Assembly (NCBI RefSeq): GCF_000420825.1
Contig: NZ_ATVR01000017.1
Location: 1 to 64,000, forward strand
From: Butyrivibrio sp. AE2015
Lineage (GTDB): Bacteria; Bacillota; Clostridia; Lachnospirales; Lachnospiraceae
Direction of reading: 5' to 3'
Length of the DNA: 64,000 nt
The notes beneath the pieces are model-generated. The model ran no database searches. It saw only the letters and a list, made by a program, of their open reading frames with translations, and had not been told where the DNA came from. Position numbers and translations under genes: made by a program. Shown here piece by piece: positions 1-64,000 of the stretch (position 1 is its first letter; every line of letters starts with the position of its first letter).

Positions 1-88
1 TAGATAGATCAGTGTTCGGTTTTGAAGGTACAAGAGATATGAAAGACCATGCAGAAGCATGGTATTTTGTATATAAGGTATCTTATAA

Positions 89-161
89 TCCTCCTTAGCT
101 CAGTCGGTAGAGCATTCGGCTGTTAACCGAAGTGTCGTTGGTTCGAGTCCGACAGGGGGAG
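89..161 (+). tRNA. tRNA-Asn (GTT)
   Basis: A 73-nt cloverleaf. The seven-pair acceptor stem has TCCTCCT at 89 and AGGGGGA at 154-160, with one T-G pair, and G is the discriminator base. The anticodon loop CTGTTAA is closed by TTCGG/CCGAA, and the T-arm carries TTCGAGT. CCA is not encoded. It is the first of five tRNAs in a row. Bases 1-88 upstream contain nothing I recognise. Confidence 0.95.
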
Positions 162-165
162 CGAT

Positions 166-197
166 AGTACTTAGCGAGGTCTTATCGAGCTTAGTAC
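166..197 (+). repeat. Hairpin element, copy A, in the tRNA spacer
   Basis: This 32-nt imperfect hairpin has arms AGTACTTAGC and GCTTAGTAC around the core GAGGTCTTATCGA. It matches the element at 15077-15108 at 24 of 32 positions and shares its core with 40295-40329. It lies in a 172-bp spacer between tRNA-Asn and tRNA-Glu. That spacer holds two further short hairpins, CACTTGGT/ACCTAGTG and CTACTA/TAGTAG. Its function is unknown. Confidence 0.5.
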
Positions 198-333
198 GTA
201 GCCTGGATGATCACTTGGTGAGGTATTTCCGAACCTAGTGAGGCAGCCGGAGTTAGAGTCTGCACCGCTACTAAGTTAGTAGAGTGGGCAGAGCGAAAAG
301 CACAAAGCACCGTAGCACGGTTGCAAAGCATAT

Positions 334-405
334 GGCTCCGTGGTCAAGCGGTCAAGACATCGCCCTTTCACGGCGGTAACACGAGTTCGATTCTCGTCGG
401 AGTCA
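334..405 (+). tRNA. tRNA-Glu (TTC)
   Basis: A 72-nt cloverleaf. The acceptor stem GGCTCCG pairs with CGGAGTC (one G-T), followed by discriminator A405. The anticodon loop CTTTCAC is closed by CGCC/GGCG, giving anticodon TTC. CCA is not encoded. Confidence 0.95.
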
Positions 406-409
406 TTTA

Positions 410-483
410 GGAGATTTAGCTCAGTTGGTTAGAGCAACCGGCTCATAACCGGTCGGTCCCGGGTTCAAGTCCCTGAATCTCCA
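410..483 (+). tRNA. tRNA-Met (CAT), elongator type
   Basis: A 74-nt cloverleaf with acceptor GGAGATT/AATCTCC and discriminator A483. The loop CTCATAA is closed by ACCGG/CCGGT, giving anticodon CAT. The first acceptor pair is a normal G-C, and the anticodon stem lacks the three consecutive G-C pairs of initiators, so elongator Met is preferred. A CAT tRNA whose C34 is modified to lysidine (Ile) cannot be excluded from sequence alone. It starts 4 nt after tRNA-Glu. Confidence 0.9.
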
Positions 484-512
484 TTAGTTCATTAGAACTT
501 AACCCAGTATAT

Positions 513-585
513 GGGGTCTTAGCTCAGCTGGGAGAGCATCTGCCTTACAAGCAGAGGGTCACAGGTTCGAGCCCTGTAGGCCCCA
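513..585 (+). tRNA. tRNA-Val (TAC)
   Basis: A 73-nt cloverleaf with acceptor GGGGTCT/AGGCCCC and discriminator A585. The anticodon loop CTTACAA is closed by TCTGC/GCAGA, giving anticodon TAC. A short inverted repeat (GCGATATGTTG with CATATCGC) follows at 588-615 in the spacer before tRNA-Leu. Confidence 0.95.
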
Positions 586-645
586 TTCGCGATATGTTGT
601 ATATAGCATATCGCGTATTTTTTACCAGAACTTAATATGGTAAAT

Positions 646-731
646 GCCGGCGTGGCGGAATAGGCAGACGCCCGGGACTTAAAATCCCGTGGGTAGTGAT
701 ACCCGTACCGGTTCGACCCCGGTCGCCGGCA
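646..731 (+). tRNA. tRNA-Leu (TAA)
   Basis: An 86-nt class II tRNA with a long variable arm. The acceptor stem GCCGGCG/CGCCGGC is perfect, with discriminator A731. The anticodon loop CTTAAAA is closed by GGGA/TCCC, giving anticodon TAA. It is the last tRNA of the cluster and is followed by a terminator. Its 3' end faces an accessory region, so it is a possible integration target. Confidence 0.95.
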
Positions 732-744
732 GTAATTGTATGTG

Positions 745-783
745 GCTTCAAACTTAGATTTTATCTGGGTTTGAAGCTTTTTT
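745..783 (+). terminator. Terminator of the tRNA cluster
   Basis: The perfect 9-bp stem GCTTCAAAC (745-753) / GTTTGAAGC (769-777) is followed directly by a run of six T. It closes the tRNA transcription unit. Confidence 0.85.
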
Positions 784-1085
784 CTTTGCTTTACTAAAGT
801 GGTCCATTTCGGTCCAAATGTGGTCCATCCATTGATATATCTACGTTTCAACGGAATGATAAGTATTATAAAATGCAGATTTTTATCCGATACTTAATGC
901 ACTGGTAGAGATTAGTGAAAAGAGGCTATAAGTTCATGCTCAAAGAGGGATATGCACATTTGATGCATATCCATAACAATAATAATGAAATGTGTTATAG
1001 GTTATAATAAGTGGCTCATAAAATGTGTAAAAATGGATTGAAGTGCCTATTATTTTGTGATAGCATTGCTTTGGAGGTGGACAAA
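784..1085. other. Gene-free stretch between tRNA cluster and ATPase gene
   Basis: About 300 bp without a credible gene. It holds three GGTCCA hexamers at 801, 811 and 822, spaced 10-11 bp, close to one helical turn. A perfect 9-bp inverted repeat, GGATATGCA/TGCATATCC, lies at 948-972 without a T-run. A TATAAT box at 1003-1008 could drive the downstream gene but lacks a clear -35 box. Confidence 0.4.
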
Positions 1086-2423
1086 ATGTATTACAGAAGA
1101 AAGATAGATGACTATCTAAATAATTGGAAAGCAGATCCTGAGCATAAGCCTCTGATAGTAAAAGGCGCAAGACAGATTGGAAAAACCGAATCAATCTTGC
1201 ATTTTGCCGAGGAAAATTATGAAAATGTTGTATATATAAACTTTGCTTTAGAGAAAAAATTTATGCAAATCCTTGCAGATGGATATGATGTGGAAAGTGT
1301 AATAAAGAATATATCATTAGCTGATCCATCTTTAAAGTTTGTGCCTGGCAAAACCATTATTATTTTTGATGAGATACAGGAAAACCCTGATGTTGCAACA
1401 ACGCTCAAGTCATTTAGGATAGACGGTAAATATGATGTTATCTGTAGTGGCTCCATGTTGGGAATAAATTATAAAAAGATTCATAGTAACAGTGTTGGCT
1501 CAAAAACGGACTATGAGATGTATTCTATGGATTTTGAAGAGTTTCTTTGGGCAAAAGGTTATAGCCAGGAACAGATTGATTCCATATTATCGCATATGCT
1601 TGAGATTAAGCCATTTAATGACAATGAGCTTACTGTCTTTAAGAGTTTATTCCTGGATTACAGTGTGCTTGGAGGAATGCCGGAGGTCGTAAAGTTATAT
1701 ATTGAGTCTGGAACATTCTCAGGAACACTTGATGTACAGGAGCAGATCAGGCTTGATTATGAAGAGGACGTAAGAAAGTACGCGGAAGGTCTTGATCAGA
1801 CAAAGATAATAAGTGTTTATAGAAGTATTCCTGCTCAGTTGGCCAAAGAAAACAAGAAGTTCCAATTTAATAAGCTTGGGAAAAATGCGAGATCAAGAGA
1901 ATATACAGGATGTATAGAATGGCTTATTGATGCAGGTGTTATAACAGAGTGTAATTGCTTGCAGTATCCTGAACTGCCATTAAAGGGAAATATTGAGGAG
2001 AGTAAATATAAGCTATACTATCCGGATACCGGATTATTGGTATCCGCGCTGGATGAGGAAGCTCAGGAAGATCTTAGAGTTAATAAAAACCTTGGAGTGT
2101 ATAAAGGTGCTTTATATGAAAATTTTGTGGCAGAGGCCTTTATTAAGCAGGGATTGGGACTTTTTTATTACAAAAAGGAAAATTCTACGTTGGAAGAAGA
2201 TTTTTTTGTAAGAACTCAGAATGATCTTATACCTGTTGAGGTTAAGTCCAATAGCGACCAGTCAAAGTCTTTGCCTACACTCATTAAGAATGAGAATTAC
2301 AGTGATATTACATATGGAATAAAACTAGGAGATTTTAATGTGGGACATGCAAATGATATATATACGTTCCCATATTTCTGTGCATTCAAGATGAAGGAAT
2401 ATCTGAAGAAAATAGTTAAATAA
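1086..2423 (+). CDS. DUF4143-type AAA+ ATPase
   Basis: A predicted 445-aa cytoplasmic ATPase of the AAA+/DUF4143 class. These proteins are widespread in anaerobes and archaea and their biological role is poorly defined. The Walker A motif GARQIGKT is at residues 27-34 and the Walker B motif IIIFDE at 91-96. The C-terminal part has the usual DUF4143 features: LYYPDTGLL, then GALYENFVAEAF, then IPVEVKS, which resembles a PD-(D/E)XK nuclease-like strand. I start at 1086 because GGAGGTGG stands 5 nt upstream; an in-frame ATG at 1011 has no ribosome site. It is a single-gene unit beside the tRNA cluster, a common place for accessory genes. The family is well supported, the function is not. Confidence 0.85.
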   Translation: MYYRRKIDDYLNNWKADPEHKPLIVKGARQIGKTESILHFAEENYENVVYINFALEKKFMQILADGYDVESVIKNISLADPSLKFVPGKTIIIFDEIQENPDVATTLKSFRIDGKYDVICSGSMLGINYKKIHSNSVGSKTDYEMYSMDFEEFLWAKGYSQEQIDSILSHMLEIKPFNDNELTVFKSLFLDYSVLGGMPEVVKLYIESGTFSGTLDVQEQIRLDYEEDVRKYAEGLDQTKIISVYRSIPAQLAKENKKFQFNKLGKNARSREYTGCIEWLIDAGVITECNCLQYPELPLKGNIEESKYKLYYPDTGLLVSALDEEAQEDLRVNKNLGVYKGALYENFVAEAFIKQGLGLFYYKKENSTLEEDFFVRTQNDLIPVEVKSNSDQSKSLPTLIKNENYSDITYGIKLGDFNVGHANDIYTFPYFCAFKMKEYLKKIVK

Positions 2424-2430
2424 TCTAAAA

Positions 2431-2469
2431 AGCCATTTAGCAGAATAAATTACTGTTGAATGGCTCTTT
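2431..2469 (+). terminator. Probable terminator after the ATPase gene
   Basis: The imperfect stem AGCCATT...GCAG / CTG...GAATGGCT (2431-2465) starts 7 nt after the stop codon. It is followed by a short pyrimidine run, CTTTC. The weak T-run lowers confidence. Confidence 0.55.
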
Positions 2470-2564
2470 CAGAAGATTCTGAATTGCGAGCATAAAAATG
2501 TGCAATGAAGGTTGATTGGTTCCATACGATCAAAGCTATTCTAATGATTAAGAGAGTGTGAAAA

Positions 2565-3044
2565 ATGGTTATACATCCGATAAAACCTGTTTATGATAAA
2601 AATTCAAAAATTCTTATTCTTGGGAGTTTTCCGTCTGTGAAATCCAGAGAAGAAGGGTTCTTCTACGGACATAAGCAGAATAGATTCTGGAAGGTGGTTT
2701 CGGGAATATTTGAAGAGGAAGAGCCGGAGTCAATAGAGGAAAAGGAATCTCTTTTGATAAGAAATAAGATAGCGTTGTGGGATGTGATACAATCCTGTGA
2801 TATTGTTGGATCCTCGGATTCCAGTATCAGTAATGTGGTGCCAAATGATTTAAGCATTATTTTAAGTACAGCAGATATTAAGGCAATATATGTTAACGGC
2901 AAAACAGCACATAAATATTATAAAAAGTACACAGAGCCTGTAATTATGAGGTCTGCAATATGTCTTCCATCGACAAGTCCCGCTAATGCAGCCTGGAGTA
3001 TGGAAAAGCTTCTGAGTGCTTGGAAAATTATAAAAAAGAATTGA
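2565..3044 (+). CDS. Mug/TDG-family DNA glycosylase (deoxyinosine type)
   Basis: A 159-aa member of the uracil-DNA glycosylase superfamily, closest to the group annotated as DNA-deoxyinosine glycosylase. It would remove deaminated bases in base-excision repair. Motif 1 is LILGSFPSVKSREEGFFYG (residues 17-35), where the GSFPS loop binds the base. The second signature is LPSTSPANA (134-142). A GAGAGTG ribosome site precedes the ATG. The last codons overlap the -35 box of the downstream MerR promoter. A fragment of a second copy of this gene survives at 4350-4445. The family call is firm; substrate preference is inferred from the motif type. Confidence 0.85.
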   Translation: MVIHPIKPVYDKNSKILILGSFPSVKSREEGFFYGHKQNRFWKVVSGIFEEEEPESIEEKESLLIRNKIALWDVIQSCDIVGSSDSSISNVVPNDLSIILSTADIKAIYVNGKTAHKYYKKYTEPVIMRSAICLPSTSPANAAWSMEKLLSAWKIIKKN

Positions 3045-3071
3045 CCTTGCCCTTGGGGCAGCCCTTACCAT
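3041..3071 (+). promoter_or_regulatory. MerR-type promoter with 19-bp spacer
   Basis: TTGACC (3041-3046) and TACCAT (3066-3071) are separated by 19 bp, longer than the usual 17. The spacer holds the dyad TGCCC-TTG-GGGCA (3048-3060). Long spacers with a centred dyad are the hallmark of promoters controlled by MerR-family proteins, which untwist the DNA on activation. The next gene encodes a MerR protein, so self-regulation is likely. The -35 box overlaps the stop codon of the glycosylase gene. Confidence 0.75.
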
Positions 3072-3153
3072 TAAGTAAGCACAGGATGAAATACGTACAA
3101 ATCAGGTGTATTACTTAGTTCACAAAATTGTATTTACCCAAAAGGAGGGCAGT

Positions 3154-4335
3154 ATGAAAGAAAAAATGACATCCGGAGAAATTGCAAAGCAGGCAGGAGT
3201 ATCAACAAAAGCACTTCGCGTTTATGATGAGAAGGGGCTTCTTAAGCCTGTTGGGCTTTCTGAGGGAAATTACAAACTTTATGATAAGAGTTCGCTAATT
3301 ATTCTAGAAAAGATCATAGCTCTTAAGCACATTGGCTTTAGTCTGGAAGAGATTAAGAATAGTCTTGAAAATGATGATCAGAGTTCTATAAGAGAAATCC
3401 TTGAAAAACAGCTTGAAATGATGAATCAGAAAATATATGAACTTCAAAAGTCTGCAAAGTGCATAAAGTCAGCGCTTGCAAGGTTTGATGAGAATCCTGA
3501 TTGGGATGACATTGCTGACATCATCAAAAAGATGGAAATGAGTCAGGGTGCTGATGAGCGCAGATGGTATGCGGAGGAGCATGCTGCAGACGGAATTGAG
3601 TGGTACGAAAAGATTTTTAATTCTTTATCCTTTAAGGAAACTGATACTGTTCTTGACCTGGGGTGTAGTTATGGCCTTCTGTGGAGAAAGAACTGGGAGC
3701 GCATTCCCAAGAATTTTATCGTAGAAGGTGTAGACATCCACGGAAACTGGGCTGATGATTTCTATAATTATCTTGAAGAGAACCGCGAGACGCTTCCTAA
3801 AGGCTCTGATATACAGGTCATTTTTAGTAACCTTGAAAAAGATGATACCTGGGAAAAGATAAGAGAGAAGAGGTATTCAAAGATTATTGCTCATTATCTT
3901 TTATCTTATCTGCATGATGATGCTTATTTTATCCAAAATGTGGCGCAGGTACTGGCAGCAGGTGGCATGTTTTCTGTAAATCACTATGGCGAAGCAGCAA
4001 AGGAATATGATTTCTGGGAGAATTGCTTAACCGAAGCCGGGTTAGATATTTCTTTTGCCCTTAAAAAGAGACAGGAAAGAAGGCAGATGGACGTAGAGTT
4101 TGAGGCGCTTTTATCAGATAATTTCGATAGAGTAGAAAAGATAGCACTTCCGGGACCGTTAGTGTTTGATAGCGCGGAAGCTCTTTTCGAAAGAGTGCTG
4201 AAAAAGTATCCAGAAGGCGGAAAATACCTTGAGGATAACAGAGAGAAAATTGAGAAATATTTTGATAGTGCCTTGCTTGGTGACGGACCTGTTACTGTGG
4301 ATATGGACAGTGTGTTCTATCATTGTTTTAAGTGA
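3154..4335 (+). CDS. MerR-family regulator fused to a SAM methyltransferase
   Basis: A 393-aa two-domain protein. Residues 5-75 form a MerR winged helix with the signature TSGEIAKQAGVSTKALRVYD, followed by a dimerisation coiled coil to about 120. From about 150 comes a class I methyltransferase, with motif I VLDLGCSYG near 166 and acidic residue EGVDIHG on the next strand. This suggests either a regulator that senses SAM or a substrate, or an enzyme controlled by its own DNA-binding domain. The ATG at 3154 is preceded by AAAGGAGGGC; an upstream in-frame start at 3106 lacks a ribosome site. It is expressed from the 19-bp-spacer promoter at 3041-3071. The methyl acceptor is unknown. Confidence 0.8.
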   Translation: MKEKMTSGEIAKQAGVSTKALRVYDEKGLLKPVGLSEGNYKLYDKSSLIILEKIIALKHIGFSLEEIKNSLENDDQSSIREILEKQLEMMNQKIYELQKSAKCIKSALARFDENPDWDDIADIIKKMEMSQGADERRWYAEEHAADGIEWYEKIFNSLSFKETDTVLDLGCSYGLLWRKNWERIPKNFIVEGVDIHGNWADDFYNYLEENRETLPKGSDIQVIFSNLEKDDTWEKIREKRYSKIIAHYLLSYLHDDAYFIQNVAQVLAAGGMFSVNHYGEAAKEYDFWENCLTEAGLDISFALKKRQERRQMDVEFEALLSDNFDRVEKIALPGPLVFDSAEALFERVLKKYPEGGKYLEDNREKIEKYFDSALLGDGPVTVDMDSVFYHCFK

Positions 4336-4349
4336 TATGTGAGCTAAAC

Positions 4350-4445
4350 ATGAAAGTGGGTCAGAAATTGGATAAAAAAAGTTGGAAGGTGGTTTCCGGA
4401 GTGTTCGAAGAGGATGAGCCAGGGACAATTCAGGAGGTTAAGTAA
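4350..4445 (+). pseudogene. Relic of a second Mug-type glycosylase gene
   Basis: An open frame of 31 codons whose second half reads WKVVSGVFEEDEPGTIQEVK. It aligns with WKVVSGIFEEEEPESIEEK in the intact glycosylase at 2565-3044 (residues about 42-60), and the DNA is similarly close. No other part of that gene is present. The stretch AGGAGG near its 3' end now serves as the ribosome site of the next gene. I read it as debris of a duplicated or recombined copy, not a functional peptide gene. Confidence 0.65.
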
Positions 4446-4447
4446 GT

Positions 4448-5134
4448 ATGTCGGGTCAGATAACACATATGGTGATTGCGCACAGATTAATTGGAAAGCT
4501 GGGTATAGATGAGGGAAAAGAAGAATTTATATTAGGGTCTGTTGCTCCGGATTCGGTGCATTTTTCAGAAGATTATTTGCCGAAGAAGATACATTCTCAT
4601 CTTTTTGAAAACTGTGGGCCATGGGGAGATACTCAGGATTATGACAATTGGATAGCGAATATAAAAGCATTTTACAATAAGTATGTTGTGAATGAAGCGA
4701 ATCTAACTAAAAGATGTTTTTTGTTGGGGATAGTCATTCATTGTTTAACTGATTATTGGAATGATCTGCTTATTTGGCGTTCACTGCAGAGAAAAATGAT
4801 ACCGCCAATGAGCTATGAAGAGTTTAAAGAAGCATATTATCCGGAATCCTTTAGAATTGATAGATGGCTATACCAGAATATTCAGAATGCCAGTGAAATA
4901 ATGAAGCTTTTGAATGATTCAAAGGAATCTGATTTTGAAGATTATTTAAGAAAAACAGAGATTTCCAAAATGAAGGATCATCTTATTAATGAGCAGTACA
5001 ATCTGCCGAATCCTATTGATATTTCCGGTCATAAATACTATCCGGCTGAGATGATGCTGCATTTTGTAGAAGAAGTTCCTGATAGGATATATGGGCAGTT
5101 AAAAGAGTTCAGTGGACGTAGAATGGTACGATGA
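4448..5134 (+). CDS. Zinc-dependent phospholipase C-like protein
   Basis: A 228-aa protein of the zinc-dependent phospholipase C fold as found in many Firmicutes cytoplasmic homologues. His and Asp residues typical of the metal site are spaced along the chain: ITHMVIAHRL near the start, GSVAPDSVHF (about 28-37), KIHSHLF, and GIVIHCLTDYWND in the middle. No signal peptide is visible, unlike the secreted toxins of this fold, so a cytoplasmic hydrolase is more likely. The ATG is preceded by AGGAGG, which lies inside the glycosylase relic. Substrate is unknown. Confidence 0.7.
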   Translation: MSGQITHMVIAHRLIGKLGIDEGKEEFILGSVAPDSVHFSEDYLPKKIHSHLFENCGPWGDTQDYDNWIANIKAFYNKYVVNEANLTKRCFLLGIVIHCLTDYWNDLLIWRSLQRKMIPPMSYEEFKEAYYPESFRIDRWLYQNIQNASEIMKLLNDSKESDFEDYLRKTEISKMKDHLINEQYNLPNPIDISGHKYYPAEMMLHFVEEVPDRIYGQLKEFSGRRMVR

Positions 5135-5213
5135 TGCCTGAATGAGGGAGAGTGATCTTGGAATGATAAAAATGAAAACTGTTAATCATTGCAATAGAGG
5201 AAGGAATTGATAA

Positions 5214-5315
5214 ATGAAGAAAAAGAAAGATTTATTGTCCTACATATTTATCATTATTGGCGCTGTAATGGGAAGTTTCAGTACTGTATCTACCATAGAT
5301 GAAATATTGAGATAA
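5214..5315 (+). CDS. Putative 33-aa membrane peptide
   Basis: A short frame, ATG at 5214 and TAA at 5313-5315, with GAGGAAGG about 10 nt upstream. The product begins MKKKKDLLSYIFIIIGAVMG: a basic N-terminus, then one hydrophobic helix of about 16 residues, then a short polar tail ending STIDEILR. It could be a small membrane protein or the start of a decayed larger gene. I do not recognise it. The rest of the 312-bp gap (5135-5446) holds only the hairpin described next. Confidence 0.35.
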   Translation: MKKKKDLLSYIFIIIGAVMGSFSTVSTIDEILR

Positions 5316-5376
5316 ATGGACCACAAACCCCGTCCCCTAGGGCCACCCGAAGGGGGTTAAGTTTAAATTGATCCAT

Positions 5377-5428
5377 GCCGATATATTTGTTGATAAGGAA
5401 AAATAGGAAGAATTATGTCGGCTTTTTT
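5377..5428 (+). terminator. Terminator or attenuator before the DUF6033 gene
   Basis: The 8-bp stem GCCGATAT (5377-5384) / ATGTCGGC (5415-5422) is followed by six T. It ends just before the ribosome site AAGGAGG of the gene starting at 5447. It may end transcription from upstream or act as an attenuator. Confidence 0.5.
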
Positions 5429-5446
5429 ACAAGGAGGTAGATCAGT

Positions 5447-6331
5447 ATGGCAGGGATTAATGGTGTTTCCACTTATCAGCAGAGTAGTCAGGGTGTCTAT
5501 AATGAGAGATCAGTAGCATCGAAGACTTCTAATACAGGTAAGACAGATCAGGCTGGTTCAGCCAATGCTTCTCAGGCGACAAAAACAAATACAAAATCGT
5601 GGAGTCCGATTGATACAAAGAGCTCACTGGTGCCAAAGATGACAGAATATGGCGCTACTATTGGTGATGTGCAGCTTTCGGATAAGGCAAAAGATTACCT
5701 TGGAAAGCTTCAGTCAAAGTTCCACAATATGGAGTTCATAACTGTCAGCAAGGATATGAAGGCGCAGGTTCAGCAGAATGCTGCGGCCTATGGTAATGCC
5801 AACAAGATGGTGGTCCTTATTGACGAAGAAAAACTTGAGCGGATGGCCACAGACGAGAACTTCCGCAAGAAATACGAAGGAATAATTGCTTCATCCCAGG
5901 CTAAGATGTTACAGGCCAAGATGGGGCTTACAAGCAGCGGCGCCAATGTAAAGAACTTTGGAATGAGCGTAGATTCTGACGGTAAGGAGAATTTCTTTGC
6001 CACGGTGACTAAATCCGCAGATCTTCAGAAGAAACGCATTGAAAAGAAAGCTGCTGAAAAGAAAGCACAAAAGCAGCATGATAAGAAGAAAGCAGAAAAG
6101 AAGGCCCAGGAAGAGCGAATCCAGAAAGCAAGAGATAAAAAGGCGGATAAGGCAGATCCGGACAAAGAGAATGCTGAGATTCAAAATGATGAGGAGTATG
6201 TAACATTTGAAGCAGAATCTATGGATGAACTTCTTTCTAATGTACAGGCCTACTCCTACAATAATGCGTCCGGTAAGGTCATGACAGAGTCAGAAAAAAT
6301 GGTTGGAACAAAGATAGATTTCAGAGGCTGA
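5447..6331 (+). CDS. DUF6033-like protein with charged coiled-coil segment
   Basis: A 294-aa protein resembling the DUF6033 group seen in Lachnospiraceae; function unknown. Residues 1-55 are Ser/Thr/Gln-rich and likely disordered. A folded part (about 60-185) contains ISKDM-type and VVLIDEEKLERMATDENFRKK-like segments. Residues 190-240 are a Lys/Ala/Glu-rich coiled coil (KKAEKKAQ repeats). The C-terminus is acidic and then ordered. No signal peptide is visible. AAGGAGG precedes the ATG. The gene lies 22 nt before another protein of similar composition, so the two probably form an operon and may act together. Confidence 0.55.
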   Translation: MAGINGVSTYQQSSQGVYNERSVASKTSNTGKTDQAGSANASQATKTNTKSWSPIDTKSSLVPKMTEYGATIGDVQLSDKAKDYLGKLQSKFHNMEFITVSKDMKAQVQQNAAAYGNANKMVVLIDEEKLERMATDENFRKKYEGIIASSQAKMLQAKMGLTSSGANVKNFGMSVDSDGKENFFATVTKSADLQKKRIEKKAAEKKAQKQHDKKKAEKKAQEERIQKARDKKADKADPDKENAEIQNDEEYVTFEAESMDELLSNVQAYSYNNASGKVMTESEKMVGTKIDFRG

Positions 6332-6352
6332 TGGAAGTAAGTGAGGTGCGGT

Positions 6353-7459
6353 ATGAATATATCTTTTAATACCAATAACCAATATTATTCACCGTACATG
6401 AAAAATGCCCAGGGGAGTCTCTATGCTCAAAATCAGGTAGGAAAGCAGGGCGGAGCTACAAAAAACACCATTATGGGAAAAAGCCCTGTAAACCCCATGG
6501 CCTCAAGTTTTGATAAGATCACAGACAGAGCAGCGGAAGATAGAAACGGCTTATCACAGCAGATGCGGCAGATGATCCGTACACTGAAGCAGGATTCCTT
6601 GCAGAATCAGAATAATAAAAAGGTAAATGATTTTCTGGAGACGTCAGGTGCTCCTGATGCAGCAGAAACAGAGATGGAAAGTACTGAGAAGTACAACTAT
6701 AAAGAAGTTGCATCAAAGATACGCAGCGCCAAGACATCAAACAGCGCAGGCCAGGCTGTGCTTGCGGCCAAAAGAGCTGTCACGCAGATAAAGAGAAAGA
6801 TTTCCTCCGGGGATGGAGACCCTGAGGAACTGCAGCTGGCATTAACCCATGCAAAGCGCATGGAAATGGTAGCAAAGAAAAAGAAACATCACTTGGAGCT
6901 TGAAGAAATGGTGACTCGCACTCAGAAGAGGGATGAGCGCTTAGACCAGCAAAAGGATGCTGTTCAGGGTATTCAAAGTGCCATAACACAGGCTGAGGAA
7001 GAAAAGATCACTGAAAAAGAAGATGAGGTTTTTGATGAACGTGAAGAAATGCTGGAAGAAGCACTTGCGCAGATAGAAGAAAGCGGAGAAGCTGTTTCGG
7101 ATGAGATGATGGTGGAGCTTAATAAGATGATCTCAGAATTTGGAGAGGAAGAGTTAAAAGAGCTTCAGGAAGCCATGGAAATGCTTGAAACTATGGAAGT
7201 TGTAGACCCTCACATGAGTAGAGAAGACTTAGAAGACCTTAAGAGAAAGCACAGGTCTTCAGAGGAAAAAGCCATCACAAAGGCTAATATGGAATATCTT
7301 AAAGATATGGTAAAACATGAACTTGAAAAATCAGAACATATACCCACTATGGGATGCCAAAATGCATCTCCCATAGTGAGTGGAAATGTGTCTTTTTATT
7401 CGCCTGAAGCTATGGGCTCTAATTCTTTATCATTCAGTTCTTTTTCATGTAATGCCTGA
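6353..7459 (+). CDS. Unknown coiled-coil protein
   Basis: A 368-aa protein I do not recognise. The N-terminus (MNISFNTNNQYYSPYMKNAQ) is Asn/Gln-rich. The middle is a long helical, highly charged region, including KRMEMVAKKKKHHLELEEM and a Glu-rich stretch near residues 210-280. The tail is Ser-rich. GAGGTG lies 4 nt before the ATG at 6353; an in-frame GTG at 6341 is possible. The last 64 bp overlap the 3' end of the opposite symporter gene, and a hairpin at 7345-7378 lies inside the coding region. The final 35 residues may therefore be a recent read-through extension. Confidence 0.55.
   Translation: MNISFNTNNQYYSPYMKNAQGSLYAQNQVGKQGGATKNTIMGKSPVNPMASSFDKITDRAAEDRNGLSQQMRQMIRTLKQDSLQNQNNKKVNDFLETSGAPDAAETEMESTEKYNYKEVASKIRSAKTSNSAGQAVLAAKRAVTQIKRKISSGDGDPEELQLALTHAKRMEMVAKKKKHHLELEEMVTRTQKRDERLDQQKDAVQGIQSAITQAEEEKITEKEDEVFDEREEMLEEALAQIEESGEAVSDEMMVELNKMISEFGEEELKELQEAMEMLETMEVVDPHMSREDLEDLKRKHRSSEEKAITKANMEYLKDMVKHELEKSEHIPTMGCQNASPIVSGNVSFYSPEAMGSNSLSFSSFSCNA
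7345..7378. terminator. Hairpin between convergent genes
   Basis: The stem CACTATGGGATGC / GCATCTCCCATAGTG has 13 pairs with a small bulge. There is no immediate T-run on either strand. It sits where transcription from the coiled-coil gene (+) and the symporter gene (-) meets. It is likely a two-way terminator, although it also lies within the end of the plus-strand gene. Confidence 0.5.
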
Positions 7460-8919
7460 ATGTCGTCAATTGCAGAGAGCATAGGCTTTACGTTCTGATG
7501 GAGGATGACTCTCTGAACGTAGTTGTGGGTAATCTGCATAACTGTGCCGCTTAGTGAAAGGACACCGATAAGGTTAGGTATTGCCATCATTCCGTTGAAT
7601 GTATCTGAAAGATCCCAGGCAAGTGTAAGATCCATAGTTGCGCCAACTACGATGAATACTACGAAAATGATGTGGTAGAACTTTATATTTTTTCTTCCGA
7701 AAAGATATTCAAATGCTTTGCTTCCGTACTGGCTCCAGCCAAGAGTAGTAGAGAAGGCAAAGAGCAAAATGGCGATTGCGATAAAGGCATATCCGAACTT
7801 ACCAAATACAGTTGAAAAAGCTTCAGCAACAAGAGCGGTTGATACCTGACTTGAAGTTACAACGCCGGTCTCAAGGTCCACAAGACCACTTGAAAGAACT
7901 GCAAAAGCTGTGATGGAGCATACGATTATAGTATCTGCAAATACCTCGAAAATTCCCCACATTCCCTGAACTACAGGCTCACGAACGTTTGAGCTTGAGT
8001 GAACGATTACTGATGAGCCAAGTCCGGCTTCGTTAGAGAAAACTCCTCTTTTCATTCCCCACTGAACAGCCATTGCTACGCCGCTACCTACAATACCGCC
8101 GCCTACAGCGCGAAGGCCAAAGGCACTTTTGATGATTGATGTAAATACTGCGCCAAGCTGGTCGATGTGCATGATGCAGACTATGATGGCGCCGACCATA
8201 TATATGATAGCCATGAAAGGAACAAGTTTTTCTGTGACAGAGGCGATTCTCTTAAGACCACCCACGATAACAAGACTTGCAAGGATCATAAGTAAGATTC
8301 CGGTAACAATGCTTGGGATACCAAAGGCAGTGTTCATGTTGACTGCAATTGAGTTGATCTGGCCCATGTTGCCGATGCCAAATGAAGCCAGGATACAGAA
8401 GATACTAAAAAGAACTGCCAGGACAGAGCCTGCAACTTTGCAACCGGGTTTGGAACCTAGGCCATCACGAAGATAATACATAGCACCGCCGCACCACTCA
8501 TTTCTTTCGTTTCTTCTGCGGTAGTAAATACCAAGTACATTTTCTGAGAAGTTAGTCATCATTCCGAAAAATGCCACGATCCACATCCAAAAAATAGCAC
8601 CCGGGCCACCGGAAGCGATGGCAGCAGCAACACCGGCGATATTACCTGTTCCAATTGTAGCTGCCAGTGCTGTACACAGGCTCTGGAACTGCGATATCTG
8701 AGTGTCATTCTTTTTCGTATGCGCAGTGACATGCGAGTCTTTAAATATTCCACCGATCGTGTTCGAAACCCAATGTTTAAAATGGGATATTTGGAAAAAT
8801 TTAGTGAGACATGTCATAAGAATTCCTGTTCCTACTAAAAGAACAAGCATTGGAAGTCCCCAAACAAATCCGTTTACAGCATTATTGACGTTTTCAACAG
8901 TTGATAAAAATTTCTCCAT
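7396..8919 (-). CDS. Sodium:alanine symporter (AGCS family)
   Basis: A 507-aa integral membrane transporter that takes up alanine or glycine with Na+. It shows the AGCS signatures: ALAATIGTGNIAGVAAAIASGGPGA-type motif near residue 90, NEWCGGAMYYL, and GMKRGVFSNEAGLGS near 300. About 10-11 membrane segments are visible, which is the normal family architecture. An ATG at 8931 is in frame, but GGATGGAGA lies 7 nt before the ATG at 8919, so I choose the latter. It is monocistronic and convergent with the preceding gene. Confidence 0.92.
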   Translation of the reverse strand: MEKFLSTVENVNNAVNGFVWGLPMLVLLVGTGILMTCLTKFFQISHFKHWVSNTIGGIFKDSHVTAHTKKNDTQISQFQSLCTALAATIGTGNIAGVAAAIASGGPGAIFWMWIVAFFGMMTNFSENVLGIYYRRRNERNEWCGGAMYYLRDGLGSKPGCKVAGSVLAVLFSIFCILASFGIGNMGQINSIAVNMNTAFGIPSIVTGILLMILASLVIVGGLKRIASVTEKLVPFMAIIYMVGAIIVCIMHIDQLGAVFTSIIKSAFGLRAVGGGIVGSGVAMAVQWGMKRGVFSNEAGLGSSVIVHSSSNVREPVVQGMWGIFEVFADTIIVCSITAFAVLSSGLVDLETGVVTSSQVSTALVAEAFSTVFGKFGYAFIAIAILLFAFSTTLGWSQYGSKAFEYLFGRKNIKFYHIIFVVFIVVGATMDLTLAWDLSDTFNGMMAIPNLIGVLSLSGTVMQITHNYVQRVILHQNVKPMLSAIDDIQALHEKELNDKELEPIASGE

Positions 8920-9100
8920 ACGGCTCTCCATCCTATTAGAAAAGTTTTTTTTACTTTATCACATTAAAATCAGAAAGGGAAGCAAAATGTATAATTGTAT
9001 ACAAAAATATCTCATCATTACATGCTACCGATAAAAAAAAAACGTGTTTATAATAAATGTAGCAAAAAAGCATATTACTATGAGTGGGGGATTATGGACA

Positions 9101-10915
9101 ATGGAGGAAGGCATCTTTAGGGGAAAAAAGATACAGTTTTCGCAGGAATATCTAAATCTGAGGCAGAGTAAGCAGATCCAGGCGCTTGCGTGCATCGGAA
9201 TCATGATACATCACGTCACACAGCAGATAACGTCATATGGAAATAATCCTAAAGGACCCATCACTGTATTTAGTTACATAGGATTTATGTTCACAGCACT
9301 GTTCTTTTTCTTTTCTGGATATGGGCTTATCTATAGCTATCTAAGTAAAGAGGACTATCTTGGAGGTTTTCTTAAAAAACGCCTTCCGGCGGTGCTTATC
9401 CCTTTCTGGATCACCAATATCCTCATTGTCATAGCACAAAAGTTTTTGGGGACAGATAATAATGACTTTTTGTCGACAGTAAAAGACATAGTGGGTGTGA
9501 CGCTTGTAAATAGTAACGGATGGTTTGTGATAGAGATTGTTATACTGTATCTGCTGTTTTATGTGATTTTTTCAGTTGTTAAGAACAAAGATGTGGCAAC
9601 AGCTCTTTTGTGTATTATGACAGTGCTTCTTATGGTATACAGCCTTTTTCAGGGCCATGATCCCTACACCAATAAGGTACACTGGTTCAGAGGAGAGTGG
9701 TGGTACAACTCGACAATCTGTTTTTGCTTCGGAATTTTGTATGCAAATTATAAAGAAAAGATAGAAAGATCATTCAGGTCTTTTTATTACATATGGACTT
9801 TAATTACAGGCCTTTTAACGCTCCTTATGATATGTGCAAGTATCTATACGCTAGATCACTATGGCTATTATCGTGAACTTGTACATGATGGGATAAGATG
9901 CGCTGCAATCACACTTTCTGTGCAATCTGTTTCGTGCATCGTCTTTACTACTTTTGTGCTTCTTCTCAATATGAAGTTACCTTTAAAAAGCAGAGTTTTG
10001 GAGTACTTGGGAAGCATATTACTTACACTCTTTCTTGCTCATGGCTTTGTGGTGAATACACTTTTGCATGATATAAGGGTGAGTGACCTGTTAAGATATG
10101 TGATCATAATTGGCGTAAGTATAGCCCTTGCGGCTGTCATCGCGCCGGTTACAAATTTTGCTGTCAAGGCTGTAAAAGAACTTTTGAATAATTCTTTTGG
10201 AACAACGAAGACCCCAAAAGCAAATTTAAAAAAGGTAGCGATCATTTTAGCTGTTATGTGCGGCTTGGCAGTAATAGCAATTCCTGTAATCCATTCAGTT
10301 GTTATTTCAAAAGAATTCAGTGAAGAATGCGCTATTTTCAAGGATGCGCAGGTGGGCGACGTAGTAAAGTTTGGGCATTATAATACCAAGATTAACAATC
10401 CCGGGAAAGAGAGGCTGACCTGGGAAGTTGTAAAAAGGCAGGACGACAGGCTGTGCCTTATGTGCGAGTATGGAATCGCAGGAAGCTACTACAATCAGCA
10501 TCATCAGGAGATAACCTGGGAAGACTCAGATATTAGAAAGCTTATAAATTCAAAAGAGTTCACGGGGAGCTTTAGTGGTAAGGAAGCGGATATTATCCTT
10601 CAAAATGATGGGGATATGCTGACTTTGTTAACTCCGGAGGAAGCAGAAGAGTTTTTTGAAAATGATGAGGCAAGGCAAATTGCAATAACAGATGTTGCGG
10701 CCAGAAACGGAGTGAACATAAACACTCCCAGCAAGGTCAACAACTGGGATATGAAGGGATACAGATCCTCCTGGTGGTGGCTTAGAGGTGAAAATACAAC
10801 TCCATGTATAACTGCGCCTATCGTAACGGTTGACGGAACAATTGTTATGGATGAAAAAGTAGTAAATAAGCCAGGTGGAGCAATAAGACCTGTTGTTTGG
10901 ATTTTATTGCGTTAA
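9101..10915 (+). CDS. Acyltransferase-3 membrane protein fused to a DUF6273 domain
   Basis: A 604-aa protein. Residues 20-400 are an acyltransferase-3 (OafA/YrhL-type) membrane domain of about ten helices. It contains the usual early motif IQALACIGIMIHHV, where His-His stands for the RxxxH/acyl-transfer histidine region. It would O-acylate a surface sugar or lipid. From about 415 follows an extracytoplasmic DUF6273 domain (VGDVVKFGHY, ITWEDSDIRK, SSWWWLRG), a fold usually found on secreted or lipoprotein-like proteins. TATAAT at 9049-9054 puts the transcript start near 9060. This excludes the GTG at 9044 and favours the ATG at 9101 (or 9080), with GGGGG upstream. The fusion is unusual. Confidence 0.75.
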   Translation: MEEGIFRGKKIQFSQEYLNLRQSKQIQALACIGIMIHHVTQQITSYGNNPKGPITVFSYIGFMFTALFFFFSGYGLIYSYLSKEDYLGGFLKKRLPAVLIPFWITNILIVIAQKFLGTDNNDFLSTVKDIVGVTLVNSNGWFVIEIVILYLLFYVIFSVVKNKDVATALLCIMTVLLMVYSLFQGHDPYTNKVHWFRGEWWYNSTICFCFGILYANYKEKIERSFRSFYYIWTLITGLLTLLMICASIYTLDHYGYYRELVHDGIRCAAITLSVQSVSCIVFTTFVLLLNMKLPLKSRVLEYLGSILLTLFLAHGFVVNTLLHDIRVSDLLRYVIIIGVSIALAAVIAPVTNFAVKAVKELLNNSFGTTKTPKANLKKVAIILAVMCGLAVIAIPVIHSVVISKEFSEECAIFKDAQVGDVVKFGHYNTKINNPGKERLTWEVVKRQDDRLCLMCEYGIAGSYYNQHHQEITWEDSDIRKLINSKEFTGSFSGKEADIILQNDGDMLTLLTPEEAEEFFENDEARQIAITDVAARNGVNINTPSKVNNWDMKGYRSSWWWLRGENTTPCITAPIVTVDGTIVMDEKVVNKPGGAIRPVVWILLR

Positions 10916-10999
10916 ACCGGTAGCGTATTTTGAGGCGTTAGTGTATAATCTTTTTTATGCTTTTTTTAAAGAAGTTTTTATAGATTGGAGAGTAGTATT

Positions 11000-12367
11000 T
11001 TGAAACAGGAACACAGAGGATCTTTTTCCGGAAAAATTGGTTTTGTATTGTCTGCGGCAGGCGCGTCAGTAGGCTTGGGAAATATTTGGAGATTCCCTTA
11101 TCTTTGCGCTAAATATGGCGGAGGAATCTTTCTTATCGTCTATATTCTTTTGGCGCTTACATTTGGATATACCATGATAATTGCTGAGACTGCTATTGGA
11201 AGATATACCAAGAAAAGCCCGGTTGGAGCATTTAACAGTATCAGCAACAATAAATGGATGGGACTTGGCGGATGGATCAATGCTATTATCCCGATTTTGA
11301 TCGTTCCCTATTATTCAGTAATTGGCGGTTGGGTATGCAGATATCTTTTTGAATACATCACAAATGATGTTAACGTGATAGCAAGCGATACCTTTTTTAC
11401 CGATTTTATAACTGATGGTATTGCGTCAGAGATTTGGTTTATAGTTTTCGCAGCTCTTGTCATGATAGTAATATTCATGGGAGTTGAGGGCGGAATAGAG
11501 CGTGTATCAAAAATGGTTATGCCTGTTCTTGTGGTACTTGCAGTTATTATCTGTGTATACTCAGTAACAAGACCGGGTGCTTTGGAGGGTGTAAAATACC
11601 TCTTTGTCCCTAATTTCCAGCACTTTTCCATCATGACTATAGTTACAGCTATGGGTCAGATGTTTTATTCCTTATCAATAGCGATGGGAATCCTTATTAC
11701 TTTCGGTTCATATGTAAAAAAGGAAGTCAGCATTGAAGGTTCAACCAAGCAGGTTGAGTTCTTTGATACCATAATAGCTATTCTTGCCAGCCTTATGATA
11801 ATTCCTGCAGTGTTCTCTTTTTATCACGGAGATGAGAGCATGCTCAAGGCAGGACCATCACTTATGTTCATAACTATGCCACAAATCTTTGCGAGCATGG
11901 GCTTTGGTAAGATCATCGGAATCCTTTTCTTTGCACTTGTCCTGTTTGCGGCAGTTACAAGTGCCATTGCACTTACGGAAAGCGCAGTTTCCACTTTTGC
12001 CGATGAGTTTAAATGGAGCAGGAAAAAGGGAAGCACAATAATGATCGTCATCATGCTTGTGCTTGGAAGCCTTTCATCCCTTGGAAATGGGCCTCTTAGC
12101 TCTGTGACAATAATTGGAATGCAGTTTCTTGATTTCTTTGATTTCCTTACAAACTCAGTTATGATGCCTATTGCAGCTGTTGCTACATGTATCCTTATAA
12201 CAAGGTTTATGGGAATTGAGAAGCTAGAAGCGGAAGTTGAGCAGGATGGACATCCATTCAAAAGAAAAGGAATCTTCTCTTTTATGATCAGATTCCTTTG
12301 TCCTTTATTTGTTCTTATTATCCTTGTAAGTGCGATACTTAATGTTTTTGGTATTATCAGTATGTGA
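11000..12367 (+). CDS. Neurotransmitter:sodium symporter family transporter
   Basis: A 455-aa membrane protein of the NSS/SNF family (LeuT fold), importing an amino acid or amine with Na+. The first helix has the signature GASVGLGNIWRFPYLC, which forms the unwound substrate and sodium site. GYTMIIAETAIGRYTKKS and a C-terminal ITRFMG segment also fit. Eleven to twelve helices are visible. The start is probably TTG at 11000 with GGAGAG 7 nt upstream; another TTG at 10985 lacks a site. Gene length fits short prokaryotic members. Substrate cannot be read from sequence. Confidence 0.9.
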   Translation: MKQEHRGSFSGKIGFVLSAAGASVGLGNIWRFPYLCAKYGGGIFLIVYILLALTFGYTMIIAETAIGRYTKKSPVGAFNSISNNKWMGLGGWINAIIPILIVPYYSVIGGWVCRYLFEYITNDVNVIASDTFFTDFITDGIASEIWFIVFAALVMIVIFMGVEGGIERVSKMVMPVLVVLAVIICVYSVTRPGALEGVKYLFVPNFQHFSIMTIVTAMGQMFYSLSIAMGILITFGSYVKKEVSIEGSTKQVEFFDTIIAILASLMIIPAVFSFYHGDESMLKAGPSLMFITMPQIFASMGFGKIIGILFFALVLFAAVTSAIALTESAVSTFADEFKWSRKKGSTIMIVIMLVLGSLSSLGNGPLSSVTIIGMQFLDFFDFLTNSVMMPIAAVATCILITRFMGIEKLEAEVEQDGHPFKRKGIFSFMIRFLCPLFVLIILVSAILNVFGIISM

Positions 12368-12374
12368 TAAAGGA

Positions 12375-13397
12375 TCAGTTGGTTTTTTTATCATACATAC
12401 TAATGATAAACTTGCATATACTGACGGTGAATGCATTGGGGTGTCTTATGCAGGTATATAGTAATCTGTTTGATCTGGAAGTGATGTCTACCTTTGTGGA
12501 CATCACTTTTTTTCTTATATCAGGTCTTAAAAATATTTCACGGACCACTTTGATCGTGCCCATGTCTGGACTTCGAAGTACATTCTTTAGCACAATAAGC
12601 AGCATGATGACATATTCCCTGTCCATTTGACTGTCATAATCAGGAATGTTTTTGGCAGCGAATATTTCCCTAAAGGTTTTATCTGTCAGCTCAAGATTAG
12701 TAAGTAGTTTTGGACTATAGGAATGTGCGATGGATGAGCCTACAAGCCTGTAGTGATAAAAATATCCTTCTTTTACTATTACAAGTCGTTTGCAGTCTAA
12801 AAGGCATGGAAGAATAATGTTCACATCCTCGCTCATAGAAATGTCAGTATTACAGTATTTAAGGTTCTCTATAAGGAGCTTCCTTGAAATAAGTTTCATA
12901 CATCTGGACATGGTGACCGGGCGTACTTCGTCACCGAGAATATGCGAATGCAGTTTTTTTAGGTCTTCTCCCATGTATATTCCGGGGGCTAGTGACTGAG
13001 TTTCTTTTCGGCGTTCGCCTGCCTTCTCAACAATGTAGTTGCTGGAAATGATCTCTGAATCCGTAAAAGATGAGTCGGTAAATGCCATTAGTTCTTTTGC
13101 CAGGTCGATGTCAATCCAATCATCACTGTCTACATAAGATAAGTAATCGGATGTGGCAGCTTTTGAGCCTTCAATCCATGCGGACATAAGACCACCATTT
13201 GCCTTGTGTATTACTTTGACACGAGTATCTTTGTCTGCATACTTATCACAAAGAGCCGGACTTATACCGTCTGTCGAACCATCATCAACAAGGATGATCT
13301 CTATATCTGAAAATGTCTGCCCTAAAACAGAATCCATGCACTGATCAAGATATTTGGCTGTGTTGTAAACTGGTATGATAAAGCTTATTTTTGCCAT
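12375..13397 (-). CDS. Family 2 glycosyltransferase
   Basis: A 340-aa GT-A glycosyltransferase. The N-terminus ISFIIPVYNTAKYLDQCMDS, the nucleotide-binding EIILVDDGSTD and the metal-binding SYVDSDDWID are classical GT2 features. Donor and acceptor are unknown. No membrane segment is seen, so it is likely cytoplasmic and acts on lipid-linked or teichoic-type polymers. AGGAG is placed 9 nt before the ATG. It is transcribed alone and convergent with the symporter gene, from which it is separated by only 7 bp. Confidence 0.88.
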   Translation of the reverse strand: MAKISFIIPVYNTAKYLDQCMDSVLGQTFSDIEIILVDDGSTDGISPALCDKYADKDTRVKVIHKANGGLMSAWIEGSKAATSDYLSYVDSDDWIDIDLAKELMAFTDSSFTDSEIISSNYIVEKAGERRKETQSLAPGIYMGEDLKKLHSHILGDEVRPVTMSRCMKLISRKLLIENLKYCNTDISMSEDVNIILPCLLDCKRLVIVKEGYFYHYRLVGSSIAHSYSPKLLTNLELTDKTFREIFAAKNIPDYDSQMDREYVIMLLIVLKNVLRSPDMGTIKVVREIFLRPDIRKKVMSTKVDITSRSNRLLYTCIRHPNAFTVSICKFIISMYDKKTN

Positions 13398-13538
13398 GAA
13401 AATTCTCCTGAAATATTTCTTAGATTATAATAGCATACAGCATTTTTTAAACAAAGACTAATGATGATTGAGATGGCGTTTACATGAATTTTAGGTTAAA
13501 ATTATAGGTATAAAAATCTCTCTTTGGAGGTATTAAGT

Positions 13539-14045
13539 ATGGGCAAGGTTTTTCATGTTGATAAGCAGATAGCAAACAAAAATGTTGAAGATTCCATCAC
13601 TGAATGGACTAAGGTGGTTAAGTACGATGATATTAACGCCGAGGACAGACTTTTTGGCGGAAAACTTATGAGTTGGATCGATGAGGTTGCAGGAACTGTG
13701 GCTGTCAGACATTCAGGAAATCCTATAGCTACAGCAGCGATTGACAATATGCAGTTCAAGCAGGGAGCAGTTCTGGGTGATGTTCTTGTGATGATAGGCA
13801 AGATCACATATGTTGGCAAAACTTCAATGGAAGTAAGGGTAGATACCTATGTTGAGGATGTTAAGACGGGAATGCGCCATGTGCTCAACAGAGCATATCT
13901 TACTGAGGTGTGCATCGATGACGACGGGACACCATGCCTTGTTCCTTACGGACTTAATATAAAGACTGAAAATGAAAAGGCTGAGTGGGAGGGTGCCATC
14001 AAGAGGCGTGAATTCCGCAAACAGCGCAGGATGGAAGGCTTCTAA
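13539..14045 (+). CDS. Hotdog-fold acyl-CoA thioesterase
   Basis: A 168-aa hotdog thioesterase of the YciA/BFIT-like acyl-CoA hydrolase group. The signature is FGGKLMSWIDEVAGTVAVRHSG, with the catalytic Asp in WIDE. The second conserved stretch is DNMQFKQGAVLGDVLVM. It would release free acid from acyl-CoA. TTTGGAGG lies 8 nt before the ATG at 13539; an upstream ATG is less likely. It precedes ptb-buk but is separated from it by a hairpin terminator, so shared regulation is uncertain. Its substrate range is not readable. Confidence 0.85.
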   Translation: MGKVFHVDKQIANKNVEDSITEWTKVVKYDDINAEDRLFGGKLMSWIDEVAGTVAVRHSGNPIATAAIDNMQFKQGAVLGDVLVMIGKITYVGKTSMEVRVDTYVEDVKTGMRHVLNRAYLTEVCIDDDGTPCLVPYGLNIKTENEKAEWEGAIKRREFRKQRRMEGF

Positions 14046-14090
14046 ATTCTAATAAAAAATTCATAAAGACGTTGAAATTAACAATAGGGA

Positions 14091-14132
14091 GTGTTAAACT
14101 TTTGTCATATGGCGAAGTTTAACACTTTCTTT
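14091..14132 (+). terminator. Hairpin between thioesterase gene and ptb
   Basis: The perfect 11-bp stem GTGTTAAACTT (14091-14101) / AAGTTTAACAC (14115-14125) is followed by TTTCTTT. It ends the thioesterase transcript. Because ptb starts only 30 bp later, it might instead be an attenuator in a longer leader; TTGAAA (14072) and TAAACT (14095) are 17 bp apart. Confidence 0.7.
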
Positions 14133-14161
14133 ACTTTATAGACAAATGGAGGTTTATTAAA

Positions 14162-15070
14162 ATGAGTAAGAGCTTTGACGACATTCTTGCTAAACTTAAG
14201 ACAGCAAGCACCAAGAAAATGTCTGTTGCAGTTGCACAGGACACACACGTTCTTGAGGCTGTCAAGATTGCAAAAGAGAGAGGAATCGTAGATTCTATCC
14301 TTGTTGGTGATAAGGAGCTGATCGAGGAGAAGGCAAAAGAGGTTGGAATGGACCTTGCTGACTTTGAGATCATCGATGTTAAGGATACTATTGAGGCAGC
14401 TCGTACAGCAGTTTCACTTGTATCATCAGGCAAGGCTGATATTTATATGAAGGGTGCTCTTGAGTCAAAAGACTTCCTTAAGAGCGTTCTTGATAAAGAA
14501 GTTGGTCTTCGTACAGGCCGTCCACTTTCTCACGTTTGCGTATTTGAAATCCCAGGCATTGACCGTCTTTTATTCCTTACAGACGTTGCTTTCATGCCAT
14601 ACCCAACACTTGAAGATAAGAAAGTTATTATTGAATATACAGTAGATGTTGCAAGAGCTTGCGGCGTTGAGTGCCCTAAGGTTGCTCCACTTGCAGCAGT
14701 AGAAGTTGTTAATCCTAAGATGCCTGTTACTGTTGAGGCAGCAGAGCTCACAAGACTTAACGAAGAGGGCGAGATCAAGAACTGTATCGTTGACGGACCT
14801 CTTTCAATGGACCTTGCTATTGACCCTGAGGCAGCTCAGCACAAGGCTGGAGCCCTTGACAGAAAGATCGTCGGCGACGCTGATATCCTTCTTTTCCCTG
14901 ATATCCACGCAGGAAACCTTACATACAAGACTATCGTAAGACTTGCTAAGGTTAAGAACGGTAACATTCTTACAGGAACAAAGGCTCCTGTAATCCTTAC
15001 ATCAAGATCAGATTCTGTTGAAGTTAAGGTTAACTCAATCGCACTTGCTGCAGTAGTAGCAAATAAGTAA
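14162..15070 (+). CDS. ptb: Phosphate butyryltransferase
   Basis: A 302-aa enzyme of the phosphate acetyl/butyryltransferase family. It converts butyryl-CoA and phosphate to butyryl-phosphate and CoA, the first step of butyrate formation by the kinase route. Family signatures include GKADIYMKGALESKDFLKS, GRPLSHVCVFE, and TDVAFMPYPTLEDK, and length fits Ptb rather than the longer Pta. Pairing with a butyrate kinase 97 bp downstream settles the substrate class. A GGAGG site precedes the ATG. The codons are strongly biased, as expected for a highly expressed fermentation gene. Confidence 0.93.
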   Translation: MSKSFDDILAKLKTASTKKMSVAVAQDTHVLEAVKIAKERGIVDSILVGDKELIEEKAKEVGMDLADFEIIDVKDTIEAARTAVSLVSSGKADIYMKGALESKDFLKSVLDKEVGLRTGRPLSHVCVFEIPGIDRLLFLTDVAFMPYPTLEDKKVIIEYTVDVARACGVECPKVAPLAAVEVVNPKMPVTVEAAELTRLNEEGEIKNCIVDGPLSMDLAIDPEAAQHKAGALDRKIVGDADILLFPDIHAGNLTYKTIVRLAKVKNGNILTGTKAPVILTSRSDSVEVKVNSIALAAVVANK

Positions 15071-15076
15071 GCTGAG

Positions 15077-15108
15077 AGAACTTGACGAGGTTTTGTCGAG
15101 GCTAGTTC
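15077..15108 (+). repeat. Hairpin element, copy B, in the ptb-buk gap
   Basis: This 32-nt hairpin begins 7 nt after the ptb stop. Its arms are AGAACTTGAC and GGCTAGTTC around the core GAGGTTTTGTCGA. It is related to 166-197 and 40295-40329. A second hairpin, GTTACG (15115-15120) / CGTAAC (15137-15142), follows, with GCGAG repeats in its loop. Neither has a T-run, so they more likely affect mRNA stability or processing between ptb and buk than termination. Confidence 0.5.
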
Positions 15109-15167
15109 GAACGTGTTACGGCGAGCGGTAGCGAGGCGTAACTACAATAAAAAATAGGAGAATAATC

Positions 15168-16232
15168 ATGATAAAAAGTTTGATCATAAATCCCGGTTCT
15201 ACTTCTACAAAAGTTGGTATTTTTGAAGATGAGACTCTTGTAAAAGAGGAAACATTAAGACACAGCACAGAGGAGATCAATCAGTTCGCAAGCATAATCG
15301 ATCAGAAGGATTTCCGTAAGAACATCATTCTTGATTTCCTCAAAAAAGAGAGTATTGATATTAAGTCTTTTAACGTAATAGTTGGAAGAGGCGGTCTCTT
15401 AAGACCTATCCCAGGCGGCACATATGAGTGCACAGATGCTCTTTTAGAGGATCTTAGAAAGGGCGTTCAGGGCCAGCATGCTTCTAACCTTGGCGGTATC
15501 CTTGCAAGAGAGATTGGTGATGAGATCGGTGTTCCTTCATACATCGTTGACCCTGTTGTAGTTGACGAGATGGAACCTGTAGCACGTATCTCAGGTGTTC
15601 CTGAAATTGAGCGTGTATCTATCGATCATCCTCTTAATCAGAAGGCTGTTGCCAGAAGATATGCTAAAGAGATCGGCAAAAAATATGATGAGATCAGCGT
15701 AATTGTTGTACACATGGGTGGTGGTACATCAACAGGTGTTCACAAAAACGGTAAGATGGTAGATGTTTATGCAGCACTTAACGGTGACGGCGCATTTTCA
15801 CCAGAGAGAGCAAACGGCATTCCTGCAAAGGCTCTTGTAGATATGTGCTTCTCAGGCAAGTACACATACGACGAGATGAAAAAGAAGATCGTCGGTGGCG
15901 GCGGACTTAACGCATACCTTGGAACTAACGATATGAGAGAAGTTAACAAGATGTGTGAAGAGGGCAACGAGAAGGCAATTCTTGTCCGCGATGCATTTAT
16001 TTACCAGATCTGCAAAAACATCGGTGCATGTGCAACAGTATTAAAGGGTAAAGTTGATCAGATCATTCTTACAGGTGGTATTGCTTACGGTCAGGTGATC
16101 ACAGATGCCATTAAAGAGAGAGTTGACTGGATCTGTCCTGTAACTGTATATCCTGGTGAGGACGAGCTTCTTGCTCTTGCACAGGGTGCTATTCGCGTCA
16201 TGAACGGTGAGGAACAGGCAAAAGAATATTGA
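15168..16232 (+). CDS. buk: Butyrate kinase
   Basis: A 354-aa acetate/butyrate kinase-family protein, the size of known butyrate kinases (about 355; acetate kinases are near 400). It makes butyrate and ATP from butyryl-phosphate. The N-terminal phosphate loop is [15 protein letters not shown]. The adenosine-binding motif [16 protein letters not shown] and the C-terminal ILTGGIAYG complete the ASKHA fold. AATAGGAG precedes the ATG. It lies downstream of ptb in the same direction, and a strong terminator follows. This gene points to a kinase-type butyrate producer such as Butyrivibrio or Coprococcus. Confidence 0.95.
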
Positions 16233-16244
16233 TAGTAGAATAGT

Positions 16245-16274
16245 GGTGTCGGTCATTTTGACCGGCACCTTTTT
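16245..16274 (+). terminator. Terminator of ptb-buk
   Basis: The stem GGTGTCGGTCA (16245-16255) / TGACCGGCACC (16259-16269) is followed by five T. It starts 12 nt after the buk stop. Confidence 0.9.
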
Positions 16275-16309
16275 GATGTCATTAGATATTTACTCAGGTG
16301 ACAAGCGTA

Positions 16310-16338
16310 TTGAAAAGCTATCATTAATCTGCTACAAT
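16310..16338 (+). promoter_or_regulatory. Sigma-A promoter of secA
   Basis: TTGAAA (16310-16315) and TACAAT (16333-16338) are exactly 17 bp apart, 60 bp before the secA start. It serves secA and probably prfB. Confidence 0.8.
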
Positions 16339-16398
16339 GTACAACGGACTTTTGCTAAAATATTGGGTTATTATGCCCTTTTTTATGAGGAATAAAAC

Positions 16399-18963
16399 AT
16401 GAGTATTATTGATAAGATTATTGGTACACATAGCGAAAGAGAACTTAAGAGAATTCGCAGCACTGTTGATTCAATTGAGGCTATGAGACCAAAAATGCAG
16501 GCTCTTTCTGATGAGGAACTCAGAGGCAAAACAGATGAGTTCAAGAAGAGACTGGCTAATGGGGAAACACTTGATGATATTATGCCTGAGGCATATGCTA
16601 CAGTTCGTGAGGCTGGTAAGCGTGTCCTTGGAATGGAACACTTCAGAGTACAGCTCATTGGTGGAGTTATCCTTCATCAGGGTAGAATCGCTGAGATGAG
16701 AACCGGTGAAGGTAAGACACTTGTAGCTACACTTCCTTCTTACCTTGACGCTCTTGAGGGCAAAGGTGTTCATGTAGTAACAGTTAACGATTACCTTGCA
16801 AAGCGTGACGCTGAGTGGATGGGTAAGATCCATGAGTTCCTCGGCCTTACCGTTGGTGTTGTTTTGAACAGCATGACTTCTGAAGAGAGAAGAGCTGCCT
16901 ATAACTGTGATATCACTTATGTTACAAACAACGAATTGGGATTTGATTACCTTCGTGATAACATGGCAATCTACAAAGAGCAGTGTGTTCTTCGTGGACT
17001 GAACTATGCCATCATCGATGAGATAGACTCTATCCTTATTGATGAAGCAAGAACACCTCTTATTATTTCCGGTCAGTCCGATAAATCAACAAAGCTTTAT
17101 GAAGCATGCGACATCCTTGCTAAGCAGATGACACGTGGTGAGGATATGGAAGACCTCACTAAGATGGATGCCATCATGGGTGTTGAGAGAGAAGAGACCG
17201 GTGACTTTATCGTCAATGAGAAAGATAAGATCGTAAACCTTACAGCACAGGGTGTTGCCAAGGTTGAGAGATTCTTTAGAATAGAGAACCTTGCTGATCC
17301 TGAGAACCTTGAGATCCAGCACAATATCATCCTTGCTCTTCGTGCAAACAACCTTATGCAGAGAGATCACGACTACATCGTTAAGGATGATGAAGTTCTT
17401 ATTGTTGATGAGTTCACAGGTCGTGTAATGCCGGGAAGACGTTATTCAGATGGTCTTCACCAGGCAATCGAGGCAAAAGAGCATGTTAAGGTTAAGAGAG
17501 AGTCCAAGACTCTTGCTACTATCACTTTCCAGAACTTCTTTAACAAGTTCGAGAAAAAGTGTGGTATGACAGGTACTGCTCTTACAGAGGAAAGAGAATT
17601 CCGTGATATCTACGGAATGGACGTTATCGAGATTCCTACAAACGAGCCTGTTATCCGTAAGGATCTTCAGGATGCTGTTTATAAGACTAAAAAAGAGAAG
17701 TTGAACGCTATCTGTGATGCAGTAGAGGAAGCTCATGCAAAGGGACAGCCTGTACTGGTTGGTACTATCACTATTGAGTCTTCTGAGGAAATAAGTAAGC
17801 TCCTTAGAAAACGTGGTATTCAGCATCAGGTACTTAATGCCAAATTCCATGAAATGGAAGCTGAGATTGTAGCAGAGGCTGGTAAGCACGGTGCCGTTAC
17901 AATCGCTACTAACATGGCAGGCCGTGGTACAGATATTAAGCTTGACGAAGAGTCAAGGGCAGCAGGCGGACTTAAGATCATCGGTACAGAGAGACACGAG
18001 AGCAGACGTATCGACAATCAGCTCCGTGGTCGTGCCGGCCGTCAGGGTGATCCTGGTGAATCCAAGTTCTATCTTTCACTTGAGGACAACCTCATGAGAC
18101 TCTTTGGTTCAGAGAGACTTATCGCAATGTTCAATGCCCTTAAGATTCCTGATGGACAGGAAATTGAGCACTCATCTCTTTCAAAGGCTATTGAATCAGC
18201 TCAGAAGAAGATCGAGTCCAACAACTATGCGATCAGAAAGAATCTTCTTGAGTATGACCAGGTTAACAACGAGCAGAGAGAGATCATCTATGCAGAGCGT
18301 AAGAAAGTTCTTGATGGAGACTCCATGAGAGATTCTATCTACAAGATGATCACTGATATTGTAGAAAATGCAGTAGAGACAGTTGTAGGTGAGGAGAATG
18401 ATCCGGATAACTGGAACCTTGCTGAGCTCAATGAGCTTTTACTTCCAACTGTACCACTTAAGAAGATCACAAGAGGACGTATCGAGACTCTTACAAAAGC
18501 AGGACTTCTTCAGCAGTTAAAAGAGGAAGCAGTTAAGCTTTATGAGTCAAAAGAGGCAGAGTTCCCTGAACCAGAAACAATCCGTGAGATTGAGCGTGTA
18601 ATCCTTCTGAAGGTAATTGACAGAAAGTGGATGGATCATATCGATGATATGGATCAGCTCCGTCAGGGAATCGGACTTCAGGCATATGGCCAGAGAGACC
18701 CTAAGCTTGAGTACAAGCTTGCAGGCTATGAGATGTTCGATGATATGACCAGAAATATCAAGGAAGATACAGTAAGACTTCTTTTCCATGTTCATATTGA
18801 GGAGAAGGTTGAGCGTGAGCAGGTAGCCAAAGTTACAGGAACAAATAAGGATGATTCAGTTGCAAAGACTCCTGTTAAGAGAGTTGAAGCTAAGGTTTAT
18901 CCAAATGATCCATGTCCATGCGGAAGTGGTAAAAAGTTTAAGAATTGTCATGGAAGAGTTTAA
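16399..18963 (+). CDS. secA: Protein translocase ATPase SecA
   Basis: An 854-aa SecA, the motor that pushes preproteins through SecYEG. Nucleotide-binding motifs are MRTGEGKT (about 97-104), [14 protein letters not shown] (about 207-220) and the second RecA-like domain with [12 protein letters not shown] and [13 protein letters not shown]. The C-terminus ends in the zinc-binding SEC-C motif [19 protein letters not shown], which contacts SecB or ribosomes. Length is normal. AGGAATAAAAC precedes the ATG. prfB follows after 20 bp, giving a secA-prfB operon as in many Firmicutes. Confidence 0.98.
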
Positions 18964-18983
18964 GTAATTAGAAAGGTAAGTAT

Positions 18984-20126
18984 ATGGTAGTTTTAGATCA
19001 GATGAAGGTTGAGATCCAGAACCTGCAGGATACTTTAAAAGAAGTTACTGCTTCTCTTGACCTTGAGTCTAAGAAAAAGATAATTGAAGAGCTTAGTCGT
19101 GAGATGGAAGAGCCTGGTTTCTGGGATGATGCAGAAAAGGCCAATAAAAAGACAAAAGATCTTAAGAATATGCAGGATCTTGTTGAAAACATCGAAAGAC
19201 TTAACAATCAGTACGGCGATATCATTGATCTTATCGATATGCAGAATGCAGAAGGTGTAGATGACGATGATATGGCTGCTGAGATCAGATCAGAGCTTGA
19301 TGAGTTTGAGGAGACTTTAGAGAATATCCGTATCAGCAATCTTCTCAATCAGCCTTATGATAAATATGACGTAATCCTTCGTCTCAATGCAGGCGCAGGC
19401 GGAACAGAGGCTTGTGACTGGGCTAGCATGCTTTATCGTATGTATACAAGATGGGCAGAGAGAAAGGGTTTTACAACAGAAGTTCTCGATCTTCTCGATG
19501 GTGATGAAGCCGGAATCAAGTCAGTTACATTTCAGATTTCAGGAACAAATGCTTATGGACTTTTAAAGTCAGAGCATGGTGTTCACAGACTTGTTCGTAT
19601 CAGCCCGTTCAATGCACAGGCTAAGCGTCAGACATCATTCGTTTCATGCGATGTTATGCCTGATATTGAAGAGGACGTAGATGTTGAGATCAATCCTGAT
19701 GATCTTAGAATTGATACATATCGTTCAAGTGGTGCCGGTGGACAGCACATCAACAAGACATCATCAGCTGTACGTATCACACATATTCCTACAGGCGTTG
19801 TAGTTGCCTGCCAGAATGAGCGTTCACAGTTCCAGAATAAAGACAAGGCTATGCAGATGTTGAAAGCTAAACTGTTTATCATGAAACAGGAAGAGCAGGC
19901 TGCAAAGCTTGACGGAATCCGTGGCGAAGTAAAGGATAATGCATGGGGAAGCCAGATCAGATCCTATGTCCTTCAGCCATACACAATGGTAAATGATACA
20001 AGAACAGGATTTAAGGCATCTAACGCTGACGGCGTTCTTGATGGTGATCTTGATCCATTTATCAATGCATATCTTAAGTGGCTTGCAACAGGTGGAAAGC
20101 CGGTTGGAGATACTTCAGAAGAATAA
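18984..20126 (+). CDS. prfB: Peptide chain release factor 2, without frameshift site
   Basis: A 380-aa RF2, which ends translation at UGA and UAA. The stop-recognition tripeptide SPF (RISPFNAQ, about 207-209) identifies RF2, and the catalytic GGQ is in GAGGQHINK near residue 252. In many bacteria prfB needs a +1 frameshift at CTTTGAC early in the gene. Here the corresponding site reads CTTGAC in frame (19056-19061), so the whole protein is read without a shift and the usual autoregulation by RF2 level is absent. AGAAAGG precedes the ATG. It is the last gene of the secA operon. Confidence 0.97.
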   Translation: MVVLDQMKVEIQNLQDTLKEVTASLDLESKKKIIEELSREMEEPGFWDDAEKANKKTKDLKNMQDLVENIERLNNQYGDIIDLIDMQNAEGVDDDDMAAEIRSELDEFEETLENIRISNLLNQPYDKYDVILRLNAGAGGTEACDWASMLYRMYTRWAERKGFTTEVLDLLDGDEAGIKSVTFQISGTNAYGLLKSEHGVHRLVRISPFNAQAKRQTSFVSCDVMPDIEEDVDVEINPDDLRIDTYRSSGAGGQHINKTSSAVRITHIPTGVVVACQNERSQFQNKDKAMQMLKAKLFIMKQEEQAAKLDGIRGEVKDNAWGSQIRSYVLQPYTMVNDTRTGFKASNADGVLDGDLDPFINAYLKWLATGGKPVGDTSEE

Positions 20127-20133
20127 TTACAGG

Positions 20134-20163
20134 GGATGCGACTTTTGTGCGCATCCTTTTTTT
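20134..20163 (+). terminator. Terminator of secA-prfB
   Basis: The stem GGATGCG (20134-20140) / CGCATCC (20150-20156) is followed by seven T, 8 nt after the prfB stop. Confidence 0.92.
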
Positions 20164-20239
20164 GATGTTTTTTATTCAAAAAATAACTTTCGAAATTTAG
20201 CTATTCCTAGTACAATATTGTATTAGGGGAGTTAGATTT

Positions 20240-21322
20240 ATGAAAATTATTGAAAATGCCAAGGCTTTATTGAACTTATTTAAAGATTACCGTTCTATGA
20301 ATGATGATGATCTGGCTGATTTTTACCAGTCAAAGTGCGATTATTATCAGAATTATGTGGCTATCAGTTTAGTGGTTGGCGCATTTTTTTCTATTACATA
20401 TATTTTCTCTGATTATTTGCTCAATGGCACATATCTTCCGACACTTATTCCCAGATTTTCAATACTTGTAGCGCTGGCACTTTTTTTGGTGCTCATTAAT
20501 TTTGTGCGTGACAGCAAGCTCATTACCTTTTTGGATTTTGCCCTTGCCCATTGCATAGTGTTTGCGACTATGTGGTCCATCTATCATCTTGATATCAAGG
20601 TTCATGCCAGTGAAGGCTTTATAATCATGAACGTGGTATTTTTGACAGTTGGATTCGTTTCAAGGCCAAGATATACCTTTCTTTCCAGTGTGATCTTCAT
20701 TCTTGAGATCCTTATCACCAACAATTTTAATCACTATCCCAATCTTGATATTATTCTTGCGCTGCAGATCCCGGTTGGTCTTGCAGTTATAAGTTCACAT
20801 GTGCTTCTGACATTGTATTACCTTGATCATTACAGGGTTCGCCAGAAGCTTGAACTTGCGATGGTTACAGACCCGCTCACTCAGGTTTATAACAGACACC
20901 TTTTGGAAAAAATTGTAACAAAGAATGCTCTTATTGATGCTCAGGAGCCTATCGCAATAGCAATGCTTGATATCGATTACTTTAAGCAGGTCAATGATGA
21001 GCATGGTCACTATACAGGGGACCTTACACTTTTGTATATCGGTAAAAAGCTTTCAACAGAAACTCACGGTGATGACTATGTTATCAGATTTGGCGGTGAG
21101 GAATTCATTATTATCTTCAAGAACTGCGATGTGAATAATGCCTGCGCAAGAATGGAGCAGTTCAGGCGCGATATAGAGGCTGCAACAGATACACCTGTTC
21201 CGTTTACAGTATCTGTGGGAGTTTCCAAGTACACAGGCGATTTCGCAAAGAGCATACAGAACGTTGATTCAGCTTTGTATAAGGCTAAAAATACAGGAAG
21301 AAACAAGGTAGTGGTTGTTTAA
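20240..21322 (+). CDS. Membrane-bound diguanylate cyclase (GGDEF)
   Basis: A 360-aa protein with about six N-terminal membrane helices (residues 38-205) and a C-terminal GGDEF domain. DPLTQVYNRHLLE starts the domain, DIDYFKQVND binds metal and GTP, and the active site is RFGGEEF (about 282). It should make c-di-GMP. The inhibitory I-site RxxD, expected just before the active site, reads HGDD, so product inhibition is probably absent. TACAAT at 20211 is a likely -10 box. The gene overlaps or abuts the following MoxR gene, so co-transcription is possible although the functions differ. Confidence 0.93.
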   Translation: MKIIENAKALLNLFKDYRSMNDDDLADFYQSKCDYYQNYVAISLVVGAFFSITYIFSDYLLNGTYLPTLIPRFSILVALALFLVLINFVRDSKLITFLDFALAHCIVFATMWSIYHLDIKVHASEGFIIMNVVFLTVGFVSRPRYTFLSSVIFILEILITNNFNHYPNLDIILALQIPVGLAVISSHVLLTLYYLDHYRVRQKLELAMVTDPLTQVYNRHLLEKIVTKNALIDAQEPIAIAMLDIDYFKQVNDEHGHYTGDLTLLYIGKKLSTETHGDDYVIRFGGEEFIIIFKNCDVNNACARMEQFRRDIEAATDTPVPFTVSVGVSKYTGDFAKSIQNVDSALYKAKNTGRNKVVVV

Positions 21323-21323
21323 T

Positions 21324-22262
21324 ATGGGGAGCATAAAAGATATTCGAGACAATATTGGTAAGGTCTTAGTTGGTAAGGACGAGACAGTTCTTTTGACAGT
21401 GGTTGCTATGGTGGCCGGTGGACATGTTCTATTAGAGGATGTCCCCGGAACCGGTAAGACTATGCTAGCTAAGGCTTTGGCCAGATCGGTAGATGGAAGT
21501 TTTAAAAGAATTCAGTTTACACCGGACCTTCTCCCATCTGATATTACAGGACTTAATGTGTATCAGATGTCTAAGGGAGAGTTTGTTTTTAACAAGGGCC
21601 CGGTTTTTTGTAACATTCTTTTAGCGGATGAGATAAACAGAGCAACTCCCAGAACTCAGGCGGGACTTCTTGAGTGTATGGAGGAGAGGCAGGTAACAAT
21701 TGACGGGCAGACCAGGACTCTTGAGAGGCCGTTTTTTGTTATTGCAACTCAGAACCCTGTTGAGACCAGCGGAACCTTCCCTCTTCCGGAGGCACAGCTG
21801 GACAGATTTCTTATGAAGCTGTCTGTGGGATTTCCTGACAGAGCTGAAGAAATAAAGATCTTAGAGCGCTTTGATGGAAGCGGAAGCAGTGAAGCTCTGG
21901 AAAAGCTCAGCCCCGTAGCAGATCCAAAAGAGATAGAAGAAATGCATGACGAGGCTATGAAGGTGAAAGTTCATCCTCAGATAAAAGAGTACATTGCGGA
22001 CATTATAGTTGCCACCAGGAACAGAAGAGATGTATCTTCCGGAGTCAGCACAAGAGGAAGTCTTGCACTTCTTAACTGTGCCAAGGTTTTGGCCTATGCT
22101 GAGGGCAGGGACTATGTTGTTCCTGAGGATATTAAGAGACTTGCAGTGCCTGTTTTGGCCCATAGGCTTATTCTTTCTTCAGGCTATGGTGTAAATGCGG
22201 ATGCAAGTGGAATAATTCAGAGCATTCTTGATGAGATTACTGTGCCGACTGAGGATTTCTGA
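21324..22262 (+). CDS. MoxR-family AAA+ ATPase
   Basis: A 312-aa MoxR ATPase, a chaperone-like protein normally paired with DUF58 partners. The Walker A motif is EDVPGTGKT (about 36-44), the Walker B LADEINRATPRTQAGLLE, and sensor 1 lies in VIATQNPVETSGTFPLPEAQ. The ATG at 21324 overlaps the region of the cyclase stop; a TTG at 21315 is also possible. It is followed with 1-nt overlap by the DUF58 gene. The three-gene set fits the usual MoxR-DUF58-transglutaminase/membrane arrangement, here without a transglutaminase. Confidence 0.93.
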   Translation: MGSIKDIRDNIGKVLVGKDETVLLTVVAMVAGGHVLLEDVPGTGKTMLAKALARSVDGSFKRIQFTPDLLPSDITGLNVYQMSKGEFVFNKGPVFCNILLADEINRATPRTQAGLLECMEERQVTIDGQTRTLERPFFVIATQNPVETSGTFPLPEAQLDRFLMKLSVGFPDRAEEIKILERFDGSGSSEALEKLSPVADPKEIEEMHDEAMKVKVHPQIKEYIADIIVATRNRRDVSSGVSTRGSLALLNCAKVLAYAEGRDYVVPEDIKRLAVPVLAHRLILSSGYGVNADASGIIQSILDEITVPTEDF

Positions 22263-23386
22263 TGCCTATTATACTTATACCGATAGTTATTTTTGCTTTA
22301 TATCGTTTTGAAAAATGGCTCTTTGGTAACTTTTGGGACAAGGGGCTTATGGCCAGACTTGATTTTGTGGAAGAAGCGGTAAATGAGGGAGAAAAGGCTC
22401 ATTTGCAGGAAGTTATCACAAACAGGAACTTTTTGCCTCTTCACATTTTGCAGGTCAGTTTCCAGACTGATAAGGGGCTTGAGTTTTCTAAAGAGACCAA
22501 TTCCTCTGTCTCTGACAGAGTCAATGTGACGGATGTATTCAGTCTCGGACTATATGAAAAGATAACAAGAAGGCTGGAACTTGATTGCCAAAAGAGGGGG
22601 TATTACAGCATTTTGAAGACTTCTCTCAAGGCGTCAGATCTTTTTAGCCCTGATATCAGATACAACACCTTTGAACAGCACACAAATCTCTATGTTTATC
22701 CGGCGCAGCTTTCGGTCAGTAAGACAGATGTGCCATTTAGACAGCTTATGGGGGATGTGCTTTCAAAGCGTTTTTTGTATGAAGATAATTTTACTTTTCG
22801 CGGAATCAGGGATTATTCGATAACTGATCCGCAGAATATGGTGAACTGGAAGGCGACTGCCAAGACAGGGGATCTGAAGGTGAACCTGCATGATCACACA
22901 TCTTCCCAGGAAGTAAAGCTTATTTTAAATGTGGATGAGCCTGGAATCTTGTTCGAAAGGGAGCTTTTGGAGGACTGCATAAGGCTTACCATGTCCCTGG
23001 CTGGGAGATTTATTTCAGAAAATGTGCCGGTATCTCTTTTGACTAATGGAAGAGACAAGGTCACAGGGGAAAATATATCCCTATTGGCGGGAGCTTCAGC
23101 CCTTCATATGGTCAGCGTCAAAAGAGCTCTTGCAAGGATCGACCTTGAGAAGACGACTCCCAATTCTATGGCGGAGCCGGTGGAAAGAGAAGTTGCAAAC
23201 GTTGATATAGAAAATACAACCTTTTGCTATATTTCTACCACCAGAGGTGACGATTCTCTAAAGGCAGCAGGTCTTTTGGCCCAAAAGGCAGGGAAACTCT
23301 TGTGGCTGTGTCCACTCACCAAGGATATGAAAAAAGAGGGCCCTGCAGATTCTAAGATTGATTTCGAAGTGGTCATACATGAATAA
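22262..23386 (+). CDS. DUF58 domain protein
   Basis: A 374-aa DUF58 protein, the standard partner of MoxR ATPases; some have a vWA-like metal site. A short hydrophobic N-terminus (PIILIPIVIFALYRF) is followed by a beta-rich segment. The DUF58 core lies at about 185-260, with FRGIRDYSITDPQNMVNWKA, where the conserved RxYxxxDxxxxINW pattern is recognisable. The start overlaps the MoxR stop by 1 nt (TGATG). The role is inferred from context: assembly or quality control of an envelope complex. Confidence 0.85.
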   Translation: MPIILIPIVIFALYRFEKWLFGNFWDKGLMARLDFVEEAVNEGEKAHLQEVITNRNFLPLHILQVSFQTDKGLEFSKETNSSVSDRVNVTDVFSLGLYEKITRRLELDCQKRGYYSILKTSLKASDLFSPDIRYNTFEQHTNLYVYPAQLSVSKTDVPFRQLMGDVLSKRFLYEDNFTFRGIRDYSITDPQNMVNWKATAKTGDLKVNLHDHTSSQEVKLILNVDEPGILFERELLEDCIRLTMSLAGRFISENVPVSLLTNGRDKVTGENISLLAGASALHMVSVKRALARIDLEKTTPNSMAEPVEREVANVDIENTTFCYISTTRGDDSLKAAGLLAQKAGKLLWLCPLTKDMKKEGPADSKIDFEVVIHE

Positions 23387-24473
23387 GAGGATAGAAATAT
23401 TAAGGATAATAAATAATATAGTCATAGCCCTGAGCCTGAATATTCTTGGGATAATGTCTTTAAGGCTCGGTTTAAAAAAGGAAGTGGTCATTGTGTTTTT
23501 GGGAATCACTTTACTTTTGGTGCTGATAACCACTGCCCTTGAGAGGGTGAGAGAAAATCTTGTTTTTTATCCTGATATTTCTGAGGCTTTTTTCTTTATT
23601 GCTCTGTATATCTTTTGCAGAATTGCAAAAATTCAGGAAGGCGTGATAATAGTTCTTGCAGGCGAGGCTGTATGGGGAATCTTGGCGGTTCTATATTACA
23701 ACGCCAGGCAGATCCTGGATGCAATGGTTCCCTTTAAAGACGGTGCAAGTGTTCCTATGGACATGGTGAAAAAGAATAATGGCAAGATGGTCAGTTTGTC
23801 AGTGGCAGCGGTGGCTCTTTCAATGTTTATCTGTACTTTGCTTGATTACGGAAAAGAGATAGCGGCTGCGGCAAAATATCTGATTATTAGCTTTTTGAGG
23901 TGGCTTTTTGGATTCTTTAAATTTAAAGAGTCGGAAGAATATGTGCCACTACAGGAGAAGCAGGAATTTGGACAACTTCAGAGTCTTTTACCCGAAGATT
24001 ATGAAGACGATTCCATTTGGCACAGTATTTGGGAAATTTTGTACTGGGTTTTGGCGGCAGTTGTTCTTATTGCAGTGGTAGTTCTTTTGATAAGGGGAAT
24101 AGGCAGAATCTACAGGACATTGAAAAACTCAAGGAATGTTCTCAGGGATAAGCTTATGCGGGACAAGATTGAGTACTTGAGCCCATTTGATAAAAAAGAA
24201 AGTGGAAACTCCAGCAAAAGAGGCGAATCATTTTTGCAGATGAGACTCAGTAATGAGGGAAGAGTAAGGCTTTTATTTAAGAAGTATATAAAAAATGGAA
24301 GCGGCTATTCTGATGTCAGGGAAAGCCAGACGCCAAGTGAACTTGAAATGACTTCAAATGGAAGGGCGTCTGCGGCTTTTAGTATCTATGAAAAGGCCAG
24401 ATACAGTGAACATCAGATAACCGCTGAAGATTTGAAAAATATAAAAAAAGCTGTGAAGGAGCAGGACTTTTAA
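23379..24473 (+). CDS. Membrane protein of the MoxR operon (DUF4129-like C-terminus)
   Basis: A 364-aa membrane protein with four or more N-terminal helices, a charged loop, one further helix near 230-250 (WVLAAVVLIAVVVLLIRG) and a cytoplasmic tail. The tail (RVRLLFKKYIKNG, then TPSELEM, then ARYSEHQIT) matches the pattern of DUF4129 domains, which accompany MoxR/DUF58 and transglutaminase-like genes. It starts inside the DUF58 gene (8-bp overlap). The 3' end overlaps the opposite lipoprotein gene by 4 bp. The precise role is unknown. Confidence 0.7.
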   Translation: MNKRIEILRIINNIVIALSLNILGIMSLRLGLKKEVVIVFLGITLLLVLITTALERVRENLVFYPDISEAFFFIALYIFCRIAKIQEGVIIVLAGEAVWGILAVLYYNARQILDAMVPFKDGASVPMDMVKKNNGKMVSLSVAAVALSMFICTLLDYGKEIAAAAKYLIISFLRWLFGFFKFKESEEYVPLQEKQEFGQLQSLLPEDYEDDSIWHSIWEILYWVLAAVVLIAVVVLLIRGIGRIYRTLKNSRNVLRDKLMRDKIEYLSPFDKKESGNSSKRGESFLQMRLSNEGRVRLLFKKYIKNGSGYSDVRESQTPSELEMTSNGRASAAFSIYEKARYSEHQITAEDLKNIKKAVKEQDF

Positions 24474-25612
24474 AATATTGAGGTGACATTTGTGATGCTG
24501 TTGTCGGTCACCTTAAAGGACCAGATTGAGTGCCCTTTAAGTCTGTGCTCTGTAAGAAAATAGGTATCGTCTACATTCGAGATGTAGTAAGGAGTTCCGC
24601 CTCCTATGAAGTACGTTGAATAGATGTCTTCATATTTTCCCTGGCTTAAGTCAGAGAGGGAAGGTGTCTTTATTATGGTTGCATAATCCTGCGAACCTGT
24701 TGTGTCTGTTGAAACAGAAATATAATAGTAATCCTGGATCTTTGTAATTTGCACCATTCCTGCAACTAAAGCGGGGACGGTGTATTTTTCTTTTATCTCT
24801 AAGGTATCGAGGTCGCACATTATGATGTTGGAAGCCCCGGCAGAATCTGTGTCGGAAACTCCTGAAACAAAGTAGATGTAGCCATCAATTATAGAGAAGG
24901 AGCGTACGTAGATTCCGTCAAGCTCGTCAATTTTCTTTATATCTGTGAGGTACATCCTTGTTGAATCGGATGTGTGTCTGAAACAGTAAAGCTCTCCGGT
25001 TGTAGAACTCCATACGTAAAAGGTGTCAGTGATCTCGTTGTAAACAGTATAATGTGGCCTGTTTCCGATATCATAAAAGGTCTGGGTATGTGCAAATTTA
25101 TCATTAACTTTTTCGTAGATCAGAACCCTGTTATTCTCTGTATCATCAATCATGTAAACGGAGCCGTCGCTAGCAATTGTGTGAGGTTGTGTGGCATCTC
25201 CTGACATGATGTACCACTCATCGAGTGGAGCATTCAGATCGTCTGAGTAAATGACTCTGTTGTGGTAGCAGTCTACTATGAACCAGGTATCATCCTGTTT
25301 GGTGATGTAAGTTGGTACGCTGAGCTCGGTGTCGTAGTTTTGTACAACGTCTACGCCTGCAATGGCATCTTCTATGTCACCGTCGTCCTCTGCCTCTGCA
25401 AGCTCCTGGCCTACAGAAGTAAGGTTTGACTCCGAAATGTATGTAGTTCCATCAAAAGGTGATGAAGGAGTCAGAGTAGTTGAAGTAAAAGAGGCCTGAC
25501 TGGTAGTATCTTCAGGTGCTGTAACAGTGCCAGAGCCGGCAATCTGGCATCCTGTGAGCATTGAAATGGCCAAAATAAGGCCTGCTGTTTTATATAAAAA
25601 TGTCTTTTTCAT
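24470..25612 (-). CDS. Secreted lipoprotein, beta-propeller-like
   Basis: A 380-aa lipoprotein. The signal peptide ends in the lipobox LTGC (Cys22), and a Thr/Ser-rich linker to about 60 follows. The remainder is beta-rich with repeated blades such as DDTWFIVDCYHNRVIYSDD, DGSVYMIDDTENNRVLIYE and NEITDTFYVWSSTTGELYCF, suggesting a propeller of NHL or similar type. It probably binds a ligand outside the membrane; I cannot name a function. AAAAGGGAC precedes the start. It is transcribed alone, divergent from the polysaccharide cluster. Confidence 0.75.
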   Translation of the reverse strand: MKKTFLYKTAGLILAISMLTGCQIAGSGTVTAPEDTTSQASFTSTTLTPSSPFDGTTYISESNLTSVGQELAEAEDDGDIEDAIAGVDVVQNYDTELSVPTYITKQDDTWFIVDCYHNRVIYSDDLNAPLDEWYIMSGDATQPHTIASDGSVYMIDDTENNRVLIYEKVNDKFAHTQTFYDIGNRPHYTVYNEITDTFYVWSSTTGELYCFRHTSDSTRMYLTDIKKIDELDGIYVRSFSIIDGYIYFVSGVSDTDSAGASNIIMCDLDTLEIKEKYTVPALVAGMVQITKIQDYYYISVSTDTTGSQDYATIIKTPSLSDLSQGKYEDIYSTYFIGGGTPYYISNVDDTYFLTEHRLKGHSIWSFKVTDNSITNVTSIF

Positions 25613-25676
25613 TGAAATATGTCCCTTTTCAAAACTCCTTTTAGTTTACATTATGTTTGTTTCAAGGTAAAGGATA

Positions 25677-25705
25677 TTGAAAAATATACTATAAAACGTT
25701 ACGAT
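25677..25705 (+). promoter_or_regulatory. Probable promoter of the polysaccharide cluster
   Basis: TTGAAA (25677-25682) and TACGAT (25700-25705) are 17 bp apart, 36 bp before the first glycosyltransferase gene. A second -10 candidate, TATAAT, lies at 25709-25714. Confidence 0.5.
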
Positions 25706-25740
25706 TATTATAATAATATCGCATATCCAGGGGGTATAGT

Positions 25741-26763
25741 ATGGTTACGATCAGTCTCTGTATGATAGTTAAAAATGAAGAAAATTGCCTTGAGAAGTGC
25801 CTTGGCAGCCTAAAAGGCCTTGTTGACGAGATGATTGTGGTTGATACCGGGTCTACAGACAAGACAAAAGAAATTGCGAATGCCTTCGGTGCTAAAGTTT
25901 ACGACTTTAAGTGGACCGGAGATTTTAGTGAGGCCAGAAATTTCTCTTTTTCCAAGGCAACCTGTGACTACATATATTCGGCAGATGCAGATGAGGAGCT
26001 GGATGAGACAAACAGGGAAAGGTTTTTGCAGATGAAAAGAGATCTGGAAGAACTTGATATTGACATCGTACAGATGTACTATTGTAACCAGTTGTCTTTT
26101 AGGACGGTTTATAACTTTGATAGAGAATTAAGACCAAAGCTCTTTAAGAGAGTCAGGTATTTTACATGGGAAGACCCTATTCATGAACAGGTGGTTTTGG
26201 ATCCTGTTATCGTTAATTCTGAGATTGAGATCATACACAATCCCGGTGAGAATCACTCTGCCAGAGATTTAAATGCATTCAGAAAGGCCATTGCAGATGG
26301 GAAATTCCTGTCAAGGCGCCTTTATGGGATGTATGCAAGAGAGCTGATGATGGCCGGAACTGATGATGACTTTTTGAAAGCAAAAAGTTTTTTTGAAGAA
26401 TCACTAAAGGATACCCACAGAAGTCTTGATGAGATAAAAGAGGGAAGCTGCATTCTGTCGCATATCGCTGTGATAGAAGGAGATGTGTCAGCTCTTTTGA
26501 AGTATGCCTTAAAAGACGCAATAACTGAAATGTCCAGTGAGGTTTGCTACGAACTTGGTGATTTTTACTATAGCCAAAAGGACTATGATGAGGCTATAGT
26601 GTGGTATTATAATGCAGCATACGAGTGCGAGAGCATTCTGGATGTTAAAAAATCAAAAGAGCTTCCAAGGCTTGCGATTGCCAAATGCTACAGAGCCCTT
26701 GGCAACAGTGAGCTTGCAGAAGATTATGAAAAGGAAGCTTTAGAAGTACAAAAGGAAGAGTAA
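25741..26763 (+). CDS. Family 2 glycosyltransferase with TPR-like tail
   Basis: A 340-aa protein. Residues 1-110 are a GT2 domain of the SunS/WaaE-like type: ISLCMIVKNEENCLEKCLGS, then DEMIVVDTGSTDKT, then YIYSADADEELDE, where the DAD motif binds metal. The C-terminal half (from about 190) is helical, with TPR-like units such as EVCYELGDFYYSQKDYDEAIVWYYNAAYE. Such proteins glycosylate other proteins or polysaccharides. GGGGG lies 8 nt before the ATG. Its stop overlaps the next start (TAATG), so it is the first gene of a tightly packed operon for CDP-deoxysugar formation and transfer. Confidence 0.88.
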   Translation: MVTISLCMIVKNEENCLEKCLGSLKGLVDEMIVVDTGSTDKTKEIANAFGAKVYDFKWTGDFSEARNFSFSKATCDYIYSADADEELDETNRERFLQMKRDLEELDIDIVQMYYCNQLSFRTVYNFDRELRPKLFKRVRYFTWEDPIHEQVVLDPVIVNSEIEIIHNPGENHSARDLNAFRKAIADGKFLSRRLYGMYARELMMAGTDDDFLKAKSFFEESLKDTHRSLDEIKEGSCILSHIAVIEGDVSALLKYALKDAITEMSSEVCYELGDFYYSQKDYDEAIVWYYNAAYECESILDVKKSKELPRLAIAKCYRALGNSELAEDYEKEALEVQKEE

Positions 26764-27800
26764 TGTTAGAGTTTTACAAAGGAAAAAGGGTGCTTGTCAC
26801 CGGGCATACAGGCTTTAAGGGAAGCTGGCTGACCAAGATCCTGGTCATGGCCGGAGCTAAAGTCTATGGCTATGCATTATCTCCTGAGGGAGATGAGAAT
26901 TTATTTGAGATTTCCAAAGTGGGTGATGATATTTGCTCATGTATTGGAGATATCAGAGATTTTGACAAATTAAAAAGTTTCTTTGACGAGGCAAAACCGG
27001 AGATAGTTTTTCATCTGGCGGCCCAGCCCATTGTCAGAGATTCTTATGAAAGACCGCGCTATACCTATGAAACAAATGTCATGGGCACGGTAAATATCTG
27101 TGAGTGCGTAAGAGAGTCGGGCACTGTCAGATCTTTTTTGAATGTTACAACTGATAAGGTTTATCAGAACAATGAGTGGGAATGGGGATACAGAGAGGAT
27201 GAGAAACTCGATGGTTTTGACCCTTATTCCAACAGTAAGTCATGCTCAGAGCTTGTCACTCATTCATATATCAATTCTTTTTTTGAGGAACTGGGAATTG
27301 CTACATCTACAGCCAGAGCCGGAAATGTTATAGGCGGCGGTGATTTTGCGAAAGACAGGATCGTTCCTGATTGCGTAAGAGCTGCCAGAAGCGGACAAAA
27401 GATAACACTTCGAAATCCTGATTCTACAAGACCATATCAGCATGTACTTGAGGCTTTGTCAGCATATCTTTTGATCGCTCAGAAGCAGTATGAAGATGGC
27501 AACTACGCAGGCTTTTATAATGTAGGGCCCAATGAGTCTGATGCTGTTACCACCCTTAAGATTGCCGGATTATTCAAGGAAAAATATGGCCAGCCTGATA
27601 TAGAGATTAAATCTGATAATGGACCTCACGAGGCCAATTATCTTAAGCTCGACTGCTCAAAAATAAAGAGCAGACTGGGCTGGGCGCCAAAGTGGGATAT
27701 TGAAATGGCTGTTGAAAAGACGGCTGAGTGGACCAGTGGGTACCTTGAGGGACACGCAATAGAAGTTATGGAAAAAGAAATAAAGGAGTATTTTAATTAA
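26763..27800 (+). CDS. rfbG: CDP-glucose 4,6-dehydratase
   Basis: A 345-aa short-chain dehydrogenase/reductase of the extended class. It converts CDP-D-glucose to CDP-4-keto-6-deoxyglucose, the entry to 3,6-dideoxyhexoses. The NAD-binding motif is VTGHTGFKGSWL (about 13-24), a variant specific to CDP-glucose dehydratases. The catalytic region has TTDKVY and DPYSNSKSCSE (YxxxK with Ser). GGGDFAKDRIVPD and NPDSTRPYQHVLE also fit this subfamily. Start and stop overlap with neighbours by 1 nt. The glucose-1-phosphate cytidylyltransferase (rfbF) that supplies its substrate is not in this window. Confidence 0.93.
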   Translation: MLEFYKGKRVLVTGHTGFKGSWLTKILVMAGAKVYGYALSPEGDENLFEISKVGDDICSCIGDIRDFDKLKSFFDEAKPEIVFHLAAQPIVRDSYERPRYTYETNVMGTVNICECVRESGTVRSFLNVTTDKVYQNNEWEWGYREDEKLDGFDPYSNSKSCSELVTHSYINSFFEELGIATSTARAGNVIGGGDFAKDRIVPDCVRAARSGQKITLRNPDSTRPYQHVLEALSAYLLIAQKQYEDGNYAGFYNVGPNESDAVTTLKIAGLFKEKYGQPDIEIKSDNGPHEANYLKLDCSKIKSRLGWAPKWDIEMAVEKTAEWTSGYLEGHAIEVMEKEIKEYFN

Positions 27801-29149
27801 TGATAGACAATGAAGCACAAAAGGCTGCAAGAAAGCAGATTCTTGATCTTGTGGCAGATTATTATGATAAATTTCTGAAGGTAGATAATACAGGTTTTGA
27901 AGAGGGCGACAGAATCCCTTACTCAGGAAGAGTCTTCGATGAGAAGGAAGTTAAAAACCTTGTGGATTCATCCCTTGATTTTTGGCTTACAGCAGGAAGA
28001 TATACAGATGAATTTGAAGAGAGATTTGGGAAGCTCCTTGGAGTAAAGGGCGTAAGCCTTGTAAACAGCGGATCTTCTGCTAACCTCATCGCATTTATGG
28101 CTCTTACAGCTCCTGAACTTGGGGACAGAAGAGTGAAAAAAGGTGACGAAGTAATAACAGTTGCCTGCGGATTCCCTACAACTATCGCACCTATTATTCA
28201 GTACGGCGCGGTTCCTGTATTTGTTGACGTTGCAATTCCTCAGTACAACATTGATGTGAACAGACTTGAAGAGGCCTTGAGTGAAAAGACAAAGGCAGTT
28301 ATGATCGCGCATACTTTGGGAAATCCTTTCGACTTAAAGCATGTAAGAGAGTTCTGCGACAAGCATAATTTATGGCTTATCGAGGATAACTGTGATGCTC
28401 TCGGCTCAGAATATGAGATTGGCGGTGAAAAGAGATTTACAGGAACCTGGGGCGATATCGGTACATCAAGCTTTTACCCGCCACACCATATCACTATGGG
28501 AGAAGGCGGATGCGTTTATACCAATAACGGACTCTTGCACAGAATGGTAAGAAGCTTTAGAGACTGGGGAAGAGACTGTGTATGTCCTCCCGGAAAAGAC
28601 AACTTCTGCGGCCACAGATTTGACGGCAAGTTTGGAGACCTTCCTGTTGGATACGACCACAAATACGTATACAGCCATCTTGGATACAATCTCAAAGCAA
28701 CAGATATGCAGGCAGCAGTTGGATGTGCTCAGCTTGATAAGCTTATTCCTTTTGCAAATGCCCGCAGAAACAACTGGGAAATGCTTAAAAAAGAGCTTGA
28801 GAGCGTAAGTGATGTTCTTATTCTTCCTGAGGCAGCAGAGAATTCCAATCCTTCATGGTTTGGTTTTATCATGTGCGTAAAAGAGGAGAGCGGTGTATCA
28901 AGAAATGATATAACAAAGGCTCTTGAAGCAAACAATATTCAGACAAGACTTCTTTTCTCAGGAAATATCTTAAGACATCCTTGCTTTGCTGAGTACAAAG
29001 AGGGCGTAGACTACAGAGTGGTAGGTTCTCTTGAAGTTACAGATAGAGTTATGAACAATGCATTCTGGGTAGGTGTTTATCCAGGAATGAATGAAAAGAA
29101 GATTAAGTTTATGGCTAGTGTTATCAGAAAGGCCCTTGGAAGGGAATGA
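27800..29149 (+). CDS. rfbH: CDP-4-keto-6-deoxyglucose-3-dehydratase (E1, RfbH)
   Basis: A 449-aa PMP-dependent dehydratase of the DegT/AHBA fold. It removes the 3-OH of CDP-4-keto-6-deoxyglucose during 3,6-dideoxysugar synthesis. The residue that carries the cofactor Schiff base in aminotransferases (Lys) is His here: SSFYPPHHITMGEGG, diagnostic of RfbH/AscC. Cys-rich DCVCPPGKDNFCGHRF contributes to the [2Fe-2S] cluster of this enzyme. It needs an E3-type reductase, not seen nearby. It overlaps rfbG by 1 nt and the next gene by 4 nt. Confidence 0.95.
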   Translation: MIDNEAQKAARKQILDLVADYYDKFLKVDNTGFEEGDRIPYSGRVFDEKEVKNLVDSSLDFWLTAGRYTDEFEERFGKLLGVKGVSLVNSGSSANLIAFMALTAPELGDRRVKKGDEVITVACGFPTTIAPIIQYGAVPVFVDVAIPQYNIDVNRLEEALSEKTKAVMIAHTLGNPFDLKHVREFCDKHNLWLIEDNCDALGSEYEIGGEKRFTGTWGDIGTSSFYPPHHITMGEGGCVYTNNGLLHRMVRSFRDWGRDCVCPPGKDNFCGHRFDGKFGDLPVGYDHKYVYSHLGYNLKATDMQAAVGCAQLDKLIPFANARRNNWEMLKKELESVSDVLILPEAAENSNPSWFGFIMCVKEESGVSRNDITKALEANNIQTRLLFSGNILRHPCFAEYKEGVDYRVVGSLEVTDRVMNNAFWVGVYPGMNEKKIKFMASVIRKALGRE

Positions 29150-30072
29150 TGAAGACAGCAATTGTAACCGGCGCATTTGGATTTGCAGGTGCCAATCTTG
29201 TAGAGCAGCTTTTGAAAAATGACTATGTTGTCTATGCCATTGGAAGAGATGGCTCTACGCACAATGACAGATTTAAAAGTACTGATAATCTGAAAAGTCG
29301 CTTCATCAATATGGAGGACTACGATAAGATCGGGGCTCTTGTTGATAAAGAGGATGTTGAAGATAAAGAAGTTATCTTTTTCCACTTGTCCTGGGGCGGT
29401 GGAAGGGATGACTTTGAAGCACAGCTAAAAAACATAGACGGTAGCCTTAAAGCTATGGACAGCGCTATTTCTTTTGCCCAAAAAGGGGCTAAAGTGGCCT
29501 TTGTTGGCATTGGATCTCAGGCGGAGTATGGCGTTAAACCTGATACAAAAGAGCTTGATGAAAATGCACTTTTAGAGCCGTTTTCCGCCTATGGAACTGC
29601 AAAGGCAGCAGCTTACCATCTTCTAAAGAATAAAGCGAAAAAAGCCGAAATACACTTTGTGTGGGGCAGAATTTTCAGCCTCATAGGAAAGTATGAGCCA
29701 TCTGGCAGAATGCTGCCGGATCTGGTGATGAAGCTAAAAAGAGGCGAGGATGTATTTTTAAGTTCCTGCAGGCAGTATTGGGACTATCTGGATGCAAAAG
29801 ATGCAGCCATAGCCATAAGGCTTCTTGGCGAAAAGGGAAGAGATGGCGAAGTTTACAATATTGCAAGCGGCGATTATAAGGAACTGAAGGCCTTTGTAAA
29901 AGAGGCAGCGGATCACCTTGGGGCAGACGAAAAACTTTTGCACTTTGGAAATGATCCAAAGCCCTATGTTTCTTTTAAACCATCAGTGAAAAAGCTCATT
30001 GAAGATACCGGATTTAGAGCTGAGACTTCATTTTTGGATTCTATCGATAACTATGATCAAACTGTAAGGTGA
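29146..30072 (+). CDS. NAD-dependent sugar epimerase/reductase
   Basis: A 308-aa SDR-fold protein with the Rossmann motif VTGAFGFAGANL (residues 8-19) and active-site FSAYGTAKAAAYHLL (Ser/Tyr-x3-Lys). Its place directly after rfbG-rfbH makes it the best candidate for the last step, a reductase making CDP-paratose, CDP-abequose or a similar dideoxysugar. The stereochemistry cannot be judged from sequence. The ATG overlaps the rfbH stop; a second ATG follows immediately and could be used instead. Confidence 0.85.
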   Translation: MMKTAIVTGAFGFAGANLVEQLLKNDYVVYAIGRDGSTHNDRFKSTDNLKSRFINMEDYDKIGALVDKEDVEDKEVIFFHLSWGGGRDDFEAQLKNIDGSLKAMDSAISFAQKGAKVAFVGIGSQAEYGVKPDTKELDENALLEPFSAYGTAKAAAYHLLKNKAKKAEIHFVWGRIFSLIGKYEPSGRMLPDLVMKLKRGEDVFLSSCRQYWDYLDAKDAAIAIRLLGEKGRDGEVYNIASGDYKELKAFVKEAADHLGADEKLLHFGNDPKPYVSFKPSVKKLIEDTGFRAETSFLDSIDNYDQTVR

Positions 30073-30075
30073 GAC

Positions 30076-31620
30076 ATGTACGAAAGACTGCAGGAGCTGA
30101 TTTCAAGCGGAGATTACAAGGAGGCCCTCTATGAGTTTCAGGAGGAGTTTCTTCATATTGACCGGCAGACTGATAAGGATGCGGCCAGACTTTGTCTTCT
30201 TGAGGCCTCTCTCTGGGAGGTGCTTGAGGACAGCTTTGCGGAATTTGATGCCATAGCGAGGGGGATAAAGTACGATCCCCAAAACTATGAGCTCTTCTAC
30301 ATGTTGGGACTTTTTTATAAGGACATAAATATTAATAAAGCATATCTTTGTGTGCAGCAGGCGCTTCTTTATTGCGAGGTGCCTGAGGATGCTGCGGCTA
30401 TCAGAGATATGCTTTTTGAATTGGAAAAAGATGGTTCTCTCAGGGTAAAAAAGCTAAGTATAATGGTTCTTTCTTACAATGACCCTGAGCTGTTAAAAAA
30501 GTGCATCGAGAGCATTGAAGATACCTGTTTTCTTGAGACTACAGAGCTTGTTGTGGTGGATAATAACTCCTCGGATGAAGCGGTAAAAGAGTATTTGAGG
30601 AAAAAAAGAGATTCCGTTTCATATGACTTTAAACTTATTGAGAATGACGAGAATATAGGGTTTCCATTGGGCTGTAACTTGGGTGCCAAAAACTGTGATA
30701 AAGACAGGGATATTTTCTTTTTAAACAATGATGCTGTACTTATGCCAAATGCTGTGTTCTTTCTTCGAATGGGACTATACGAGGATAGAAATGTCGGCGC
30801 GGTGTCGGCGCTGTCAAACAGCGCATCGCTTCAGGAGATAGAACCAGAGCACTTCGAAAAGTATGCGGGCAGAGACCTTGGACAGCTGTGGTACAAGGAG
30901 ATTCCTCTTGAAGAGAGTCTTAGGATCTTTAAAAGCTATTCAAAGGAGATGGGTATACCAAGGCATGCTCCTTATATCAGGCGTTTCAGGCTAACGGGCT
31001 TTGCACTTATGGTTTCGAAAGAGGCACTTGACGTGGTGGCACCTGAAAGGGATGTGTTTGATGGACTGTTTTCACCTGGGTATTTTGAGGATGACGATCT
31101 TGGGATAAGGCTTGCAAGAGCTGGATTTTTGCAGCTTGTCTGTGATAACAGTTTTATTTATCACCATGGAGGAGGCGGCTTTGAAGGCCATAGCGACGCC
31201 ATGGAAAAGGGAAGACAGAAGTTTATAGACAAGTGGGGATTTGATGTCTGGGGCTACAGCCTTCATTGGGATGAAGCCTGCAAGGCAATATCGGAGTTGT
31301 ATAGTGAGCGGAAAGAGCCGCTGAGGGTCATAGATTTCACCTGCGGATTTGGGGCTACAGCATCGTTTTTAAAGCATGAAATTCCTGACATATATGTGGC
31401 TGGCGTCTGTAGGGCGCCATTTGCGGCAAGTATTGCAAGTAATATGGCAGATTCGGTTGCCTGGGGTGATTTAAATCTCTGTAGATTGCCCTGGAAGAAT
31501 CATTCTTTTGATGTGGCTTTAATAGACCGGACTGATGTGTGCAAGGTGAGGGCTTCACAATTTATAAAACAAAATGGTATCATTATAGATGAGGAATTTT
31601 TCAAAGGAGACGAAGAGTAG
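30076..31620 (+). CDS. TPR-glycosyltransferase-methyltransferase-like fusion
   Basis: A 514-aa protein in three parts. Residues 1-125 are helical TPR-like repeats (YELFYMLGLFYKDININKAYLCV). Residues 130-400 are a GT2 domain, with KKLSIMVLSYNDPELLKKC, TELVVVDNNSSDEAV, FFLNNDAVLMPNAV and GYFEDDDLGIRLARAGF. From about 415 a Rossmann-like segment, VIDFTCGFGATASFLKH, and DVALIDRTDV resemble a methyltransferase core without clear catalytic residues. It would transfer a sugar in the same surface polymer or protein glycosylation path. AAGGTGAG precedes the ATG, 3 nt after the upstream stop. Confidence 0.8.
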   Translation: MYERLQELISSGDYKEALYEFQEEFLHIDRQTDKDAARLCLLEASLWEVLEDSFAEFDAIARGIKYDPQNYELFYMLGLFYKDININKAYLCVQQALLYCEVPEDAAAIRDMLFELEKDGSLRVKKLSIMVLSYNDPELLKKCIESIEDTCFLETTELVVVDNNSSDEAVKEYLRKKRDSVSYDFKLIENDENIGFPLGCNLGAKNCDKDRDIFFLNNDAVLMPNAVFFLRMGLYEDRNVGAVSALSNSASLQEIEPEHFEKYAGRDLGQLWYKEIPLEESLRIFKSYSKEMGIPRHAPYIRRFRLTGFALMVSKEALDVVAPERDVFDGLFSPGYFEDDDLGIRLARAGFLQLVCDNSFIYHHGGGGFEGHSDAMEKGRQKFIDKWGFDVWGYSLHWDEACKAISELYSERKEPLRVIDFTCGFGATASFLKHEIPDIYVAGVCRAPFAASIASNMADSVAWGDLNLCRLPWKNHSFDVALIDRTDVCKVRASQFIKQNGIIIDEEFFKGDEE

Positions 31621-31623
31621 TCA

Positions 31624-32361
31624 ATGCGTTGTCATAATTGCAAGCAGATCTTAGATGATAAAATAAGTTCAAAACTAAATTTTTGTCCCCTTTGCGGGAC
31701 TCGCCTTTTTGACGAGAGCAAAACATTTTTTATCACTATTTACAGTGTGGGTCAAAGAGAAAATGTTGCCGGTGATATGCTCATCTTTGTGGATGAGAGA
31801 ATTCTCTATGAGGCCACGCCCGGAAATGGTGTCTTTTTTAACATCAATGGAGGCTTCCACACTATAAAGTTCAGGACCGGTGTGAGAACGAAGGTTATAC
31901 AGATTCTTATAGATTCTGACTTTGAAATCAGGGCTTATTTCAATTCTCTCACAAGCCTTATTGAGACAAATGTGAATCCTTTGGAAGGAAGCGGGGCAGG
32001 ACATACTCCTGACGAGATTGCGGCTGAACATTTTACCGAACCTAAAATGATTTCAGATATTGGAGAGAAGGGATTCCAGATGCTCCTGGGTGAGGAAGAG
32101 CCTGACTATGATGTAGAAGCTACAAGTGGACTTATGGTTGGTAAGCTTAAAATCTACGGCGACAGGATGGAGTTTTCTCCTGACAGGATCAATAAAACTG
32201 ATGTGACTGACTTCATAAAAATCGTCGCAGTCAGGCGTAAAATGGGCGCTATAGACGTACAATGTGAGGGAAATGTTCATAAAATTTATAGTATTCCGAA
32301 AGATACCTACAATGAGATTATGGTATATTTAACCAATAGGATTCAGGAAATAAGGGAATAA
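31624..32361 (+). CDS. Zinc-ribbon protein of unknown function
   Basis: A 245-aa protein that begins with a rubredoxin-like zinc ribbon, CHNCKQ...FCPLCGTRLF (Cys at about 3, 6, 21 and 24). A beta-rich segment similar to PEGA/immunoglobulin-like domains follows (VFVDERILYEATPGNGVFF, then GGFHTIKFRTG). The C-terminal part is a PH-like or YcxB-like beta module (GLMVGKLKIYGDRMEFSPDR). No signal peptide is visible. AAAGGAG precedes the ATG, inside the upstream gene, so it is co-transcribed with the glycosyltransferases, though its role there is not evident. A terminator follows. Confidence 0.6.
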   Translation: MRCHNCKQILDDKISSKLNFCPLCGTRLFDESKTFFITIYSVGQRENVAGDMLIFVDERILYEATPGNGVFFNINGGFHTIKFRTGVRTKVIQILIDSDFEIRAYFNSLTSLIETNVNPLEGSGAGHTPDEIAAEHFTEPKMISDIGEKGFQMLLGEEEPDYDVEATSGLMVGKLKIYGDRMEFSPDRINKTDVTDFIKIVAVRRKMGAIDVQCEGNVHKIYSIPKDTYNEIMVYLTNRIQEIRE

Positions 32362-32413
32362 TTCGGAATTCAGGTATAGACACAAAACAAAATAACATAC
32401 ACAATATGATGAT

Positions 32414-32442
32414 AAACAGCACTCCGGTGCTGTTTGTTTTTT
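32414..32442 (+). terminator. Terminator of the CDP-deoxysugar operon
   Basis: The perfect 9-bp stem AAACAGCAC (32414-32422) / GTGCTGTTT (32427-32435) has a TCCG loop and is followed by G and six T. Confidence 0.92.
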
Positions 32443-32732
32443 CGTCAATTGTTCTGATAATTCCTTCGGTTAACGAATGGGCGTCAATATGCTATTAACG
32501 TAAAAAAGTCATCATTGTAACAATGAATTGTGAAAAAAGTGTGAACACTTTCGTAAATTCTTGTTATCATATGCATTTTCGTTAAAATGCCAAAAAACCC
32601 TTGTCAAACTTGATGAAAATTTATTAGAAAATTCCCCTAAAAAGTGAATGACGAAAAAACGTTAATGTGGTAGACTTTACTTTGCCAAAAGAATGATTAT
32701 TCACAAGATAAAAAATAAATAGGAGGTATGAC
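32443..32732 (+). promoter_or_regulatory. Operator-rich region before the small HTH gene
   Basis: About 290 bp without a gene. It contains TTAACG at 32470 and 32495 and its complement CGTTAA at 32580 and 32660. There are also two dyads, CATTGT-A-ACAATG (32513-32525) and AAAGTGT-GA-ACACTTT (32536-32551). Repeated half-sites ahead of a DNA-binding protein gene suggest self-control or a dense operator. I could not fix a single best promoter; TTGTCA near 32602 is one -35 candidate. Confidence 0.4.
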
Positions 32733-33068
32733 ATGACAAAGGCAGAAATTTTAAAAAGAGAAATCTTACAGCAGTATAAGAGTGTCAGACAGTTCGCAAT
32801 AGATATGTCTATTCCATATAGTACACTTGTTACAGCACTTGATAGGGGGATCGAGGGTATGGCTTACGGTACAGTTATAAAGATGTGCGATCGTCTTAAC
32901 CTGAATCCAGTTGATTTTTCAACACTGGAGCAGGGCACTGATCTTGGCAAGAAGATTGTTGAGAACCGCGTTATGCAGCAGTATGTTAAGCTTAACAAGG
33001 CTGGACGCAAGAAGATCCTTGATATGATGGGTGACTTCTCACAGCTTGATAAGTACCAGGCTGACTGA
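32733..33068 (+). CDS. Small helix-turn-helix protein
   Basis: A 111-aa protein with an XRE/Cro-like helix-turn-helix at about 15-60 (SVRQFAIDMSIPYSTLVTALDRG, then GTVIKMCDRLNLNP). The C-terminal helix NKAGRKKILDMMGDFSQL is typical for small Firmicutes regulators. It likely binds DNA as a dimer, perhaps at the repeats in its own upstream region. TAGGAGG precedes the ATG. It is monocistronic, with a strong terminator after it, and lies between polysaccharide genes, so it may regulate them; that is inference. Confidence 0.8.
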   Translation: MTKAEILKREILQQYKSVRQFAIDMSIPYSTLVTALDRGIEGMAYGTVIKMCDRLNLNPVDFSTLEQGTDLGKKIVENRVMQQYVKLNKAGRKKILDMMGDFSQLDKYQAD

Positions 33069-33124
33069 TTTCAAAAGTGGCGCATGACCATATACAGGTA
33101 AGTGCTTTATAATGAAAATTTAAG

Positions 33125-33160
33125 TAGCTATGTGACATAAGTCGCATAGCTATTTTTTTT
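33125..33160 (+). terminator. Terminator of the small HTH gene
   Basis: The stem TAGCTATGTGAC (33125-33136) / GTCGCATAGCTA (33141-33152) has one T-G pair and a loop of four, followed by eight T. Confidence 0.92.
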
Positions 33161-33161
33161 C

Positions 33162-33170
33162 TGTTATAAT
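33162..33170 (+). promoter_or_regulatory. Extended -10 promoter of glf
   Basis: TGTTATAAT is a perfect TGn-extended -10 element directly after the upstream terminator. It lies 39 bp before the glf start. No good -35 box is seen, as is usual for extended -10 promoters. Confidence 0.7.
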
Positions 33171-33209
33171 GTAGCAGATATAATCATAAATTGAGATAGG
33201 AGAAGTATC

Positions 33210-34403
33210 ATGAAATACGATTATCTGGTGGTTGGAGCAGGTCTTTTTGGAGCTGTGTTTGCGCATGAAATGGCTGTTAAGGGCAAGAGTGTCCTTGTTA
33301 TAGACAAAAGGTCACATGTGGCTGGAAATATATATACAGAGAATAAGATGGGAATAAATGTGCATAAGTACGGTGCGCATATTTTTCACACTTCAGATAA
33401 AGAGGTATGGGACTATGTTAACAGGTTTGCTGAGTTCAATAACTATATAAATTGTCCTGTAGCTTCTTATAAGGATGAGCTTTACAATCTTCCTTTTAAT
33501 ATGAATACCTTCAGCAAGATGTGGGGCATCAAGACTCCTGCTGAGGCTAAGGCTATCATCGACAAGCAGGCCGGTGAAGAAATAGAGAGAATGAACAGGG
33601 AAAAGGGCACAACTGAGTTTGTTGCTGACAATCTTGAGGAACAGGCCCTTTCTCTTGCGGGAAGAGATATCTATGAGAAACTTGTTAAGGGCTACACTGA
33701 GAAGCAGTGGGGAAGAGACTGCAAGGACCTTCCTGCCTTTATTATCAAGAGACTTCCTATGAGATATATCTATGACAATAACTACTTCAATGACAGATAT
33801 CAGGGCATACCTATGGGCGGTTATACTGCACTTGTTGAGAAGCTTCTTTTGACAGGAAAAGAGAATGAGGCAGTATCAGGCTCTATAACTGTTAAGACAG
33901 ATACTGATTATTATGACTTTGTAAAGATGGAGGGCAATCTTCCTGCTGAGCCTTTTGAATCAGTAAACGGCGACAGTTTCGAGAAGATTCTTTTCACAGG
34001 TATGATTGACGAATTCTTTGGTTACAAGCTTGGAACCCTTGAGTACAGATCACTTAGATTCGAGACTGAGGAACTTCCTGATGTTGATAACTACCAGGGC
34101 AATGCGGTTGTCAACTATACAGAAAGAGATATCCCTTATACAAGAATAATCGAGCACAAGCACTTCGAGTACGGCACAGGCAAAGGAACTATCATAACAA
34201 GAGAGTATCCTGCAAACTGGAAGCATGGCGATGAGCCATATTATCCAATGAATGATGAAAAGAATAATAAGCTCTTTTCACAGTACACAGAACTTGCCGG
34301 CGAGTACAGGAACATCCTCTTTGGCGGAAGACTTGGCCAGTACAAGTATTACAACATGGATCAGGTTATAAGGGCAGCTCTTGATATGGTTTCAGAACAG
34401 TAA
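33210..34403 (+). CDS. glf: UDP-galactopyranose mutase
   Basis: A 397-aa FAD enzyme that converts UDP-galactopyranose to UDP-galactofuranose for cell-surface glycans. The FAD-binding motif is YLVVGAGLFGAVFAHEMA (about 5-22) with the second part VLVIDKRSHVAGNIYTE. HKYGAHIFHTSDKEVWDYVN and YTEKQWGRD are family signatures, and GRLGQYKYYNMDQVI near the end contains conserved active-site residues. Length is slightly above the usual 370-390. TAGGAG precedes the ATG. It has its own promoter and is the only galactofuranose gene in the window. Confidence 0.96.
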   Translation: MKYDYLVVGAGLFGAVFAHEMAVKGKSVLVIDKRSHVAGNIYTENKMGINVHKYGAHIFHTSDKEVWDYVNRFAEFNNYINCPVASYKDELYNLPFNMNTFSKMWGIKTPAEAKAIIDKQAGEEIERMNREKGTTEFVADNLEEQALSLAGRDIYEKLVKGYTEKQWGRDCKDLPAFIIKRLPMRYIYDNNYFNDRYQGIPMGGYTALVEKLLLTGKENEAVSGSITVKTDTDYYDFVKMEGNLPAEPFESVNGDSFEKILFTGMIDEFFGYKLGTLEYRSLRFETEELPDVDNYQGNAVVNYTERDIPYTRIIEHKHFEYGTGKGTIITREYPANWKHGDEPYYPMNDEKNNKLFSQYTELAGEYRNILFGGRLGQYKYYNMDQVIRAALDMVSEQ

Positions 34404-34483
34404 TCTGTTTACAATAATTTATACTTTTTTAATTTTTATTTTGAATATGTTTATTGACTTATTTGCGCTTTTAGGTAAATATA

Positions 34484-34586
34484 TAAGTAACTAAAGGTGG
34501 CTAGATGTGCCCTCGTGCGATAGATGCCAATGGAATGGCAGAGGTAAGGACTCGTACGTTATCAAGGAAGAAAGGAGGGGCTACAT
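34484..34586 (+). other. Structured leader before the FliD-like gene
   Basis: TTGACT at 34454 with TAAATA about 16 bp on may be the promoter. The following 100 nt fold: CCTC (34511) pairs with GAGG (34541), enclosing TGCCA-ATGGAA-TGGCA (34525-34540). GAAAGGAGGGG stands before the ATG. The sequence does not match the c-di-GMP riboswitch pattern I know. It could bind a regulator of flagellar mRNA such as CsrA, but this is only inference. Confidence 0.4.
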
Positions 34587-35891
34587 ATGGCAGGCGTTTC
34601 TTTAAATGGCGTTTACAACCATTTCATACAAGATTACGTATCTAAAGATGTTACACAGGCTGATGCGCATCGCAAGGATGAGCTTCGGGATGTGTATAAA
34701 TCTATTGCAAAAATCAATAAACAGTCCCCTCTGTATTTGTTAACGGACGATGATCTAACCCGCAACGATGCGATTGAGATAAAAGAGAAAGCAAGACTTT
34801 TACAGGGCAGTATTTTTGGCCTTAGTAATCAGGAAGATAAGTCTTCACTTAATCATACTTCTGCGTTTACGTCAGATGACGAAAAGGTGGATGCTTCTTA
34901 TATTGGCAAAACTCCTGATGACGATGTTGGCAGCGCAGGTTTTGATATTGAAGTTTCGCAGCTTGCTACAGGACAGACCAATACCGGTAAATTTGTAGTA
35001 AAGGATTCTTCGTCAGTTCTTTTACCTGATAATTACGCATTTGATGTCAGGATTGATAAGCAGGAATATGAGTTCCAGTTCAGCGTTTATCAGTCTGATA
35101 AGAATATAGATGTTCTTCAGAAACTTGAAAAGCTCATTAACCGTGCGGGAATAGGACTTGAAGCTGAGGTTGTAGAAGGCAGTGATAACAGGGCGGCGCT
35201 TCAGATAGGAGGCACCCACACCGGTATTAGGACCGGCGAGACTAGTCAGTTTGAAGTTTATGAGTCCTCCGGCGAACTTGCCACAGGTTCTGTTGCAGCT
35301 CTTGGACTTGACCAGATATCTTCGCCTGCAGCAAATGCGCATTTTACCTTGAATGGTGAAGACAGGATGGCTATATCCAATCACTTTACGGTTGGCGGTA
35401 AGTTTGATATTCAGATAAGAGATGTTACTACATCGCCGGTAAGTGTAGGGGTTAAAAGAGATAATGAGGCATTGGTAAAGCACATTTCGTCTCTTGTAGA
35501 TAATTACAATAAGTTTGTACTTGAAGCATCAGGTAAGCAGGATGCGAAGTTTAAGAGCGACAAGCTAAAGAGTGAGGCGGTAAGCATTGCAAGGCAGTAC
35601 ATGTCAGGCATAGAGGACATGGGAATTAAGCTTGAGGGTGAAGGAATCATCTCTATAGATGACGAGATGCTGCATCAGGCAGTAGCAGGACTTCAGAATG
35701 ACGAAATGCTTAAGCCGATCAGAAACTTTACAGATGCACTTATAAATAAGGCAAAAGATATAGCGGTTGACCCTATGAAATATGTTGACAGGCCGGTTGT
35801 AAATTATAAGAATCCTGACAGCAGGGACAACACAGCATCACCGTATATTACAAGCGAGTACTCAGGAATGATGTTCAATAATTATTGCTGA
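34587..35891 (+). CDS. Flagellar cap/hook-associated protein (FliD-like)
   Basis: A 434-aa secreted-type protein without signal peptide, as expected for flagellar export. The segment FDIEVSQLATGQTNTGKFV (about 112-130) is a typical FliD/flagellin-like motif. It is followed by a beta-rich D2/D3-like middle, and then a helical C-terminus (ALVKHISSLVDNYNKFVLE) as in FliD. The N-terminal 80 residues are helical but lack the usual Gly/Ser-rich FliD opening. It has an unusually long, structured leader and is not beside other flagellar genes here. FliD is the best match; another hook-associated role is possible. Confidence 0.6.
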   Translation: MAGVSLNGVYNHFIQDYVSKDVTQADAHRKDELRDVYKSIAKINKQSPLYLLTDDDLTRNDAIEIKEKARLLQGSIFGLSNQEDKSSLNHTSAFTSDDEKVDASYIGKTPDDDVGSAGFDIEVSQLATGQTNTGKFVVKDSSSVLLPDNYAFDVRIDKQEYEFQFSVYQSDKNIDVLQKLEKLINRAGIGLEAEVVEGSDNRAALQIGGTHTGIRTGETSQFEVYESSGELATGSVAALGLDQISSPAANAHFTLNGEDRMAISNHFTVGGKFDIQIRDVTTSPVSVGVKRDNEALVKHISSLVDNYNKFVLEASGKQDAKFKSDKLKSEAVSIARQYMSGIEDMGIKLEGEGIISIDDEMLHQAVAGLQNDEMLKPIRNFTDALINKAKDIAVDPMKYVDRPVVNYKNPDSRDNTASPYITSEYSGMMFNNYC

Positions 35892-35942
35892 GATCGCGCT
35901 TAAGTTACCTTTTCTGCAGGAAGGTGACTTGAAATAATATAT

Positions 35943-35977
35943 AGAAGCGGCGTACATCATGTGTATGCCGCTTCTTT
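35943..35977 (+). terminator. Terminator of the FliD-like gene
   Basis: The stem AGAAGCGGC (35943-35951) / GCCGCTTCT (35967-35975) extends by further pairs (TACA/TGTA) and is followed by a short T-run. Confidence 0.8.
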
Positions 35978-35982
35978 GTGAT

Positions 35983-36011
35983 TTGTGGGCGGGCCTTGTA
36001 TCGTGTATAAT
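35983..36011 (+). promoter_or_regulatory. Promoter of the GT-C/GT2 operon
   Basis: TTGTGG (35983-35988) and TATAAT (36006-36011) are 17 bp apart, 23 bp before the next start codon. Confidence 0.6.
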
Positions 36012-36034
36012 GGCGTAAGTGAGGTAAAAAACTG

Positions 36035-37876
36035 ATGATATTTGTGATGACGATTGTGGCTATGCTGCTTTTAAGTGCCTGCATAGCTGATAGATATAAA
36101 GTTAGTGTTGGCGATGGAATAGCCCTTTCCGGCTCGGTGACAATTCTGCTTCTTTACGTTCTTGCTTTTTTCAGGGGCATGAAGCTGATTGGGGTAATCG
36201 GACTTGTATTTGTTGTGGTGATATTTAGGTTAAAGAAATATGTACTTGACCCGCTTTTGGTTATGTTTGTGGTGGGGGTGGCTGCGGTTACCCTTCTTAC
36301 GGGGCAGCAGGTATTTTCCTGGTGGGATGATATTAATTTCTGGTCATCTGATGCCAAACAGCTTTTTTATATGAATGGATTTCCGGGAAAATATGGAAAT
36401 GTCTCTCCTGAATTTGGGGATTATCCACCTGTTACGTCCATATTTAAATGGCTCTTTTTACAGATGAGTTCTGATAGCTATAATGAAAGCCTCCAATTTG
36501 CAGGATATTTTGCACTGAACCTGACTTTTCTTATGCCGCTGGCAGGCAGGCTGAAAAAGTGGACAGAGGATGGATGTGCTTGCAGGGGGGCAAAAAAGGC
36601 TGCTTTTCTGCTGGTCTGTTTTGCTGCGGTGGTTCTTTTGCCCGGGGTATTTAATGGGATAATATATTACGGAACACCTGCTGATATAACCATGGGAATT
36701 GTGTACGGGGCCCTTCTTCTTGCTATTTACGAACAGGAAATGGTTGATGAAAACTTTTACTATATCAGGATTGCACTATATTCGGCAGTTCTTTTTCTGA
36801 CTAAGTCTGTTGGCGTAGAGTGGGCGATATTTGCATTTCTCTTTTACCTGATAACCAGGAAAAAAAGCTGGAAAATACTGATAACCGGTGCTGTTTCAGG
36901 TGGATTTTATGTAAGCTGGCTGCTGTTCTGTCTTATCAACAGAAGAGTTGCAAAGCTTACCGGAGCGGGGCTTCGTATGGCAACATCCGGAACCTACACT
37001 GCGCCACAGAACACAATGGAAAAGGCAAGGTACTTTATTGAGGGATTTTGGACTATGCCTATGCATGCGGATTCAAATCTTACATTTGATATCTCTACAG
37101 GCGTTGCAGTCCTGACTCTTTCGGCATTTCTTTTTGCTTTAATGAAATGTGGAATCTTTGAGAAGAAAGAGGCAAAGAAAATTGCGATCTTCCTTGGAAT
37201 ATCCGGACTTTTATGCTACGGGATCATATTCCTTGCTCATATTTCTATATTTCAGACAGAAGATCAGTACCTGGATGCTTATGCCATGGCAGTTTCTATC
37301 GCAAGGTACGCATGCCCCTTTGCTCTTGGAGGTTTCTATCTTTTAATAGGGGCTTTTTGTGACAGGAGTGGTAAGATACCGCAAAAGAGTGGAATGAGGA
37401 TTGGAATCGCATTTCTTTTGTTTGTTCTTTTGACTGCTGATTATACGGGCGTTTACAAGCATTTGCTTGGTTATAGAAAAAGTGTAGAGGAAAACATAAA
37501 TTATTGTTATGATATGGTTGGTGATGAAGGCAGGATTTTGGTGGATAAAGTTGCCCAAAATAAGAGCCTTTGGGGAAAACGAGTTCTCGTCATGCGAGAT
37601 GGCCATACATACACATGGGTTCATGACACTTATATAAGTAAAGAGGCTTCGCCTGTGGCCCTAGTCTATGACGGCTATCTGGCTGAACAGGAGAGCTCTG
37701 CGGACATGGCGGGCAAGATAGTAACAAACCATGCTTCATATTTATATGTGGAAGATGCGGATGGAAGGGCAGCAGATCTTTTTTCTCCTCTGATGAAGGA
37801 TGGAGAAGAGTTTGCTCCATGCACCGTTTATAAAATTGAAATAAGTGAAGAGGGAGTTGTTCTTACTTCAATATGA
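36035..37876 (+). CDS. Polytopic membrane protein, likely GT-C glycosyltransferase
   Basis: A 613-aa membrane protein with about 11-13 helices and a soluble C-terminal tail of about 110 residues. The first large loop has WWDDINFWSSDAKQLFYMNG and a DYPP segment, resembling the acidic metal-binding loops of GT-C enzymes that use lipid-phosphate sugars. No close family name can be given. It overlaps the next gene (GT2-GtrA) by 4 bp. GT2-GtrA proteins make and flip polyprenyl-phosphate sugars, so this enzyme may use that donor on the outer side of the membrane. GAGG lies 10 nt before the ATG. Confidence 0.65.
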   Translation: MIFVMTIVAMLLLSACIADRYKVSVGDGIALSGSVTILLLYVLAFFRGMKLIGVIGLVFVVVIFRLKKYVLDPLLVMFVVGVAAVTLLTGQQVFSWWDDINFWSSDAKQLFYMNGFPGKYGNVSPEFGDYPPVTSIFKWLFLQMSSDSYNESLQFAGYFALNLTFLMPLAGRLKKWTEDGCACRGAKKAAFLLVCFAAVVLLPGVFNGIIYYGTPADITMGIVYGALLLAIYEQEMVDENFYYIRIALYSAVLFLTKSVGVEWAIFAFLFYLITRKKSWKILITGAVSGGFYVSWLLFCLINRRVAKLTGAGLRMATSGTYTAPQNTMEKARYFIEGFWTMPMHADSNLTFDISTGVAVLTLSAFLFALMKCGIFEKKEAKKIAIFLGISGLLCYGIIFLAHISIFQTEDQYLDAYAMAVSIARYACPFALGGFYLLIGAFCDRSGKIPQKSGMRIGIAFLLFVLLTADYTGVYKHLLGYRKSVEENINYCYDMVGDEGRILVDKVAQNKSLWGKRVLVMRDGHTYTWVHDTYISKEASPVALVYDGYLAEQESSADMAGKIVTNHASYLYVEDADGRAADLFSPLMKDGEEFAPCTVYKIEISEEGVVLTSI

Positions 37877-38919
37877 ATATACCGATAATTATTCCGGCTT
37901 ACGAACCGGATGAGAAGCTGATAAAGCTGGTGGATGAATTAAATAGTGCTTCAGTAGGCCCTATTGTTGTTGTAAATGATGGCTCGGATAAAGAAAGATT
38001 TGGCCACATTTTTGACAGTGTTAAAAAGAGTGGGGCCATTGTCCTTGAGCATGCGGTCAATATGGGAAAGGGCAGAGCGCTTAAGACTGCCTTTAATTAT
38101 TGCCTGAATAAATACGAGAATCTGGCAGGGGTAATCACGGCTGATTCCGATGGACAGCACACGGTTTTGGATATTAAAAAGTGTATGGAAGCTCTTTTGG
38201 CTGATCCTAAGGCTCTTGTACTGGGCGTGAGAAATTTTGATGAAAGCGGAATACCTGCAAGGTCCGTATTTGGAAACAAGGTTACACGCAGGATAATGAA
38301 GTTGCTTGTGGGATTGTCCATAAGTGATACTCAGACCGGGCTCAGGGGAATCGGACCTTCCTTTATGAAATATCTTTTGACTGAGGATGGAGAGCGCTTT
38401 GAGTTTGAGACTAATATGCTGATAGCTACAAAAGATCAGGGAGTACCTATTATTGAGGTGCCCATCAGCACTATATATTTAGAAGAAAATAAATCCAGCC
38501 ACTTTAATCCCATAGTGGATTCGATCAGGATTTATGCCATATTCCTGAAGTTTTTGTTTTCTTCTTTGTCATCAAGCGTTGTTGACATGGTGATGTTCAG
38601 TATATTCTGTGCCATATTCAGAAACGTTCCGATGGCAATCGGATATATCATGCTCTCAACGATCCTGGCCAGAGTTATTTCTGCGATCTACAATTTTGCT
38701 ATTAACTATGGCATTGTGTTCAAGGGAAAGGGAAACAAATTTAAAGCTGCGGTCAAATATTTTGTGCTGGCAGTTTGCATTATGCTCTTTAGTGGCTTCT
38801 TTGTAACGATAGGACATGGATTGTTTGGCGGCGTGCCGGAAATAGTTGTGAAGGTGCCTGTTGACTGCGTCTTGTTTTTGCTTAGCTTCATCGTTCAGAG
38901 AGAAATTGTTTATAAATAA
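37873..38919 (+). CDS. GT2 glycosyltransferase fused to GtrA flippase-like domain
   Basis: A 348-aa protein. Residues 1-215 are a dolichol-phosphate-mannose-synthase-like GT2: IIIPAYEPDEKLIKLV, PIVVVNDGSD, and ADSDGQH, with the substrate motif SISDTQTGLRG. Residues 225-345 form a GtrA domain of four helices. The enzyme should charge polyprenyl-phosphate with a hexose in the cytoplasm, and the GtrA part may carry the product across the membrane. It overlaps the upstream GT-C-like gene, its probable partner. A charged C-terminus (QREIVYK) ends the protein. Confidence 0.9.
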   Translation: MNIPIIIPAYEPDEKLIKLVDELNSASVGPIVVVNDGSDKERFGHIFDSVKKSGAIVLEHAVNMGKGRALKTAFNYCLNKYENLAGVITADSDGQHTVLDIKKCMEALLADPKALVLGVRNFDESGIPARSVFGNKVTRRIMKLLVGLSISDTQTGLRGIGPSFMKYLLTEDGERFEFETNMLIATKDQGVPIIEVPISTIYLEENKSSHFNPIVDSIRIYAIFLKFLFSSLSSSVVDMVMFSIFCAIFRNVPMAIGYIMLSTILARVISAIYNFAINYGIVFKGKGNKFKAAVKYFVLAVCIMLFSGFFVTIGHGLFGGVPEIVVKVPVDCVLFLLSFIVQREIVYK

Positions 38920-38927
38920 AAAAGTCA

Positions 38928-38956
38928 TTGACTAAGATTAGTTACTATGATATATT
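38928..38956 (+). promoter_or_regulatory. Sigma-A promoter of rpmG-secE-nusG
   Basis: TTGACT (38928-38933) and TATATT (38951-38956) are 17 bp apart. A short hairpin, AAAGA/TCTTT, with a T-run follows at 38969-38988 in the leader and may attenuate transcription. Confidence 0.82.
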
Positions 38957-39053
38957 AGACAAGCGACTAAAGATTTACGTCTTTTTTTTATGCAAAAAAA
39001 TGATGATAAAAGGCGCAAAGTTAAGATAATTAGAACACACCGGAGGTGAGATT

Positions 39054-39203
39054 ATGCGTACAAGAATTACATTAGCATGTACAGATTGCAAGAATCGTAA
39101 CTATGACACAACAAAGGATAAGAAGACACATCCTGATCGTGTTGAGATGAAGAAGTACTGCCCATTCTGCAAGAAGCATACATTACACAAGGAAACAAAG
39201 TAA
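39054..39203 (+). CDS. rpmG: 50S ribosomal protein L33
   Basis: A 49-aa L33, a normal length. The zinc-ribbon form is present, with CTDC near the start (Cys9, Cys12) and CPFC (about 36-39), and the rest is basic ([16 protein letters not shown]). It sits in the large subunit near the E site. GGAGGTGAG precedes the ATG. It is the first gene of the unit that continues with secE and nusG, the common Firmicutes order. Confidence 0.96.
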
Positions 39204-39235
39204 TTTCATTCCTTATTAGGAGGGAGACTACGGGT

Positions 39236-39532
39236 ATGGAAGAGACCAAGGTAGTAGATAACAAGTCTGAGCAGACTAAGAGCTCTTCTGCCAAGAAAAA
39301 CAAGAAATCAAAAAACGGACTTCTTGGAAAGATCGGTGCAGTGATCACTAAGATTGGTGATTTCTTTACTGGGGTTAAGGCGGAGTTTGGTAAGATCATT
39401 TGGCCAACTAAGGATGATGTGATCAAACAGACAACAGCAGTTGTTGTTGTATCAATCATTTGTTGTGCTCTTATCGCTGTATTGGACTATGCGTTTGAAT
39501 ATGGTATGAATTTCATAACATCTATATTCTAA
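39236..39532 (+). CDS. secE: Preprotein translocase subunit SecE
   Basis: A 98-aa SecE. The N-terminal 40 residues are Lys/Ser-rich and probably disordered. The conserved part is FFTGVKAEFGKIIWPTKDDV, the amphipathic helix that clamps SecY, followed by a single membrane helix (TAVVVVSIICCALIAVLDYA). AGGAGGGAG precedes the ATG, and nusG follows after 15 bp. The single-helix form is typical of Gram-positive bacteria. Confidence 0.96.
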   Translation: MEETKVVDNKSEQTKSSSAKKNKKSKNGLLGKIGAVITKIGDFFTGVKAEFGKIIWPTKDDVIKQTTAVVVVSIICCALIAVLDYAFEYGMNFITSIF

Positions 39533-39547
39533 TTTAAAGGAGATAAT

Positions 39548-40171
39548 ATGTCAGAAGAAATGGAAAAGTCTTTTGAATCTGATGAGCAGTTAGAAAATGC
39601 AGAAGCTCCTGTTAATGAGGAGGCTGAAGCACCTGTTGCAGAGTCTGTCAACGAGAATGCTCATTGGTATGTTGTTCATACATATTCAGGATATGAGAAC
39701 AAAGTAAAGGCCAATCTTGAGAGCGCTATTGTTAATAGACATCTTGAGAATCAGATTTTTGAGGTTAGAGTTCCTCTGCAGGATGTTGTTGAAGTTAAGA
39801 ACGGTGTGCGCAAGAATGTGCAGAGAAAAATGTTCCCTGGCTATGTTCTTGTCAACATGGATATGAATGACGAAACTTGGTACGTAGTTCGTAATACACG
39901 TGGAGTTACAGGTTTCGTTGGACCGGGAAGCAAACCAGTTCCGCTTACAGATGCAGAGATTAAACCTCTCGGAATCAAGACTGATACAATTTCTGTTGAT
40001 TTCTCAGTTGGTGATGAAATCGCTGTTGTTGCCGGTGTTTGGAAAGACACTGCCGGTGTTGTTCAGAGAATGGACTTTGGTAAACAGACAGCTACAATCA
40101 ATGTTGATCTGTTTGGCCGTGAGACTCCGGTTGAGATCAGCTTCGCAGAAGTTAGAAAGATTGATTCATAA
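39548..40171 (+). CDS. nusG: Transcription termination/antitermination factor NusG
   Basis: A 207-aa NusG that binds RNA polymerase and couples it to Rho or the ribosome. An acidic extension of about 35 residues (rich in Glu and Ala) precedes the core, which begins AHWYVVHTYSGYENKV. The NGN domain includes RKMFPGYVLVNMDM and VRNTRGVTGFVGPGSKPVPL; the KOW domain has VGDEIAVVAGVWKDTAGVVQ. AAAGGAG precedes the ATG. The acidic extension makes it longer than the usual 175-185 residues. Confidence 0.97.
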   Translation: MSEEMEKSFESDEQLENAEAPVNEEAEAPVAESVNENAHWYVVHTYSGYENKVKANLESAIVNRHLENQIFEVRVPLQDVVEVKNGVRKNVQRKMFPGYVLVNMDMNDETWYVVRNTRGVTGFVGPGSKPVPLTDAEIKPLGIKTDTISVDFSVGDEIAVVAGVWKDTAGVVQRMDFGKQTATINVDLFGRETPVEISFAEVRKIDS

Positions 40172-40239
40172 TAGTTTAGGTATTCGATGCGTGAGCATTT
40201 GAATATATAGCAATCACAGATTGCACGTAACCGCTGAGT

Positions 40240-40287
40240 GGGAGCAAAACCCATCGAGCGTATTCCGCTCGATGTTGGTTTTGCCCC
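40240..40287 (+). ncRNA. Long hairpin in the rplK leader
   Basis: The stem GGGAGCAAAACC (40240-40251) / GGTTTTGCCCC (40277-40287) encloses CATCGAGCG-TATTC-CGCTCGATG (40252-40274), a perfect 9-bp hairpin. The structure is flanked by a direct repeat, AACCGCTG(AGT)GGGAGCAA at 40229 and 40331. It lies in the 223-bp gap between nusG and rplK, without a T-run. It may be an L11/L1 regulatory leader or a processing site, and does not match an r-protein leader I can name. Confidence 0.45.
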
Positions 40288-40294
40288 TGCGATA

Positions 40295-40329
40295 GGTTCC
40301 AGCCGAGGTTTTCTCGAGGCTGTTGAACC
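40295..40329 (+). repeat. Hairpin element, copy C, before rplK
   Basis: This 35-nt hairpin has arms GGTTCCAGCC and GGCTGTTGAACC, which make ten pairs with a TT bulge, around GAGGTTTTCTCGA. The 18-nt core differs by one base from that of 15077-15108. It is the third copy of the family in this window. Confidence 0.5.
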
Positions 40330-40394
40330 GAACCGCTGGGAGCAAGACCATTGTGGGGATTGCGTCCGACCACATATTTTCAGGAGGTGCCATT

Positions 40395-40820
40395 ATGGCA
40401 AAGAAAGTCGAAGGATACATTAAGTTACAGATCCAGGCTGGTAAAGCAACACCAGCACCACCAGTTGGACCAGCACTTGGTCAGCATGGTGTAAACATCG
40501 TTGAATTCACAAAGCAGTTCAACGCACAGACAGCAGATAAGGGTGACGTTATCATCCCTGTTGTTATCACAGTTTATGCAGACAGAAGTTTCACATTCAT
40601 CACAAAGACTCCACCTGCTGCAGTTCTTCTTAAGAAGGCAGCTAAGATCCAGAAGGGTTCAGGAGTTCCTAACAAGACTAAGGTTGCAAAGATTTCTAAG
40701 GAAGAAATTAGAAAGATTGCAGAGACAAAGATGCCTGACCTCAATGCTGTTGACATCGATGGTGCTATGAGCATGATCGCTGGTACAGCACGTAGTATGG
40801 GAATCGTAGTAGAAGACTGA
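40395..40820 (+). CDS. rplK: 50S ribosomal protein L11
   Basis: A 141-aa L11, exactly the family's usual length. It binds 23S rRNA at the GTPase centre. The N-terminus [25 protein letters not shown] is diagnostic, as is the C-terminal [12 protein letters not shown]. The ATG at 40395 has CAGGAGGTG 8 nt upstream; reading frames extending further upstream run through the structured leader and are not coding. It is followed by rplA after 13 bp. Confidence 0.97.
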
Positions 40821-40833
40821 TGGAGGATGAGAG

Positions 40834-41523
40834 ATGAAACACGGAAAGAAATACGTTGAAGCTGCTAAGCTTATTGATAAGACACAGCAGTATGAAGCCG
40901 CTGATGCAATAGCTCTTGTTAAGAAGTCAGCTACTGCAAAATTTGATGAGACTGTAGAAGTTCACATCAGAACAGGTTGTGACAGCCGTCATGCTGATCA
41001 GCAGATCAGAGGCGCAGTTGTTCTTCCTAACGGAACAGGTAAGACTGTTAAAGTTCTTGTATTCGCTAAGGGCACAAAGCTTGACGAGGCTCAGGCTGCA
41101 GGTGCAGATTTCGTTGGCGGTGAGGAACTTATTCCAAAGATCCAGAACGAAGGATGGCTTGACTTTGATGTTGTAGTTGCAACACCTGACATGATGGGCG
41201 TTGTAGGACGTCTTGGTAAAGTTCTCGGACCTAAGGGTCTTATGCCAAACCCTAAGGCTGGTACAGTTACTATGGATGTTACAAAGGCTGTTAACGATAT
41301 CAAGGCTGGTAAGATTGAGTACAGACTTGACAAGGCTAACATCATCCACGTTCCAGTTGGAAAAGCTTCTTTCTCAGAGGAGCAGCTTGAACAGAACTTT
41401 AACGCACTTATGGATGCTATCTCAAAGGCTAAGCCTTCATCTGTAAAGGGTCAGTACCTCAAGAGCATTACTCTTGCTACAACAATGGGACCTGGCGTAA
41501 AGGTTGTATCAAACAAGTATTAA
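40834..41523 (+). CDS. rplA: 50S ribosomal protein L1
   Basis: A 229-aa L1, which forms the mobile stalk at the E site. It is normally also the translational repressor of the L11-L1 mRNA. The signature [18 protein letters not shown] is at about 127-144, with [22 protein letters not shown] at the end. TGGAGGATGAGAG precedes the ATG. A strong terminator follows, so here rplKA is separated from rplJL by 1.7 kb and the capA-like gene. Confidence 0.97.
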
Positions 41524-41542
41524 TTTGCATAAATGCAAATAT

Positions 41543-41574
41543 GAAGCGAATCGCATTGCGATTCGCTTCTTTTT
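41543..41574 (+). terminator. Terminator of rplKA
   Basis: The stem GAAGCGAATCG (41543-41553) / CGATTCGCTTC (41559-41569) is followed by five T. A separate small hairpin (ATTTGCA/TGCAAAT) precedes it at 41523-41540. Confidence 0.92.
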
Positions 41575-41624
41575 ATATTCAGAATTGAGCAGGGTAGTCT
41601 GCTTGATTATGGAATATTAGAAAA

Positions 41625-41646
41625 CCACAATATATTGTGGTATTAT
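41625..41646 (+). promoter_or_regulatory. 16-bp palindrome and -10 box before the CapA-like gene
   Basis: CCACAATATATTGTGG (41625-41640) is a perfect palindrome, a likely repressor site. TATTAT (41641-41646) right after it may be the -10 box, ending only 6 nt before the ATG. If so, the mRNA would have almost no leader, in line with the lack of a ribosome site. Confidence 0.45.
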
Positions 41647-41652
41647 AAAATA

Positions 41653-42903
41653 ATGAGACATGAATATGATTACGATAAAAACGCAAATGGAACTTCTGCT
41701 ATAAGGATTTTTTTATTAACCCTGTCGATCATACTTATAGTTGGAATTCCTTCTTTGTTTGTCATAAAGAGACTTAGTGAACATGATGAGGTCGGAGAAG
41801 TAAAGCTTGCAAGCGGATGGGAAAAAATACCTGAAGCAGGAGTTGTTGAAAACGTTGTGGTATCCGAAGGTGAGCAGGCGGAAGAAGAATTGATTATTCC
41901 TGAGGAAGATAAAGCATACACTCATGTAATTGAGACTTCATCTGACGATTCTGTTACTATTGGCTTTGCCGGGGATATTCTGTTTGATGACAATTATGCG
42001 GTAGGCAATGCTTTTAAGAATGCGGGCATTTCTGCTGATGGAGTTGTGGGTCAGAGCCTTCTTGAAAAAATGAGAGCTGCTGATATCATGATGGTCAACA
42101 ATGAATTTCCATATTCCAATGGGGGAACTCCTACTGAAGGAAAAATGTATACCTTTAGAGCCAGACCAGAAACAGCTTCAATTCTTAATGAGATGGGAGT
42201 TGATATTGTTGGCCTTGCAAACAATCATGCCTATGATTATGGAGAACAGGCTCTTCTTGATACAATGGATACGCTTGACAGTGTAGGCGTTACTTATGCA
42301 GGAGCGGGTAACAACATAGAAGAAGCATCTCACCCTGTGTATTACATTACAAGTAGTGGAATGAGGATCGCTATCATATGCGCAACTCAGATAGAAAGAC
42401 TTGATAATCCTGATACAAAAGGGGCTACGGAGTCTAGTCCTGGTGTTTTCAGATGCCTTAATGATTCTCTTTTACTTGAAAAAGTCAGAGAGGCAAGAGA
42501 AAAGAATGCTTATGTTATTGTTTTTATTCATTGGGGAACAGAGAGTACTTCTGAAATAGATTATCTTCAGGTGGATCAGGCAAAAGAGATCGTTGATGCC
42601 GGAGCCAATCTTATAGTTGGGGCTCATCCACATGTTCTTCAGAAAATTGATTATGTGAATGGTGTTCCTGTTATATACAGCCTTGGTAACTACATATTTA
42701 ATTCCAAGACACAGGATACTGGAATGATCCTGACAACTCTTCATAATGATGGTGTTGTAAATATCCGGTTTGTGCCGGCTGTTCAGAGCGGCTGTTCGGT
42801 ATATGAGCCGTCTGATGAAGAGAAACTTAGGATACTTAATGAAATGGCCGGAATGTCTCCGGGGATAACTCTTGATACAAATGGATATATATCTATGAGG
42901 TGA
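41653..42903 (+). CDS. CapA-family (PGA_cap) membrane-anchored phosphoesterase-like protein
   Basis: A 416-aa protein with a basic N-terminus, one membrane helix (IRIFLLTLSIILIVGIPSLFVI) and an acidic linker. A PGA_cap domain of the metallophosphatase fold follows: IGFAGDILFDDNYAV (about 104-118), NNEFPYSNGG, DIVGLANNHAYDYG, VFIHWGTES and VGAHPHVLQ. These motifs carry the expected Asp, Asn and His ligands. CapA relatives act on poly-gamma-glutamate or capsule; the precise substrate here is unknown. No ribosome site precedes the ATG. It stands alone between rplKA and rplJL, an unusual insertion. Confidence 0.85.
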   Translation: MRHEYDYDKNANGTSAIRIFLLTLSIILIVGIPSLFVIKRLSEHDEVGEVKLASGWEKIPEAGVVENVVVSEGEQAEEELIIPEEDKAYTHVIETSSDDSVTIGFAGDILFDDNYAVGNAFKNAGISADGVVGQSLLEKMRAADIMMVNNEFPYSNGGTPTEGKMYTFRARPETASILNEMGVDIVGLANNHAYDYGEQALLDTMDTLDSVGVTYAGAGNNIEEASHPVYYITSSGMRIAIICATQIERLDNPDTKGATESSPGVFRCLNDSLLLEKVREAREKNAYVIVFIHWGTESTSEIDYLQVDQAKEIVDAGANLIVGAHPHVLQKIDYVNGVPVIYSLGNYIFNSKTQDTGMILTTLHNDGVVNIRFVPAVQSGCSVYEPSDEEKLRILNEMAGMSPGITLDTNGYISMR

Positions 42904-43014
42904 GCGTTTATGATATAAATAGATATGTACATGTGATGATCAATCCTGACATAACTTAGAATGTTCATAAGATAGTTGCAATTGAAATAATAAACAAAAA
43001 ATAGTAGAAAAGTG

Positions 43015-43043
43015 TTGACAGGAATATTTGAGTATGTTATTTT
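43015..43043 (+). promoter_or_regulatory. Promoter of rplJL
   Basis: TTGACA (43015-43020) and TATTTT (43038-43043) are 17 bp apart. A TG at 43035-43036 adds an extended -10. It starts the L10 leader transcript. Confidence 0.85.
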
Positions 43044-43049
43044 ATTAAG

Positions 43050-43207
43050 GTCGTCGAAAAAGACGATAATATATGCCGAAGACAGTAGGTGTTCTTTTGA
43101 ACATAATGAGCAATCGCCTACCGAGGAAAAGTTAAAACATGACTTTTTACCTCTCGATGTCTTCGAGAGGTTTTTTTCGGCGGTTAATTCTATAAGGAGG
43201 TAAAAAG
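43050..43207 (+). ncRNA. Ribosomal protein L10 leader with attenuator
   Basis: A 160-nt leader before rplJ. GTAGG (43085-43089) pairs with CCTAC (43117-43121) around a purine-rich internal part, as in L10 leader RNAs, which bind the L10-L12 complex. Near the 3' end CCTCTCGA (43150-43157) / TCGAGAGG (43163-43170) with seven T forms an intrinsic terminator. Binding of L10 would favour termination. The whole 304-bp gap after the CapA-like gene is explained by this leader and its promoter. Confidence 0.75.
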
Positions 43208-43780
43208 ATGGCAAAGGTTGAATTAAAAAAGCCTGTAGTTGAAGAAATTTCAGAGAAGATTAAAGACGCTCAGGCTGTCGTACTTGTAGATCACCGCGGA
43301 CTTACTGTTGCACAGGATACTGAGCTTCGTAAGAAACTTCGTGCAGAAGGCGTAACATATAAGGTTTACAAGAACACGATGATGAACTTCGCATTCCAGG
43401 GAACAGATTTCGAGCAGCTTAAGGATCTCCTTAATGGTCCTAGCGCTATGGCTGTATCTGCAACAGATCCAGCAGCTCCAGCTCGTGTTCTTTATGAGTT
43501 TGCTAAGACTGCTAAGGCTCTCGAGATTAAAGGTGGTGTTATAGAAGGTAAGTTCTATGATGCAGCAGCAATGACAGAAATTGCTACTATCCCTTCAAGA
43601 GATGTCCTTCTTTCAAGATTGCTTGGCTCTATGCAGTCACCTATTACAAACTTCGCTCGCGTTATCAAACAGATCGCAGAGAAGGATGGCGAAGGCGCTA
43701 CAGAGGAAGCTCCAGCTGAGGAAGCTGCAGCACCTGCAGAGGCAGAAGCTCCTGCAGCAGAGGCACCAGCAGCAGAGTAA
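43208..43780 (+). CDS. rplJ: 50S ribosomal protein L10
   Basis: A 190-aa L10, the base of the L12 stalk. The conserved start is KVELKKPVVEEISEKIKDAQAVVLVDHRGLT; later signatures include KVYKNTMMNFAF. The core ends near residue 168. About 20 extra residues, all Ala, Pro and Glu, form a tail (EAPAEEAAAPAEAEAP), which is a common Lachnospiraceae extension. TAAGGAGG precedes the ATG. It is regulated by the upstream leader and co-transcribed with rplL. Confidence 0.97.
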   Translation: MAKVELKKPVVEEISEKIKDAQAVVLVDHRGLTVAQDTELRKKLRAEGVTYKVYKNTMMNFAFQGTDFEQLKDLLNGPSAMAVSATDPAAPARVLYEFAKTAKALEIKGGVIEGKFYDAAAMTEIATIPSRDVLLSRLLGSMQSPITNFARVIKQIAEKDGEGATEEAPAEEAAAPAEAEAPAAEAPAAE

Positions 43781-43850
43781 TTTGCTTGCACCATGTGCTT
43801 AGAAAATGAAAACAAATAATTTTTAATTATACTATACGGAGGTATATAAA

Positions 43851-44225
43851 ATGGCAAAGTTATCTACAGCAGAAATTATTGATGCTATCAAAGAGTTAAC
43901 AGTTCTTGAGTTAAATGATCTCGTAAAGGCTTGCGAGGAAGAGTTCGGCGTATCTGCAGCAGCAGGCGTTGTAGTTGCAGCAGCTCCTGGAGCAGCAGCA
44001 GCTGGTGAAGAGAAGACAGAGTTCAACGTAGAGCTTACAGAAGTTGGTCCTAACAAGGTTAAGGTTATCAAGGTTGTTCGTGAGCTTACAGGTCTTGGTC
44101 TTAAGGAAGCAAAGGAACTCGTTGATGGAGCTCCTAAGATGATCAAAGAGAACGCTTCTAAGGCAGAAGCTGATGACATCAAGGCTAAGGTTGAGGCTGA
44201 AGGCGCTAAGGTTACTCTTAAGTAA
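43851..44225 (+). CDS. rplL: 50S ribosomal protein L7/L12
   Basis: A 124-aa L7/L12 of normal size. The N-terminal dimerisation domain ([22 protein letters not shown]) is followed by an Ala/Gly-rich hinge. The C-terminal domain, [29 protein letters not shown] with [15 protein letters not shown], binds elongation factors. ACGGAGG precedes the ATG, 70 bp after rplJ. A terminator follows. Confidence 0.97.
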
Positions 44226-44264
44226 TCCTTCGATCTTCGAATTTTATCAGAAAAACATAATGGG

Positions 44265-44300
44265 CGGTTTACACAAGGCAACTTGTGTAAGCCGTTTTTT
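44265..44300 (+). terminator. Terminator of rplJL
   Basis: The stem CGGTTTACACAAG / CTTGTGTAAGCCG (44265-44294), with one T-G pair, is followed by six T. Confidence 0.92.
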
Positions 44301-44373
44301 CTTTCGCTTGATTTAATTTATATGATGAGTTTTTTCTGGCATTTTTCTCACATATATGTTTTAAAGAAAATGC

Positions 44374-44402
44374 TTGACACAAATTTTCATTCGATGTATT
44401 AT
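44374..44402 (+). promoter_or_regulatory. Promoter of rpoBC
   Basis: TTGACA (44374-44379) and TATTAT (44397-44402) are 17 bp apart. About 100 nt of leader follow, with a T-rich stretch near 44431-44450 but no clear hairpin. Confidence 0.85.
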
Positions 44403-44507
44403 GGATAATGCACTATTGTGGTGTGGTGGGCTTTTTTGCGCGCTTTTTTAAAGTGCTCTAAAATGCCTCTTTTCCACTACTAAAAAATAAGAACGGGGTG
44501 AATGTCA

Positions 44508-47500
44508 ATGGAAAAAAACAGATTACATCCTACCGGCTCTGGTAAAAATATTCGTATGAGTTTCCAGCGCCAGAAGGAAGTCCTGGAGATGCCAAACCTT
44601 ATTGAAGTTCAGAAGAACTCCTACCAATGGTTTCTTGACGAAGGCTTAAAAGAAGTCTTTGACGATATCTCTCCAATTGAAGATTACAGTGGTAAGCTTA
44701 GTCTTGAATTTGTTGATTTCAAACTTTGTGAAGATGAAATTGATAAGAATAAGAATACTATTGAGAAATGTAAAGAGAGAGACGCTACTTTTGCAGCGCC
44801 ATTAAAGGTTAAGGTTCGTCTTCATAATAAGGAAAAAGATGAGATTACCGAACATGAGATTTTCATGGGCGATCTTCCTCTTATGACTGCAACTGGTACC
44901 TTTGTTATCAATGGAGCTGAGAGAGTTATTGTCAGCCAGTTGGTTCGTTCACCCGGTATCTATTACGATATTACATACGATAAGATTGGTAAAGAGCTTA
45001 TTGCATGTACAGTCATCCCTAACAGAGGAGCATGGCTTGAGTATGAGACAGACTCTAATGATGTGTTCTATGCAAGAGTAGACAGAACAAGAAAAGTTCC
45101 TGTTACTGTTCTTATCAGAGCACTTGGTATTGGATCTAATGAAGAGATTCTTGAACTCTTTGGTGATGAGCCTAAGATTCAGGGAAGTTTCTCAAAGGAT
45201 TCTTCTACTGATTATCAGAGTGGTCTTCTTGAATTGTATAGAAAGATTCGTCCTGGTGAGCCTCTTTCTGTTGAAAGCGCAGAGAGTCTTATTAATGCTA
45301 TGTTCTTCGATCCTAGAAGATATGATCTTGCTAAGGTTGGTAGATACAAGTTTAATAAGAAACTTCACTTTAAGAATCGTATCAGTGGACATGTTCTTGC
45401 AGAGGATGTTGTTGATGAGACAACAGGTGAGATGATTGCATCAGCCGGAACAAAGGTTGATCGCGCTCTTGCTACAGAGATCCAGAACAGCGCTATTCCT
45501 TATGTGCTCATTCAGTCAGAAGAGCGCAATGTTAAGGTGCTTTCAAATATGATGGTTGACATCACTCACTTTATCGAGTGCGATCCTGAACAGCTCGGTA
45601 TTAACGAGGATGTTTATTATCCTGTTCTTAAGGAAATTCTTGACGAGTACACAGCTAAGAATGATCCTGAAGGACTTGCTGAGACTATTAAGAAGCGTGT
45701 TCATGAGCTTATTCCTAAGCACATTACAAGAGAAGATATCATCGCTTCTATTAACTATAATATTCATCTTGAGTATGGAATCGGTAACGATGACGATATC
45801 GACCACCTTGGTAACAGACGTATCCGTTGCGTAGGTGAACTTTTACAGAATCAGTATCGTATCGGATTATCAAGACTTGAGAGAGTAGTTCGTGAGAGAA
45901 TGACTACTCATGACACAGAGGAAGTTTCTCCTCAGTCACTGATCAACATTAAACCTGTACAGGCTGCTGTTAAAGAGTTCTTTGGTTCTTCACAGCTTTC
46001 ACAGTTTATGGATCAGAACAACCCATTGGGTGAACTTACACATAAGAGACGTCTTTCAGCCCTTGGTCCTGGTGGACTTTCAAGAGACAGAGCCGGATTC
46101 GAGGTTCGAGACGTACACTATACACACTATGGCCGTATGTGTCCTATCGAGACACCTGAAGGACCTAACATCGGTCTTATTAACTCACTTGCTAGTTATG
46201 CAAGAGTAAATGATTATGGATTTGTAGAGGCTCCATACCGTAAGGTTGATCAGTCTGATCCTGCTAACCCAAGGGTTACAGATGAGGTTGAGTACCTTAC
46301 AGCTGATGAAGAGGATAATTACCATGTAGCTCAGGCTAATACTCCTCTTGATGAGAATGGATACTTCAAGAAGAACACAGTTTCTGGTCGTTACAGAGAA
46401 GAGACTTCTTCATATCCTAAGACATCATTTGAGTACATGGACGTATCTCCTAGAATGGTATTTTCAGTTGCTACAGCACTTATCCCATTCCTTGAGAACG
46501 ACGATGCTAACCGTGCGCTGATGGGATCAAACATGCAGCGTCAGGCGGTGCCACTTTTAACAACAGAAGCTCCTGCTGTAGGTACAGGTATGGAACGTAA
46601 GGCAGCTGTAGACTCTGGTGTCTGCGTAGTTGCAAGAAAAGCCGGAACTGTAGATTTTGTAGACAGCAAGCTTATTCAGATGACATATGATGATGGTGAG
46701 AAGGAAGAATTCCATCTTATTAAGTTCCAGAGATCTAACCAGAGTAACTGCTACAACCAGAGACCTATAGTCTTCAAGGGTGATCATGTAGAAGCTGGTC
46801 AGGTTATCGCAGATGGTCCTTCAACATACCAGGGAGAACTTGGCCTTGGTAAGAACCCTCTTATCGGTTTCATGACATGGGAAGGTTACAACTACGAGGA
46901 CGCTGTTCTTCTTTCAGAGAGACTTGTTCGTGACGATGTTTATACATCTGTTCATATTGAAGAATATGAGGCGGAAGCTCGTGAGACAAAGCTTGGACCA
47001 GAAGAGATCACACGTGATGTACCTGGTGTAGGTGATGATGCACTTAAGGATCTTGATGATCGCGGAATTATCCGTATCGGTGCTGAGGTTCGTGCCGGTG
47101 ATATCCTTGTTGGTAAGGTTACACCTAAGGGAGAAACAGAGCTTACAGCTGAAGAGAGACTCCTTAGAGCTATCTTCGGTGAGAAGGCTAGAGAGGTTCG
47201 TGATACTTCTCTTAAGGTTCCTCACGGCGAGTATGGTATCGTTGTTGATGCTAAGGTATTCACAAGAGACAATGGCGATGAACTTTCACCTGGAGTAAAT
47301 CAGGCAGTTCGTATCTATATCGCTCAGAAGAGAAAAATCTCTGTTGGTGATAAGATGGCTGGTCGTCATGGTAACAAGGGTGTCGTTTCTCGTGTACTTC
47401 CTATAGAAGATATGCCATATCTTCCAAATGGTAGACCACTTGATATCGTGCTTAACCCTCTGGGCGTGCCTTCTCGTATGAACATTGGACAGGTCCTTGA

Positions 47501-48365
47501 GATTCACCTTTCTCTTGCAGCTAAGGCTCTTGGATTTAACATTGCTACACCTATCTTTGATGGTGCTAACGAGATTGATATCCAGGATACCCTTGAAATG
47601 GCTAACGATTACGTTAACAATTCATGGGAAGATTTTGAAAAGAAATATAAAGATCTTGTTCATCCGGAGATTATGGATTATCTCTATGAGAACAGAGATC
47701 ACAGAGAACTTTGGAAGGGCGTTCCGATCAGATCAGATGGAAAGGTACAGCTCCGCGATGGTAGAACAGGTCAGAAGTTCGACTCACCTACAACTATCGG
47801 ACACATGCATTACCTCAAACTCCATCACCTGGTTGATGATAAGATCCACGCTCGTTCAACTGGTCCTTACTCACTTGTTACACAGCAGCCTCTGGGTGGT
47901 AAAGCTCAGTTCGGTGGACAGCGTTTCGGTGAGATGGAGGTTTGGGCACTTGAGGCTTATGGTGCTGCTTACACTCTTCAGGAAATCCTTACAGTTAAGT
48001 CTGATGACGTTGTAGGACGTGTTAAGACTTATGAGGCAATCATCAAGGGTGATAACATACCTGAACCTGGTGTTCCAGAAAGTTTCAAGGTTCTTCTCAA
48101 AGAGCTTCAGTCACTTGGTCTTGATATTAAAGTGCTTCGTGAAGACAATACAGAAGTTGAAATTATGGAAAGCGTTGATTATACAGATTCTGATTATCGT
48201 TATGAGATTGAAGGCGATAATGCAGGTCGTGATTATGGTCAGGAATCATTTGAAGCGAATGGATTCTCACAGGGTCAGCTCAATGAAGATGGCGATATTG
48301 TAGCTGAAGAGAGTTCAAATGATGATTTTGAAGCAGAGGAAAACTTCGACGATTTCGAAGAGTAA
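44508..48365 (+). CDS. rpoB: RNA polymerase subunit beta
   Basis: A 1285-aa RpoB. Conserved regions include the rifampicin cluster ([20 protein letters not shown], then [20 protein letters not shown]), the [17 protein letters not shown] segment and the C-terminal [20 protein letters not shown]. Residues after about 1190 form an acidic tail ([19 protein letters not shown]), longer than in many relatives. The ATG at 44508 has GGGGTG 9 nt upstream, so it is preferred over the ATG two codons earlier. rpoC follows after 60 bp. Confidence 0.98.
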
Positions 48366-48425
48366 TCTGATTAAAAGTAATTGTGACTGTTAATTAGCGT
48401 TTAACATAAAGAAAAGAGGTTACGA

Positions 48426-51400
48426 ATGTCTGATTCAACCATGAATAAAGCAATAAATGAAGCTTCTAGCGGAAGAAGCAGTTTGCAGCAGCAGACTTAT
48501 CAGCCTATGACATTTGATTCTATTAAGATTGGACTTGCTTCTCCTGAAAAGATCAGAAGCTGGGCTCACAGAATTGATAACGATCCACATAGTGGTGAAG
48601 TTACAAAGCCTGAGACAATCAACTATAGAACACTCAAGCCTGAAAGAGATGGTCTTTTCTGCGAAAGAATATTTGGACCTACAAAGGATTGGGAATGTCA
48701 CTGCGGAAAATATAAAAAGATCAGATATAAGGGTGTTGTCTGCGACCGTTGCGGTGTTGAAATAACAAAGAGCAGCGTACGTCGTGAGAGAATGGGATAC
48801 ATCGAGCTTGCAGCTCCTGTATCACATATCTGGTATTTCAAGGGAATACCCAGCAGAATGGGACTCATTCTTGATTTATCTCCTCGTGTACTTGAGAAAG
48901 TACTTTACTTTGCATCATATATAGTTCTTGATCCAGGTGAGACAACACTTGAATACAAGCAGGTTCTTTCAGAGAAAGAATATCAGGATGCCAGAGAAGA
49001 GTGGGGCGGCAAATTCCGTGCAGGAATGGGTGCTGAATCAATCAAAGAGCTCCTTCAGGCTATTGACCTTGAAGCAGAGTATCAGGAATTAAAAGAAGGT
49101 CTTGATACTTCCAGCGGACAGAAGAGAGCAAGAATCATCAAGCGTCTTGAAGTTGTTGAAGCTTTCAGAGAGTCTGGCAATGATCCAGCTTGGATGATCA
49201 TGGATTGCATCCCTGTAATCCCACCAGATCTCAGACCTATGGTTCAGCTTGATGGTGGACGTTTTGCTACATCAGATCTTAATGATCTTTATAGAAGAAT
49301 TATCAACAGAAATAACAGATTGAAGAGACTTCTTGATCTCGGTGCACCTGATATCATCGTACGTAACGAGAAGAGAATGCTTCAGGAAGCTGTTGATGCA
49401 CTTATCGATAACGGTAGAAGAGGAAGACCTGTAACAGGGCCTGGTAACAGAGCTCTTAAGTCTCTTTCAGATATGCTTAAGGGTAAGTCAGGACGTTTCC
49501 GTCAGAACCTTCTTGGTAAGCGTGTAGACTATTCTGGACGTTCAGTTATCGTAGTAGGACCTGAACTTAAGATTTATCAGTGTGGACTTCCTAAGGAAAT
49601 GGCTATCGAGCTGTTCAAGCCTTTTGTTATGAAAGAGCTTGTTTCCAGAGGAATATCACAGAATATTAAAAATGCTAAAAAGCTTGTAGAAAGACTTGAT
49701 GAGCAGGTTTGGGATGTTCTTGAAGATGTAATCAAAGAGCATCCGGTTATGCTTAACCGTGCCCCCACACTTCACAGACTTGGTATTCAGGCATTTGAGC
49801 CAATTCTTGTAGAAGGTAAGGCTATTAAGCTTCACCCACTTGTATGTACACCTTTCAACGCCGACTTCGATGGTGACCAGATGGCTGTACACCTTCCTCT
49901 TTCAGTAGAGGCACAGGCTGAGTGTAGATTCCTTATGCTTGCTCCTAACAACCTTCTTAAGCCTTCAGATGGTGGCCCAGTTAACGTTCCTACACAGGAT
50001 ATGGTACTTGGTATCTACTATTTGACACAGGAGAGACCTGGAGCACTTGGAGAAGGTAAGTTCTTCAAGAGCGTTGATGAAGCTATTCTTGCATATGAGA
50101 ATGGATACTGCACACTGCAGACAAGAGTTAAGATCAGAATGGACAGAACAAATGCTGATGGCGAAGTTCAGACAGGTATTGTTGAGTCCACACTTGGAAG
50201 ATTCCTCTTCAATGAGATCATTCCTCAGGATCTTGGTTTTGTAGATAGATCAGTTCCTGAAAATACATTTAAGCTCGAAGTTGACTTCATGGTAGGTAAG
50301 AAGCAGCTTAAACAGATCGTAACTGCTATGATCAATACACATGGAACATTTGCTACAGCAGAAGTTCTTGATAAGATCAAAGCTACAGGTTACCACTATT
50401 CAACACGTGCAGCTATGACTGTTTCTATCGCTGATATGACAGTGCCTAAACAGAAACAGGAAATGCTTGATGAAGCACAGGCTACAGTTGATAAGATAGC
50501 AATTAACTATCGTCGTGGTCTTATTACTGACGAAGAGCGTTACCGTGCAGTAGTTGATACTTGGATGGAAACAGATAAAAAGCTTACTGATGAGCTTCTT
50601 GCTGGTCTTGATAAGTACAACAACATTTACATGATGGCTGACTCTGGTGCCCGTGGTAGTAACCAGCAGATCAAACAGCTGGCTGGTATGCGTGGACTTA
50701 TGGCTGATACAACAGGTCGTACAATCGAACTTCCTATCAAGTCAAACTTCCGTGAAGGTCTTGACGTTTTGGAATACTTCATGTCAGCGCATGGTGCTCG
50801 TAAAGGTCTGTCAGATACAGCCCTTCGTACAGCCGATTCAGGATACCTTACACGTCGAATGGTCGATGTATCACAGGAACTTATTATCCGTGATATTGAC
50901 TGCTGTGCAGACAAGGAAGTTATTCCTGGAATGACAGTTAAAGCATTTATGGATGGCAAGGAAACAATCGAGCCATTAAAGGATAGAATCACAGGAAGAT
51001 ATTCATGTGAGACTATTAAAGATAAAGATGGAAATGTGATCGTTAAGAAGAATCACATGATCACTCCATCACGTGCAGCAAAGATCCTTTCAGTAGGTGT
51101 TAATGCTAAGGGACAGCCTGTAGAGGCAGTTAAGATCCGTACAATACTTACATGCCGTTCACACAACGGTATCTGTGCTAAATGTTACGGTGCTAACATG
51201 GCAACAGGTGAGGCAGTTCAGGTCGGTGAAGCAGTTGGTATCATCGCTGCTCAGTCAATCGGTGAGCCTGGTACACAGCTTACTATGAGAACATTCCATA
51301 CTGGTGGTGTTGCCGGTGGTGATATCACACAGGGTCTTCCTAGAGTAGAAGAGTTGTTCGAAGCTAGAAAACCTAAGGGACTTGCTATTATTTCTGAGCT

Positions 51401-52169
51401 TGATGGTAAGGTAGAGATCAGAGACACCAAGAAGAAACGTGAAGTTATCGTAACTAACGATGAAACTGGTGAATCAAAGGCTTACCTCATTCCTTATGGA
51501 TCACGTATCAAGGTTCAGGATGGAATGACAATTGAAGCTGGTGATGAGCTTACTGAAGGTTCAGTTAACCCACATGATCTTCTTAAGATTAAGGGTATCC
51601 GTGCAGTACAGGATTATCTCTTAAGAGAAGTTCAGAGAGTATACCGTCTGCAGGGTGTTGATATCTGTGATAAGCATATTGAGGTTATTGTACGTCAGAT
51701 GCTTAAGAAAGTAAGAATCGATGAGAGTGGAGATACAGATTTCCTTCCAGGAACTCTTGTAGATGTACTTGATTTTGAAGATACTAACGAAGCACTTACT
51801 AATGAAGGAAAGAGACCTGCAGAAGGTAAGCAGGTAATCCTTGGTATCACCAAGGCAGCTCTTGCTACAAACTCATTCCTTTCAGCAGCATCATTCCAGG
51901 AGACAACAAAGGTTCTCACAGATGCAGCTATCAAGGGTAAGGTTGATCCACTTATTGGACTTAAGGAAAACGTTATTATCGGTAAGCTGATTCCTGCCGG
52001 AACAGGTATGAAGAGATATAGAAATACAGCTCTTAATACAGATGCTAATTTCAAAGATCCTGAGAAGCTCATTCTCAAGAAAAAGAGAAGAGATTTTGAT
52101 GATGATTTAGCAGATGGTGCTGATTTCGATATCGATGACGATGAAGTATCAGTTTCAGACGAGGACTGA
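48426..52169 (+). CDS. rpoC: RNA polymerase subunit beta'
   Basis: A 1247-aa RpoC. The N-terminal zinc site is [19 protein letters not shown]. The catalytic loop [12 protein letters not shown] binds the active-site Mg2+. The second zinc site ([13 protein letters not shown]) and the trigger-loop region are present. An extra N-terminal segment (residues 1-28) is Ser/Gln-rich, and the C-terminus is acidic ([11 protein letters not shown]). AAAGAGG precedes the ATG. Length is normal for Firmicutes. Confidence 0.98.
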
Positions 52170-52205
52170 TAAGTTTTTGCAAAAGAGTTGTCATAAAAAA
52201 TTTAG

Positions 52206-52234
52206 TTGACAACTAAAATAATAGTATTTATAAT
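52206..52234 (+). promoter_or_regulatory. Consensus sigma-A promoter of rpsL
   Basis: TTGACA (52206-52211) and TATAAT (52229-52234) are 17 bp apart, a perfect consensus. The leader holds GCAAAGGGG/CCCCTTTGC (52253-52278), a hairpin without T-run. Confidence 0.92.
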
Positions 52235-52340
52235 TCATAATTGCGTGTGTAAGCAAAGGGGATACTATGCCCCTTTGCTATATGCATATATTTAGGGTGT
52301 ATTCGCCCAAGTGTTTTTATCAAAATAGGAGGTAAAAAGA

Positions 52341-52760
52341 ATGCCAACATTTAACCAGTTAGTTAGAAAGGGTCGTCAGACATCTGTTAAGAAGTCTACA
52401 GCACCTGCTTTGCAGAAAGGCTTCAATTCTTTACACAAGAAAGCTACTGCAACAGCTTCTCCACAGAAGCGTGGTGTTTGTACAGCTGTTAAGACTGCAA
52501 CCCCTAAAAAGCCTAACTCTGCTCTGAGAAAAATCGCCAGAGTACGTCTTTCAAACGGCATCGAGGTAACAAGCTATATTCCTGGTGAGGGACACAACCT
52601 TCAGGAGCACAGCGTTGTTCTTATCCGTGGTGGAAGAGTTAAGGATTTACCTGGTACAAGATACCACATCATCAGAGGTACTCTTGATACAGCAGGTGTA
52701 GCCGACAGAAAACAGGCTCGTTCAAAGTACGGCGCTAAGAGACCAAAGGCGTCAAAGTAA
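52341..52760 (+). CDS. rpsL: 30S ribosomal protein S12
   Basis: A 139-aa S12, in the decoding centre. The signature [20 protein letters not shown] contains the Lys (K in PKKPNS) at which streptomycin resistance mutations occur; it has the sensitive-type residue. [24 protein letters not shown] follows. TAGGAGG precedes the ATG. It leads the str unit rpsL-rpsG-fusA. Confidence 0.98.
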
Positions 52761-52925
52761 TCTATTAACAAATCTAATTTTTTAAAAGTGTTGGTGTTCT
52801 ATTCTATATATACAGATATATAAAGTAGTAAATATACCGCACGTACACTAAATTAGTGAGTACCGATGATTTATAGTAAGCAGTGAGCTTTACTGATCAT
52901 TGCAATTCTAAAGGAGGGAAGAACC

Positions 52926-53396
52926 GTGCCGCGTAAAGGACATATTGTAAAACGTGACGTATTAGCGGATCCTTTATACGATAACAAGGTTGTTACTAAG
53001 CTTGTTAACCAGGTAATGCTTGATGGTAAGAAGGGCGTTGCTCAGAAGATCGTATATGGTGCATTCGCACAGGTAGAGGAGAAGGCTGGTAAGCCTGCTC
53101 TTGAAATTTTCGAGGGAGCTATGAACAACATCATGCCTGCTCTCGAGGTTAAGGCTAGACGTATTGGTGGTGCTACATATCAGGTACCTATCGAGGTTAG
53201 ACCAGACAGACGTCAGGCTCTCGCACTTCGTTGGCTTGTAACTTTCTCACGTGCTAGAGGCGAGAAGACTATGGTAGATAGACTTGCTTCAGAGATTATG
53301 GATGCATACAACAATACTGGTGCAGCTGTAAAGAGAAAAGAAGACATGCACAAGATGGCAGAGGCAAACAAGGCATTCTCACACTACAGATTCTAA
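52926..53396 (+). CDS. rpsG: 30S ribosomal protein S7
   Basis: A 156-aa S7, the usual length, that organises the head of the small subunit. The start is GTG at 52926, with AAAGGAGGG 8 nt upstream; the protein begins [11 protein letters not shown]. Conserved parts are [23 protein letters not shown] and the basic C-terminus. The 165-bp gap after rpsL has short dyads but no terminator, so co-transcription is likely. Confidence 0.98.
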
Positions 53397-53442
53397 TCTA
53401 TTGGTGAGAGTTTCGTTTATATTTATTTAGGAGGAAGAACCT

Positions 53443-55560
53443 TTGGCTGATAGACAATACCCATTGGAGAGAACCAGAAACATCGGTATTATGGCTCATA
53501 TCGACGCTGGTAAGACAACTCTTACAGAGCGTATCCTTTATTATACCGGTGTAAACTATAAGATTGGTGAGACTTACGAAGGTACTGCTACCATGGACTG
53601 GATGGAACAGGAGCAGGAAAGAGGTATCACAATCACATCTGCAGCTACAACTTGCCACTGGACACTTCAGCAGAATGGTAAAGTTAAACCAGGCGCTCTT
53701 GAGCACCGTATCAACATCATTGATACTCCTGGTCACGTTGACTTTACTGTTGAGGTTGAGAGATCACTTCGTGTACTTGATGGCGCTGTAGGTGTATTCA
53801 GCGCAAAAGAAGGCGTTGAGCCACAGTCTGAGAACGTTTGGCGTCAGGCTGATGGATTTAATGTTCCTCGTATGGCATTCATCAACAAGATGGATATCAT
53901 CGGAGCAAACTATTTCGGAGCTGTTGAGCAGATCCGTAACAGACTTAAAAAGAACGCTATCATGATCGAGATTCCTATCGGAGCTGAGGATCAGTTCCAG
54001 GGTATCATTGACCTGTTCGAGATGCAGGCTTACATCTACAATGATGATAAGGGTGAGGATGTTACTATTGGTGAGATCCCTGCTGATCTTAAGGATGATG
54101 CTGAGCTTTATCACTCAGAGCTCGTTGAGAAGATCTGCGATCTTGATGAAGATCTTATGATGGAGTACCTTGAAGGTAATGAGCCTTCTGTAGATGCTCT
54201 TAAGGCTGCACTTCGTAAGGCAACTTGCGAATGTAAGGCATTCCCTGTTTGCTGTGGTTCTGCCCACAAGAACAGAGGTATCCAGAAACTTATCGATGCT
54301 GTTATCGAGTTCATGCCTTCACCACTTGATATCCCTGCTTGTAAGGGTACAGACATGGATGGCAATGAAGTTGAGGTTGAGTCAACAGATGATGGCCCAT
54401 TCGCAGCTCTTGCATTCAAGATTGTCAGCGATCCATTCGTTGGAAAGCTTGCATTCTTCCGTGTATATCGTGGTACAGCTAATTCTGGATCATATGTACT
54501 TAACAGCACAAAGGACAACAAGGAACGTCTTGGACGTATTCTTCAGATGCATGCTAATAAGCGTTCTGACCTTGATAAAGTATATTCAGGTGATATCGCT
54601 GCAGCAGTAGGTCTTAAGAATACAGTAACTGGTGATACACTCTGCGATGAGAAAAACCCAGTTATCCTTGAGTCTATGGAATTCCCTGATCCTGTTATTG
54701 AGCTTGCTATCGAGCCTAAGACTAAGGCTGGTCAGCAGAAACTTGATGAGGCTCTTATGAAGCTTGCTGAAGAAGATCCTACATTCAGAGCTCATACAAA
54801 CCCTGAAACAGGTCAGACAATCATCGCTGGTATGGGTGAGCTTCACCTTGATATCATCGTTGATAGACTTCTTAGAGAGTATAAGGTTGAGGCTAACGTA
54901 GGTGCTCCTCAGGTTGCTTATAGAGAAGCTCTTACAAAGGCTGTAGACGTTGAGTCTAAGTATGCTAAGCAGTCCGGTGGACGTGGTCAGTACGGACACT
55001 GTAAGGTTCGTTTCGAGCCTATGGATGCTAACGGCGACAACCTTTACCAGTTTGATAGCGAAGTTGTTGGTGGTGCTATTCCTAAGGAATTCATCCAGCC
55101 AATCAGCGAAGGTATCGAAGAGGCTATGAAGGCTGGTACACTTGGCGGATATCCAGTAGTTGGTGTTCATGCTACAGTTTATGATGGATCTTACCATGAA
55201 GTAGACTCATCAGAAATGGCATTCCACATCGCTGGATCTATGGCATTCAAGGATGCTATGGCTAAGGGTGCTCCTGTACTTCTTGAGCCTATCATGAAGG
55301 TTGAGGTTACTATGCCTGAAGAGTACATGGGAGATGTTATCGGTGACGTTAACTCTCGTCGTGGACAGGTTGAAGGTATGGATGATCTCGGCGGCGGAAA
55401 GATCGTAAGAGCACATGTGCCTCTTGCTGAGATGTTCGGATACGCTACAGACCTTCGTTCTAGAACACAGGGACGTGGTAACTACTCAATGTTCTTTGAG
55501 AAGTACGCTCCAGTTCCTAAGAATGTTCAGGAGAAAGTCCTTTCTAACAAGGGCAATTGA
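53443..55560 (+). CDS. fusA: Elongation factor G
   Basis: A 705-aa EF-G, the GTPase that moves tRNAs and mRNA through the ribosome. The start is the rare TTG at 53443, with TAGGAGGAAG upstream. G motifs: AHIDAGKTT (P-loop), DTPGHVDF and NKMD. The switch I segment [18 protein letters not shown] is intact. It is slightly longer than the usual 690-700, with no unusual insertion visible. It follows rpsG after 46 bp. Confidence 0.97.
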
Positions 55561-55602
55561 TGAAAAAAAGTAAATGTATGCTGACTAAATCAAGTTTTTT
55601 GC

Positions 55603-55631
55603 TTGATTTAGCGGCAAACATTTAATATAAT
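55603..55631 (+). promoter_or_regulatory. Promoter of tuf overlapping a hairpin arm
   Basis: TTGATT (55603-55608) and TATAAT (55626-55631) are 17 bp apart. The -35 box is part of the right arm of CTAAATCAAG/CTTGATTTAG (55584-55611), a hairpin behind fusA that has T in its loop but none after it. Confidence 0.75.
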
Positions 55632-55697
55632 CGATATAGTCGGTTAAATTATGTATGTAAATGTTTATTAACATTTCACTAAGGAGGATATTTAGAA

Positions 55698-56888
55698 ATG
55701 GCAAAAGCTAAGTTTGACAGAACCAAACCACACGTTAACATTGGTACAATCGGTCACGTTGACCATGGTAAGACAACTCTTACAGCTGCTATCACAGCAG
55801 TACTTGCTGATAGAGGATTCAGCCCTGCAGTAGCATTCGATCAGATCGATAAGGCTCCTGAAGAGAAGGAAAGAGGAATCACAATCAACTCTGCTCACAT
55901 CGAGTACGAGACAGCGAAGAGACACTATGCTCACGTTGACTGCCCAGGCCACGCTGACTACGTTAAGAACATGATCACAGGTGCAGCTCAGATGGATGGA
56001 TCAATCCTTGTTGTTGCTGCTACTGATGGTGTTATGGCTCAGACAAAGGAGCACGTTCTTCTTTCACGTCAGGTTGGTGTACCTTACATCATCGTATTCA
56101 TGAACAAGTGCGATATGGTTGACGATCCTGAGCTTCTTGACCTCGTTGAGATGGAGATCAGAGACCTTCTTACAGAGTATGAGTTCCCTGGAGATGATAC
56201 ACCTATCATCCGTGGTTCAGCTCTTAAGGCTCTTGAAGATCCTAAGTCTGAGTGGGGCGATAAGATCATGGAACTTATGGATACAGTTGATTCATACATT
56301 CCTGAACCTACTCGTGAGAACGACAAGCCTTTCCTTATGCCTGTTGAGGACGTATTCACAATCACAGGACGTGGAACAGTTGCTACTGGTAGAGTAGAGA
56401 GAGGTTCACTTAACCTTAACGAAGAAATCGAAATCGTTGGTATTAAGGAAGAGACATCTAAGTCTGTTGTTACAGGTATCGAGATGTTCCGTAAGACTAT
56501 GGATTTCTGCGAAGCTGGTGACAACGTTGGTCTTCTTCTTCGTGGTGTTGACCGTGATGGTATCCAGAGAGGACAGGTTATCACAAAGCCTGGTACAGTA
56601 ACTTGCCATACAAAGTTCACTGCTGAGGTTTACGTTCTTACAAAGGACGAGGGTGGCCGTCATACTCCTTTCTTCACAAACTACAGACCACAGTTCTACT
56701 TCAGAACAACTGACGTTACAGGTGTCTGCAACCTTCCAGAAGGTGTTGAGATGTGCATGCCTGGTGACCACGTAACAATGAGCATCGAGCTTATTCACCC
56801 TATCGCTATGGAGCAGGGTCTTAAGTTCGCTATCCGTGAGGGTGGACGTACAGTTGGATCAGGTAAGGTTGCTACAATCGTAGAGTAA
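55698..56888 (+). CDS. tuf: Elongation factor Tu
   Basis: A 396-aa EF-Tu that delivers aminoacyl-tRNA. The G motifs are [24 protein letters not shown] and NKCD; the C-terminus ends [10 protein letters not shown]. Codon usage is the most biased of the window. TAAGGAGG precedes the ATG. It has its own promoter, and a very strong terminator inside a larger inverted repeat follows. Confidence 0.98.
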
Positions 56889-56894
56889 AGCTTA

Positions 56895-57034
56895 CGGCTT
56901 TGAGCCGCGCGTACGTAAATATAAGAGACTTGGAATGCTTGCATTTCCAAGTCTCTTTTTTTACGTACATGGGGCGAATGCCCCGCGCTAGTAAGCGAAA
57001 TCGAAGATTTCGGTTACGGAGCGGCTCAAAGCCG
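56895..57034. repeat. 140-bp nested inverted repeat around the tuf terminator
   Basis: CGGCTTTGAGCCGC (56895-56908) is repeated as its exact complement GCGGCTCAAAGCCG at 57021-57034. Inside lie GTACGTAAA (56911-56919) / TTTACGTAC (56960-56968), then the terminator. Two separate hairpins, GGGGC/GCCCC (56971-56984) and CGAAATC/GATTTCG (56996-57012), follow. The whole can fold as a cruciform or as a branched RNA. Confidence 0.65.
56924..56962 (+). terminator. Terminator of tuf
   Basis: The stem AGAGACTTGGAATGC (56924-56938) / GCATTTCCAAGTCTCT (56941-56956) has 15 pairs with one bulged T, followed by seven T. Confidence 0.95.
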
Positions 57035-57065
57035 ACTTATCGGATTGCATAAACACTAAACTTAT

Positions 57066-57100
57066 AAAGGGTTTCAAGCTTCGGCTTGGAACCCCTTTTT
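57066..57100 (+). terminator. Second terminator after tuf
   Basis: The stem AAAGGGTTTCAAGC (57066-57079) / GCTTGGAACCCCTTT has a stable TTCG loop and is followed by T. It backs up the first terminator or ends a short transcript from the repeat region. Confidence 0.85.
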
Positions 57101-57387
57101 GTGTATAAAATTATCGAAATGATGATTACTGGTACCAAAACGGTGCCATAAAAATCAATGCCTGTAAAGATACAAAAAAAGCTTATAAACAGAAGTGTGA
57201 CAGTTGTGATATTTGATAAGATACAAAAATGAGTATTTGTATTTTCAAATTGGCGGAGCTGAAGCTTGAAAAACATATACTTTCTAAATCTGATAAATTC
57301 TTTTTTGAAGATGTCAGGACATTAAAAAAGAATTATCATTGGATACCTTTGTCAAGTGTTTTTTAAGGATTTTTAATGTTTTTTTTG
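57101..57387. other. Gene-free stretch between tuf and the accessory island
   Basis: AT-rich DNA without a convincing gene. A 79-codon minus-strand frame (57037-57276) has hydrophobic stretches but no ribosome site and runs through the 57066-57100 terminator, so it is not called. Several poly-A/poly-T runs are present. I see no repeat or attachment site. Confidence 0.4.
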
Positions 57388-57434
57388 CAAAATAAAAAGG
57401 CTTGAAAGTCAGTATTTATCTGCCTTTCAGCCTT
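57388..57434 (-). terminator. Terminator of the radical SAM gene
   Basis: Read on the minus strand, AAGGCTGAAAG (57434-57424) pairs with CTTTCAAGCCTT (57408-57397), and TTTATTTT follows. A further hairpin, GTTGAC/GTCAAC, lies between it and the gene. Confidence 0.75.
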
Positions 57435-57480
57435 AAGTTGACCACATAGGTGCCTGTCAACGTGAAGATTGAAATGGGGC

Positions 57481-58866
57481 TCATTTTGCGTCGTAGCCTA
57501 ATGAAGTTAACAGTTCTGCAGCCTTAATATCAAATCCATTTTCATATATCAGGCATTTAGATGGATCGTAGTGCGCATATTGTCCGCTGTATAATAGACC
57601 AAGAGCGGGACAGCCGCCGGCACATTTTTCATAATGAGAGCAGGAGCGGCATTTTTCATTTTTTGAAAGGCGCTCTTCTACCGTCATATAGGTCCTGTCA
57701 TGGTAAGCTCCTTTGTTTAGAAGCTCAATGAGCTCTGTCTTTAATACATTTCCATCATCAATTCCTTTTAAGTCAAAGTATCCTGACATCTGCATGCAGG
57801 GATAGATCTTTCCGGAAGAACCTATGGCAGGCATTCCTTTGCAGGCTGAGCATAACGGAAGCCTGGAATTATACTTTTTTGTTGTGAACTTTTCATAGCC
57901 TGTCCTGTAGCTCTTTGATACCGGATCAACTGTCAGGAACAGCCAGGAAATGATCTTCATTTTATGATCTTTACTGCAATAGTCCTTAAGTATATTCAGA
58001 ACATTCTCATAGTATTCCTCCCAGGAGAGGGTAGCACTGACGCCGTTTTTTGCCCATTGGGGAGTTTCAATGGTGCGAATTATCCGGGTTGTTGATACGC
58101 CGATTTCATCAAGCATCTCAAGGGATGGGATAATGGTGCTAAGATTCTCTTTGTTGATATTCATTTGCACCATAACCTGAAATCCGCTTTTCACAGCAAG
58201 TTTAATGGAATAAAGGCTTTTTTCCTCCATCCCCGGGTTTCCACGCAAAGCATCATGGTATCCGATTCCGTCAAAAGAGATTTTAATCAGTGGTTTGTCA
58301 CCATGTTCTTTAAAATGATCGAGAATATCTGTTGTCAAAAATGATCCATTGGTATTAAGCTCACGAATGGACATTCCTCTTTCATCGATAGCATCAACGA
58401 TATCTTTGAAATCCTTGCGGATAAGAGGTTCGCCTCCGGTTATTGTAAGAGCAAACACACCGCATTTTTGTGCGTCATCAAGGATCTTAAGGATATTTTC
58501 AAAAGTGAGCTCCTCTTTTGGAGTATTGTTCCCAGTGGCATTGAAACAATGTCTGCAGTTGCAGTCGCACCTTTGGGTTATCTCAATATTCAAGGAAGGA
58601 GTAACATCATTGTTACAGTATCTGAATTGCTGCCAGGAAAGAAGATTTTCATCTTTATTTTCTTTTCTGATGATAATGCCTTCCTTAAGTAACTTTGAAG
58701 TTATTTCATTTTCTTCAATATCTTCAGTTCCATCGCAATAAAGAAGAGTGGTAAAATCCCTCCTATCAATAACATGCGGAAGATTCTCACCTCTTCTGTA
58801 ATAGGCAAAGGGAAGTTTATTCCAGGACCTGAGAGCAATATCCTTATTTAGTAAAAATGGTGCCAT
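57481..58866 (-). CDS. Radical SAM/SPASM enzyme, putative peptide maturase
   Basis: A 461-aa protein. Residues 1-85 form an N-terminal domain that may be a PqqD-like peptide-recognition element. The radical SAM core starts at EITQRCDCNCRHCFNATG, where CxxxCxxC binds the [4Fe-4S] cluster. TITGGEPLIRKDF follows. The C-terminal SPASM domain has Cys-rich LCSACKGMPAIGSSGKIYPC and CRSCSHYEKCAGGCPALG, binding auxiliary clusters. SPASM proteins often crosslink or modify ribosomal peptides. A Nif11-type precursor lies 3.2 kb away on the same strand. AGGAAGG precedes the ATG, and its promoter region is shared with the phosphodiesterase-RT operon. An anaerobic sulfatase-maturase-like role is less likely. 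Confidence 0.82.
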   Translation of the reverse strand: MAPFLLNKDIALRSWNKLPFAYYRRGENLPHVIDRRDFTTLLYCDGTEDIEENEITSKLLKEGIIIRKENKDENLLSWQQFRYCNNDVTPSLNIEITQRCDCNCRHCFNATGNNTPKEELTFENILKILDDAQKCGVFALTITGGEPLIRKDFKDIVDAIDERGMSIRELNTNGSFLTTDILDHFKEHGDKPLIKISFDGIGYHDALRGNPGMEEKSLYSIKLAVKSGFQVMVQMNINKENLSTIIPSLEMLDEIGVSTTRIIRTIETPQWAKNGVSATLSWEEYYENVLNILKDYCSKDHKMKIISWLFLTVDPVSKSYRTGYEKFTTKKYNSRLPLCSACKGMPAIGSSGKIYPCMQMSGYFDLKGIDDGNVLKTELIELLNKGAYHDRTYMTVEERLSKNEKCRSCSHYEKCAGGCPALGLLYSGQYAHYDPSKCLIYENGFDIKAAELLTSLGYDAK

Positions 58867-58902
58867 AGCATCTGCCTTCCTGATTTTTTATAGATATATT
58901 CA

Positions 58903-58931
58903 ATTATAAGCTTTCAGTGGAATGCATTCAA
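58903..58931 (-). promoter_or_regulatory. Promoter of the radical SAM gene
   Basis: On the minus strand TTGAAT (58931-58926) and TATAAT (58908-58903) are 17 bp apart. The palindrome GAATGCATTC (58920-58929) overlaps the -35 box and may bind a repressor. Confidence 0.75.
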
Positions 58932-58971
58932 ACAGTTATTATCCATAAAAAGATTATATGTATACCAAATT

Positions 58972-59000
58972 TTGCAGTAGTTCGGATTGCGCCGTATACT
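58972..59000 (+). promoter_or_regulatory. Promoter of the phosphodiesterase-RT operon
   Basis: TTGCAG (58972-58977) and TATACT (58995-59000) are 17 bp apart. It is divergent from the radical SAM promoter, only 41 bp away from its -35 box, so both operons can be controlled from one site. Confidence 0.7.
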
Positions 59001-59044
59001 ATATTTATCAGAATGCTGCATGAAGTGTGATTGGGAAACAGAGC

Positions 59045-60064
59045 ATGGAAAGAAATGATATGACCGTTTTCCCGGTGCTACCGGAAAACTACAAATTGAA
59101 TATTGCCATAGTCACGACCTATGATGTGGAAGTAGATGTCCTTAAGAAAATGCTTGCAGGTCAGAGAGACAAGGATAGATTCCTTATCTTTTACGGAGGA
59201 GGAGATTTTCTTGAAGGCCCGGCGGGGCAAAAGAGGGAAGAGGTGCTGCAAAGTCAGATTATTGATATTACTTTGCCTTCCGGAAACCCCGATTACCCTT
59301 TGGTAATAAATCATGGTAAGGTGTGGCTCTTTGAATATATTTCAGAAACAGGTGATTATGAATACCGCCTTGTTATCGGGAGCAGAAACATATCCTCCTT
59401 TGAAAACCTGGAGATCGGGGTCATGCTCAGGTCTGTGCCCTGTAAAGAAGATGACCAAAGAGCACTGTGGCTCATGTCCTACCTTGAAGCAATTACAGAC
59501 TGCATGAACGAAAAAGATACTGGCCAACTGAAATATGAAACAACAGACAAAGTACTTGAATTGAACAAAAGGCTTGAAAAAGTATCTTTTGCCATAGACG
59601 GAAAGTGGGAAAGCGATGACTATCGCATTGTCACACTTTTTCCCGGGGCCATGCTGATAAACAGGTTAAACAACAGTATCTTTGCAATGTGCAGGGACTA
59701 TGATGAGCTCGTCATTTGCTCACCGTTCATTGATTATAAATTGTTACAGATGTCCTTATTAGGTAAAAGAGAAAATGGAAGAGTTGTTGTTATATCAAAT
59801 AAGACGGTTATTGACGAATTAAAGGCCGTAGCAGGAAATTCTTCCTGTATTGTTTTTCTTATGCCCGGCAACAAAAAGTATGTTCATGCCAAGTTCTTTT
59901 TAAGAAGGCGTGAGGACAGGTTTGATCTTTATCTTGGCTCCATGAATGCCACCGGCCATGGCCTTAATCAAAACTACGAAGTTATGATACATATAAATGA
60001 TCCTGCCGGAGTTTCTTCTGCAGATGAGTTTATTTATGATGTCATTGGTGAGACAACATGTTAG
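59045..60064 (+). CDS. Tdp1-like HKN phosphodiesterase (PLD superfamily)
   Basis: A 339-aa member of the phospholipase D superfamily. There are two HxK...N half-sites, as in tyrosyl-DNA phosphodiesterase 1, not the HKD of lipases. The first is NHGKVWLFEY with H90, K92 and N114 (RLVIGSRNISSFENLEIGV). The second is VHAKFFLRRRED with H281, K283 and N301 (LYLGSMNATGHG). It probably cleaves a phosphodiester, maybe a protein- or nucleoside-DNA link. The start is uncertain: ATG 59045 has GGGA upstream, and ATG 59060 has GGAAAG 7 nt before it. The stop overlaps the RT start by 7 nt, suggesting coupled translation. Confidence 0.72.
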   Translation: MERNDMTVFPVLPENYKLNIAIVTTYDVEVDVLKKMLAGQRDKDRFLIFYGGGDFLEGPAGQKREEVLQSQIIDITLPSGNPDYPLVINHGKVWLFEYISETGDYEYRLVIGSRNISSFENLEIGVMLRSVPCKEDDQRALWLMSYLEAITDCMNEKDTGQLKYETTDKVLELNKRLEKVSFAIDGKWESDDYRIVTLFPGAMLINRLNNSIFAMCRDYDELVICSPFIDYKLLQMSLLGKRENGRVVVISNKTVIDELKAVAGNSSCIVFLMPGNKKYVHAKFFLRRREDRFDLYLGSMNATGHGLNQNYEVMIHINDPAGVSSADEFIYDVIGETTC

Positions 60065-61260
60065 AAAAATATACTGAAGATATTTTTAAAATTGCATCAT
60101 TGCCTGAGACCAGGCAGTCTGCTCTGGAGAGGTTTTCAAAAGGAACGAACTTATCAGGGGATGAAAGAACTGCGCTTAAAACATATCTTTTATCTGAAAT
60201 AGTCCTAAGAGACATTCAGATGCTAAAGGAGGGAAATTATTATTTTGACGAATTTACAGCAAAAAAGAGAAATATTGGCGGGAAGGAGAGGCTGATATTT
60301 TCACTTCCTTTTGAGCAAAAGACAATTATCAGGCTTATAAACTATGGAATACTTCTGAGGTATTCAGCTCAATTTTCAAAGGATTTATACTCTTTTAAGA
60401 TTGGAGGAAATCAGTATAAAAGCCTGGAATCTATTCGAAGTTGTAGCAATTTTAAGGATCTTTATCTCTTTAAGACAGATATTAAGAGCTATGGCCGAAG
60501 CATTGTGGAAAAGGAAATGTGTCACCTTCTGGATAGCTTTTTTGCACAGGATATAGAGCTTTGCGCCTTCCTGAAGTGGTATGTCAAAAGAAATACTTAC
60601 TATTTGGATGACGTGCTTTATGAAGATGCTCCGGTGACAAAAGATGGTCTTTCATTTTCAGGATTGTTTGAAAATATTTATCTGACAGATCTGGACAGTC
60701 TGATGGAGAAAGAGGCCGATTATTACTCACGCTTTGGTGATGATATCTTAATAGGAGCAGCTAGTAGAGAAAAACTTGATGGACTTATTGGAAAGACTAA
60801 AAATATATTTGATAAAAAAGGGCTGACTATGCACCCCATGAAGACTTCCATTTTCTTCCCCGGAGAGCGTTTTGAACATCTTGGCGTCATAGTTGAGGGG
60901 AGTAGTATTGATCTTTCAGAGGATTACCTTGCCTATATTGAGAGAAGAATAAGAAAGCGGGCAAGGAAGCTGGCAATTTTACAGAGAAAGAAAATATTGC
61001 CAAAAGAAATAGTCCTGTTTCGGATGATACAGTGGATTGAGACCTTAAAGAGTGATATAGAAATTACTCAGAGGTACAGTTTTATTACAACGGATAAGTC
61101 TCTTAAGAAAATAGACAGGATGTTAACAGATCTCATAAGAGGAGCTGCAGCAGGAACTACAGGAAGAAAGAAATATCAGGTTTCCTACAAGGAATTAAGT
61201 AAATGGGGTTATAAGAGTCTTGTCCGCGAATACTATGAGGCTATTTCATGCAAGAAATAG
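60058..61260 (+). CDS. Reverse transcriptase with FGDD active site
   Basis: A 400-aa reverse transcriptase. Motif A is FKTDIKSYGRS (D141), with the aromatic residue after KS. Motif B is GLSFSGLFENIYLTDLD (about 197-213). The catalytic loop is RFGDDILIG, FGDD at 226-229, in place of the common YADD. KKRNIGGKERLIFSLPFEQK (about 69-88) matches the early RT motifs. A basic, helical C-terminal region of about 120 residues may be the thumb. There is no maturase, endonuclease or IEP domain, and I see no intron structure, so it is not a group II intron protein. It is translationally coupled to the upstream phosphodiesterase. It resembles defence-associated, unclassified RTs; the exact clade is not assigned. 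Confidence 0.85.
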   Translation: MLEKYTEDIFKIASLPETRQSALERFSKGTNLSGDERTALKTYLLSEIVLRDIQMLKEGNYYFDEFTAKKRNIGGKERLIFSLPFEQKTIIRLINYGILLRYSAQFSKDLYSFKIGGNQYKSLESIRSCSNFKDLYLFKTDIKSYGRSIVEKEMCHLLDSFFAQDIELCAFLKWYVKRNTYYLDDVLYEDAPVTKDGLSFSGLFENIYLTDLDSLMEKEADYYSRFGDDILIGAASREKLDGLIGKTKNIFDKKGLTMHPMKTSIFFPGERFEHLGVIVEGSSIDLSEDYLAYIERRIRKRARKLAILQRKKILPKEIVLFRMIQWIETLKSDIEITQRYSFITTDKSLKKIDRMLTDLIRGAAAGTTGRKKYQVSYKELSKWGYKSLVREYYEAISCKK

Positions 61261-61264
61261 CCTC
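61237..61264. terminator. 11-bp hairpin across the RT stop codon
   Basis: GAGGCTATTTC (61237-61247) and GAAATAGCCTC (61254-61264) form a perfect stem with the loop ATGCAA. It covers the RT stop and lies 11 bp from the end of the convergent Fic gene. No T-run follows on either strand. It may protect 3' ends or stop transcription from both sides. Confidence 0.55.
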
Positions 61265-61275
61265 AGCATTGACAT

Positions 61276-62007
61276 TCATTGTGATAGATTGATTGCTTCA
61301 TTTTTAGCAAGCTCCAGATAGTCATAGGACTTTTCCAGAATGTCCATCATGAGAAGAGAGTAATCCCTGAACGTGTAGGGCTTTTGCCCGTAAAATACAC
61401 CTGAAGCCTTTCTTATTGCCACTGAATTGGCCTCACCATATATCACTTTCTGAACCGCATCCAATGGAATCAGTGTGGCGCATTTAAGTCCGAACTTATA
61501 GAGCAGGAATTGTTTTAGCAGTACCGACATACGACCATTACCATCAGACATTGGGTGGATACAGATGAACTCCAGGGTGCACCTGAATATGTCTTCAAAA
61601 TGCTCCGGGTTAGCCTGATTCAGATGTGAATATCTTTTGCATAGCAGATCGATTTCCTTTTCAGTATCCTCGGGGGAAGCGGTTACATATACAAGGCTTT
61701 CGCCATTATAAATGTTGATGACAGAGGTCTTGAACCTGCTTTTTTCAAGGTCTGTTCCCAAAGTCAGGATGTCGTACAGCTTTAGGATAAGATATTTGTC
61801 AAAGGCTGCCTGACTGTTTTTCCCTATCCAATTAAGTACATTTAGTTCGTTTAATCTGTGCTTTTGGTGGACGAAAGGAAATGCCAGCAAAAGGTGAGAA
61901 GAGCTTTTTATATTGTCCGGAAGGCTTTCATAGAGCTTTGTATCCCGGTCATATAAAATGGAAATACGACTATCCTCGATTATCTTGTTGTTAACACATT
62001 GAGGCAT
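61276..62007 (-). CDS. Fic-family protein (putative AMPylase)
   Basis: A 243-aa Fic protein. The active motif HPMSDGNGRMSVLL (H151 to R159) is intact, with only Met for the common Phe. Fic enzymes usually transfer AMP from ATP to a Ser, Thr or Tyr of a target; some use other nucleotides. I do not see the usual N-terminal (S/T)xxxE(G/N) inhibitory helix. The N-terminus (about 1-110) is of a type I cannot classify. GGAG lies about 10 nt before the ATG. The gene begins 25 nt after the Nif11-type peptide gene on the same strand, so the two are probably co-transcribed, and the peptide is a possible substrate. Confidence 0.85.
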   Translation of the reverse strand: MPQCVNNKIIEDSRISILYDRDTKLYESLPDNIKSSSHLLLAFPFVHQKHRLNELNVLNWIGKNSQAAFDKYLILKLYDILTLGTDLEKSRFKTSVINIYNGESLVYVTASPEDTEKEIDLLCKRYSHLNQANPEHFEDIFRCTLEFICIHPMSDGNGRMSVLLKQFLLYKFGLKCATLIPLDAVQKVIYGEANSVAIRKASGVFYGQKPYTFRDYSLLMMDILEKSYDYLELAKNEAINLSQ

Positions 62008-62032
62008 CTGCTTGTTGCTCCATGGTTAGTTA

Positions 62033-62329
62033 TCAAAGATTGCTTTGTCGCAATTCGTGCCAGGATTTTTTTGCCTCCGGATCAGTAGAAACATAATCAA
62101 ACTTCTGACCTTCACAATCAGCGCCGCCGGTTACTTTATCTAGCTCCTCATCACCTAATTCAACGCTCTTAAAAGTCTCTGAAAACTGCTTGAAAAGTTT
62201 CTCTGCTTCCTCCAGGCTAAGATCATAACCGTTCTCCTTAGCGTAGTTTAAAAACTCTTCAGGGGATTTAAGATTAATCAGGTCTTTCATGATTGCGGGG
62301 GTTAATTCTGACATCTTAAATTTTTTCAT
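62033..62329 (-). CDS. Nif11-type RiPP precursor peptide
   Basis: A 98-aa peptide with a Nif11-like leader: SPEEFLNYAKENGYDLSLEE in the middle, then ELGDEELDKVTGG, a typical double-glycine cleavage site (Gly68-Gly69). The putative core of 29 residues begins ADCEGQKFDYVSTDPEAKKS and ends SWHELRQSNL. It has one Cys, a Tyr, a Trp, several Ser/Thr and two adjacent Lys. The start at 62329 has AAAGGAG 8 nt upstream; an upstream in-frame ATG at 62386 has none. Nif11 leaders direct peptides to modifying enzymes and to a cleaving exporter. No such exporter is in the window, but a Fic gene follows directly and a radical SAM/SPASM gene is near. Confidence 0.8.
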   Translation of the reverse strand: MKKFKMSELTPAIMKDLINLKSPEEFLNYAKENGYDLSLEEAEKLFKQFSETFKSVELGDEELDKVTGGADCEGQKFDYVSTDPEAKKSWHELRQSNL

Positions 62330-62386
62330 TACATTTTCTCCTTTCGATTTAAGAAAAGTGGGCAGAGAAAGACAAATCGATGTCAT

Positions 62387-62534
62387 ATTATGCGTTCTTT
62401 ACAAAACTCAGGCCATCTGCCAGGCCCTTTCCGGTAACGGAGTTTTGATTTGCCGCAGGGCAGATGCGCTATATGCGCGCTTTCTCTGCTGTATATACTC
62501 ACACATTTGTAAATGTGCAAATACCTGAGTGTTA
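62387..62534 (-). ncRNA. Structured gap between rtcB-like and Nif11 genes
   Basis: This 148-nt stretch contains three dyads: CATCTGCC (62414-62421) / GGCAGATG (62459-62466), enclosing CCG-GTAA-CGG; GCGC-TATAT-GCGC (62466-62478); and CACATTT-GT-AAATGTG (62502-62517). There is no T-run after the last one. It is richer in GC than its surroundings. It may be a leader of the peptide gene or a separate small RNA. Orientation is assumed from the flanking genes. Confidence 0.4.
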
Positions 62535-63638
62535 TCAATATCCTTTATAATTATATAAAGGAACAAGGATGCTCTTTATTTCTACAGTGTCTGTGATCTC
62601 CTCTGCGATTTCATCTATACTTCTGTAGGCCATGGGAGCTTCGTCAATGTTCTCTTTGCAGACAGTTGTGGAGTAGACTTCTTTAAGAGCACTTTGATAT
62701 TCTTTGAAATCTATTCTTACTTTTGCTTCTTTTCTGCTGAATTTCCGACCGCCTCCATGGGGGGCCGAGAAGTTCCATTCAGGATTTCCCTTTCCTATGC
62801 CGAGGATGGTTCCATCCCTGCTGTTTACCGGTATTACGACTTTTTCGCCTTCATGTGCTGAGATGGCTCCGTGCCTTACAATATTATCCGAAAGGTCAGT
62901 ATAGTGATGACAGATATCAATTTTATCGTTGACGGTGAATGACATTTCTTTGATGATCTGTTCTGCAATAAATGCCCTGTTTTTTTTTGAAAGCTCTATG
63001 CAAAGCTGCATATCGTGCAGGTAGTCATCAAGGTCTTCTCCTGATAAAAGAGTATCTTCAAGGCGATAGGGCATATCCATCGATTTGCCGGCCTTATGAA
63101 GTGCAAGTTCAAGATAATGCCTAAGGACAGCGGCAGAAACCCCTTCCACGCCGTTGTGCACAATGAGGTAGTTCCGTCCGCCCAAGTCTCTGTCAATCTC
63201 TATGAAGTGGTTACCGCCACCAAGAGATCCTAGTGAAAACGAAAGAAAACGAAAGCGGGTGGTGGCATCCGGGAGCCTGAATCTAGAAACATCAAATTCA
63301 TATTGGGTAGTCAGAAATATCTCATCTTTTTGTGTCGGGAACTCATGGCAGATGCCATCCAGCTTTTCAAAATCAATCTGATTGGAACCTATATCGTAGC
63401 AACAGATCCCACATCCTGCACCATACTCAAGTCCCATTACGGCTGCATCTTTGAACAGCATTGTAAAGCCGGTAATTGTCCCGTCGCTATTGGCAGTAGC
63501 ATCAGGCATAATGCAGACATGTCTGTCGCTGATAAATCCATGTGAGCATATTTCCGTCAGGTTTTCATGGACTTTATCAGAGTATTCTTTGGCATAAATC
63601 AGCGCTTGTGCATCGCTTCCGAATATGATCTTCTTCAT
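62535..63638 (-). CDS. Divergent RtcB-family RNA ligase
   Basis: A 367-aa protein, short for RtcB (400-480). RtcB joins 2',3'-cyclic phosphate and 5'-OH RNA ends with GTP and Mn2+. Present are SLGGGNHFIEID, NYLIVHNGVEG, a CHHYTDLSDNIVRHGA segment, and SAPHGGGRKFSR with the His that is guanylylated. The usual VGVDIGCG metal site reads GLEYGAGCGI, so Asp is replaced by Glu and the spacing to Cys changes; PDVHxG reads PDATAN. It may have changed metal use or specificity. Its ATG is only 7 nt past a TATAAT on this strand, with no ribosome site. The C-terminus (DEAPMAYRSIDEIAEEI) is of the RtcB2 type. Confidence 0.8.
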   Translation of the reverse strand: MKKIIFGSDAQALIYAKEYSDKVHENLTEICSHGFISDRHVCIMPDATANSDGTITGFTMLFKDAAVMGLEYGAGCGICCYDIGSNQIDFEKLDGICHEFPTQKDEIFLTTQYEFDVSRFRLPDATTRFRFLSFSLGSLGGGNHFIEIDRDLGGRNYLIVHNGVEGVSAAVLRHYLELALHKAGKSMDMPYRLEDTLLSGEDLDDYLHDMQLCIELSKKNRAFIAEQIIKEMSFTVNDKIDICHHYTDLSDNIVRHGAISAHEGEKVVIPVNSRDGTILGIGKGNPEWNFSAPHGGGRKFSRKEAKVRIDFKEYQSALKEVYSTTVCKENIDEAPMAYRSIDEIAEEITDTVEIKSILVPLYNYKGY

Positions 63639-63645
63639 AAGAAAA

Positions 63646-63651
63646 ATTATA
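63646..63651 (-). promoter_or_regulatory. -10 box directly before the rtcB-like gene
   Basis: TATAAT on the minus strand ends 7 nt before the ATG. No convincing -35 box is seen. The transcript would start at or near the initiation codon. Confidence 0.4.
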
Positions 63652-63721
63652 GCAATTTATACATTTAAAGTAATCTGAGATAATTTTATTTTAATTTATT
63701 TTACACATTTTTAATAATGTG

Positions 63722-63841
63722 ATGTGGTATATTAATGCTACATACCTGTCTGTCACCAAGCATTTCCTTTATGAGTCTTTTGGATTTGAAGAAACTGGGG
63801 ATGTGGACGGAGAAGAATTAATTGCAGTTTTAAAACTATAA
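63722..63841 (+). pseudogene. C-terminal relic of a GNAT acetyltransferase
   Basis: A 39-codon frame ending ESFGFEETGDVDGEELIAVLKL, preceded by NATYLSVTKHFLY. This is the typical last beta-alpha-beta unit of a GNAT acetyltransferase. The N-terminal 100 or more residues with the acetyl-CoA site are missing and there is no ribosome site. It is a remnant at the edge of the accessory island. The rest of the gap (63639-63874) is AT-rich and empty. Confidence 0.65.
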
Positions 63842-63874
63842 TATCGGGAGATGTTGGGGAATGGCAGCTATTCT

Positions 63875-64000
63875 ATGAGAGTAATGATAATTAGGCATGG
63901 AAAAGTACTTCATGACTGGAAAAAGTGGTGCACATCTGCTGAGTTTGATGAGCAATGTGCGTTATATGACAAAGCTCCGATTGATAAGGCATCTGTAGAT
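63875..64000 (+). CDS. Histidine phosphatase family protein (5' part)
   Basis: The first 42 codons of a gene cut by the window end. MRVMIIRHGKVLHDWKKW carries the RHG motif of the phosphoglycerate mutase/histidine phosphatase superfamily, with the phosphohistidine in RHG. ATG at 63875 is preferred because the protein then begins like other members; an in-frame ATG at 63851 is possible. GGGGA is about 14 nt upstream. Substrate cannot be judged. Confidence 0.7.
   Translation, partial: MRVMIIRHGKVLHDWKKWCTSAEFDEQCALYDKAPIDKASVD

Follow-up and report, generated by a model that had tools for sequence, protein, structure and literature searches.

Six genes of kinds typical of accessory or defence loci lie close together in the gut bacterium Butyrivibrio sp. 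AE2015 (GCF_000420825.1), among them a reverse transcriptase (RT) and a PLD-family phosphodiesterase (PLD). The question raised by this locus is which of the six work together, and to what end. The window, i.e., the whole stretch of DNA analysed, comprises positions 1–64,000 of the forward strand of contig NZ_ATVR01000017.1. A first-pass annotation had proposed that all six could form one undescribed system. We consider it moderately likely that the functional unit is smaller, a putative two-gene PLD-RT operon (59027–61260, + strand) that represents a UG26 variant with a swapped partner and probably serves in anti-phage defence.

Gene content and layout of the locus

Open reading frames and profile matches (Pfam, PADLOC and NCBIfam) agree with the annotation on the kinds and positions of the six genes, all inside 6.2 kb (Table 1). 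The Nif11-like peptide scores just short of the cut-offs (Pfam, 23.6 against 23.8; NCBIfam leader_Nif11, 27.5 against 32.3), and the ATG at 62329, which follows AAAGGAG and gives 98 aa, looks by eye to be its better start.

Table 1. Features of the RT locus and the evidence for each.
Feature	Position	Strand	Evidence
Radical SAM/SPASM enzyme	57481–58866	-	Radical_SAM and SPASM above curated Pfam cut-offs
Divergent intergenic region between the radical SAM and PLD-RT genes, 160 nt	58867–59026	.	Read from ORF positions and sequence
ZacB-like PLD-family phosphodiesterase, gene 1 of putative RT operon	59027–60064	+	PLDc_2 31.6 bits (cut-off 27); PADLOC ZacB 2e-31; two HKN motifs
UG26-type RT, FGDD, C-terminal YY	60058–61260	+	RVT_1 43.3 bits (cut-off 29.6); RT_UG26 5.2e-61; trees
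Divergent Fic protein	61276–62007	-	Pfam Fic 1.1e-10, above curated cut-off
Nif11-like leader peptide, 98 aa	62033–62329 (ORF to 62386)	-	Pfam Nif11 6.4e-5; NCBIfam leader_Nif11 2.7e-6; both below cut-off
RtcB-family protein	62535–63638	-	Pfam RtcB 1e-33, above curated cut-off

Both strands are used, and the layout implies at least three transcription units. The end of the PLD gene, which has possible starts at GTG 59027 and at ATG 59045 or 59060, overlaps the start of the RT gene by 7 nt (60058–60064), and because of this overlap the two are probably co-expressed. The RT and Fic genes are convergent with 15 nt between their stop-codon ends, in line with the 11–15 bp annotated, and the Nif11 gene ends 25 nt from the Fic gene, which lies downstream of it. 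On the left side, the annotated distance of 41 bp is not that between the gene starts, as 160 nt separate the radical SAM start from the first possible PLD start; it agrees with the spacing of two promoter-like hexamer pairs, at 58931 (-) and 58971 (+). Promoter-like sites occur at chance level in the region (20 found, compared with 19.3 ± 4.6 in shuffled sequences). A promoter for the RT, or a non-coding RNA belonging to it, could lie in the divergent intergenic region. An Rfam scan of 56800–64000 gave no family at the gathering score and three sub-threshold matches, to families of other kinds.

The stretch following tuf differs within the genus (11 other genomes compared). The sole profile match found there, a 12.3-bit SPASM match in one genome, was taken as chance. 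No flanking direct repeats marking an inserted element were found, only short two-copy matches being listed, and there is no abrupt change in GC content there.

The RT and the phosphodiesterase

The top PADLOC model for the RT is RT_UG26 (204.6 bits), 132 bits ahead of the next, RT_UG4 (72.6 bits), and RT_UG26 is among the RT models matched by all 20 aligned relatives. Identity to 19 aligned relatives is only 21–30%, and the branch leading to the RT is very long (2.1–3.0 in the trees). By these comparisons the enzyme belongs, as a very divergent member, to the UG26 group of defence-associated RTs, and for this one gene the defence-type annotation is supported. UG RTs were reportedly the subject of a study by Mestre et al. 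in 2022. UG26 is listed among the RTs of cold-seep viruses, and no description of its function was found in the literature searched.

The catalytic Asp residues are retained in the RT alignment (FGDD, and KTDI in motif A). Among the 110 RT rows, 108 carry YxDD (99 YSDD, 6 YTDD, 2 YADD and 1 YCDD) and one was not read; the window RT has FGDD instead. Its C-terminal block, G-Y-x-S-L-V-x-x-Y-Y, is kept and its frame is open over 400 aa. An aromatic C-terminal pair with at least one Tyr is present in 27 of 28 UG26-type rows from the family search. Scanning for peptide patterns taken from the window RT by itself gave no relatives; patterns from an RT alignment were needed, and these favour RTs with a C-terminal YY. 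Six of the 37 RT genomes from the family-genome search were left out of every tree. Phylum-wide matches to the UG26 profile, beyond those in the genome itself and in one other (G240), reached at most 140 bits and were often multi-copy; these were taken for group II introns and used only as an outgroup.

Tdp1-like enzymes are defined by two H-x-K...N motifs. Both are present and intact in the PLD, in columns common to six ZacB-like proteins, and the PADLOC ZacB match covers profile positions 70–347 of 586. The protein resembles the N-terminal part of ZacB. A PDB sequence search found no credible relative (one row, E 0.074), and a structure predicted without an alignment was unusable (mean pLDDT 36).

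The overlapping RT-PLD arrangement is a single case, that of the window. No second pair was found among the matches in 397 family genomes, in the 80 loci retained out of the 272 that were confirmed in GTDB genomes, or in IMG/VR, phage or plasmid records; a single case cannot show a conserved linkage of RT and PLD. Some candidates were set aside. Two RTs on viral contigs reached just 59 and 48 bits against the UG26 alignment profile, and no PLD match lay beside either. The sole phage record matched by the PLD holds a Zac-like trio with no RT match. At one UG26-type locus (L116), phmmer detected a different PLD-family protein (4e-6) some 4.3 kb away from the RT; it had no PLD-profile match and was left uncounted. 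As a separate observation, a weak exporter-profile match (21 and 25 bits) adjoins each of the two viral-contig RTs.

The long branch and the FGDD motif mean that the RT may be decaying. It could then be a relic or domesticated UG26 RT that has lost its partner, drifted fast and come to lie beside an unrelated PLD, a reading that the lack of a second case would also fit. No exporter profile, of the kind seen in the lineage where it is best placed (see below), has a match in the window or in the 20 kb around the locus, and the exporters elsewhere in the genome are all of other subfamilies (best, 90.5 bits and 30% identity). The open frame, the catalytic Asp residues, the C-terminal block and the intact motifs of the PLD argue against decay, and we regard this reading as unlikely.

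Lineages of UG26-type RTs and their partners

The other 106 UG26-type RT loci, with flanks of 0 to about 10 kb per side searched at a profile threshold of E ≤ 0.01, fall into two lineages of 82 and 24 loci. The larger has an endonuclease-like partner of COG2852 type at 74 of its 82 loci, and 15 of 18 scanned members of this common partner match PADLOC RTasCOG2852. The fold predicted for it has an alpha-beta-beta-beta-alpha-beta core and matches nuclease folds moderately well; a PDB sequence search gave no credible relative (one row, E 0.99). The partner was found at none of the 24 loci of the other lineage (E ≤ 1e-4), and its profile has no match in the window or the region surrounding the locus (E ≤ 0.01). 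A COG2852-like partner is therefore typical of UG26 and not defining.

In the smaller lineage, an ABC exporter pair lies within about 3.2 kb of the RT at 18 of 24 loci. The C39 Cys is lost in all 17 readable cases, which indicates that the C39 peptidase site of the exporter is destroyed. The best position for the window RT is within this lineage, where it groups with ten members at 95/90 (94/67 for the whole exporter clade). By the AU test this placement is not significant: neither a tree that puts the window RT into the other lineage (p 0.144) nor one whose exporter clade lacks it (p 0.209) is rejected.

Some RTs are close to radical SAM genes. At one locus (L062) the RT gene overlaps one for a B12-type radical SAM enzyme, and at two (L116 and L217) the two genes are fused. 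At another (L192), a relative of the window SPASM enzyme (401 bits) lies about 1.3 kb from the RT, giving 1 of 24 loci in the exporter lineage and 0 of 82 in the other, numbers too small to mean anything. A weak Pfam control on the exporter lineage covered 62 neighbour proteins, made up of the L217 fusion and 61 of the 77 neighbours listed, and found radical SAM in 3 of them. In the equally weak counterpart, covering 108 of 398 neighbour proteins at 24 other loci, it was not among the best 25 of 136 families.

The radical SAM enzyme and the Nif11-like peptide

In all three loci fetched, homologues of the radical SAM enzyme adjoin a Nif11-type gene or sit one gene from it. The window peptide has a GG followed by a short core; the three further weak matches all come from the same genome, and two of these belong to a cluster that includes radical SAM genes. 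The enzyme is probably the maturase of a Nif11-type peptide, with the window peptide as its substrate, and together they look like a separate peptide-maturation pair. The Nif11 profile matched none of the 106 other RT loci at E ≤ 0.01, and a looser scan added one weak match (E 0.077, L209).

These neighbourhoods bear on a four-gene alternative, in which the radical SAM enzyme, Nif11 peptide, PLD and RT act together, the exporter having been lost and the modified peptide serving as effector or signal. The placement of the window RT in the lineage that carries exporters would suit it, as would the radical SAM genes overlapping, fused to or near other RTs. However, the AU test leaves the placement unsettled, and exporters without the C39 Cys would not have to act on leader peptides. 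The B12-type enzymes belong to another family, the SPASM relative occurs at one of the 106 loci and a Nif11 match (E ≤ 0.01) at none, and the radical SAM and Nif11 genes, on the strand opposite to the RT, explain each other. We regard this alternative as unlikely, a little below the relic reading. An equally doubtful, broader idea is that one UG26 lineage was built around export and radical SAM chemistry, with the window locus as an offshoot of it. There the exporter would have given way to a phosphodiesterase of Tdp1/ZacB type, which frees or cuts the DNA made by the RT, and to a Nif11 peptide modified by the radical SAM enzyme, all acting in one immune response.

Fic and RtcB

The Fic motif, read by eye, is HPMSDGNGRMSV, without the second Arg of the consensus HPFxDGNGRxxR. 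Only weak relatives of the protein were found, one of them in 40 other genomes. RtcB has matches in 12 of 40 other genomes and no relative at 1e-5 in a PDB sequence search; none of the other five genes was found at three fetched RtcB loci. As far as tested, Fic and RtcB appear to be bystanders.

For the RT, the neighbourhood check that the first-pass annotation had itself put forward went against the six-gene unit: profiles for Fic, RtcB, Nif11 and PLD matched at none of the 106 other UG26-type loci (E ≤ 0.01). A six-gene system, in which RtcB seals RNA, the RT copies it, the PLD clears ends and the cell is the target of either Fic or the peptide, would fit six genes within 6.2 kb with short gaps, but is very improbable given this result, the other contexts in which relatives of RtcB and the radical SAM enzyme occur, and a layout of at least three transcription units on both strands in a variable site. 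Of the proposed single unit, the RT and PLD, with their 7-nt overlap, probably remain, as the one grouping that the sequence supports; the extension to six genes is unsupported.

A possible role for the putative PLD-RT operon

In the two-gene reading that we prefer, phage infection would lead the RT to make DNA. Its C-terminal tyrosines might serve as the primer, in the manner reported for DRT9 (PMC12483538). The PLD would be the effector, acting on nucleic acid in place of the COG2852-type endonuclease-like partner; a PLD protein is described as acting in immunity beside Argonaute (PMC11442185). Release of the DNA from the protein by such a Tdp1-like HKN enzyme could be an alternative step. 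The radical SAM enzyme and Nif11 peptide would then be a separate pair, and Fic and RtcB neighbours gathered in the variable site after tuf.

Comparison with known systems

Defence RTs are an active field, and the partner of an RT is the best clue to the purpose of its DNA product. Here a single RT group has partners of three kinds. Two are the endonuclease-like protein and the ABC pair whose C39 site is destroyed; the third, the HKN phosphodiesterase, was seen once. UG26 thus offers a natural experiment on whether the partner reads, cuts, releases or exports the RT product, and an RT with a Tdp1-like partner would make it possible to ask if DNA primed on a protein has to be released from the enzyme.

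DRT9 (UG28) and DRT10 (UG17) are class 2 UG RTs that the window RT may resemble, by analogy, as a UG RT with possible C-terminal protein priming. They belong to other UG groups, and no ncRNA or SLATT partner was identified at the window. Nif11-type RiPP clusters with a SPASM enzyme contain genes of the same kinds as the window radical SAM and Nif11-like genes, but the window pair is split by PLD-RT and Fic, and a search for an exporter found none in the window or within the surrounding 20 kb. AgaP, the Argonaute-associated PLD nuclease, compared by description only (PMC11442185), is likewise a PLD-family partner of a nucleic-acid enzyme, although that enzyme is Argonaute and not an RT.

In Zac, a candidate defence system in PADLOC, the ZacB protein can be aligned with the catalytic half of the window PLD, starting at the N-terminus and taking in both HKN motifs. 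The PLD is shorter (345 aa, compared with 567–621 for ZacB) and is without the C-terminal part. The Zac partners, a protein of about 400 aa and a helicase-like protein, were present at all six ZacB-like loci fetched, whereas by eye neither is among the ORFs read around the window locus. Another close comparison is UG26 with RTasCOG2852; the window partner differs in being a PLD-family HKN phosphodiesterase and not COG2852-like, while the two share an RT of about 400 aa, the same catalytic core and C-terminal block, and a nuclease-type partner beside the RT.

Gene content and genomic setting

Six open frames are present at the positions proposed in the first-pass annotation. Profile matches (Pfam, PADLOC, NCBIfam) identify the leftmost gene as a radical SAM enzyme with a SPASM domain and assign two others to Fic and RtcB, while the Nif11-like peptide scores slightly below curated cut-offs (Pfam, NCBIfam). 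By PADLOC, the best defence model for the phosphodiesterase-type (PLD) protein is ZacB (2e-31), and the best model for the reverse transcriptase (RT) is RT_UG26 (5.2e-61, 204.6 bits), with RT_UG4 as runner-up (72.6). The PLD stop and RT start overlap by 7 nt. The radical SAM and PLD genes diverge across 160 nt, the RT and Fic genes converge with stops 15 nt apart, and the Nif11 and Fic genes share a strand, 25 nt apart. Promoter-like sites are at chance level, and no Rfam family reached threshold. There is no abrupt shift in base composition at the locus, and a search for repeats on its flanks gave nothing notable.

The six genes sit in a variable place, as gene content after tuf differs among genomes. 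Eleven further genomes of the genus (tuf protein 93–100% identical) carry other genes in the 1.5 kb 3′ of tuf; these differ between most of the genomes and include integrase-like frames (named by eye). Searched there in 12 genomes (these 11 and G021), the six-gene profiles matched nothing beyond one hit at chance level (12.3 bits). Beyond the window, the contig carries phosphatase-like, repressor-like and TnpB-like genes (named by eye). In genome G012 (locus L294), repressor-, excisionase- and integrase-like frames, also named by eye, directly follow tuf, a sign of mobile-element uptake at its 3′ side.

Placement of the reverse transcriptase

UG26, a defence-associated RT group, comprises a main lineage (82 loci, 74 with a COG2852-like partner) and an exporter lineage (24 loci, 18 with an ABC exporter pair). 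Three trees group the window RT with exporter-lineage members: with four others in the first (97/92), among the 25 rows of a starred set in the second (unrooted, 107 rows), and with ten others in the third (54 rows, outgroup; 95/90). Its branch is very long (2.1–3.0), and support for the whole exporter clade is only 94/67. Neither the window nor the 20 kb surrounding the locus has a match to an exporter profile; in this genome the closest exporters belong to other subfamilies (30–32% identity). Given this placement and the absence of an exporter match nearby, the RT has likely lost its exporter and gained the PLD. We favour, with modest confidence, a two-gene UG26 variant (PLD-RT) with a swapped partner; that the RT is instead a relic seems unlikely. 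The first is graded slightly lower, and the relic reading slightly higher, because neither AU test rejected the alternatives (RT held with the other lineage, p 0.144; RT outside the exporter clade, p 0.209).

The phosphodiesterase and the other four genes

PLD matches occurred in 8 of 397 family genomes, its own included. The other seven are distant frames of 569–625 aa (the best with E 2.9e-20 and 24% identity), and the six of these loci that were fetched each hold the same trio, a protein of about 400 aa, a ZacB-like protein and a helicase-like protein, with no RT match. Alignment shows both H-x-K...N motifs retained in the window PLD, which is thus a short ZacB relative joined to an RT. A Zac-like trio (400-aa-type, PLD and helicase-like proteins) also occurs on an unannotated phage-labelled contig (MT835621.1).

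The earlier proposal that RT, PLD, RtcB, Nif11 peptide, Fic and radical SAM enzyme form one undescribed system is not supported: a profile of the window PLD and six ZacB-like proteins matched at none of 106 other RT loci, and three fetched RtcB loci contain none of the other five genes. RtcB itself has matches in 13 of 41 genomes, its own included (43% identity at best E), Fic has one weak relative (2/41, own included), and the Nif11 peptide matches in its own genome only (1/41). Radical SAM matches at 1e-30 occur in three of the 41, own included; three loci were fetched, one (L135) being a second place in the window's genome. A Nif11-type gene adjoins the SPASM radical SAM gene in L133 (Pfam, 25.6 bits) and lies one gene from it in L134 (19.0 bits, below cut-off) and L135 (two peptides matched by phmmer).

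The L135 cluster (C2) combines two Nif11-type peptides with three radical SAM genes; the genome search reports a single TAG within one match. In L133, a Nif11 leader precedes a Hint/intein-like domain in a single 231-aa frame beside the SPASM gene.

At L192, an exporter-lineage locus, a relative of the window SPASM enzyme lies ~1.3 kb from the RT, with a cysteine desulfurase-like frame (named by eye) between them, the sole hint that SPASM enzyme and RT may belong together.

The RT-exporter lineage of UG26

An ABC exporter pair lies within ~3.2 kb of the RT at 18 of the 24 exporter-lineage loci (window excluded), as RT then exporters (8), exporters then RT (5, including L062 with an intervening RNA-methylase gene) or divergently (5). 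L197 and L207 lack a pair within this distance, their contig ends being too near; the L184 pair is 6 kb off, on the contig of L185; and L191, L192 and L209 have none near the RT. About 12 kb separates the L184 and L185 RTs, of which only one has exporters adjacent to it.

In the C39 domain of the first exporter, Asn replaces the catalytic Cys in every one of the 17 non-redundant cases that could be read; in place of the aligned His, 16 have Tyr and one has Trp, with a His one place before in three. Exporters of other clusters at L133, L135 and L192 retain both residues. A query of the same 397 family genomes with the C39 portion of one of these exporters found three matches (202–319 bits) before a drop to 114 bits. 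They come from the three sampled genomes with an exporter-lineage RT, 6 of 37 RT genomes being in no tree.

Among 62 neighbour proteins of exporter-lineage RTs, five carry SpoU-type RNA methylase domains (L062, L192 and L209 named by eye), and a weak Nif11-like frame (E 0.077) lies ~4.8 kb from the L209 RT. A narrow term search of open-licence PMC found no paper linking RT with these exporters, or with COG2852 or Tdp1. The lineage, turned up by comparison, merits study of its own.

Coordinates of features at the window and comparison loci
Feature	Locus	Coordinates	Strand	Basis
Radical SAM/SPASM	window	57481-58866	-	
PLD	window	59027-60064	+	
RT	window	60058-61260	+	
Fic	window	61276-62007	-	
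Nif11-like peptide	window	62033-62329	-	
RtcB	window	62535-63638	-	
Exporter pair near RT	L062, L105, L107, L116, L182, L185-L190, L193, L194, L196, L201, L203, L204, L217			profile matches
RT fused C-terminal to Radical_SAM_N2/B12-type radical SAM	L116	3626-7468	+	
RT fused C-terminal to Radical_SAM_N2/B12-type radical SAM	L217	7259-11104	+	
B12-type radical SAM gene overlapping UG26-type RT gene, order reversed relative to fusions	L062	3279-7158	-	
Nif11 leader with Hint/intein-like domain	L133	5829-6521	+	
Radical SAM/Nif11 cluster	L135	6861-11521		
Nif11-like frame	L209	4981-5226	+	
Zac-like trio	L318	6704-13023		

Possible mechanism and comparison with known systems

RNA serves as the template for class 2 UG RTs (PMC12483538; PMC12632851 for DRT10), and the former paper describes DNA linked to DRT9 via C-terminal tyrosines. 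A conserved aromatic pair closes the C-terminus of UG26-type RTs: of 28 family-search rows, 20 have YY and 27 have at least one Tyr. Should UG26 likewise be self-priming, the HKN enzyme could release the product or destroy it; otherwise the PLD may be an effector nuclease, by analogy with the PLD proteins that serve beside Argonaute (PMC11442185). Between effector use and end-clearing, we think the former a little likelier.
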